Source: Deltaproteobacteria bacterium (GTDB lineage Bacteria; Myxococcota_A; Polyangia; JAAYKL01). From it: DNA of 36,011 bases. The position numbers and the translations under genes were made by a program. The stretch lies in the NCBI GenBank assembly GCA_016935665.1, contig JAFGQN010000128.1, positions 1-36,011 on the forward strand, given 5' to 3'. Under the pieces are notes generated by a model. That model saw nothing but the letters and a program-made list of their open reading frames with translations. It was not told the origin of the DNA and made no database searches. Positions 1-36,011 of this stretch are shown here, one piece after another; positions within the stretch are counted from its first letter, which is position 1, and every line of letters starts with the position of its first letter.

Positions 1-86
1 AAGAGCATACTGCCAGCGTATATCGAACGTAAAACAATGCAGCGCACTCTCACTCGGCAGATTGTGCATCTCCTGAAGAATCGAAA

Positions 87-127
87 GCACTTCGGGGACG
101 CAGCACAGCACTTCGGGGACGCAGCAC
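87..127. repeat. 21-bp tandem duplication, two copies
   Basis: The 20-base string beginning GCACTTCGGGG occurs at 87-106 and again at 108-127, giving a period of 21 bp. The period keeps frame with the reading frame open from the window edge, so a duplicated heptapeptide would result if that frame is translated. Confidence 0.85.
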
Positions 128-464
128 TACAGAAGGGGGCACCGCACCGCGAGCAATTCCGGTACTTTCCGCCAGTAAATTCCCCCTCCACAGAAAAAGA
201 ATACTGCTCACAACATATGGCCAATAGCCGACCGATAGTGGCCATAAGTGACCACTGGCCAAATTTCCCGCAGCCATCTACCTGAAATTATTGGAAAAAG
301 CAATTGGCCCGTTTTTTTTGCTTTCACAGCTGACAGGAAAATCCCGCGCTAAAGCCGCGCTGACCCAGTCTGGCAACCTGTGTGCAAAGGGCGGCAAATG
401 GGCGTTTGACAATCCGGATAAGATCGCGGGACTTGTTGAAAAGGCAATTCGCCTATTTGCATAT

Positions 465-566
465 CAGGGGCGAGGCATGACACCCCCTTTGGTGATGTCC
501 ATCGGACAGGGCGTGTCGAGCCGCGCGCGCCCCTGCATCCGGAGTGGTATGCCGCGCCCCTGTTCA
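465..566. repeat. Cluster of decayed REP-like GC-rich palindromes
   Basis: Three short GC-rich segments share an AGGGGCG-type head: CAGGGGCGAGGCATG near 465-479 in plus sense, and two in minus sense ending GCGCCCCTG near 508-535 and 551-562. The middle one still folds, with GGGCGTG pairing to CGCGCCC. They resemble the intact palindromes at 6176 and 35976 in this window (TGTAGGG head, then a GC stem). I read them as degenerate copies of a dispersed intergenic palindrome; the family assignment is inference. Confidence 0.4.
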
Positions 567-676
567 TTCATATCTGGCCGCACACATACCTGCCCCACTT
601 AAAAAAAACGGTCCTTTCTGTTGAAAACTGAAATCATATTGAAAGGCGATGTCAGACCGTGTTAATGTGACCGACT

Positions 677-2638
677 ATGAAGATACTTGATCTTATACAA
701 AAGATAACGGCATCAGCGGTATCGTGGTTTCCGCTCACGTTCTGCATTGCACTGTGTGTGGGTGTCACCATGGGAACAACGTTTGATGCGGAGGCTTTAG
801 CCGCCTTTCAGCTCACCAACAAGCTGAACGATGCGCTGCTCAACAGCGCAATTCAAAACTCGGCCATCTGGATGGTGGTGGTGTTTGTGCTCTTTGGCGT
901 GGGAGTAACGGCGTTAAAGCTCTTAAAGAATATGGCCATTGAAGACGCCATCCACCTCATCAACAAATTTGCCACCATTTTGCTGGTATTGCCCATTTTT
1001 ATCTCATTCGAAGCAACCGATCTCGCCAAAGATCATCCGTTTGCCACCCTGTTTGGATGTTTTTCCATTGCAGCGATTGCAGCCATCTATTTTTATCGGC
1101 TGCCAGGGATCAACTTTGAGAAGCTGCCCATAAAGGCCGATTATTACAAATGGATTTCCATTGGGGTGGTTGTTATCGCCGCCACGGCCTTTGCCATTAC
1201 CATTACCCGCTTTTCCATCCAGCACATTCAAAACCTTCGGGCGGGCAGTTTTGATTTGGGCGTTTACATCAACACCCTGTGGAACACCGCCCGCGGCGAC
1301 CTTTTGCGGTGTACTTTTGTAAACGGCGGCTACCACATCTATGCCCACTTTGACCCCATCCTGGTGTTGTTTTCACCAATCATGTGGTTTGACCCCAAAT
1401 TCGAAAACGCCATTGTGACCCAGTCGGTGTGGATGGCGCTGGGAGTGATTCCGCTCTATCTGATTTCGATTCACCATCTTAAAAAACACTGGGTGGCTGC
1501 CATTTTGTGTTTTGCATACCTGCTGTATCCGGGCATTCACGGGCCCAGTATGTACGACTTCCATTCCATTACGCTGGCGGGCCCCATGATTTTGTGGTCG
1601 CTCTACTTTGCGGACACCAAACGCATCATTCCATATTTTGTATCGATTGTGATGCTGCTGTTCACCCGGGAGGACCTGGGGCTCACCATGTTTTTTGTGG
1701 GATTTTATCTCTTTTACAGCAAACAGGCCATCAAGACCGGTCTGGCCACCATGGGCATCTGTCTGGCGTATTACTTTGCCATTACACGCACTGTCATGGC
1801 CACCGACGAAACCTTCAGCTACGACTACTATTTCGAGGCGCTTTACGTGGGCAATCGGCCTCTGGCGGAGAGTCTCGTTGTGACACTGCTCACCAATCCC
1901 ATGTTCATTGTGCGCCAGGCGTTTACCGAGGCGAAACTGGAATATATCATCCAGCTGTTGTTGCCGCTGGCCGCATTGCCGCTGTTTGCGGGTAAAAAGC
2001 GCTTTGTCTTTTTCTACGGCGTGGCCGTCACCGCTCTGGTGACCAAACCGGCGGTGTACAATATTGCGTACCAGTACTCCACCTTCATGTACCCGTTCTT
2101 TTTTGCCCTGACACCGGTGGTGCTCAAAAACATCGCCGAGGGTGATTTCTTTTCCAGATTGGGTCTCGATACACAGCGTGTACTGGGAGCGGTGATGGCG
2201 TTTATTCTGGCGGCATCCATTGGCGTATCGTGGAATTATGGCGTCTTTCGCGAGAGTTCCGCGTTCAAGGATGGCCAGAGCCACTTCGATCGCAATCCCA
2301 CAGAGTTCCAGATAAACCGCTACAAAACGGTACAGAAAATTCAGAAAATGATTCCACAGGAGGCGTCGGTTTCCGCCAGTAAAATGGTGGGCGCCCATTT
2401 CGCCACCCGTGCGCACATATACCGGTTCAAGGAACTCAAAGACACTGAGTACTACATCCTGCTCGACAAGGACATGGCGAGCAGAAAATTCCGCGACAAG
2501 TTCAAAAGGTTCTTGCGGGATAACAGGTACGACCTCATACTCCAGGAGAATGAGATTATGCTGTTTATCCGCAAAGATCTCAATAAAGGTGAATACCCCG
2601 TCTTGAGGGTGAAGCATAACCGTCGTCCCACAATATAG
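677..2638 (+). CDS. DUF2079 family integral membrane protein (GT-C-like)
   Basis: A 653-residue polytopic membrane protein. From about residue 160 it follows the DUF2079 pattern: a membrane segment, then a luminal stretch with SFDLGVYINTLWNT, HFDPILVLFSP, a YLLYPGIHG segment and a YDFHS motif, followed by several more membrane helices with an RED acidic motif (TREDLG). The first 150 residues add about four helices. DUF2079 proteins have the topology of GT-C glycosyltransferases, which take sugars from polyprenyl-phosphate donors on the outer face of the cytoplasmic membrane; the activity is not proven. The soluble C-terminus (about 540-653) is basic and probably extracytoplasmic. The gene sits 9 bp upstream of a GT2 glycosyltransferase and close to a GtrA-like gene, which supports a role in sugar transfer. 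The ATG at 677 has only a weak ribosome site. Confidence 0.85.
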   Translation: MKILDLIQKITASAVSWFPLTFCIALCVGVTMGTTFDAEALAAFQLTNKLNDALLNSAIQNSAIWMVVVFVLFGVGVTALKLLKNMAIEDAIHLINKFATILLVLPIFISFEATDLAKDHPFATLFGCFSIAAIAAIYFYRLPGINFEKLPIKADYYKWISIGVVVIAATAFAITITRFSIQHIQNLRAGSFDLGVYINTLWNTARGDLLRCTFVNGGYHIYAHFDPILVLFSPIMWFDPKFENAIVTQSVWMALGVIPLYLISIHHLKKHWVAAILCFAYLLYPGIHGPSMYDFHSITLAGPMILWSLYFADTKRIIPYFVSIVMLLFTREDLGLTMFFVGFYLFYSKQAIKTGLATMGICLAYYFAITRTVMATDETFSYDYYFEALYVGNRPLAESLVVTLLTNPMFIVRQAFTEAKLEYIIQLLLPLAALPLFAGKKRFVFFYGVAVTALVTKPAVYNIAYQYSTFMYPFFFALTPVVLKNIAEGDFFSRLGLDTQRVLGAVMAFILAASIGVSWNYGVFRESSAFKDGQSHFDRNPTEFQINRYKTVQKIQKMIPQEASVSASKMVGAHFATRAHIYRFKELKDTEYYILLDKDMASRKFRDKFKRFLRDNRYDLILQENEIMLFIRKDLNKGEYPVLRVKHNRRPTI

Positions 2639-2647
2639 AGGAACCTC

Positions 2648-3712
2648 ATGGAAAGCATTTCAATCGTCGTCCCCATATTCAATGAAGAAGAAAACATCGT
2701 TCCCCTCCACGAGGAAATTAAAGCAGTTTGCGAAGCAAACAACTACGATTACGAAATCATTTTTGTAGATGATGGCTCCACTGACAACAGTGCCCGACTG
2801 GCCAGAACCCTCAAACCCCTGAAGTATATTCAGTTGCGCCGAAACTTTGGTCAAACCGCCGCCATGGATAGCGGTATCAAAGCGGCTCGCAAGGAATACA
2901 TCATTACCATGGACGGTGATCGCCAGAATGATCCCACCGATATTCCCAAACTGATTTCCCATATGAAGCTGCACGATTTGGATATTGTATCCGGCTGGCG
3001 CGCCGAAAGGAAAGATACATTTTCGAAACGTTTCTTTTCTCGGGGGGCCTGGCTTTTGCGCCGCATGATTGTGGGAGATGACATTCACGATTCGGGATGT
3101 TCGCTCAAAATATATAAACGGGAGTGTTTTCAAAACCTCACGCTGTACGGTGAAATGCACCGGTTTATTCCCGCTGTGCTGAAAATACAGGGGTATCGGC
3201 TGGGAGAAATCGCAGTGAACCATCGGCCGCGCACCGCCGGTGTCACCAAGTACAACTGGCGTCGCGCATTTAAGGGATTTGTGGACATGGTGGCCGTGTG
3301 GTACTGGACCCGCTACTCGGTCAGGCCACTGCATCTCCTTGGAACAATGGGTATTTTGTTACTCATGCTGGGGTTTGGTTTCAGCACATGGACCGTGGTG
3401 GAGTACTTCCGGGGCCAAAGCCTCTCGGACACTGTACTGCCACTTCTGTCTGCGCTCTTTTTACTGTCGGGTCTGCAGGTATTTCTATTTGGCATTATCA
3501 GCGACATGATTAGTAAAACCTATTTCGAAACCGGTCAGGGAAAATCCTATTCGGTCAAAGGTATTCTGGAAAATGCCTCGGTCAAAACGGCGTTTGAAAC
3601 CATTGACGACAGACGCCCCAAAGACCCGTCGTTACCCCCGCCCGTCATGTCGGTGTTGCCCCAACCCCCGAAACCCACAAAATTCTCCAAACCTCCCAAA
3701 GAGGATTCTTGA
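2648..3712 (+). CDS. GT2 polyprenyl-phosphate glycosyltransferase (DPM/GtrB/ArnC-like)
   Basis: A 354-residue family 2 glycosyltransferase. The GT-A domain shows SIVVPIFNEEENI at 5-17, DDGSTD at 41-46, the metal/nucleotide-binding DGD at 89-91 within DGDRQNDP, and DSGCSLKIYKRE plus GEMHRFIP downstream, the typical signature of enzymes that load a sugar onto dolichyl or undecaprenyl phosphate. Two membrane helices follow at about 225-250 and 260-285, then a Pro/Lys-rich cytosolic tail. It should use a nucleotide sugar on the cytoplasmic face to make a polyprenyl-phosphate sugar. The start is supported by AGGAA directly after the DUF2079 stop codon (9-bp gap). The next gene encodes a GtrA-like protein, the usual partner that flips such products. 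Which sugar is used cannot be read from the sequence. Confidence 0.93.
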   Translation: MESISIVVPIFNEEENIVPLHEEIKAVCEANNYDYEIIFVDDGSTDNSARLARTLKPLKYIQLRRNFGQTAAMDSGIKAARKEYIITMDGDRQNDPTDIPKLISHMKLHDLDIVSGWRAERKDTFSKRFFSRGAWLLRRMIVGDDIHDSGCSLKIYKRECFQNLTLYGEMHRFIPAVLKIQGYRLGEIAVNHRPRTAGVTKYNWRRAFKGFVDMVAVWYWTRYSVRPLHLLGTMGILLLMLGFGFSTWTVVEYFRGQSLSDTVLPLLSALFLLSGLQVFLFGIISDMISKTYFETGQGKSYSVKGILENASVKTAFETIDDRRPKDPSLPPPVMSVLPQPPKPTKFSKPPKEDS

Positions 3713-3742
3713 ATCGCTTACGTAACGGGGAATTCCACCGCG

Positions 3743-4207
3743 ATGCAAATGAAACAATTAGCCCTCCTTGTGCAAACCCGTTTGGCCAAACACAAAACCA
3801 CGTTGCCCAAATTTCTGTTCATTGGGGTATTAAAGACGTTTTCCGCCATTTTTTTAAACTGGCTGTTTATCGACATCATTGCCATGGATGCGCTGACAGG
3901 CTCGGGAATTGCGTATACCATTGTATTTATAGGGACGTATATCGCCTACGTGAAGTCCAAAACCATCCACCGTGGCTTTGTTAAGTACACAATTGTGGTG
4001 CTGGCGTTCAATGGATTGGCCGTGCTGATGGTCACTTTCATGGTTAACCATCTCAACATGGCGGGATATTCGAGTTCGTCGGTCACCACCGCCGTGCTTG
4101 TGCTGCTTCGATATGTGACCCTGCACAGGTTTGGCATTATTAACACCTCAACCGGCGACAACAGGATAGCGCCTCCAAACGATGACATATCGCTGAAAAA
4201 GCAGTAG
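3743..4207 (+). CDS. GtrA-like membrane protein (putative polyprenyl-sugar flippase)
   Basis: A 154-residue protein with four predicted membrane helices and the GtrA-family layout: KFLFIGVLKTFSAIFLNWLFI in helix 1, IAYTIVFIGTYIAYVKSKTIHRG in helix 2, and a last helix ending LLRYVTLHRFGI, matching the family's usual [FR]..[RK]..VF ending. GtrA proteins are thought to move undecaprenyl-phosphate-linked sugars across the cytoplasmic membrane for later transfer. It lies 30 bp after the GT2 gene, and the pair recalls gtrA-gtrB of O-antigen glucosylation cassettes. Two ATG codons, 3743 and 3749, are possible; the ribosome site is weak for both. The last 25 residues are hydrophilic and presumably cytosolic. 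Confidence 0.8.
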   Translation: MQMKQLALLVQTRLAKHKTTLPKFLFIGVLKTFSAIFLNWLFIDIIAMDALTGSGIAYTIVFIGTYIAYVKSKTIHRGFVKYTIVVLAFNGLAVLMVTFMVNHLNMAGYSSSSVTTAVLVLLRYVTLHRFGIINTSTGDNRIAPPNDDISLKKQ

Positions 4208-4222
4208 AAAAAACCGGGGTTT

Positions 4223-4248
4223 GTTGTTTTAATAACATGCAAAACAAC
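4223..4248 (+). promoter_or_regulatory. Perfect 8-bp inverted repeat ahead of the capA-like gene
   Basis: GTTGTTTT (4223-4230) and AAAACAAC (4241-4248) are perfect inverted repeats around a 10-base loop, in the 58-bp gap between the GtrA-like gene and the CapA-like gene. The pairing is mostly A-T and there is no downstream T-run, so it is not a convincing terminator. It could be an operator or an mRNA hairpin ahead of the AGGA ribosome site. Confidence 0.35.
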
Positions 4249-4265
4249 CAGCAGGCAGGATAGAA

Positions 4266-6131
4266 ATGACAGAAAGTAAAAATTCGAAAACACTAATTCT
4301 CGGAGGTGCCATTCTCGTTGCCGGCATCGTCGTGGCACTCGCAATTGTTTTCACACAAAAAGAGGATGAGCCGGCGCCGGTCCCGGTGGAACCGGCGGCG
4401 CCCGAGTTGGCCAATCTCCCCACTCATACCCTCATCTACGGTGGTGACTTAATTACAGCGCGCCGACTCAACTATGCGCTGTGGCAGGAATCCAACGACG
4501 AAAGAGAGCGCCTCTTTTCAAAGGAAGTTGTGGAGCTACTGAAGGGCGCCGACATCGCGCAGCTCAATCTGGAAGGCATGCTGACCATGGGCGGGTATTA
4601 CAATTCGCTGCATTACTGCACATGGCGATTTCGGGCCCATCCGCGTCTGGCAGGCGTTCTGTCGGATATTGGGGTGGATCTCGTCACACTGGGCAACAAT
4701 CACAATGGCGACTACGGTCGCGAAGCGTTGCTCGAAGAGTTTGATCATCTCAACAAAGCCGGCATTCGCTACGTGGGCGCCGGCGAAAACTGGGAAGATG
4801 CCGAGAGGCCGTCTTACTGGCAGGTGGGCGACACCGTCATCGCCATATTCAACCCGGAACTGACCATTGCCGATGAATACAAGGCCACCAAAGACAAGCC
4901 GGGGATATTTTTTGTTGAAAGAGCGTTTAAAAAGAAACGCGACGATGACGCTGCAATTAAATACTTTACCAAACGGGTCAAAGAGGCCCGCAAGCACGCG
5001 CACCTGGTATTTTTCTCCCCCCACTGGGACGCGTGGATAGATCCGCCGGCGGTGTCGAAGGATATGCGTAAATTTGCCAGGCGTATCATTGCAGAAGCGG
5101 GATTTGACGCCATTATCGCACATGGTCGCCACGAGATGCAGGGCGTTGAACTCATTGGTGGCAAACCGGTGATTTACGACGCGGGCAACAGCATGATTGA
5201 CTTTAACGGCTCCAACGATCCCGAAGGTTCCAGAGGAATGCTGTGGGAAGTCACCTTTAATAAAGCGGGTGTGACACAGATTCAGGGGATTCCAATAAAA
5301 ATGCGCAAAAATCGCACGCGTCTGGCCTCGGGCCGGGAACTGGAAAAAGCGATTACACGAACGGTCAAGTTCTCTGAAGAGTTTGGTACAGAGCTAACGG
5401 TAAAAAATGATCGAATTTTCCTCGATGCTCAGCCCGGGAATCTGCTGGAGCCAACGGTGGAAGCAAAAGTGCTGAAGCGGGAGGTGAAAGAACACCCTGT
5501 TCGGTATGCGCCCACAGATGTCCTGCACGAAAAACTGCCCGAAGGGGTAAAGGAAATCAACGTTCAGTTTGAGGACGGCATTCGCCTCATCGGATACGAA
5601 ATGCTTTCTGACAAAATTTTGAAACGCCCCTGCTCTTCCATGACTGTGGTGATGTACTGGACAGCGGATAAGCCGGTTGAGAACGATTACGTCATTGCGT
5701 TGGAAGCCCGGCGGGTACGGGACGGCGAATTGGAAAATCGTGACTTCAGAGAAGAAAATCACATACACGGCGACTGGATGCTGCCCACCTCCAAATGGCC
5801 GGTGGGAAAAGTCATTCAGGACAAATACAATATGCGGCTGGTGAACAAGAAACTGGATGTGGATGTGGCATTTCTGGTGGGCATGAGAAAGCTGTCCCCC
5901 AAAGAAAAACGCGGCGGGGAAGGCGACTGGACCAAACCCGTGGACGCGGGCGGATTCAAAACGGTGGAGGATTTCATTGTGTTGGATCAGATACCGTATA
6001 CCGAAGAAGGCATCACGCCCCCAAAAGCCTACGAAAAATGGCGTCAAAACCGCAAAGACAAAATCCAGCTCAGCCCCAAACAGCCCCCGTTTGATGCCCC
6101 GCCATTGGATTGGGATAAACGGATTCAGTAA
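4266..6131 (+). CDS. CapA-family metallophosphatase with extra C-terminal beta domain, membrane-anchored
   Basis: A 621-residue protein: an N-terminal membrane anchor (about 10-30), a Glu/Pro/Ala-rich linker, then a CapA (PGA_cap) calcineurin-like domain at about 55-330. Metal-site motifs are visible: YGGDL, NLEG, GNNHNGDYG, SPHWD and AHGRHEMQGVE, then PVIYDAGN. CapA proteins are linked to poly-gamma-glutamate or surface-polymer synthesis; the real substrate of most members is unknown. Residues about 435-565 form a second domain (LIGYEML, TVVMYWTA, DYVIALEAR, GDWMLPTSKWPVGKVIQD) that resembles the beta-sandwich tail of many PMT-type GT-C glycosyltransferases; that resemblance is from memory. 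The protein faces the periplasm. It is last in the DUF2079-GT2-GtrA cassette and has a full paralogue facing it at 6240-7934. The start has AGGA about 6 bp upstream. Confidence 0.88.
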   Translation: MTESKNSKTLILGGAILVAGIVVALAIVFTQKEDEPAPVPVEPAAPELANLPTHTLIYGGDLITARRLNYALWQESNDERERLFSKEVVELLKGADIAQLNLEGMLTMGGYYNSLHYCTWRFRAHPRLAGVLSDIGVDLVTLGNNHNGDYGREALLEEFDHLNKAGIRYVGAGENWEDAERPSYWQVGDTVIAIFNPELTIADEYKATKDKPGIFFVERAFKKKRDDDAAIKYFTKRVKEARKHAHLVFFSPHWDAWIDPPAVSKDMRKFARRIIAEAGFDAIIAHGRHEMQGVELIGGKPVIYDAGNSMIDFNGSNDPEGSRGMLWEVTFNKAGVTQIQGIPIKMRKNRTRLASGRELEKAITRTVKFSEEFGTELTVKNDRIFLDAQPGNLLEPTVEAKVLKREVKEHPVRYAPTDVLHEKLPEGVKEINVQFEDGIRLIGYEMLSDKILKRPCSSMTVVMYWTADKPVENDYVIALEARRVRDGELENRDFREENHIHGDWMLPTSKWPVGKVIQDKYNMRLVNKKLDVDVAFLVGMRKLSPKEKRGGEGDWTKPVDAGGFKTVEDFIVLDQIPYTEEGITPPKAYEKWRQNRKDKIQLSPKQPPFDAPPLDWDKRIQ

Positions 6132-6175
6132 ACGGATTTGGTATCCGGGCAGACACATGGGTTTAATGATTTTTC

Positions 6176-6204
6176 TGTAGGGGCGCACACGCGGGTGCGC
6201 CCTG
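6176..6204. repeat. REP-like palindrome between convergent capA paralogues
   Basis: TGTAG precedes a perfect 8-bp stem, GGGCGCAC (6181-6188) and GTGCGCCC (6195-6202), with a 6-base loop. There is no T-run after the stem on either strand, so it is not a canonical intrinsic terminator, although it sits between convergent genes. The TGTAGGG head recurs at 35976-35982 before another GC stem. Confidence 0.7.
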
Positions 6205-6239
6205 GAATCATGAGGGTTTCCCCGATCAACGTCCCCCCG

Positions 6240-7934
6240 TCATTTCCCCGGCGGGTACTTCTTTTGATAGGATTTCATGTAGCGCAGCAGACGTTTGGCG
6301 TCTTTGCTGTATTTGGCCTTGCCCAGATATACCAGTTTGTCTTTCTCCAGAGGTCTATCGGAGGTTTTCGGCTTTAGCGTTCGAGAGCCTTTAACGAGAG
6401 CGGCATAAAAGTCGACCTCGCCCTGCGGATCAAACTTCAGGCGAAACAACTGCCAGTCTCGGATGATTTTCCCTTCGGGCCAACGGTCTGCGGGCATAAG
6501 CCAATCTCCTGGGAGATGTTCGGTATTGGTCCACGATTGACGCTCGGTTTTGGGATTGGTGTGCCGGGCTTCGAGGCGAATGATATACTCGCCTTTCAGC
6601 TTTTTTGAGGTCCGCCAGTAGGTTTGAACCACCTGTCCCGACTTGGGAATCTGCAGTTTGTCCGTAAGCAATTCGTATCCAACGAGGGAAATGCCGTCCT
6701 CAAACTCTACATTGATGGGAATGGCCCTGTCCGGAAGTGCATCCAGGATGGTGTCATTGGGGGCCAACGTGATCCGTTTGGGGACTTTTCGAATGGGGAC
6801 CGTGTTCTTTCGCGGTGAATGAATATTACCAGGCGTACAATCGCCAACAATGTGCCCATCCTCAATGCGAAGCGCTGTGTCCATATCCGCGCTTTTTTTC
6901 ACCACATCCGAAAGGACGTCATCCCGGTTCCTGCCTTTTTCAAAAAGGGTCACGTTACGCCGCAACAGCAGCGGATATCCCTCTATCTGCTTAATTCCCG
7001 CCTTTGTAAACGACAGCTTCCAGGCCATGCCGAATCGGGAGCGATCGCCGGGACCGAAATCCGATACCAGGTTCCCCGCATCGTAAATAACCGGCTTCCC
7101 GTCAATCATTTCCACCCCCTGATACATATGTGCGGAGTGCCCGATGATGGCATCATAACCGGCGCGTATCAGGCGCTTGCCCAGACTTCGAATATGGGGT
7201 GCGGGACTCTCCTGCCAGTTGTCTCCCCAATGAGGCGAAAGAATCACCAGATGGGCGTGCTTTCTGGCCTCATTTAGAATATCGGTCATATCTTCCACTA
7301 TTTCATCTTCGTTTTTGTCAGATCTAAAAGCGTCCCGATAAAATATTCCCGCTCGGTTCTTTTTGGCGACATACGCTTTGGACATTGTAAAATCTCCCCC
7401 CACAATCGCCACCACCACGTCACCGGCTTTAATGTATGCGGGCGTTTGAGCATCCCTGCGGTCAACGCCCCCGCCGGCATAATCAATGCCTGCCATGCGC
7501 AATCTATCCAGCATCTCCCGCATGGCTTCGGGACCGTAATCGCCAAAATGATTATTGCCCACCGTCACCACATCAATGCCCGTCTCCTTAAGGACATCTA
7601 TGGCCAGCGGATGCGCCCGATACATGTATGGTCTTGGCTCACCCTTGTCGTAGTAATATCCGCCCGCCGCCACCACGCCCTCCCCGTTCACCAGGGCAAT
7701 ATCGGCATCTCGAAACAGCAACGCCACATCTTCCATGATTTTGCTTCGGGCTTTTTCATCGAACAACGCAAAGTTCAGTCGGCGCGCCAGGGTAAAATCA
7801 CCACCGTACACAAGGGTGTGCACCGGCAGATTTTTGGGCGTCGCCTTAGGTTTGGGCTTCGATTTACACGACGTTGCCGCAACAGCAACGCTGACCAGAA
7901 ATACGCACCAGGCAAGCGGAATAAGATGTTTCAA
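6240..7934 (-). CDS. CapA-family lipoprotein, paralogue of 4266-6131
   Basis: The best start is TTG at 7934, because GGAGAGG lies 5 bp upstream and the product then begins with a lipoprotein signal (MKHLIPLAWC..., lipid-acceptor Cys23 in AATSC). A longer open frame reaching 8156 has no ribosome site and puts the signal inside the protein. The mature protein (564 residues with signal) has a CapA domain with YGGDF, NGEG, GNNHFGDYG, SPHWGDNW and GHSAHMYQGVE, then PVIYDAGN. It also has the same C-terminal beta-type domain as its neighbour (LVGYELL, QVVQTYWR, IRLEARH, GDWLMPADRWPEGKIIRD). The two genes converge and clearly share ancestry over their whole length. This copy is a lipoprotein, the other has a transmembrane anchor. 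Its metal-site motifs (GDF, GHSAH) are closer to the family norm. Confidence 0.88.
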   Translation of the reverse strand: MKHLIPLAWCVFLVSVAVAATSCKSKPKPKATPKNLPVHTLVYGGDFTLARRLNFALFDEKARSKIMEDVALLFRDADIALVNGEGVVAAGGYYYDKGEPRPYMYRAHPLAIDVLKETGIDVVTVGNNHFGDYGPEAMREMLDRLRMAGIDYAGGGVDRRDAQTPAYIKAGDVVVAIVGGDFTMSKAYVAKKNRAGIFYRDAFRSDKNEDEIVEDMTDILNEARKHAHLVILSPHWGDNWQESPAPHIRSLGKRLIRAGYDAIIGHSAHMYQGVEMIDGKPVIYDAGNLVSDFGPGDRSRFGMAWKLSFTKAGIKQIEGYPLLLRRNVTLFEKGRNRDDVLSDVVKKSADMDTALRIEDGHIVGDCTPGNIHSPRKNTVPIRKVPKRITLAPNDTILDALPDRAIPINVEFEDGISLVGYELLTDKLQIPKSGQVVQTYWRTSKKLKGEYIIRLEARHTNPKTERQSWTNTEHLPGDWLMPADRWPEGKIIRDWQLFRLKFDPQGEVDFYAALVKGSRTLKPKTSDRPLEKDKLVYLGKAKYSKDAKRLLRYMKSYQKKYPPGK

Positions 7935-8097
7935 AATAACCTCTCCAAAAATTAGACATCCAGGCGAAATGCCGTCCGTGCATTCCAATGATGCCACATA
8001 TTTCGGATAGTAAACAGAATCGGCGAAAAAGCAATATCGCAATACGCGAAGCCGTTCGTTGATGGGGTCGCCGGCATATCCCAATTCAAAAGTTGAT

Positions 8098-8745
8098 TCA
8101 CGACGCCAGAGAGGCTTTTCGTGCAAATACATACGCACGCCGACTCTGATACTCAATATCGGGATACGGATCCCGCTCCACGACCGCCACCTGCTGAAAT
8201 CCCGATTGTCTCAGCTTATCCACCACGAATTCGGACGCGTACATGTAAAAGTCCACATCCACCGTTTCTCCCAAAAATTCCGTCATATGAATCTGCTCCG
8301 TTCCCAGGTGAAAGGTACACATGAAAATGCCCTTGTCTTCGAGAATCCGATACACTTCATTAAATGCCTTTCCCATCTGGTCGGCGCAGAAATGCACAAT
8401 TCCATAAAAACAGACAATGCCCGCCATTGAAGCGTCCGCGTACTTCAACGCCAACATATTGCCCTGCTCAAACGGAATATCTCCATGCCGTTTTTTGGCT
8501 TCGCGGATAAAATTTTGGGACAAATCCACACCTGTGACATCCACATCCAGGTCAGCCAGTAATCGGGATGTATTTCCAGGTCCACATGCCAGATCAAGAA
8601 CCTTGCCTCCGGAACGAATTTCTCTGGCGAACCACCTGAGCCATTCTCTATCTTTGGGCTTCCCGCTGTGTTCATCTGAAAACGCATTGGCCCATTTGGC
8701 GGCAATTGCATCGTAACTTTTTTCAATTTTATCAAGTGTTGTCAT
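8098..8745 (-). CDS. Class I SAM-dependent methyltransferase
   Basis: A 215-residue protein with a Rossmann methyltransferase core: motif I VLDLACGPGN, the acidic end of strand 2 (VTGVDLS), motif III GNMLALKYADAS, and a strand-4 segment MAGIVCFYGIVHF, followed by FNEVYRILEDKGIFMCTFH, which matches the Methyltransf_11/25 families. The substrate cannot be inferred; this fold acts on small molecules, lipids and proteins. The ATG at 8745 is chosen because AGGAG sits 8 bp upstream; a TTG two codons earlier would be too close to that site. It is divergent from the lipoprotein gene at 8993 and has no obvious operon partner. Confidence 0.9.
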   Translation of the reverse strand: MTTLDKIEKSYDAIAAKWANAFSDEHSGKPKDREWLRWFAREIRSGGKVLDLACGPGNTSRLLADLDVDVTGVDLSQNFIREAKKRHGDIPFEQGNMLALKYADASMAGIVCFYGIVHFCADQMGKAFNEVYRILEDKGIFMCTFHLGTEQIHMTEFLGETVDVDFYMYASEFVVDKLRQSGFQQVAVVERDPYPDIEYQSRRAYVFARKASLAS

Positions 8746-8840
8746 CTGCAAAGCTCCTGCATTTCAAGAAAAAAAATAAATATGGCGAGTGAATTGGTAC
8801 CGCTGCTTCAGTGAAAAAGTTAAACCACGATTCACTGCAA

Positions 8841-8869
8841 CAAACGTTGACATAGCCCCGCGCTATAAT
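8841..8869 (+). promoter_or_regulatory. Weak promoter candidate for the lipoprotein at 8993
   Basis: A perfect TATAAT lies at 8864-8869, about 125 bp before the start at 8993. The TTGACA at 8847-8852 is only 11 bp away, too close to act as its -35, and the hexamer at the right distance (CAAACG) is poor. This is therefore a -10 box without a good -35 partner. Confidence 0.3.
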
Positions 8870-8992
8870 TGTTTAATGATTCAAAATACTATACTCCGGC
8901 TCCCGAATCAACCATTTTTCACTTGTGGGTGAGATTTCGGATAGACTTTTCAAAGGCTTGACCAATCAAACCATCCCCCTTAAACTCCCGCC

Positions 8993-10009
8993 ATGTTTAC
9001 GCATCACTATCGTTCAATAGTTATCATTATCGCTCTTTGGGCAACCGCCATCACTGCCTTTACCGGATGCAAAGGCGCTGGAGACCCAGGTTCCGCGAAG
9101 AAAAACGGGAAGGATTTTCTGAAATGCGCGGATGTATCAAACGATGATCCTCTGGAAAAAATCAACCTGCCGCCACTCACCCTCGTCAGAGATGGCAGCG
9201 ACATGAAAATCAGTGGACTATCCAGTTCCATCGTCAGTATTGGTCTTTTGGCGGGCATTCACGATTTGACCCCAAAAACCGAAGAAAACATTCGCTTTTT
9301 CATGGATCAGTTCAAAGCAGCCAAAGTCCAGGCCATCGTTGTGGTGGGCGGCGTTGGCAAAACCAGCCGTCAGATTGAAAAAGTACTTAAAGCGCTTGCC
9401 AGCGCACCGATTCCCATCCTGGTCACGCCAGGTGCACAGGAAAGTTTTGGCGCCCTTAGAGCCACGTTTAAAAAACTACGTAAAAAGTATCCCCAATTGA
9501 TCGATTTAACCTGGGTTAGACGCGTACAGATTAAACAGGTCAATTTCATTAGTCTGCCAGGGTATTTTAATCCGTTTTATCTGGAGGCGCGTTCGCAGGG
9601 CTGCTCGTACGAAAGCGCCGAGTTGAATCAGCTGACAGAATTGGCCATGGCCGATAAGGCCAATGTGCTGCTCTCTGCCACGCCCCCCAGAGGCGCCAGT
9701 GAATTTGCTCCGGACCTTGGTCGTGGCAACGTTCACATCGGAGATCCCGAGCTGGCCAAAGTGCTTAATGACTCACCCATTCGATTTGGTCTGTTCGGCC
9801 ACGTTTACGAATCCGGTGGAAATGCTGTTTCCCCGGGAAAAAACGCACCATTGGCGCAAGGCATATGGCATCCATCACTGTATCTGCAGGCTGGCAGTGC
9901 GGATGCCATTCCAGTCCAGCTGGTAGATGGTGGACGCACTGCAGGCATCGCGCATATTGTTGATTTCTCCGGCCATCGCGCCCGTTTCAAGCAAATTCTT
10001 GCAAGGTAG
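8993..10009 (+). CDS. Lipoprotein with degenerate metallophosphoesterase-like fold
   Basis: A 338-residue exported lipoprotein; the signal peptide ends at a lipobox with Cys26 (AFTGC). From about residue 75 the strand and loop order follows calcineurin-like phosphoesterases: GLLAGIHD where isDiH is expected, VVVGGVG for GGD, VTPGAQES for pGNHD, a body segment with SLPGYFNP, and FGHVYESGG for GHtH. Most metal ligands are missing, so if the fold is right it is probably catalytically dead or binds something else. The assignment rests on spacing and hydrophobic pattern only and is tentative. It is divergent from the methyltransferase gene and is followed by a zinc-ribbon membrane protein after a 147-bp gap. 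Confidence 0.6.
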   Translation: MFTHHYRSIVIIIALWATAITAFTGCKGAGDPGSAKKNGKDFLKCADVSNDDPLEKINLPPLTLVRDGSDMKISGLSSSIVSIGLLAGIHDLTPKTEENIRFFMDQFKAAKVQAIVVVGGVGKTSRQIEKVLKALASAPIPILVTPGAQESFGALRATFKKLRKKYPQLIDLTWVRRVQIKQVNFISLPGYFNPFYLEARSQGCSYESAELNQLTELAMADKANVLLSATPPRGASEFAPDLGRGNVHIGDPELAKVLNDSPIRFGLFGHVYESGGNAVSPGKNAPLAQGIWHPSLYLQAGSADAIPVQLVDGGRTAGIAHIVDFSGHRARFKQILAR

Positions 10010-10156
10010 CCAATTCCGATTACAATGCATTCATTGACTGCAGCCCGATGGATGAATGAAATGAATGTTCAATTTTGGTCTTCTATGATATCTGTGCGAA
10101 TTGAAATGCTCATTCAAGTACGTATTCATTAACAAACGGTTAAGGAGGAATACAAC

Positions 10157-12271
10157 GTGCCTGTGAATTGCAAAATGTGCGCCGCCCCAAACGAAGAAGG
10201 GGCTCAGTTTTGCTCCGCCTGTGGAACCCCGCTAAAAGATGCGCCGAGCGCCAAACCAGGAGTCGGCAAAGGGGGGGGAAGCAGCGCGCCAGCCAAAACC
10301 ATGCTTTTCAACAAGGCGCCACAGGTTCAGACCACTCCTCAAAAAATTCAGCCACCACCGGCACAGCCCCAGCCCGCGCCATCAGCGAGCCATCACTCCC
10401 CGGCCCAAAGAGCGCAAAAAAGCGCCCCGGCCAAAACAATTCTCGGGGCACCTGCGGTACAACTGCCGGGGCAACAACCGCAACACCCCGCTGCCACAGC
10501 CAGTGTCAAAGCGACGCCGGTAAAAGCACAGCCCACGCCGGCCGCCAAAGCCAACCCTGAATCCGCACCGCTAGCGAAAGCTTCTGAGAAAATTGGAGTG
10601 GCAACCGTTAAACCCGTATCCACCTCACCAAATGAAGCACCTCCTGGAGCCGGAGAAAGAGCCAAAACGGTCATTGGATTGCCAGCCGCCAATGCACACG
10701 AAATAAAGGCAGCAGTGGAAGCCGCAAAAAAGGCGACCGCACAGGCCGCTGTAAACCCGCCAGCATCTCAACAATCCAAAAAAACAACGGGCAGCGACAA
10801 CCTTGCCGGTTCAAAGGCGGCACCCGCTTCGGCGATGGCTTCGAAGGATACGTATGAACCGGTGCGTACCCCAAAAAGTGGTACTGACGCAGCCCCGAGA
10901 CAAAATGACGTGTCATCCAAAACCTCTAAGCGCGCGCATCAAGCCGCGTCCATCTCATCACATCCAGCGGCTGCCCACCCAGCGGCAGAGGGATATGATC
11001 GGACGGATTCGGCGGATGAATGGCCCGAAGACGGGTCAACTGCTCCAAAATCCAGTACTGGCATCATCATAATGATTGCTGTCGCCGCAGTGATCATTAT
11101 CGCGCTGATGGCGTTTATACTGTTGAAATTCGTCTTTCCTTCAAGTCCGTCTTTTACCCCACAGATTGTTGCATCTCAGGATGGAGAAACCCTCACGGTC
11201 GTGCTCGATTTACCGGATGCCGCTCCCGGCTCCACGGTCCAGATACAAAATCAAAACATTCCCGTTGCCGGTGGAAAAGTCCAGTTTCTGCTCCAGAAGA
11301 AACAGATGGTTATTGGCGCCAATCTAGTCAAAGTGGTGCTTGCCGAGCCCGACAAGGCGCCCAGGGAAATCGGTTTCCCCATCATGTTGCGCCACCTGGC
11401 CACCAATGATTTCAGCAAACTCTCTTTGCCATCTCCATCTGTGGATGTGCGGTTTCAAGTGGCGAACGGATTTTCCATCAAGGTGAATGGCACCCCCTGC
11501 CCACTTGAAGATGGCGTTTGCGTTTTCAATCTGTCTGTGGATACCACGCAGGCGAAGAACGCTAAGGCACTGCAGTATGCGATTCCATTTGAGCTAATTA
11601 ACGGCAACGGTGAAGCTGACCCGGGCCAACATATTATCTCAGTGCCGGTCACTCAATTTCAACTCCATCGCCCCGCGCCCAATGCAGTGGTGGCCAGTCC
11701 AGAAATAACGGTATCCGGAAGCGCAGTCAAAGGAACCATTGTCACCATCAACAACCACAAAATCACTGCGGGCGACGCAGGTTTTTCCACAACTGTCCCG
11801 TTACCGAAAGACGGCTCGAACAAGATATCCATCACTGCTGCCGCTCCGGATTCCGCCCCAAACACTCAGGAGATTGCGGTAACAAGAGTGGCGGATTTGG
11901 CCCCATACATCGAAGCCTGGTCCAAAGACCTCGATAGTAAATTCGATTTCGCGAAATTAAGCAGAGATACAACCGCCCATACCGGAAAAAAAATCCACCT
12001 CTCCGGGCGAATTATCAACATCAACTCCGCCAGAGGGGTCACTGCATTTCTAATGTATGTGGATAATGGATGCCCGCCGGGCGGTCAGTGCGGGGTGTAT
12101 GTGGCGTTTCGCGGAGAAACCGATGCGGGTCTCCAATCCATGGTCGATGTATACGGCACAGTGAGAGGTACTCACGAAGTGGATTTCGCCGGCGGCGCCA
12201 AAAAAGCGCTGCCAGCCATTGACGCCGTATACGTTGTTCCAATAAAAAAGCCAGGTAATGCGCGCAACTAA
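10157..12271 (+). CDS. Zinc-ribbon membrane protein with long low-complexity linker and extracytoplasmic domains
   Basis: Translation starts at GTG 10157 behind a strong AAGGAGGA (10142-10149). The 704-residue product opens with a zinc ribbon (CKMC at 5-8, CSAC at 19-22). An Ala/Pro/Lys-rich linker runs to about residue 300 and carries three copies of a short motif: AKTML at 46-50, AKTILG at 92-97 and AKTVIG at 169-174. One membrane helix follows at about 303-326. Outside the membrane are a small beta domain, a bacterial-Ig-like segment (about 505-595, PEITVSGSAVKGTIVTIN) and a C-terminal OB-like domain (GKKIHLSGRIININ, then VDVYGTVRGTHE). Similar KT[MIV][LI]G motifs occur, as I recall, in myxobacterial zinc-ribbon or signalling proteins. 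Function is unknown; the layout suggests a cytosolic binding end linked to a periplasmic sensor or scaffold. Confidence 0.75.
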   Translation: MPVNCKMCAAPNEEGAQFCSACGTPLKDAPSAKPGVGKGGGSSAPAKTMLFNKAPQVQTTPQKIQPPPAQPQPAPSASHHSPAQRAQKSAPAKTILGAPAVQLPGQQPQHPAATASVKATPVKAQPTPAAKANPESAPLAKASEKIGVATVKPVSTSPNEAPPGAGERAKTVIGLPAANAHEIKAAVEAAKKATAQAAVNPPASQQSKKTTGSDNLAGSKAAPASAMASKDTYEPVRTPKSGTDAAPRQNDVSSKTSKRAHQAASISSHPAAAHPAAEGYDRTDSADEWPEDGSTAPKSSTGIIIMIAVAAVIIIALMAFILLKFVFPSSPSFTPQIVASQDGETLTVVLDLPDAAPGSTVQIQNQNIPVAGGKVQFLLQKKQMVIGANLVKVVLAEPDKAPREIGFPIMLRHLATNDFSKLSLPSPSVDVRFQVANGFSIKVNGTPCPLEDGVCVFNLSVDTTQAKNAKALQYAIPFELINGNGEADPGQHIISVPVTQFQLHRPAPNAVVASPEITVSGSAVKGTIVTINNHKITAGDAGFSTTVPLPKDGSNKISITAAAPDSAPNTQEIAVTRVADLAPYIEAWSKDLDSKFDFAKLSRDTTAHTGKKIHLSGRIININSARGVTAFLMYVDNGCPPGGQCGVYVAFRGETDAGLQSMVDVYGTVRGTHEVDFAGGAKKALPAIDAVYVVPIKKPGNARN

Positions 12272-12294
12272 ACCACACCCTCGAATGCACCGGA

Positions 12295-13350
12295 ATGAAA
12301 ACTGATCTTTTTGACTACGTACTCCCTGAATCGCTGATTGCCTGCTACCCGCCCCCACAACGGGACGGCGGTAAACTGCTCGTGGCCCGAGCACACACAA
12401 AGACTCTGGAGCATACTCAGATTACGTCGCTGCCAGAGCTGCTGCCTCCGAATGCCCTTGTCATCGCCAATGACAGTAAAGTGATTCCAGCGAGACTCCA
12501 TGCCAGACGCCCCACCGGCGGCAAAGTGGAAGTGCTGCTGGTTCGGCTGGAAGAAACCGGCGATGGCTACTGCGTCTGGAACACGCTGTGCAAAGCGAGT
12601 AAATCCATTCGCGTTGGAGATACGCTGCACTTTGGCAACACCGCCACCGCAGAGGTGACCGCCAGCGGCGAGATGGGACAAAAGATTCTTCGCCTTAATC
12701 AGGATGCCCACGACTTTCGACAATACGTGGCGGACCATGGCGCCATTCCACTGCCACCCTATATCCGACGGGAAGTGACCGAAAATGACCGGGACCGCTA
12801 TCAAACCGTATTCGCGCGTTTTGAAGGATCCGTTGCGGCGCCCACTGCCGGACTGCATCTGACCAATGATCTGATGGAAAAAATACGCCACAAAGGGTGC
12901 GAGCTGGATTTTATCACGCTGCATGTGGGACCGGGCACGTTTAGGCCCATTACCGCTGACAGCACTGCACAGCATCAGATGGATGTGGAGCACTACACCA
13001 TATCCCAAAAAACGGCTCGTAAAATATCAGACGCCAAAAGGGACGGCCGCCCGGTGATTGCCGTTGGCACCACCACGGTTCGCACACTGGAGGGGAATGC
13101 GGCCAAAAACGGAGGAAACGTGGTCGCCGGCGATGGCGCCACTGACATTTTTATTTCACCGCCATACCCGTTTCAAATTGTGGATGGATTACTGACAAAT
13201 TTTCACCTGCCCAAATCCACTCTGCTGTGCCTGGTGTCTGCACTGGCCGGCAGGGAATTTATTCTCAACGCTTATAAAGAAGCCGTCGCCAGGCACTATC
13301 GTTTTTACAGCTACGGCGATGCCATGCTGATACTGCCGGAGCCATCATGA
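12295..13350 (+). CDS. queA: S-adenosylmethionine:tRNA ribosyltransferase-isomerase
   Basis: A 351-residue cytosolic enzyme that transfers and isomerises the ribosyl group of SAM onto 7-aminomethyl-7-deazaguanine in tRNA, forming epoxyqueuosine. Family landmarks are complete: FDYVLPESLIA..P at the N-terminus, NDSKVIPARL, GGKVEVLL, PLPPYIRR, DRDRYQTVFA, GSVAAPTAGLHLT, the LHVGPGTFRP block, GTTTVRTLE and the C-terminal YGDAMLIL. Its length is normal for the family. The stop overlaps the tgt start by 4 bp (ATGA), so the two are translationally coupled, and their products act in the same queuosine pathway. The ATG at 12295 fits the family N-terminus; the ribosome site (CCGGA) is short. The gap to the zinc-ribbon gene is only 23 bp, so a common transcript is possible. 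Confidence 0.98.
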   Translation: MKTDLFDYVLPESLIACYPPPQRDGGKLLVARAHTKTLEHTQITSLPELLPPNALVIANDSKVIPARLHARRPTGGKVEVLLVRLEETGDGYCVWNTLCKASKSIRVGDTLHFGNTATAEVTASGEMGQKILRLNQDAHDFRQYVADHGAIPLPPYIRREVTENDRDRYQTVFARFEGSVAAPTAGLHLTNDLMEKIRHKGCELDFITLHVGPGTFRPITADSTAQHQMDVEHYTISQKTARKISDAKRDGRPVIAVGTTTVRTLEGNAAKNGGNVVAGDGATDIFISPPYPFQIVDGLLTNFHLPKSTLLCLVSALAGREFILNAYKEAVARHYRFYSYGDAMLILPEPS

Positions 13351-14456
13351 CAGAACGATTTGTATTTACAGTCAATGCCAAAGATGGCCATGCACGCACC
13401 GGACGCATTTTGACCCAGCGGGGAGACATCCCTACGCCTGCATTTATGCCGGTGGGAACGAGAGCCTCTGTCAAGGCACTCTCTCCGGACGAAATTGCCG
13501 CCAGCGGCGCATCCATTCTCCTGGGAAACACGTACCACCTCATGCTGCGTCCCGGAGAGTCGCTTATTGCCAAAGCCGGTGGTTTGGCCAAATTCATGGC
13601 ATGGCATAAACCCACCCTCACCGATTCCGGTGGATTCCAGGTATTCAGCCTGAGCGACCGGGCGAAAATTTCAGATGATGGGGTTGTGTTCGCCTCGCAC
13701 ATTGACGGCAGCCGCATTGAGTTGACACCGGAGCGCGCCGTTCGCGTACAGGGCCAGCTGGGCTCGGACATCGCCATGATTCTGGACGAATGCCCTCCAG
13801 GAGATGCCCCCCGCAAAGATGTGGAAAACGCCATGCGCCGCACCACACTCTGGGCCGAGCGTCAAATCCACGTGGCGCGCCCGGAAGGTCAGGCGCTGTT
13901 TGGCATCGTGCAGGGCAGCATTCACGAAGATTTGCGAAAACGGCATCTGGACGAAATCGCGGCCCTGCCATTTGATGGCATCGCTCTCGGTGGATTGTCC
14001 GTGGGTGAACCAGTGGAAGACATGTATCGCATTTTTCACGAAATCGCCCCGCTGATGCCAACAGAACGTCCCAGATATGTCATGGGCGTGGGCACCCCCG
14101 CTGATTTGCTGGAAGCCATTGAACAGGGCATTGATATGTTCGATTGCGTCATGCCCACGCGAAATGCGCGAAACGGACAGGTATTTGTAATGGGCGGTAA
14201 ACTCAACATCAAGCAGGCACGTTTTCTCAACGACGCGTCTCCTCTCGAAACGGGGTGCACCTGTCCCACCTGCTCCACATACGAGAGACGATATCTGCGC
14301 CACCTGTTTATGAGCAAAGAATTACTCATTCACCGTCTGCTAACCATTCACAATCTGCACCACTATGGCGCACTGATGGCTGGCGCCAGGCAGGCGATTA
14401 AAGACGGCCAATTTTCAGCATTTAAAAAATCCTGGTTGGAACAAAGAGAGATTTAG
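13347..14456 (+). CDS. tgt: Queuine/preQ1 tRNA-guanine transglycosylase
   Basis: A 369-residue enzyme that exchanges guanine for preQ1 at the wobble position (34) of GUN-anticodon tRNAs. Visible landmarks: GNTYHLMLRPG, the DSGGFQVFSL substrate-binding loop, MILDECPP, GIVQGS, GGLSVGEP, and the nucleophile region GIDMFDCVMPTRNARNG. The zinc site is CTCPTC followed by a His in the next helix region (LLIHRLLTIHNLHHY). Length and motif order are normal for bacterial Tgt. It overlaps queA by 4 bp, and tgt supplies the QueA substrate, so the pair is a standard queuosine unit. It converges on the RND-type gene downstream with only 6 bp between the stop codons. Confidence 0.98.
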   Translation: MTERFVFTVNAKDGHARTGRILTQRGDIPTPAFMPVGTRASVKALSPDEIAASGASILLGNTYHLMLRPGESLIAKAGGLAKFMAWHKPTLTDSGGFQVFSLSDRAKISDDGVVFASHIDGSRIELTPERAVRVQGQLGSDIAMILDECPPGDAPRKDVENAMRRTTLWAERQIHVARPEGQALFGIVQGSIHEDLRKRHLDEIAALPFDGIALGGLSVGEPVEDMYRIFHEIAPLMPTERPRYVMGVGTPADLLEAIEQGIDMFDCVMPTRNARNGQVFVMGGKLNIKQARFLNDASPLETGCTCPTCSTYERRYLRHLFMSKELLIHRLLTIHNLHHYGALMAGARQAIKDGQFSAFKKSWLEQREI

Positions 14457-14462
14457 ACGTTA

Positions 14463-16949
14463 TCACTGCGCTTTCTTTTTTCGAAGCGCCTCTCCCAAAG
14501 ACAACAAAACAAACAGCGTCAGCAGCGACCCGATGAGGGATGTCACTGTTCCGGCGATGGCCAGGTTGCCAATGGTGCGAAGGCCGTCGTGGGAGACGAT
14601 CATCATGCCCACAAACCCAACGCCAGTGGTGGCAGAGGCAACAAACACGGCAATCCCCGTGGTTTTAAGAACGTATCGCAGCGAACCCGCACCATACTCC
14701 AGGTACGAATGATAAAAATGGACAGCTGCGTCAATACCAATTCCCAGCAGCATCGGAAGCACCAGCATGTTGTACAGACCGATTTTCATTCCCAGCAACT
14801 TCATCATGCCCGCAGTCCAAACGAGTCCCACCAGCAGTGGAATAAAGGTCACCAGCGCCCCTTTGAACGACCTTAAATCGAAAAGCAGAATGATGAACAC
14901 CGCAATGGACGCCACAATCGTCATCATGACCCCATCCCGCTGCACTGCGCGAATCACCTCAACCAGAATGAACCCGGATGCCGTGGGGCGCACCTTCCCA
15001 ACGCCCGGCACATCAATGATATGATACGCGTCGTAAAACACAGCCATCTCGTCGGTCTCGTATTCGTACACACTGGGGAAGAGATACACCATTGTCCCAA
15101 GGGTTCCATCCTTCTGCGTGAATTTTCCCTTCACCCAGTCGGGCATATCTTCGGCTCTGATTTTCGTTGCCTTTGTCCACGGCAAAATCTCTTCGAGCCG
15201 CTGACGCGTTTTTTCTTTCAGCTTGCGTAACGCCAGCGCTTCATCCACGTATTCGTTCAATTGAGCCAACAGTTTCAGTTTTTCCTCCTGATTGTCTGGA
15301 ACGAACGAATATATGGAAAACACATTTTTAAGCAGACTGTCTTTTCCCCTGGCGTTTTCCTTAATGTCTTCGAGGTAACGGGTGAGCTTCTTAGCTTTTT
15401 CCTGATCATCCACCACCACAACCACCGGGGAAGAACTTTGGGACAGCGTTTTTCCATACTTGATGTTGGCAGATATTTTTTTCTGACTTTTCAAATTCGA
15501 GAAATTATATTCAAACTCAATCTGCGATCCCAGGTAAATCCCGCCTGCAGTCAGCAGCGCGACGATGGCGAGCATCGTTCCCCATATTTTCAGCGAGGGC
15601 GTCGGATGAGGCGCCGAAGCATCGAACGAGAGCATTTTTCTTCGCCAGGGTTTGGGCACAGATACTTTCTCCAACAGAGATGCCAGCGCGGGAAGCAATA
15701 CAATATAGGTGACAAGACAGGTTAAAATACCGATGGTGGCGATAATGCCAAACTCGGAAAACCCTTTGAACTCCGCCAGTACCAGCACCCCCAGCCCCGC
15801 AGCAGTGGTGAGACCGGCAGTCACAATCGCCCGTCCTGTCTGCAGCAGCGCCAGCGAAAGAGATTCGTACAGACTCTTGCCTTTTCCGCGCTCGTCCAGA
15901 TATCGGGTGGTCATGTGCACCCCAAAATCAATTCCCAGGCCCAGCAACACTGCAAAAATCAGCGCCGTCACCATATTTAGACGCCCCAATGTTAATGCGG
16001 TTAATGCCACGCTCAATGTGATGCCACACAGCAGGGGTACAATAATCAGCAGCAGTGAGCGTACGCGACGGAAGAACACCACGATGATCACCAGGATGAG
16101 TCCGATAGACACGCCGATGGACGAAAAGATGTCGGTCACAATGTTGGTGTATTCCAAATACCTGTTGCGATATGACCCCGCCACCTCCACGCGCATGGAT
16201 TTGTTTCGATGGGGATTGCTTTTTTCAATCAGTTGTTTAACCTTTTCCACCAGGGCGCGACCAAAATCCATATCGGTTGCGGGTTTGGTGGGGCGGGCCA
16301 TCACGGTAAACAACTTGCCGTTTGAGGTGGCGATATAATCGGTAAAATCAACTTTCGCCGTTTCCTTTTCCTTTTCCTGTTGTGTCTCCTTTGATTCCAG
16401 TATGCCGCCCACGCCGCCCTGCTTCAGCTCAGACTCATATTTATTCATAATATCATCAAAGGAAATATCCGGCGGGGTCTCATCATCAATGGAGATGTAA
16501 AACGGATTGGCAATTTTCTTTTCGTAGCGAACACGATCACCGGCCCGTTTCACAATCTCCCTGAGATCATCGGTTTCCAGATACAGCAAACGCCGATCCC
16601 TGAAAAACCCTTTATCTTCTTTGGTGGCCACCCAGTCAATGTCCTTGAGCGCCTTGAGGCTGTTGGCAATCTCATCGGCGAACGCCTTGTTGTCAGCGGG
16701 ATTATCCGATTCAATGGCCACGTACAGATAGTCTGTGGATCCCACCAGCTGGGACACCCGGCGGGACTCCACCACACACGGCAGGTCTTCGGGCAGGAGC
16801 GACGCAAAATTGGTGTCGAGTTTTAACGGTTTCCAGCCCACCAGCCAAACGGCAGACAATGCCGTCAGCAGTAGTACAATGGCAACAACTTGTGTTGGTT
16901 TTTCCACAGTGGTTTTTACAAAACGAGTCAGATAGTCAATCATACGCAC
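14463..16949 (-). CDS. MMPL/RND-superfamily exporter
   Basis: An 828-residue membrane protein built as a duplication: a helix near the N-terminus (about 21-40), a periplasmic domain to about 270, a block of about five helices with GLGIDFGVH near 337-345, a second periplasmic domain and another helix block with GIGIDAAVHFYHS near 730. This is the layout of the MMPL/SSD-like RND group (HpnN, YdfJ-like), which exports lipids or other hydrophobic molecules, often without a separate adaptor. The substrate is not evident; there is no hopanoid gene beside it. GTG at 16949 is preferred over ATG at 16943, because AGGAAG (16955-16960) is at the right distance only for the GTG. A Glu/Lys-rich insertion lies at about 185-200. 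Confidence 0.88.
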   Translation of the reverse strand: MRMIDYLTRFVKTTVEKPTQVVAIVLLLTALSAVWLVGWKPLKLDTNFASLLPEDLPCVVESRRVSQLVGSTDYLYVAIESDNPADNKAFADEIANSLKALKDIDWVATKEDKGFFRDRRLLYLETDDLREIVKRAGDRVRYEKKIANPFYISIDDETPPDISFDDIMNKYESELKQGGVGGILESKETQQEKEKETAKVDFTDYIATSNGKLFTVMARPTKPATDMDFGRALVEKVKQLIEKSNPHRNKSMRVEVAGSYRNRYLEYTNIVTDIFSSIGVSIGLILVIIVVFFRRVRSLLLIIVPLLCGITLSVALTALTLGRLNMVTALIFAVLLGLGIDFGVHMTTRYLDERGKGKSLYESLSLALLQTGRAIVTAGLTTAAGLGVLVLAEFKGFSEFGIIATIGILTCLVTYIVLLPALASLLEKVSVPKPWRRKMLSFDASAPHPTPSLKIWGTMLAIVALLTAGGIYLGSQIEFEYNFSNLKSQKKISANIKYGKTLSQSSSPVVVVVDDQEKAKKLTRYLEDIKENARGKDSLLKNVFSIYSFVPDNQEEKLKLLAQLNEYVDEALALRKLKEKTRQRLEEILPWTKATKIRAEDMPDWVKGKFTQKDGTLGTMVYLFPSVYEYETDEMAVFYDAYHIIDVPGVGKVRPTASGFILVEVIRAVQRDGVMMTIVASIAVFIILLFDLRSFKGALVTFIPLLVGLVWTAGMMKLLGMKIGLYNMLVLPMLLGIGIDAAVHFYHSYLEYGAGSLRYVLKTTGIAVFVASATTGVGFVGMMIVSHDGLRTIGNLAIAGTVTSLIGSLLTLFVLLSLGEALRKKKAQ

Positions 16950-17029
16950 GGGTTCTTCCTAAAAAAACTTTAAATATCAAACAGTTGAAAACCCGGCTCG
17001 CGTTGCGCCAGGTGTCCGCGAAAACATTT

Positions 17030-17069
17030 TTCACTTTTTATGCAACTTTCTTTCCAAACGGCCGAATAG
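17030..17069 (+). promoter_or_regulatory. ECF-type promoter candidate, copy 1
   Basis: TTCACTTTTT (17030-17039), TGCAAC (17041-17046), then AAAC, and GCCGAATAG (17061-17069) lie 29 bp before the start of the ComEA-like gene. The same arrangement, base for base in spacing, occurs at 26724-26763 before the rpn gene. TGCAAC-N14-GCCGA fits the general ECF sigma pattern (an AAC-containing -35 and a CG-containing -10). Confidence 0.6.
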
Positions 17070-17098
17070 ACATTCGGAAAAATGGAAAGGTTGCAGAC

Positions 17099-17503
17099 AT
17101 GAAACACAGTGGACGGCAGATTACATCACTTTTATTTATATTGCTATTGGTATGCATTGGTTTAAAAGGCTATTTTCAACAACGTCACTCAGAAGAAATC
17201 ACCAATCAAAAACAATTTGAACAGCAACACTGCGATAGGTCAAAGGCCAAAAGCTGGCAACCACCCAGGCGACAGCTCTGCGGTATTGGTATCTTTCTCA
17301 ACAGCGATAACGCAAAAGCGCTGGCTTACCTGCCAGGGATAGGTCCAAAGCGGGCAAACGCCATTGTCGCATTTCGAAAAAAACACGGCCTGTTTAAGCA
17401 TGTTGCAGATCTCAAAAAGGTAAAAGGCATCGGCCCCACGCTGGTACAACGAATCGCACCGTGGATAGAAGATGTACCGCAACACCGCAAAATGGTGAAA
17501 TGA
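17099..17503 (+). CDS. ComEA-like helix-hairpin-helix DNA-binding protein, membrane-anchored
   Basis: A 134-residue protein: an N-terminal signal or membrane helix (about 10-27), a short linker, and a tandem helix-hairpin-helix domain with LAYLPGIGPKRANAIVAFRKKHG and LKKVKGIGPTLVQRI (residues about 78-125). ComEA-type HhH proteins bind double-stranded DNA in the periplasm and pull it in during natural transformation; short stand-alone homologues of unclear role are also common. The ATG at 17099 is chosen because AAAGG (17086-17090) lies 8 bp upstream and the membrane helix then sits at the N-terminus; the upstream part of the open frame is antisense to the RND gene. It converges on rpsI. A promoter-like element at 17030-17069 is shared with the rpn gene. 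Confidence 0.85.
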   Translation: MKHSGRQITSLLFILLLVCIGLKGYFQQRHSEEITNQKQFEQQHCDRSKAKSWQPPRRQLCGIGIFLNSDNAKALAYLPGIGPKRANAIVAFRKKHGLFKHVADLKKVKGIGPTLVQRIAPWIEDVPQHRKMVK

Positions 17504-17528
17504 TGATGCGAATAATGGCGATGCAGGT

Positions 17529-17927
17529 TTAACGCTTGGAGAACTGGAAGGAACGACGAGCGCCGCGTTTACCGTATTTTTTACGTTCAACTTCGCGAGC
17601 GTCACGGGTCAGGAATCCGGCTTTCTTAAGCGGGCTGCGGTGATCGGGAACCGCTTTTTCCAATGCGCGGGAAATCCCAAAACGACACGCTTCCGCCTGT
17701 GCAGAGGTACCGCCGCCGCATACATTGATGAGAAAATCATATTTCTCATTCGATTCAACCAGTTCGAGAGGCTGACGCATAATCATTCTCAGAATGGAGC
17801 GTGGAAAATATACCGCCTCGTCCTTGCGATTTACGATTACTTTTCCGGTGCCAGGGGTCATCCAAACACGGGCAATCGCTCTTTTTCTTCTACCGGTAGC
17901 ATACCAACGATCTAAATTCTCAGACAT
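17529..17927 (-). CDS. rpsI: 30S ribosomal protein S9
   Basis: A 132-residue S9 protein. It has the family signature YATGRRKRAIARV, the VNVCGGG-type segment (here INVCGGGTSAQAEACRFGISRAL), and the basic C-terminal tail ending SKR, which reaches into the ribosomal P site and contacts tRNA. The start follows rplM after 13 bp with a GAGAGGTT-type ribosome site, the normal L13-S9 operon order. Nothing unusual is seen in length or sequence. Confidence 0.98.
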   Translation of the reverse strand: MSENLDRWYATGRRKRAIARVWMTPGTGKVIVNRKDEAVYFPRSILRMIMRQPLELVESNEKYDFLINVCGGGTSAQAEACRFGISRALEKAVPDHRSPLKKAGFLTRDAREVERKKYGKRGARRSFQFSKR

Positions 17928-17940
17928 TTGTCCAACCTCT

Positions 17941-18375
17941 CTACAGTTCTAGCGTTTCGGCTTTTTGAGCCACGTAACCATGCTCGGGACAGCCACCAGC
18001 GTGAATTTTCAGTTTGGTGAACATCTGATTGCCCAGTCTGGACTTGGGCAACATTCCCTTTACCGCATACTGAATCAGCTTGGTGGGATCTTTGGCAAGC
18101 AGCTCACCTGCGCTGGTCTCCACCAGACTTCCCATCCACCTGGAATGGCGATAATATTTTTTGTCCTTCAACTTGTTACCGGTGAGTTTGATTTTGTCGG
18201 CATTGATAGCCACGACATAATCGCCGGTATCCACGTGAGGCGTGTATGTGGGTTTGTTTTTACCCATCAGCATCGTTGCAATGGTAGAAGCGGCTCTACC
18301 AAGGGTTTTGCCCTGCAGGTCAACGATGAACCAACGAGCTTGAATATCACCAGGTTTTGCATTGTATGTTCGCAT
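17941..18375 (-). CDS. rplM: 50S ribosomal protein L13
   Basis: A 144-residue L13 protein. Landmarks: WFIVDLQGKTLGRAAS near the N-terminus, GDYVVAINADKIKLTGNKLKDKKYYRHS in the middle, and AVKGMLPKSRLG followed by LKIHAG towards the C-terminus. It assembles early into the 50S subunit and heads the rplM-rpsI operon. A GGGAG ribosome site lies about 8 bp before the ATG. A sigma-70-like -35 is visible about 100 bp upstream. Confidence 0.98.
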   Translation of the reverse strand: MRTYNAKPGDIQARWFIVDLQGKTLGRAASTIATMLMGKNKPTYTPHVDTGDYVVAINADKIKLTGNKLKDKKYYRHSRWMGSLVETSAGELLAKDPTKLIQYAVKGMLPKSRLGNQMFTKLKIHAGGCPEHGYVAQKAETLEL

Positions 18376-18450
18376 TGTTTGCTCCCAATAGTATCGAAAA
18401 ATAAGTGCTGTAAGGGAATTACATAGTATCCCCTTCCAACAGAGCGCTAT

Positions 18451-18479
18451 TTCTTATGCTGAAGCCCAAAGACTGTCAA
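18451..18479 (-). promoter_or_regulatory. Putative sigma-70 promoter of rplM-rpsI
   Basis: On the minus strand, a perfect TTGACA (18479 to 18474) is followed after 17 bp by TAAGAA (18456 to 18451), a weak -10. It lies 76 bp upstream of the rplM start in the only non-coding gap before the operon, which is where its promoter is expected. Confidence 0.45.
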
Positions 18480-18550
18480 GATAAGAATACAAAAAATATT
18501 GCCTTATTTACAGGCTGCTTAAAAAACGCCAGGTTCGCGGGCGTTTTGGG

Positions 18551-18832
18551 TTATAAAATTTTAAAATCTTTGGGTTTTTCGAGCACCTGCGCGGCCAGTT
18601 CTCTGTACTGAGCCTCCACCGCATCGCTCAACGTGTTGCCACGACTCATGGTCTCCCGCAAGAACTCTTCTGTTTTTTTCAGTTCCGTAAAGGCCACAAC
18701 AAACTCTTCGAAAGTCATTTTCTTTACGATGCAGCCTTCATTCATGACGGACTCGCCAAACGCGGCGTTTCCAAATTTCTCGTTGAAGATGTTTATGTAA
18801 CGATTATAGATATCTTTATTCTCCAGCAACAT
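18551..18832 (-). CDS. Small helical protein of unknown function
   Basis: A 93-residue soluble protein with no signal peptide or membrane helix. The sequence is helix-rich with many Glu, Lys and Phe residues (MTFEEFVVAFTELKKTEEFLRE) and one Cys. I do not recognise the family. The ATG at 18832 has a purine-rich AGGGGGTGA just upstream, a credible ribosome site. It lies downstream of the ABC-2 permease and membrane protein genes, same strand, after a 74-bp gap, and 175 bp upstream of the rplM start. Coding status is supported by the ribosome site, codon-consistent composition and lack of a competing frame. Confidence 0.6.
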   Translation of the reverse strand: MLLENKDIYNRYINIFNEKFGNAAFGESVMNEGCIVKKMTFEEFVVAFTELKKTEEFLRETMSRGNTLSDAVEAQYRELAAQVLEKPKDFKIL

Positions 18833-18906
18833 GAGTCACCCCCTGCATCAGCTTTTCCACAGTCTCATCACGGGTTCACAAACCAAACTTCAATAAACCC
18901 GTGAAC

Positions 18907-19509
18907 TTAAGCAATCATCGCGGCTATAATCCACAATGCGCAACCTGGCAAACAAATTCCAAACAGAATGATGGCCCGGCGGCCACCATCGTGCATTATG
19001 AAGAAAAATGCACCGAAAATCCATAGGAGTAATCCCACATACAGTATAATTGACCAAAAAACAGATGGATCTTCGAGGCCATCATCCCATCCATCGGCGT
19101 TTTTTGCGCCGCCGCGTCGCTTCGCAAGGTGGGTTTGGGCCTGTTTCAGATAATTCTGATACGGCTGCATCACATGACGCTGAGACACCGCGCTGCGCCT
19201 TACCACTTCCCATATGTAGGTGGCTTTTGCTGTTTCCCCACGCATTGTGGCGCCTTTGGCCAACAGGGAGAGCTTCCAGATGGCGCGCTTCGAGTAGGGA
19301 TTGCCTGGAAAATAGGTTTTGGCCGCGTTCTCGTATTGCATCACCACATTCTGCCAGGGCTCACCCGCCGTCTGCGCCTGCTCGGCCTCGCTGAACAGCC
19401 GGCGACCATCCAAAAAGAGGCGCACCGTCAGCAACAAAAAGCCCAGTCCCACAAACAGCAGGACGGAGACCAGCGTGCGCATCCAACGTGCCCGAAGCAA
19501 CTCGACCAC
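18907..19509 (-). CDS. Membrane protein of unknown function with helical central segment
   Basis: A 200-residue protein with one membrane helix near the N-terminus (TLVSVLLFVGLGFLLLTVRLFL), a central soluble part that looks TPR-like (EQAQTAGEPWQNVVMQYENAAKTYFPGNPYSKRAIWKLSLLA) and two C-terminal helices (SIILYVGLLLWIFGAFFFI and ILFGICLPGCALWIIAAMIA). The chosen start is GTG 19509, whose first base is the last base of the upstream permease stop (TAGTG), implying translational coupling. A longer frame starting at 19551 would overlap the permease by 43 bp; an internal ATG at 19482 is another option. It is probably an accessory protein of the permease. No family name can be given. Confidence 0.65.
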   Translation of the reverse strand: MVELLRARWMRTLVSVLLFVGLGFLLLTVRLFLDGRRLFSEAEQAQTAGEPWQNVVMQYENAAKTYFPGNPYSKRAIWKLSLLAKGATMRGETAKATYIWEVVRRSAVSQRHVMQPYQNYLKQAQTHLAKRRGGAKNADGWDDGLEDPSVFWSIILYVGLLLWIFGAFFFIMHDGGRRAIILFGICLPGCALWIIAAMIA

Positions 19510-20297
19510 TACAGAAAATCCCGTCGGTTCAATATGATGATGGCTGCACAAAGGAACGCTGCTGTTACCGCCAAACCATAGGAAATTGTTGAATACAGAT
19601 AGCCCGATGAAATAAATTGGGCGTGAACCGTGGCATATGCCCCTTCCACGATTTTACCGCTGGGATAAAAAAGATATAGATTGGGCAACACGGTGGACAC
19701 CCCACTGAATAGGGGCGCAAAGGCCTCCAGCTTCTCCTGTTTGGCCAGTTCCGCAATCAAATTGGCGTTTCGGCCGGCAACAAACAGCCCCAAACAGAAG
19801 ATACCGCTTAAAAAAGGACTGCTGAAAGACGTAAAAAACAGCGCCATGGCGATAATCACCAGCACCTCGAAGTAGATGAGCACCACTGCGGTCACCAGCC
19901 CAAACGTTATTTCCCCCCCCTGAAACATCACCAGCGGAAAAAAGACCATCAACATTAAGCATATTTGCACCAGCAGAACCATCGCAATCCCTAAAAACTT
20001 GCCTATCAGATAAGCAGGTCGGCTCACCGGTTTCGATAACACGGGGTAAATAGTTCGCTTTTGGATTTCCTTGTTTAAAAGATTGATGCCAATAAAAATG
20101 GCAATAAGCACCGAAAACAGAGAGATGCCAAACAATCCCACATCAATGGTAGTACGAATCTGTTGTCCCAGCGACAGCTGACCCAGCACCAGACTGAATA
20201 GAATGATACATACGGCAAAAAAGAGAAATCCATAGAGAATTTTATCTCGAATGGCCTCTCGAAAGGTGTTGTGTGCAATGGCAATAATTCGTTTCAT
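19509..20297 (-). CDS. ABC-2 type transporter permease
   Basis: A 262-residue permease with six predicted helices, starting MKRIIAIAHNTFREAIRDKILYGF, the usual opening of the ABC2_membrane_2/NosY-like group. The FIGINLLNKEIQKRTIYPVLSKPVSRPAYLIGKFLG stretch is the typical cytosolic coupling region after helix 2. The partner ATPase is not in this window, either upstream or downstream, so it must be encoded elsewhere or be a separate gene. The ATG at 20297 is preferred over an upstream in-frame start at 20354 because the family N-terminus begins there; no strong ribosome site is seen. The stop overlaps the start of the next gene by one base (TAGTG). Confidence 0.85.
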   Translation of the reverse strand: MKRIIAIAHNTFREAIRDKILYGFLFFAVCIILFSLVLGQLSLGQQIRTTIDVGLFGISLFSVLIAIFIGINLLNKEIQKRTIYPVLSKPVSRPAYLIGKFLGIAMVLLVQICLMLMVFFPLVMFQGGEITFGLVTAVVLIYFEVLVIIAMALFFTSFSSPFLSGIFCLGLFVAGRNANLIAELAKQEKLEAFAPLFSGVSTVLPNLYLFYPSGKIVEGAYATVHAQFISSGYLYSTISYGLAVTAAFLCAAIIILNRRDFL

Positions 20298-20356
20298 AAC
20301 AGATTCATAGTTATTCTTATTTGGCAATATTACTTGAAAAAGTGCATTGGCCAACT

Positions 20357-20403
20357 TTTATACCTAAAATCTGAAATTGACAAACAGGCACTGACACTCT
20401 AAT
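20357..20403. promoter_or_regulatory. Overlapping divergent promoter candidates
   Basis: On the plus strand TTGACA (20377-20382) precedes TCTAAT (20398-20403) by 15 bp. On the minus strand TTGTCA (20383 to 20378) precedes TATAAA (20362 to 20357), also by 15 bp. The two -35 boxes share bases, so the permease and the metal-efflux genes may compete for polymerase. The 15-bp spacers are short for sigma-70. The plus-strand -10 is only 9 bp before the start at 20413, implying a nearly leaderless message. Confidence 0.4.
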
Positions 20404-20412
20404 TTTTTCACG

Positions 20413-20847
20413 ATGGGTGACCCAAACCAACAGCGCAACACCTCCAGAGGTGCTCAAATATCAATTCGATTCCCGAACGTTTTCCGACGGGGCGCAATTT
20501 CTGTTGCGGTGCTGTGGCTTTCCTGCGGCATCCTATTCATTGGCCCCACATTTGAAACCCTGGCAGAGCTGCCCGAGAATTCATCGATGCCAATCGCAGC
20601 CCCGATGGACGCACACCACACCCACACCGATAGTCCGCATTCAACCAGCCATCACTCGCACACCGACTGCCACTGCCTGTGTTGCCCCGGACATATGGTA
20701 GCGACAACAACAATAGATCTCAACGGCACGGCGGCCCTGTTTTTGCCGTTTAACATTGCCCCGGCCTTCCTGGACGCCATGGCGCTGCCGTCCGGTGTTC
20801 GCGAAGAACTGTTTCGCCCGCCCCAATCCGCAGTGTCCTTCAGTTAA
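20413..20847 (+). CDS. His/Cys-rich membrane-anchored protein heading the metal efflux locus
   Basis: A 144-residue protein with one membrane helix (about 30-48), then a His-rich stretch (DAHHTHTDSPHSTSHHSHTD) running into CHCLCCPGH near residues 86-94, and a hydrophobic C-terminal half. The cluster of His and Cys is a plausible soft-metal binding site (Cu, Zn or Cd) on the periplasmic side. I do not recognise a named family; DUF2946-type small proteins near copper or cobalt-zinc efflux genes are comparable. It lies 142 bp upstream of czcC, same strand, and probably belongs to the same stress response. The start is uncertain: the ATG at 20413 has no ribosome site and lies very close to a promoter-like -10. 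Confidence 0.65.
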   Translation: MGDPNQQRNTSRGAQISIRFPNVFRRGAISVAVLWLSCGILFIGPTFETLAELPENSSMPIAAPMDAHHTHTDSPHSTSHHSHTDCHCLCCPGHMVATTTIDLNGTAALFLPFNIAPAFLDAMALPSGVREELFRPPQSAVSFS

Positions 20848-20867
20848 AAACACACAAATCAGTACCC

Positions 20868-20910
20868 GATAACTGACGTGCGTCACCCATGTGACCCTTT
20901 GTCGGTTATC
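20868..20910. promoter_or_regulatory. Nested inverted repeat upstream of czcC
   Basis: Outer arms GATAACTGAC (20868-20877) and GTCGGTTATC (20901-20910) pair at 9 of 10 positions. Inside them GTCAC (20882-20886) and GTGAC (20891-20895) form a second perfect stem with a 4-base loop. There is no T-run after it, so a terminator is unlikely. It sits between the His/Cys-rich gene and czcC, where a metal-responsive operator or an mRNA structure controlling the efflux genes would be expected. Confidence 0.5.
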
Positions 20911-20989
20911 TGACATTGCAGTTGAAATCAGTGTTCACGTCCCGATGAATTGGGGATGTCACATTGATTGCAAGGAGGACAGGAACCCT

Positions 20990-22240
20990 ATGTACTCAGG
21001 TAAAATACCATATCCGCTCTTCGGCATTCCCCTCGTTTTTACGCTGTCTGGTTTACCCGCATCCATTGGCGCCGCAGCAGACCGCGATACGATAACCGTT
21101 ACATGGGAACAGGTTGCAAAAACCGTGGATTCCCATCCCCTTTTGCAGCAGCAGACCCATCGGGAAGACGCCAGTCTGGCGCTTATCGAAGATGCTCAGG
21201 CCATTCCCAATCCTTCTGTGGAAATCAGTGTGGCTCGAGGAAAAAGTGATGAAACCGGCGACAGCGCCCTCGAATGGGGTGCAGCACTCACCATCCCCCT
21301 GGACTGGATGGCTACCCGAAATATGCAAACGCAGGTGGCCACATCGGCCCATCAGAGCCAGCTGGCAGAGCGAGAGCTGTTGCGCCGGGATATTCTTAGA
21401 GAATTGCGCCGGCTTTTCTGGCAAACAGTGCACCTGCAGGAACGCACCCGCCGTCTCGGCACACTGTATCAGCAAACCGCCTCACTCTCGACGCTGATTG
21501 AAAAACGCATTCAAAATGGAGATGCCCGGCCCATGGAACTCACACGCATCGAAATAGAGCAGGAAAAAGTGGCTTCCGAACTGGCGCTGGCCACGATGCA
21601 ACGGGACGCTCTTCAGATCGACCTGGCGCTGTGGCTCGGAAGCAATACGCCGGTGAGATGCCAGGCGTCCCTGATGTTTGGGACAACGCAACCGCCGCCG
21701 CAGGTGAGCGCAACGCAACTGGAAACACATCCGGCTCTGTTGCGCGCTGCCAAACAGCTGGCGGTGGCTCAAAAAGAGACACGACTGGCGCAAAAAAACC
21801 GCTTCCCCGAAATAGCCCTCACTCTGTTTGCCGAAAATGAACTGGACAAAAGCGCCATGGGCGCCGGGGTGGAAGTGGCTATTCCCCTTTGGAATTTCAA
21901 CAGAGGCGCCATCGCCCACGCCAAAGCGCAGACGGCGGCCGTGGCAAAGGAAGCGACGGTGCAGCGCCTGCAGCTGGAACATCAGCGCCTTCGCGTCAAC
22001 GCCGCATGCAACGCCAGCTATCAAATGGCCCGGCGTTTTAACACCCGCATGCTGCCCAAAGTAACCGAAGTGGCCCAAAAAGTGGCGCGCGCATACGCCC
22101 TTGGCGAAGCCACACTGCTGGAGGTTCTGGATGCCCGGCGAACGGTCCTCGAAGTGGAGGCTCAATTACTCGACGCGCAGCTGCAGGCGCGACTGGACTG
22201 CAGCGAAGTGGAAAACATGATTGGAGAAAAGCGAGAATGA
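20990..22240 (+). CDS. czcC: Outer-membrane efflux protein, CzcC/TolC family
   Basis: A 416-residue outer-membrane factor of a tripartite heavy-metal efflux pump. The ATG at 20990 is chosen because AAGGAGGA (20972-20979) lies 10 bp upstream and a signal peptide (cleaved near GAAA-DRD) follows directly; longer in-frame starts lack both. The mature part is long coiled-coil helices with a repeated TolC-type layout: LLRRDILRELRRLFWQTVHLQERTRRL in the first half, and RVARAYALGEATLLEVLDARRTVLEVEAQLLDAQLQ in the second, the usual OEP motif. It forms the trimeric channel that opens the outer membrane to the CzcBA complex. The stop overlaps czcB by 4 bp (ATGA). Confidence 0.9.
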   Translation: MYSGKIPYPLFGIPLVFTLSGLPASIGAAADRDTITVTWEQVAKTVDSHPLLQQQTHREDASLALIEDAQAIPNPSVEISVARGKSDETGDSALEWGAALTIPLDWMATRNMQTQVATSAHQSQLAERELLRRDILRELRRLFWQTVHLQERTRRLGTLYQQTASLSTLIEKRIQNGDARPMELTRIEIEQEKVASELALATMQRDALQIDLALWLGSNTPVRCQASLMFGTTQPPPQVSATQLETHPALLRAAKQLAVAQKETRLAQKNRFPEIALTLFAENELDKSAMGAGVEVAIPLWNFNRGAIAHAKAQTAAVAKEATVQRLQLEHQRLRVNAACNASYQMARRFNTRMLPKVTEVAQKVARAYALGEATLLEVLDARRTVLEVEAQLLDAQLQARLDCSEVENMIGEKRE

Positions 22241-23634
22241 AACCATTTATATATATTGTTCCGGAAATGGCAGCGTGCATGTTTGCCCTTGTGGGATGTG
22301 GACTTTGGGATACGGGCGATGGGGGAGCCCACCATGCCGCCAACACGCACGCAGATCATGACGAACACGATGAACACGCTGGACACGCCGAACACGCTGA
22401 TCACGAAGCGCACGGCGCGCCGGATGCTCATGCGGAACACGACGAACACGACGCTCATGGCCACAGCCACGGTGAAACCGGGGTGGATTTAAAGCGTCCG
22501 GTGGCAGAGCTGTTTGAAGATCGCTGTGAACACAACATGAAAACCTACGCCTGCGACGAATGTCGCTACGAAGTGGGTGTGGTCCAGGTGCCGGGGCGAC
22601 TTTTCGATGAAAAGCTGGTTACCACCGCCAAAGTGGCGTCGCGGGCCCTCACCGCCGCGTTGCGCCTGACCGGCGAAATACAGTTTGACGACCGCCGGGT
22701 CACCCACGTGAGTACTCAGGTAGGCGGCATTATCAGGAAGGTTCATGTCACCCTGGGCGACAAGGTCACCGCCGGCCAACCGCTGGTGGAACTGGAATCG
22801 GTGGAGGTGGGCAACGCCCGGGCCGAGTATCAGGAAGCATTGGCACTGGAGCGTTTGGCCCGGCAAAATTTTGAACGGGTGGACGCCCTGCAAAAAGAAG
22901 GCATCTCCTCCCAAAAAGAAGTGCTTCATGCCAAACAGGAATGGGACGGCGCCCGGATTCGCATGCAGGCCACGCTGGGGACACTCCAGCGCATCGGCAC
23001 CGGCGGCGGCAGCAACGCATCGGGAAGGTTGGTGCTCAAGGCGCCAAACGACGGTCGCGTGCTGGAAATGCATGCGGTCAAAGGCGAAATCGCAGAAACC
23101 ACCGACGCCCTCATTACCATTGGCGACAACGCATCGCTGTGGGTCTGGGCAGACCTGTTTGAACAGGACTACCCCCGCGTCCTGGAACAGTATGCGACGG
23201 GGCCCATTGACGCCCGCATCTATGTGAGCGCATTTGGAGATACGGGATTTCCTGGAGTGGTGGACTATATCAGCCCGTCCATGAGCGAACGCTCCCGCAC
23301 CGTGAACGTGCGCGTGGCGGTTAAAAACAATCAAAACCGCCTGCTCTCGGGCATGTTTGCCGAGGTGGACCTCTTTTTAACCACCGGAGACAACGACGGC
23401 GTACTGAGCGTGCCCTCAAAGGCGATTCTCGACGACGAAGGCGCCTCGTTTGTGTTTGTACACCACAAAGGCGACTACTTTGTGCGGCGCGCCGTGACAC
23501 CGGGACGACAGTTTGGCAATTACACCGCCATCCACGGAGACGTCACCGCGGGCAGCGACGTGGTGGCCGACGGCGCATTTTTGTTAAAGTCAGATGTTCT
23601 CCGCGCCAAAATGGGCGCCGGTTGTGCCCACTAG
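22237..23634 (+). CDS. czcB: Periplasmic adaptor (membrane fusion) lipoprotein, CzcB family, His-rich N-terminus
   Basis: A 465-residue adaptor that links the RND pump to the outer-membrane channel. It has a lipoprotein signal with Cys21 (ALVGC). A strongly His/Asp/Glu/Ala-rich segment follows at about 30-80 (repeats of DEH, AEH and ADH), a likely metal-chelating region. Next comes a small domain with CEHNMKTYACDECRYE, found in some CzcB-type proteins and probably also metal-binding. The classical adaptor then follows: a barrel-sandwich half (VGGIIRKVHVTLGDKVTAGQPL), a helical hairpin, the second half of the lipoyl-like motif (LKAPNDGRVLEM), and beta-barrel and membrane-proximal domains. The start overlaps the czcC stop by 4 bp. 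The His-rich tract suggests Zn, Co, Ni or Cu handling; the metal is not certain. Confidence 0.92.
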   Translation: MKPFIYIVPEMAACMFALVGCGLWDTGDGGAHHAANTHADHDEHDEHAGHAEHADHEAHGAPDAHAEHDEHDAHGHSHGETGVDLKRPVAELFEDRCEHNMKTYACDECRYEVGVVQVPGRLFDEKLVTTAKVASRALTAALRLTGEIQFDDRRVTHVSTQVGGIIRKVHVTLGDKVTAGQPLVELESVEVGNARAEYQEALALERLARQNFERVDALQKEGISSQKEVLHAKQEWDGARIRMQATLGTLQRIGTGGGSNASGRLVLKAPNDGRVLEMHAVKGEIAETTDALITIGDNASLWVWADLFEQDYPRVLEQYATGPIDARIYVSAFGDTGFPGVVDYISPSMSERSRTVNVRVAVKNNQNRLLSGMFAEVDLFLTTGDNDGVLSVPSKAILDDEGASFVFVHHKGDYFVRRAVTPGRQFGNYTAIHGDVTAGSDVVADGAFLLKSDVLRAKMGAGCAH

Positions 23635-23643
23635 GAGGATGTC

Positions 23644-26600
23644 ATGATGAACTGGATAGTGAACAGACGGGCGACCGTGCTGCTTATACTGGCCCTAATG
23701 ATTCCCATTGGCCTGTATGCCTTCTGGCAACTTCCCATCGATGCCTTCCCCGACGCCTCCAATCAGCAGGTGATGATTCTCACCGAAGCCGAAGGTCCAG
23801 GCCCGCTCGATGTGGAACGGCAAATCACACAGCCCATCGAATCGGTGATGGGCGGTTTGCCCCACGTGCAGCTGGTGCGCTCCACCTCCAAAACCGGCCT
23901 GTCGCAGGTGGTGGTGGTGTTCGAAGACAATGTGGATACGTACCTCACAAGGCAGTTGGTAATGGAGCGACTGCAGCTGGCCAAAGACAGTCTGCCTCCG
24001 GGCGTGGAACCGGCGATGGGACCCATCAGCACGGGCCTTGGGGAAGTGCTGCAGTACACTTTGAAAAGCGATTCCCACTCCCTTACGGAATTGCGCACCA
24101 TTCACGACTGGATCGTGGCGCCTCGACTCCGCGCTGTCTCCGGCGTCAACGAAGTGAATAGCTTTGGGGGACTGGTGCGCCAAATCGAAGTGCAGGTGAC
24201 CCCGGAGCGGCTACTCAAGTACAACCTCACCCTGCAGGAGGTGGAAGAAGCGCTGGCTAAGAACAATGCCAACGCGGGCGGCGGCTTTATTGTGCGTCAC
24301 TGGGAACAGCAGAACATCCGCAATCTGGGCCTTCTTTGCAGCCCCGACGACATTGGCAACATAGTACTGCGAGCCGAAGATGGCACCCCGGTTTTTGTCA
24401 GCGATATCGCCGATGTGGTGGAAAGTCACATGACGCGCATGGGCGCAGTCACCCGGGATGGCGCTGGCGAAACCGTGGCGGGAATGGTTATCATGCTCAA
24501 AGGGGAAAACGCCCGAAATGTTGTGGAGCGCGTGAAAGACGTGCTGCCATCCATTGAGCGTTCCCTGCCCAAAGGGGTCTCCTTCGATGTGTTCTATGAT
24601 CGCACCGAACTGGTGCGCGCGGTTATCGACACGGTGGGCAACGCCCTGTGGCAGGGAGGAGTGTTTGTACTGCTGGTGCTCTTTTTACTCATCGGCAGCA
24701 TGCGCAGCGCCATCACCGCCGCATTGAGTTTGCCCATCACCGCCTTGTGTGCTTTCATTCTCATGGATGTGGTGGACTTAAGCGCCAACCTGATGACCTT
24801 AGGAGGGCTGGCCATCGCCATCGGCATGGTGGTGGACGGCTCCATAGTCGTCACCGAAAACATCAGCCGCCATTTCAAGGAACACGCGTCTGCTGAAAAA
24901 CTGCAAACCATTATCACCGCCGTTAAAGAAGTGGCCCGGCCCATTATCTTTTCCATTCTGGTCATCGTGCTGGTCTTTTTGCCCCTGTTTACTCTGGAAG
25001 GCATGGAAGGCAAAATGTTCCGTCCCCTGGCCTTTACCATGATACTGGCCATGCTGGGCTCATTGCTGGCGGCCGTATTTTTCATGCCCGCCATTTTAGC
25101 TGTCATTCCCCAAAAGAAAAACGAACGCAAGGCCCGCATCTTTCCAGCGGTGCAGCGGGGATACGCCTGGCTTTTAAGCAAAATCCTTAGCCATCCTAAA
25201 AAGCTCATCACCATCGCCCTGCTCCTCTTTGGCGGCACCCTGTATGGCGCCACCCACCTGGGCAGTGAGTTTTTGCCCAGCCTCGACGAAGGGGCCATCG
25301 CCATCAATGTGGTGCGGCTGCCCAATGCGTCATTGGAAGGCTCAGTAAAAACCGCCACGTTCATGGAGAAGGAACTCCAACAGTTTGCCGAAGTGAAAAC
25401 AGTGGTCTCCAAAACCGGCCGCGCCGAAATCTCCGAAGACCCCATGGGCCCGGAGCAAACCGACCTGCTCATCATGCTGCACCCCGAGCAAACGTGGACC
25501 ACCGGGCGCACCAAAGCCCAGCTGGTGGATTCCATCAACAAACGGCTCTCCCGTATTCCCGGAGTACGTCTGGCGTTCAGTCAACCCATTGCCCTGCGCA
25601 TGAACGAGCTCATCAGCGGCGTTAAAAGCGATTTGGCCATCAAGCTCTTTGGCCCCGACATCGACGTTCTCAAAAGCAATGCCGATGAAATCGCCGCCGC
25701 GCTTAAAACCATTCCAGGCGCGGCTGATGTGAGCGTGGAGCAAATCGCCGGATTCAGTCAGCTGGAAATCACCCCCGACCGCCGCAAAATGGCCCGCTAT
25801 CGCATCTCGATGGCCGACATCAATCACCTGGTGGAAACCGCCATCGGCGGCACCGTGGCCACCGAGTTGGTCAAAGGCCAGATGCGCTTTGGCATAAAGG
25901 TGCGCTTTCCAAAAAAACGGCGCAGCAGCATCGCCCAAATCGAACGCCTGCTCCTCAACACGCCCGAGGGCGCACGCATCCCCCTAAATCGCATCGCCAC
26001 CATCAGCCAGGTGGAAGGCCCGGCCCAAATCAGCCGCGAAAACAACCAGCGGCGAGTGGTGGTGGAACTCAACGTCCGCGGCCGCGATTTGGGCAGCTTT
26101 GTGGCCGTGGCGCAGCAGCGGCTCATCGCCATCCAGGAAGCCCTGCCTCCCGGATACTGGATAGAACTGGGGGGCACCTTCGAAAACCAGCAGCGCGCCA
26201 TGAAACAGCTGGCCATCGTGGTGCCCATCTCCATATTGCTCATCTTCGCCATGCTCATCTCGGCGCTGGGTGGCTTTAAGCCGGCTCTCATCGTGCTGTT
26301 CAACCTCCCCTTCGCCCTCATCGGCGGTGTGGTGGCCATGTTCATCCTCAATGTCCACCTAAACGTCCCTGCCACCGTGGGTTTCATCGCCCTGTTCGGC
26401 GTGGCCGTCCAAAACGGCACCGTATTGCTCAGTTTCATCCAGCAACTCATCGCAGGCGGCACCCCTGTCATCGACGCTGTAAAACAGGCCAGCACCCTGC
26501 GCCTGCGCGCCCTCCTCATGACCGCGCTGACCACCATCCTGGGCCTTCTGCCCATGGTATACGCCATCGGCCCGGGCGCCGAAGTGCAACGACCGCTCGC

Positions 26601-26700
26601 CATCGTGGTCATGGGCGGCCTTTTTACCGCCACATTGCTGACGTTATTTGTGCTGCCATCGGTGGTGGTAAGCGTTTACGGAAAAAAATCCGCGTCGTAG
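23644..26700 (+). CDS. czcA: Heavy-metal efflux RND pump, CzcA/CusA (HME) family
   Basis: A 1018-residue inner-membrane proton-driven pump, normal for the family, with 12 helices in two halves and two large periplasmic loops. Family marks: LPIDAFPDASNQQVMILTEAEG near the N-terminus, PIESVMGGLPHV, RSTSKTGLSQVVVVF, GSEFLPSLDEGAI after helix 7, and GGLAIAIGMVVDG-SIVVTEN in helix 4. In that last motif Asp398 and Glu405 are kept, but the residue matching the DFG aspartate of CzcA proper is Ala392, more like CusA-type pumps, so the substrate class is uncertain. The ATG at 23644 has AGGAGG (23633-23638) 5 bp upstream. It is the last gene of the czcCBA set; no linked regulator is present in the window. 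Confidence 0.95.
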   Translation: MMNWIVNRRATVLLILALMIPIGLYAFWQLPIDAFPDASNQQVMILTEAEGPGPLDVERQITQPIESVMGGLPHVQLVRSTSKTGLSQVVVVFEDNVDTYLTRQLVMERLQLAKDSLPPGVEPAMGPISTGLGEVLQYTLKSDSHSLTELRTIHDWIVAPRLRAVSGVNEVNSFGGLVRQIEVQVTPERLLKYNLTLQEVEEALAKNNANAGGGFIVRHWEQQNIRNLGLLCSPDDIGNIVLRAEDGTPVFVSDIADVVESHMTRMGAVTRDGAGETVAGMVIMLKGENARNVVERVKDVLPSIERSLPKGVSFDVFYDRTELVRAVIDTVGNALWQGGVFVLLVLFLLIGSMRSAITAALSLPITALCAFILMDVVDLSANLMTLGGLAIAIGMVVDGSIVVTENISRHFKEHASAEKLQTIITAVKEVARPIIFSILVIVLVFLPLFTLEGMEGKMFRPLAFTMILAMLGSLLAAVFFMPAILAVIPQKKNERKARIFPAVQRGYAWLLSKILSHPKKLITIALLLFGGTLYGATHLGSEFLPSLDEGAIAINVVRLPNASLEGSVKTATFMEKELQQFAEVKTVVSKTGRAEISEDPMGPEQTDLLIMLHPEQTWTTGRTKAQLVDSINKRLSRIPGVRLAFSQPIALRMNELISGVKSDLAIKLFGPDIDVLKSNADEIAAALKTIPGAADVSVEQIAGFSQLEITPDRRKMARYRISMADINHLVETAIGGTVATELVKGQMRFGIKVRFPKKRRSSIAQIERLLLNTPEGARIPLNRIATISQVEGPAQISRENNQRRVVVELNVRGRDLGSFVAVAQQRLIAIQEALPPGYWIELGGTFENQQRAMKQLAIVVPISILLIFAMLISALGGFKPALIVLFNLPFALIGGVVAMFILNVHLNVPATVGFIALFGVAVQNGTVLLSFIQQLIAGGTPVIDAVKQASTLRLRALLMTALTTILGLLPMVYAIGPGAEVQRPLAIVVMGGLFTATLLTLFVLPSVVVSVYGKKSAS

Positions 26701-26723
26701 CACCGCTTGAAAAACAAACTTTC

Positions 26724-26763
26724 TTCACTTTTTCTGCAACAAATCTCAAAAACAGCCGAGTAG
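26724..26763 (+). promoter_or_regulatory. ECF-type promoter candidate, copy 2
   Basis: TTCACTTTTT (26724-26733), TGCAAC (26735-26740), AAAC (26750-26753) and GCCGAGTAG (26755-26763) match the element at 17030-17069 with identical spacing. It ends 31 bp before the rpn start. The pair is the best evidence here for a shared sigma factor or regulator. Confidence 0.6.
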
Positions 26764-26794
26764 GGGAAAACTTTTTTTCAAGGAGGTTTCCCCT
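26762..26794 (+). promoter_or_regulatory. Hairpin around the rpn ribosome-binding site
   Basis: AGGGGAAA (26762-26769) and TTTCCCCT (26787-26794) are perfect 8-bp inverted repeats; the second arm touches the ATG. The loop contains a T-run and the ribosome site AAGGAGG (26780-26786). If transcription starts upstream of the first arm, the structure would present or hide the ribosome site. If it starts just after the promoter-like GCCGAGTAG, the first arm is only partly in the message. Confidence 0.45.
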
Positions 26795-27826
26795 ATGGAC
26801 AACGATGGCAGTTACAAACGGATATTCAGTGAACCCCGGATGGTGCAGGATTTGCTTACGGGCTATATTCATCAGGATTGGGTAAAGGACGCGGATTTCT
26901 CCACGCTGGCGCGGGTGAAGTCGGACCATATCAGTGACAACTGGGACCAGAGATTCAATGACACAGTGTGGAAGGTAAAGCTGCACAATTCCTGGATTTA
27001 TGTGTGCATCATGCTGGAGTTTCAGAGTCGGCCGGACCGATTTATGCCGCTTCGCATGATGACGTATCTGGGTCTGTTATACGAAGATATTGTTCGAAGT
27101 GGCCAATTGCTGCAAACAGGACGATTGCCACCGGTGTTGCCGGTAGTGCTCTATAATGGGACGCCGCGCTGGCAGCACTCTGTGGAAATATTCGATTTAA
27201 TAGAGCATTTATCCGAGGATTTTCAATGCTTTATGCCCAGACTATCGTTTCTGCTCATTGATGAGGGCGATGCGGTGCGCGATTCGCAAATATCCGAGGC
27301 AATGAAATCCTCGCAAAACCTGGTGACAGCTCTTTTTGCTCTTGAAAACGCGCCTGATAAATATGCTATACTCACCGTGGTTGAAGAGATGCTGCAATGG
27401 CTGCAACTACCAGCTCAGCAATCTCTTTCCAGGGCGCTGGCCGGATGGTTTGATCGCGTGCTTCGCCCTGCGAAAAGCAATATCGACGACATTCCCGCGT
27501 TTGGGGATTTAACGGAGGTCAATACGATGCTTCGAGAAACAGTACAGAGCTGGTACGAGGAAGCCGAACGAAAAGGGTTGGCGGCCGGTATAAAAAAGGG
27601 TGTGGCCGAAGGAATGGAGAAAGGAATGGAGAAAGGGATGGAGAAAGGAATGGAGAAAGGAATGGAGAAAGGAATGGAGAAAGGGATGGAGATAGGGGAG
27701 GAAAAAGGAGAAGCTGCCAAAACGTTGCAGTTTGCCAAAACAATGTTACAGCATGGCGAACCCATGGAGAAAATCATGACATACACCGGCCTATCCAGAG
27801 AAACCGTTGAATCCCTTGATAAGTAA
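26795..27826 (+). CDS. Rpn-family recombination-promoting nuclease / YhgA-like transposase
   Basis: A 343-residue protein with the YhgA/Rpn pattern: DGSYKRIFSEPRMVQDLLTGY at the N-terminus, then RFNDTVWKVKL and WIYVCIMLEFQSRPD, which supply the PD-(D/E)XK-like residues (Asp56, Glu75, Gln77), and PPVLPVVLYNG. Rpn proteins are DNA endonucleases that promote RecA-independent recombination in E. coli; they are widespread accessory genes. The C-terminus carries seven or more GMEK-type tetrapeptide repeats (about 273-300), common in this family and prone to length change. A strong AAGGAGG lies 8 bp upstream, inside a hairpin. A decayed second copy lies at 35681-35860. A promoter-like element is shared with the ComEA-like gene. 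Confidence 0.92.
   Translation: MDNDGSYKRIFSEPRMVQDLLTGYIHQDWVKDADFSTLARVKSDHISDNWDQRFNDTVWKVKLHNSWIYVCIMLEFQSRPDRFMPLRMMTYLGLLYEDIVRSGQLLQTGRLPPVLPVVLYNGTPRWQHSVEIFDLIEHLSEDFQCFMPRLSFLLIDEGDAVRDSQISEAMKSSQNLVTALFALENAPDKYAILTVVEEMLQWLQLPAQQSLSRALAGWFDRVLRPAKSNIDDIPAFGDLTEVNTMLRETVQSWYEEAERKGLAAGIKKGVAEGMEKGMEKGMEKGMEKGMEKGMEKGMEIGEEKGEAAKTLQFAKTMLQHGEPMEKIMTYTGLSRETVESLDK
27611..27694 (+). repeat. 12-bp tandem repeat inside rpn
   Basis: Seven near-identical units of GGAATGGAGAAA run in tandem and encode GMEK repeats. A few units have one changed base (GGGATGGAGAAA, GGGATGGAGATA). The 12-bp period keeps frame, so copy-number change by slippage would lengthen or shorten the C-terminal region without breaking the protein. 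Confidence 0.95.
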
Positions 27827-27847
27827 TTTCATTAATAGAGACGAAAT

Positions 27848-28216
27848 TTAAAAAACCCCTGCCAGCTTCAGGAGCAATCCGATTCCGTAACTGGTGGCGT
27901 TGGCCAGCAGTGAGATGGATAGCGCTTTTGAAAAGGGCATCTCGCGAATAATGATCCGCAAAATGACCGCTTCCACCAGAAACACGATGATTTCCCCGGA
28001 GATGACGTATAACAGATAATCGTCAAAAAAAGGGCGCCACACAAACCAGAGCAATGGGTGTGTCACACACGATCCCAATGCACCTGCGGCCGCTGCTTTT
28101 ATAACAGACGCATATTGGCGGCCGAGCCATATGTAAACAGGCGCTTCCAGTGTAAGTGTCAGCAGGAATGCAATGAACCATCGCCATTGAACAGACTGGA
28201 TAGCAGATAATGTCAT
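27848..28216 (-). CDS. Small conserved membrane protein (E...THP...E type), function unknown
   Basis: A 122-residue protein with four predicted membrane helices. Charged or polar residues lie inside or next to helices: TLEAPVYIW in helix 1, CVTHPLLWFVW in helix 2, and GEIIVFLVEAVILR in helix 3. I recall unnamed bacterial membrane proteins with the same NxxTHPxxW and E...E pattern, but no function is known to me. It converges on the rpn gene with 21 bp between stops. It is followed on the upstream side by an acidic-repeat secreted protein on the same strand (35-bp gap), which may form an operon with it. The ATG at 28216 has no strong ribosome site. Confidence 0.7.
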   Translation of the reverse strand: MTLSAIQSVQWRWFIAFLLTLTLEAPVYIWLGRQYASVIKAAAAGALGSCVTHPLLWFVWRPFFDDYLLYVISGEIIVFLVEAVILRIIIREMPFSKALSISLLANATSYGIGLLLKLAGVF

Positions 28217-28251
28217 GAAGTGTTGTGTGCGTATCGATGATTTACCGTAAA

Positions 28252-28638
<387 letters not shown>

Positions 28639-28693
28639 AATGACTCCTTCTGATAAGTTTTTTGGTTAGCGATTTTTATTAAAACATATAATT

Positions 28694-28763
28694 AGGGAAT
28701 TCAATCAACTAAAATTATAAAAAGTTAAACGATATAACCAAAAATAATTTCTCATAATTCCCT
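28694..28763. promoter_or_regulatory. Spaced inverted repeat in AT-rich divergent gap
   Basis: The 157-bp gap between the acidic-repeat gene and the MFS gene is much richer in A and T than its surroundings. It contains AGGGAATT (28694-28701) and its exact complement AATTCCCT (28756-28763), 54 bp apart. This could be a pair of operator half-sites for a regulator of the divergent genes, or chance in AT-rich DNA. Confidence 0.3.
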
Positions 28764-28795
28764 CAGATGGATATTTTTCTTATGGATAATCCGAA

Positions 28796-29860
28796 ATGAC
28801 AAATAGCTTCACTCGCAATAAATCCCTGTTGTTCGCCGGTGTCTTTGGCCTGATTCATCTTGTGATTGATTTGGTGACCGTCAGCTCCGCCTTTGCTGTC
28901 AGTCGCATTTTTGACGTTCCGCTGGTGGTGGGAATTTCATCAATAGTGCTATACGATATTCTGGCGTTTGCCGGTCAGCCCATCATCGGCTGGTTGAGCG
29001 ACAATAACGCCACCTATCACCGAGTGGCGCTCATCGGCATTATAATGGTGATGCTTTCAGTGCCAATGCTGATGTTCCAGCCGGTCGTTGGACTTGTTCT
29101 CACGGGGATTGGCAATGCCTGCTTTCATGTGGGCGCCGGGGCGTTGAGTCTTGGCGCAACCCCTGGCCGGGCCACAGTGCCGGGAATTTTTGTTGCGCCG
29201 GGCGCCATAGGGCTGGGATTAGGCACTGTATGCGGCAAGAGCGAGCTGTATTATACATGGCCGTTTATCGGTGCGCTGACAGTTGCCTTTATAGCGGCAA
29301 TGCGCACACCGGTGCCCCAGGCCGTCATTGTCGCAAAGCGGAAATTGCTGAAGGTGGCGCACCCGACCCTGGTGATTGCCGCGTTGCTGGTATCCATCGC
29401 CATTCGCGCACTGGTGGGATTTGGCGGGTCCAGCGCCTGTAAAAAGACAATGGCGGTAAAACTGAGTCTGATGACCGTGGCATTTTTAGGCAAAGGTCTT
29501 GGGGGAATCATCTCTGATCGCATCGGATGGATTAAAGGCAGTGTGGGCGCCCTGCTTATCAGTGCACCATTGATTGCGTTTTTTGGAGATGAACCGGTAG
29601 CGCTGATTGCGGGATTTCTTTTCTTTCAAATGACCATGCCGGTGACGCTGGTGGCGGTGAACGAAACCATGCCCGGCAGGCCAGGACTTGCGTTTGGCCT
29701 GTGCTGTCTGGCGCTTTTGGCAGGATCGCTTCTGGCATTTTCCAGGGAGGTGCAATCCATATACAACAGCGCCTTTTTCTTTGGATTGATCATAATATCC
29801 GCCACGCTCGTCTATTTCAGTCTTCGGCATCTCTCATCCAAAATCCCCATGAAGTTTTAA
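28796..29860 (+). CDS. MFS transporter
   Basis: A 354-residue polytopic protein with about 11 helices. Family marks are DILAFAGQPIIGWLSDNN (the loop between helices 2 and 3, G...SD), GIGNACFHVGAGALS, which resembles the FHPxG motif of fosmidomycin-resistance-type MFS members, and LGKGLGGIISDRIGW in the second half. It is shorter than the usual 390-420 residues, with little soluble sequence. The substrate is unknown. The start at 28796 lacks a clear ribosome site, but a 5-codon open frame (MDNPK, 28782-28799) ends in an ATGA overlap with it. It is divergent from the acidic-repeat protein gene. The 282 bp downstream, before the gene at 30143, show no gene or terminator. Confidence 0.8.
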   Translation: MTNSFTRNKSLLFAGVFGLIHLVIDLVTVSSAFAVSRIFDVPLVVGISSIVLYDILAFAGQPIIGWLSDNNATYHRVALIGIIMVMLSVPMLMFQPVVGLVLTGIGNACFHVGAGALSLGATPGRATVPGIFVAPGAIGLGLGTVCGKSELYYTWPFIGALTVAFIAAMRTPVPQAVIVAKRKLLKVAHPTLVIAALLVSIAIRALVGFGGSSACKKTMAVKLSLMTVAFLGKGLGGIISDRIGWIKGSVGALLISAPLIAFFGDEPVALIAGFLFFQMTMPVTLVAVNETMPGRPGLAFGLCCLALLAGSLLAFSREVQSIYNSAFFFGLIIISATLVYFSLRHLSSKIPMKF

Positions 29861-30142
29861 CGCAGATTCTGTTGAGGCGGCGCATTTTGGCGCGATGTTC
29901 AAGTGGCACAATCGGTCGAATTTCCGACATTGGCTGCCATCGCCAGGTGGCAAAGACAATGGCTTTATTCCATGAAATGAGTCGAAGCTCTGTGCTTATC
30001 CTTCCTCGCTTTATCTGAATTCAATGCACAGCAAGACCACCCCAGTGACCCCATAAATCATTTCAATGATTGGTACGCACATTGCTAATTCGCAACTTTC
30101 AAGGACTCACTTTAAAAAATCGAAAAACGAAAGAGAAAAACT

Positions 30143-31333
30143 ATGAAGCTAAAAAAAAGTACATCGTTGAAACTCAAAATAGCGGCGTTGCTGGCCAGTC
30201 TTTGGGTGGGGTTGCCGGCGCATATGGCAAATGCAGATGAAAATGAAACGCCAACATCAACCACCGATTTGCCGAAGCTGGATATTGTCGATTCATTTAA
30301 CACGTTGGGTGTGCTTTATGAAGAATTGGACGCAAGAAAAAAAGCGGTTCAAGACGGCTCGCATTCCCAGTCTGAGTACGACATATTCGAATCTGCTTTA
30401 ACCAGAAAAAAAGAGGCGTTGTTTGAAATAGCCCCCAGTTCCATGCAACCGAGCAGGCAGATGAGCCAGCAGGAAGTAGATGCCATTTCCCATGCCTGTG
30501 AAGCCACATCGATTGCTGCATGTGGCGTTGACTTGACGCCAACTTCTGGCCTTTTGGGAAGTAATACGGAGGAACAATTACCATTACCCAAACTGGTGAT
30601 GCTGATAAATGTCAATGTAATTAAAGTGAACAAGGCGGATGAGAGTACTGAGTTTGTTGACATTGACCCCTGTACTCTTTCAATTGAACTTGACTATGAA
30701 AATTATGACTATTATGTGTCAGCAGCAAATGTTCCAGCGGGAGAGTTTTCCAACGCGAAGCTGTGGTTTCCCACAAGTGATGGGAGGGGCATAAACAAAG
30801 AACTGGAACTCAAGCCAGGTAATGCGGCAATTCACGTGAATCCTGAACTATTTGAAACCTGGATTTGTGCGGGCACCGAATTCATAGTGGATGCGGGTTC
30901 TTTGGTCGGTGAGACAGGCATGTATGTTGGCGGTGGAAGTGGATCATATTGGTTTTATAACCAGGAGTTATCAAGGGGATTTCGTCAGAACTATACCTTT
31001 AAAACCACTGATAAAAGAGCATACGGTTTAAAAGCGCAACTTATAGGAGGGTCGAATGCCTCTGTTTCTTCCACGAAGTCTTTTTTAATAGGCACCTCAT
31101 TCGACAAGATAGCAAAAAGCTACGAAGGAGATTTTACGGCGGTTAGCGCTGACGCATCTTATGGCAATGCAGGATTTGGAAAGGGTGTATTCTGGGGTGG
31201 CGGCTGGGTCGGAAAAAGCTTCTATTTTTCTGTAAGTGTGTCCTTGCCAGTTTCTGCTGGCGAATATGTCATGAATTACACAAAAAATGGTGGACCGTGG
31301 ATCTCATTTGGGGACAGCTTTAATCGCAATTAA
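30143..31333 (+). CDS. Secreted protein of unknown function, first of four exported proteins
   Basis: A 396-residue exported protein. The signal peptide (positive start, hydrophobic core about 13-24, cleavage near ANA-DEN) is clear. Residues about 40-140 look helical (DSFNTLGVLYEELDARKKAV); the rest is beta-rich with many Gly, Ser and aromatic residues (GMYVGGGSGSYWFYNQ, GKGVFWGGGWVGKSFYFSVSVSLPV). It has about four Cys in the mature part that could form disulphides. I do not recognise a family. A weak AAAGAGA lies upstream. The next gene follows after 16 bp in the same direction, so they are probably co-transcribed. The composition is richer in A and T than the metabolic genes upstream. Confidence 0.7.
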   Translation: MKLKKSTSLKLKIAALLASLWVGLPAHMANADENETPTSTTDLPKLDIVDSFNTLGVLYEELDARKKAVQDGSHSQSEYDIFESALTRKKEALFEIAPSSMQPSRQMSQQEVDAISHACEATSIAACGVDLTPTSGLLGSNTEEQLPLPKLVMLINVNVIKVNKADESTEFVDIDPCTLSIELDYENYDYYVSAANVPAGEFSNAKLWFPTSDGRGINKELELKPGNAAIHVNPELFETWICAGTEFIVDAGSLVGETGMYVGGGSGSYWFYNQELSRGFRQNYTFKTTDKRAYGLKAQLIGGSNASVSSTKSFLIGTSFDKIAKSYEGDFTAVSADASYGNAGFGKGVFWGGGWVGKSFYFSVSVSLPVSAGEYVMNYTKNGGPWISFGDSFNRN

Positions 31334-31349
31334 CAAGAGGAATTGAAAG

Positions 31350-32930
31350 ATGAAACATAAAATAGCAATTAAAAGATCTGTGGCTGCATTGTTCCTGAGC
31401 ATAGTTGCCTTTGGAACACACAATGCACACGCTGCGTCATCCAATAATAATGAGTGGGAAAAAATCATGGAAGGCATTCACATGAATGAGCGCGTTGACA
31501 AGTCGTTTGGGGATCTTGCAGGTGGTCGTTTCAGCGCAGGTGCCTATCTGGATATAGACGCGTTGCCGCCTTACGGAAAAGCCGGTGTGTATGCCAATGC
31601 CTCCGTTTTCCTCAAAGATATTGTGACCTGGAATATTTTAAAAGCAGAGGGCTTCGTTGAAGGCGGCTTGAAAATATCCACGCGACACGACGCAGAGACA
31701 GACGAGCTGGTATTGACCTTCATGGCCGGAGCGGATGCTGTTGTTGATTTGGATTTTCTGGAAAAACAAATTTACTATTTCAATGCAAACGAAGAACTTG
31801 CCAACAACGGAAATCAGCCGATTAAGCAAACATGGGAAATGCGATTTGATATTTCCGCGCTGAACCCCATGCTGGAAGCGACCGGCGCCGCACTCGGCAT
31901 CGGCAAAAAAGGCGCATTTGACCTGCTGGCAGAAGCCGTCACCGACTCGATTAAAGTGCTCATCCGGAGCAACATTCAGGAGGACGGCCGAGAGCTTACA
32001 GTGGATGAAAAACTGCGGAGTCTTGGTAAGATTGTTGCCAAAGTGCTATATAAAATCGCCATCAACAACGTTTCCAATTCCACACGTTCGGATTTGGATA
32101 GACTCGTTAAAGCAGGTTACTCGTATGATGAGATACTGGACGCAATGATTGACGGCAACGGAACCGGCGAGCTTTCGCGCGTAAATACGAAGCAGCAAAT
32201 AGCTGCAGTACGTGAAATTTACAATGCCGTAATAACCTTAATTGACTTTTCCTATAAGGATGGCGCAGATGGTGTAAAAGTTGGTTTTGGCAAGGATTAT
32301 AAATGGGAAAAGTCACTGCCGGCATTCAAACAGACCTACGTAATCGGCATCATTCCCGTCACCGTCGAATTCGGCGGCAGCGCTGCCATCGGCGCCAGAT
32401 GGGAAGCCGGCCTTGAACTGGCGAGCAAAGATAACGGTGGCAACAACCTGTACATGCAGGTTGGGCCATATGTGTCTGCGGGCGCTTTTGGCGCGGCGTC
32501 ACTGGATGCGTTGATTGCCAGAGCGGGAATTTCCGGTTCCATTGATCTGATTCGGGATGATCTGACATTAACCTTGCGCGCACCATTTCCCAGGGTCTGG
32601 ACGGGGCTTCAGGGAACCATCGATAATAACCTTTCCACTGCCAACGGCAATATCAGCGCTTTCATTGCCTGGTCGGAACCGACCATCGTCATGACGAATG
32701 TGAGGATTCCAATGATTGGATGGCGCCCATGGACGTTCTACACTTATTATGTTACGGTAACGGTGCCCTCCTTGTCTGTTGTTGACAAAAAAGAGTCTGT
32801 AACACTTATATCCGTCCAGGGACCCTCATGGACGACGAGCATTCCGCTCTTCAGCTTCGGATATACGCCCACACCGGCAATTAATGCATATTCAGGCGGA
32901 GAGTTCTCCACCGATTTGCTTGCGCTATAG
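31350..32930 (+). CDS. Secreted protein of unknown function, second of four
   Basis: A 526-residue exported protein with a standard signal peptide (cleavage near AHA-ASS). The mature part alternates beta-rich amphipathic stretches (AGAYLDIDALPPYGKAGVYANASVFLKDIV; then VEFGGSAAIGARWEAGLELAS) with a helical middle (about 165-320, DLLAEAVTDSIKVLIRSNI...). The C-terminal third is again beta with many aromatic residues (MIGWRPWTFYTYYVTVTVP). Such a pattern could suit a surface or lipid-binding protein, but no family is recognised. GAGGAA precedes the ATG. The gene is 16 bp after its upstream partner and 64 bp before the solenoid protein gene. Confidence 0.7.
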   Translation: MKHKIAIKRSVAALFLSIVAFGTHNAHAASSNNNEWEKIMEGIHMNERVDKSFGDLAGGRFSAGAYLDIDALPPYGKAGVYANASVFLKDIVTWNILKAEGFVEGGLKISTRHDAETDELVLTFMAGADAVVDLDFLEKQIYYFNANEELANNGNQPIKQTWEMRFDISALNPMLEATGAALGIGKKGAFDLLAEAVTDSIKVLIRSNIQEDGRELTVDEKLRSLGKIVAKVLYKIAINNVSNSTRSDLDRLVKAGYSYDEILDAMIDGNGTGELSRVNTKQQIAAVREIYNAVITLIDFSYKDGADGVKVGFGKDYKWEKSLPAFKQTYVIGIIPVTVEFGGSAAIGARWEAGLELASKDNGGNNLYMQVGPYVSAGAFGAASLDALIARAGISGSIDLIRDDLTLTLRAPFPRVWTGLQGTIDNNLSTANGNISAFIAWSEPTIVMTNVRIPMIGWRPWTFYTYYVTVTVPSLSVVDKKESVTLISVQGPSWTTSIPLFSFGYTPTPAINAYSGGEFSTDLLAL

Positions 32931-32994
32931 CAAATTGCTCTGCTTACCGACAGCTTTGGAATAATTATCCAACCGCCCACGAATGAGGACTCAC

Positions 32995-34989
32995 ATGAAA
33001 AAGACACACGCTTTCATTGTCGGTGCAGGTATTGCTGTCGCATTGGCAGTGGTCGCCATCCTGCACGGTTTGAACAAAAATGAAACGCCGGAATCGGTAG
33101 TAAATGAAACGAATGACACGAATGATGACTTTAAAGAATGGGGCGATTTTTCACGCTTTATAAAAACAAACGGCGAGGTACTGAAAGACTGCGACTTTTC
33201 TCCCCATATATGGAAACAGAATGCACGGCAGATGTACCGGTTCAAGGTATGGAACGGACTGAACGTACAGGGTGCGGGAACCACAGAAGATTTAATTGAT
33301 ATGGAAGGCACGCTCAATTTTCGCGTGCTCAAAGTGGATGACAACGATGTGATTTATGTGGGTATGCAGGTGTCGCCCATTACAGTCACCATGGGGGGAA
33401 AACGACGAGACGTTCTGGAAAGTCTGTTTCAAACGTTCTTTATAGTGACCTTTAGCAAATACGGAGACATTCTGCATATTGCCCTGCCCCCGGGTCTGGA
33501 AGGTCAGGATGCTGTCTCGTTAAAAGAAATGTTCAACGCATTGAAGCTGATTGTACCGCCTCAGGTAAAGAGTAAAAACGACATGACCTGGACCGTTGAC
33601 GAACAAAACAGCCTCGGCCAGTACAACGCGCGGTACGAATTTGAACCGAGTGATTGTCTGTACAGCAAAACAAAAACGAAGTTTGTCAAGCTGGCAAACG
33701 TTCCTATTGATCCGCAAACGGGCAGCCCTGTGAATCTGACAGCAAAAATACTCGATTCAACCCTCACTGCCCAGCTCTCTTCCGGTGTGTCGTGGATTAC
33801 CCGAATCAAGGGCACTGAGCGCATTCAGCTTTATCAGGACAAGCGGCTGCTCTCTGATGTGGAGAGTCGACTATTTTTAGAGTTACTCTCTTTTAATCCC
33901 GATAAAACGCTCGCTATATGGGATGATACGATCAATGACTTGAAAACCGCGTCAACAATAATGGCAAGGCAGCGTCTTATTGGGAACCGCAATACCTGGG
34001 ACAAAATGAACCAGAAACGTCTGCAGGAACAGTACGAATCAGTGAACATTGCAGACACATTGGCGGTATTGAACAAACGAATCACCGAAGACTCTCCCCA
34101 CAGTGACGTATTGGCGGCTGTAAAAGACCTGATGCAGCACCTCAAGGCGTATCCCGAGCGCGCGCTCAAATTACCGGCATTGATGGCCAATATGAGCGAA
34201 GCCAGTGTGCGTCCGGTATTCAGTGCGCTGGAAACGGCGGGTCATGAACAGGCGCAGCAGGCACTGTCGCAGATAATGACCGGCTATGGTCAAAACGATT
34301 ATAATCGTCTGCATGCCATCATATCCACAGGCGGCATCGCGACCCCAGGCGAACCCCTCGTTGACAGCCTTATGAATGTTGTTGATGACAGAGCTTCGGG
34401 CACTGAATCAGAGGTGGAAAGAGGCAATACCGCGTTGCTGTCTCTTGGCACATTGGGAGATAGCCTGGGAGATCAAAATGAAGCGCTGTCGGGAAAGATT
34501 GAAGAGCGGATACAGGACGAGCTGCAAAACGCAAAAACAGATGAAGAAAAAACCGTGGCCATTAAAGCGATGTCCAACCTTGACGCCATGGAAAGCGAGG
34601 CGGATTTTGAGAAGCTGTCTGCTTTTTTAAAAGATGATGATGTGGAAGTGCGGCGTGCTGCTTTGGAGGCACTTAAACGTGCGCCGGCCAATTATAAATT
34701 TGAAAATGCGTATGCCTTTTTTTCCACCAGTGAAGACAGCAGGCTTAGAGTCGCTGCCTTTAATTTGCTGGCATCGGTGACAGAGCCAAAACTCATTGAA
34801 CGGGTAATTGATGTATCCATCTCAAAATTGAGCGTGGAACCCAACATTCATTTAAGGACAATGATGGTTGAATATTTAGGCGCGTTAAAAAAAGCCGACA
34901 ACAGAATTGTTCCAACACTGGAAGCCCAGCTGGAGCTGGAAACAACACGAATCATGGCCCAGTCGATATTACGAGCCATATATGAATAG
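32995..34989 (+). CDS. Exported beta-barrel plus helical-solenoid protein, LLTP-like N-module candidate
   Basis: A 664-residue protein. ATG 32995 is preferred over ATG 32983 because GAGGA lies 6 bp before it. An N-terminal membrane helix or uncleaved signal (7-24) and an acidic linker precede a beta-rich domain (about 70-270): YRFKVWNGLNVQ, MEGTLNFRVLKV, FFIVTFSKYGDILHIALP (148-165), LKLIVPPQ, TWTVDEQNSLGQYNARYEF (200-216). Residues about 285-664 are a helical repeat array with HEAT-like segments (DDDVEVRRAALEALKRAP, EDSRLRVAAFNLLASV). Beta-barrel followed by a helical horseshoe, with a 'G.i..i' strand and 'e...G.y.a.Y' block, is the order in the Vitellogenin_N / large lipid transfer module. 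This resemblance is my inference and is not confirmed. HEAT-type repeats near the C-terminus are more secure. Confidence 0.7.
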   Translation: MKKTHAFIVGAGIAVALAVVAILHGLNKNETPESVVNETNDTNDDFKEWGDFSRFIKTNGEVLKDCDFSPHIWKQNARQMYRFKVWNGLNVQGAGTTEDLIDMEGTLNFRVLKVDDNDVIYVGMQVSPITVTMGGKRRDVLESLFQTFFIVTFSKYGDILHIALPPGLEGQDAVSLKEMFNALKLIVPPQVKSKNDMTWTVDEQNSLGQYNARYEFEPSDCLYSKTKTKFVKLANVPIDPQTGSPVNLTAKILDSTLTAQLSSGVSWITRIKGTERIQLYQDKRLLSDVESRLFLELLSFNPDKTLAIWDDTINDLKTASTIMARQRLIGNRNTWDKMNQKRLQEQYESVNIADTLAVLNKRITEDSPHSDVLAAVKDLMQHLKAYPERALKLPALMANMSEASVRPVFSALETAGHEQAQQALSQIMTGYGQNDYNRLHAIISTGGIATPGEPLVDSLMNVVDDRASGTESEVERGNTALLSLGTLGDSLGDQNEALSGKIEERIQDELQNAKTDEEKTVAIKAMSNLDAMESEADFEKLSAFLKDDDVEVRRAALEALKRAPANYKFENAYAFFSTSEDSRLRVAAFNLLASVTEPKLIERVIDVSISKLSVEPNIHLRTMMVEYLGALKKADNRIVPTLEAQLELETTRIMAQSILRAIYE

Positions 34990-35031
34990 CAATATTCCAT
35001 ACGCATTGGATAAAACGAAAGACATGATTTC

Positions 35032-35556
35032 ATGACAATATATAATGCAAACAAAACAGGAATTCTGCTTTTGTCCCTCATGGCTGGTCTCACGATACTG
35101 TCAGCGACACCCCTATCCGCTCAGCAAACCGGATCGGTTGTGTTGAAGAGGCTGGCGCACAGGCTTGTTTTCCTGCCGCCGTTGAATGGCGACAACAATC
35201 AACAGGACGGTGTGATTGAAGCATCCATTGAGGTGCCGCCACTTGGCAGTCAACCGGAGGATGCCGCTGCAAAATTCTATCTGGAAAGCGAAAACGGCGA
35301 AAAGTATCCACTCATTGTCAGTATCCCTGGTTCCCAAAATGACGGTGATACCCTGTACGTGAAGGAAGTGAATCCATCCGTCGGTGTTCAGCTGGATGTA
35401 TCCATGAAACTATCCCAGGGACTGACGCAAACGCTGCGCGGTCAATATGTTGCGCCGACATCGTTTAAACTTTTTGCACACATGACGTCTCCTGTTGACG
35501 GAGAATATTTTCTGGGTGAAGTGATGATAATGGACATCCCCCAAAGGTATCAGTAA
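35032..35556 (+). CDS. Small secreted beta-rich protein of unknown function, last of four
   Basis: A 174-residue exported protein with a signal peptide (cleavage near LSA-QQT). The mature part is predicted to be beta-rich with alternating polar and hydrophobic residues (GVIEASIEVPPLG, AAKFYLESENGEKYPLIVSIPG, LDVSMKLSQGLTQTLRGQYV, TSFKLFAHMTSPVDGEYFLGEVMIMDIP), compatible with one Ig-like or lipocalin-size domain. No Cys is present in the mature part. I do not recognise a family. It begins 42 bp after the solenoid protein gene, in the same direction, and ends the cassette; the rpn remnant begins 124 bp later. Confidence 0.65.
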   Translation: MTIYNANKTGILLLSLMAGLTILSATPLSAQQTGSVVLKRLAHRLVFLPPLNGDNNQQDGVIEASIEVPPLGSQPEDAAAKFYLESENGEKYPLIVSIPGSQNDGDTLYVKEVNPSVGVQLDVSMKLSQGLTQTLRGQYVAPTSFKLFAHMTSPVDGEYFLGEVMIMDIPQRYQ

Positions 35557-35680
35557 GACAGCCCGCTGATGCCGCTGTATAACACGCGTGCATTTCCACC
35601 TGTTTCTCCCCGACTTCCAACGACGCCACGCGATGCAGATTTCGTTTACTCAAATAAACGCCAAGTACAAATACACGATG

Positions 35681-35860
35681 CTGGCGCGGGTGAAGTCGGA
35701 TCATATCAGTGACAACTGGGACCAGCGATTCAATGACACAGTATGGAAAGTAAAACTGCGCGATTCGCAAATATCCAAGGCAATGAAATCCTCGCAAAAC
35801 CTGGTGGCGGTCAATACAATGCTTCGAGAAACAGCACAAAGCGGGTACGAGGAAGCCGAA
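35681..35860 (+). pseudogene. Rpn remnant with two internal deletions
   Basis: Three blocks match the intact rpn gene at about 93-98 percent: 35681-35759 to 26906-26984, 35760-35806 to 27279-27325, and 35809-35860 to 27517-27568. Compared with the intact copy, 294 bp and 189 bp are missing. Both are multiples of three, and the first junction shows a shared TGC. The reading frame stays open, with an ATG near 35678 or further up at 35588, to a stop at 35957-35959. The part encoding the EFQ nuclease motif is gone, so any product cannot be an active nuclease. Sequence before 35680 and after 35860 does not match the intact gene. Confidence 0.85.
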
Positions 35861-35975
35861 ATTTACCCACAGATTCTGGTGAAGAGGCAAAATTTACCAT
35901 ACTCCGAAAAATCTGTCAGGCCATTCTCTTCCGGGGAAACAGGGCAATCGCAAGAATGAAATGTTTTCTAAAAGA

Positions 35976-36011
35976 TGTAGGGACCGGGCTTTATGCCCGG
36001 CCGCTCTCAGC
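35976..36011. repeat. REP-like palindrome at window edge
   Basis: TGTAGGG (35976-35982) leads into CCGGGC (35984-35989), a 5-base loop and GCCCGG (35995-36000). The head matches the palindrome at 6176. The element may continue past the window end, so its full length is unknown. Confidence 0.65.

Follow-up and report, generated by a model that had tools for sequence, protein, structure and literature searches.

A 40-nt promoter-like element that stands in two exact copies in the stretch of DNA analysed here (the window, 36,011 nt) belongs to a family of copies spread over the genome, and it is conserved in degenerate form in front of orthologous comEA, cpaC and EBP genes beyond the genus; a divergent FliA-like sigma factor is present throughout the same family of uncultured, Myxococcota-related bacteria. 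From these sequence observations we infer that the element is an alternative-sigma promoter, most likely served by the FliA/WhiG-family paralog, which would coordinate the genes of an uptake pilus with DNA-processing genes. We give this proposal as a whole a probability of roughly 0.68.

Two copies of the element in the window

The features of the window on which the analysis is based are as follows.

17030..17069, plus strand: promoter element copy 1, with a T-tract (17035-17039), a -35-like TGCAAC (17041-17046) and a -10-like GCCGAATAG (17061-17069)
17099..17503, plus strand: comEA-like gene, 134 aa, with a C-terminal helix-hairpin-helix pair (HHH_3, E 1.9e-18)
26724..26763, plus strand: promoter element copy 2, with a -35-like TGCAAC (26735-26740) and a -10-like GCCGAGTAG (26755-26763)
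26795..27826, plus strand: rpn gene (Transposase_31 / PD-(D/E)XK family), 343 aa (PF04754, E 1.9e-23)
27611..27694, plus strand: seven four-residue repeats (GMEK six times, GMEI) in the C-terminal part of Rpn, read from the translation

The initial annotation had described a shared pattern, TTCACTTTTT-n-TGCAAC-N14-GCCGA-n-TAG, and this occurs at both positions with zero mismatches, the ATG codons at 17099 and 26795 following 29 and 31 bp past the end of the element. A search of the whole window gave no further copy, even when three mismatches were allowed, and 100 dinucleotide shuffles of the window gave 0 matches, so that the observation is confirmed and lies far beyond chance. Its view that simple duplication is unlikely also holds, since the two upstream regions are alike in the core alone, and duplication of one upstream region was rejected on this ground. 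Transcription is predicted to start near 17075 for copy 1, following sigma28 geometry, and near 26769 for copy 2.

The comEA-like product scores 57 bits against the comE model TIGR01259, under the cut-off of 152. For the second gene, the assignment to the Rpn family was borne out by PF04754, but its interpretation as a recombination enzyme is doubtful because Rpn proteins are now reported to be anti-phage toxins with intragenic antitoxins and variable four-residue repeats (PMC10327210). The repeats of the window Rpn resemble those reported for the intragenic antitoxins, and the protein may act in defence, as a toxin, rather than in recombination.

A genome-wide family of copies

The window is one complete contig of its own assembly (G000, 8.16 Mb), which was compared with two sister species (G001 and G002) and with further relatives, all named relatives being metagenome-assembled genomes (MAGs), as G000 also appears to be. 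The genome scan that the initial annotation had proposed revealed a promoter family rather than a pair. The pattern TGCAAN{13,17}CGGYCGANNRG has 28 matches across G000 versus 1 for the reversed control pattern, and TGCAACN{10,12}ACGGYCGANNRG has 24 versus 0 for the control, with 8 more in the two sister genomes. Among the other 56 genomes, three contain a single match each to the latter pattern, and these three have GC-rich surroundings, lack a T-tract and overlap long open frames. A sequence-only profile (E < 0.001) retrieves about 46 copies in G000, and 11 and 14 in the two sister species, with E-values that are optimistic because some of the same sequences went into the profile.

The consensus of 33 aligned copies is T-tract-TGCAAC-N14-GCCGA-tAgGGG, with an A/T-rich position after GCCGA followed by a G-rich stretch; some G001 copies have CGGACGA in place of CGGCCGA. 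The two halves lie equally far apart in 33 of 35 copies and one base further apart in the remaining 2, a count made on copies selected for halves 11-13 nt apart, which leaves uncounted a small number of degenerate copies that are spaced differently and lie mostly in front of transposase remnants. The copies are oriented towards genes, many of them mutually unrelated.

In G000 these genes encode an FHA-like/sigma-54 activator (EBP), a Tad-type secretin (cpaC), an FHA protein, lamin-tail-domain (LTD) lipoproteins, two RecQ helicases, ComF, a protein kinase, a tyrosine recombinase and Rpn proteins, and one copy precedes an operon whose genes, judged by eye, code for a Flp pilin, a prepilin peptidase, TadE-like proteins and CpaB. 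Of the Tad/Flp pilus parts, the secretin was identified by Pfam, and the Flp pilin and the CpaA- and CpaB-like proteins from reading of the sequence only. About 15 copies, several of them degenerate and together about a third of those in G000, stand before RAYT (REP-associated) transposase genes. The element is kept at orthologs in all three species for EBP, cpaC, FHA and Rpn (rpn homologs at L092 in G000, L172 in G001 and L191 in G002), and in two of the three for the LTD lipoprotein, an OMP-like lipoprotein and the tyrosine recombinase. Within the dprA loci of three genomes and the comEC loci of two, no element was found.

The tyrosine recombinase is an integron integrase, scoring 390 bits against TIGR02249 (cut-off 265).

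L144:1-1500 (G000:C85): gene for the integron integrase, preceded by the element and, further upstream, by two attC-like 67-nt repeats

The two repeats fold as hairpins, and a comparison of them with Rfam gave no family match. An IntI-type integrase with neighbouring attC-like sites, as in an integron, is present, and the relative of the integrase in G002 likewise carries the element.

Several further sequences adjoin individual copies. In G001 the element also stands before a large gene (L198:319-2301) whose product looks secreted and has teneurin-type domains (TTR, FN-plug), and two G000 contigs (L026, L043) stop right after a copy, with a start similar to that of this gene. Fragments after the copies at L009, L037, L175 and L176 were read by eye as putative IS91-type or IS91-like transposase frames, and a small GIY-YIG nuclease gene lies behind a copy in G001 (L201:549-791).

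The distance from GCCGA to the ATG is exactly 9 nt in the genes for an LTD lipoprotein, ComF, a RAYT transposase and two other proteins, all unrelated (L180, L045, L016, L033, L189). Elsewhere it is at least 23 nt, and a Shine-Dalgarno-like sequence is generally present. A distance of 9 nt combined with sigma28 geometry would place the transcription start at the A of the AUG, and we predict leaderless mRNAs for these genes. Several comEA orthologs outside the genus have about 10 nt between GCCGA and the start codon, as judged by eye.

Conservation across the family

Upstream regions of comEA, cpaC and EBP orthologs outside the genus were collected by tblastn from 11 further genomes, three of which share a genus. 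The degenerate element is found in 21 of 24 regions versus 0.67 expected from dinucleotide shuffles, a comparison that is descriptive rather than blind as the pattern was written after viewing the regions. By gene, it is present in 9 of 10 comEA, 8 of 10 cpaC and 4 of 4 EBP regions (0.36, 0.21 and 0.10 in shuffles). The three misses look element-like by eye: the comEA element of G006 lies beyond the fragment taken, and the cpaC regions of G010 and G009 contain TTTTTTTCGCACAATTTTTGAAAATTGGCCGATTAA and GTCAACTTTAGCGGCCTTGCGGCCGATATGGG, respectively.

The -10 is the steadier half outside the genus, being mostly CGGCCGA with the variants CGACCGA, CGGTCGA, TGGCCGA and CAGTCGA; CGGCCGATA is common there, and GCCGA is nearly invariant within the genus. 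The -35 drifts, appearing as GCAAC, GGAAAC, GCACAAT, GCACC or GACAC, and one genus (g2) mixes variants, with GCAAC before cpaC and GGAAAC before comEA.

A FliA-like sigma factor as the candidate reader

FliA/WhiG (sigma28) promoters have the consensus TAAAGTTT-n11-GCCGATAA (PMC2859248, PMC8325347), and in Rubrobacter WhiG promoters are known from a cluster of type IV pilus genes (PMC8325347). The element resembles them in its -10 (GCCGATA, that is GCCGA followed by A/T-rich sequence and G, in agreement with GCCGATAA), in the 19-nt offset between -35 and -10 and in having pilus genes as targets. It differs in its -35, which is GCAAC, GGAAAC or GCACAAT instead of TAAA(GTTT), and, compared with the Rubrobacter WhiG targets, in preceding genes for a Tad-type pilus, ComEA and recombination. 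A divergent FliA-like paralog is encoded outside the window.

G000:C195:63580-64266 (L139:8578-9267), minus strand: divergent FliA-like sigma paralog, 229 aa

Its best NCBIfam match is TIGR02479 (FliA_WhiG) at 88.7 bits, below the cut-off of 189.6, compared with 216 bits for the flagellar FliA of the same genome. The paralog is present in 14 of 14 family genomes (34-61% identity), separate from the FliA of the flagellar cluster (at C205), and the two proteins have different regions 4.2. More distant homologs of the paralog occur elsewhere in the class. The recognition helix begins with HTPSW in both genera with the GCACAAT-type -35 (g4 and g9) but not in the other aligned members; as the sigma tree neither shows nor excludes g4 and g9 as sisters, this link between -35 and helix may reflect a single event, and the mixture of -35 variants within some genomes makes the link to region 4.2 a loose one. 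There is no element near the paralog gene, and autoregulation was rejected for this reason. Canonical TAAA-N15-GCCGATA promoters were absent from the 16-kb flagellar stretch examined. G000 has 68 sigma-70-like matches, so other sigma factors could fit. The FliA/WhiG-type -10 and spacing, the family-wide conservation and the distinct region 4.2 make the paralog the leading candidate, and it probably reads the element.

Alternative explanations

GGAAAC and GCAAC are similar to ECF -35 elements, and the initial annotation took the pattern to suit an ECF sigma factor. In such a reading TGCAAC/GGAAAC would be the -35 and CGGCCGA the -10. The 68 sigma matches are indeed mostly of ECF size, but both the GCCGATA-type -10 and its spacing match FliA/WhiG promoters, every family genome has kept a FliA-like paralog, and we regard recognition by an ECF factor as unlikely and not supported. 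A transcription-factor site acting together with the housekeeping sigma factor would explain the T-rich flank and the strongly conserved half-sites. It would sit poorly with the fixed orientation and internal spacing and with the sigma28-like geometry; in several genes, moreover, the start codon follows after exactly 9 nt, which leaves little room for a separate downstream promoter. We hold this explanation to be very improbable. Scarcely credible is a repeat spread by RAYT elements that has no promoter role: the copies before RAYT genes, several degenerate, would suit it, but copies at unrelated genes are alike in the core only, and the conservation at orthologous comEA, cpaC and EBP genes across genera already contradicts it.

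A different kind of alternative asks what the regulon is for and leaves the promoter explanation standing. The pilus could serve attachment to surfaces or contact-dependent predation, the latter as in the Kil-like Tad system of Myxococcus, with ComEA and the recombination genes being secondary. As a Tad-like pilus of Myxococcus kills prey (PMC12075869), predation deserves to be taken seriously, either in place of DNA uptake or beside it. Many regulon members are surface lipoproteins, and no element lies within the dprA and comEC loci. Against this, the element is found at comEA across the family and also at comF, recQ and the integron integrase, and Tad/Flp pili take up DNA in other bacteria (PMC8513845). 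We consider predation or attachment as the main purpose less likely than not.

Proposed model

We return to the proposal of a promoter read by the FliA/WhiG-family paralog. This sigma factor would retain the flagellar-type -10 (GCCGATA) and spacing while reading a different, genus-specific -35 (GCAAC here), and would jointly activate a Tad/Flp-type pilus, ComEA, ComF, surface lipoproteins and a downstream FHA/sigma-54 regulator. The same switch would turn on genes for DNA processing or rearrangement (RecQ, the integron integrase, RAYT transposases and Rpn), so that DNA uptake and capture are coordinated. ComEA, ComF and a Tad/Flp pilus, as in Liberibacter (PMC8513845), suggest DNA uptake as the purpose.

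The joint DNA-uptake/recombination regulon put forward in the initial annotation appears largely supported by the genes behind the element: comEA, the Tad-pilus genes (the same predicted promoter precedes comEA and cpaC family-wide), comF, two recQ genes, the integron integrase and transposases. A complete competence regulon is less likely, as no element lies within the dprA and comEC loci. Going further, and at a little under even odds, a dedicated FliA-family sigma factor whose -35 preference has drifted between genera might act as master switch for DNA capture throughout this family of Myxococcota-related bacteria, coupling uptake pili and ComEA to an integron integrase; several transposase lineages and Rpn genes might have adopted the same promoter, partly leaderless, to act when foreign ssDNA enters.

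If the model is true, DNA uptake in this group, whose transformation is little known, would have a regulator that can be tested and a promoter code that can be read, and the uptake machinery would be linked directly, at the level of regulation, to integron recombination and to ssDNA transposases. The promoter would also be a handle for predicting further regulon members in related uncultured genomes.

Comparison with known systems

Flp/Tad-pilus-dependent DNA uptake occurs in Micrococcus luteus. It is also described in Liberibacter (PMC8513845). As in both organisms, Tad/Flp pilus genes appear here to be tied to DNA uptake, but in a different phylum and through a shared predicted promoter alone. 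In Vibrio cholerae, the TfoX/QstR competence regulon places uptake and accessory genes under a single control signal (PMC6237807), as would be the case here, whereas in our model control acts at a sigma-specific promoter and leaves dprA and comEC outside. The integron integrase of V. cholerae is triggered by the SOS response during cassette entry (PMC8191803), which likewise couples integrase expression to DNA entry. Unlike that SOS-mediated link, the integrase gene described here itself bears the predicted promoter of the uptake regulon.
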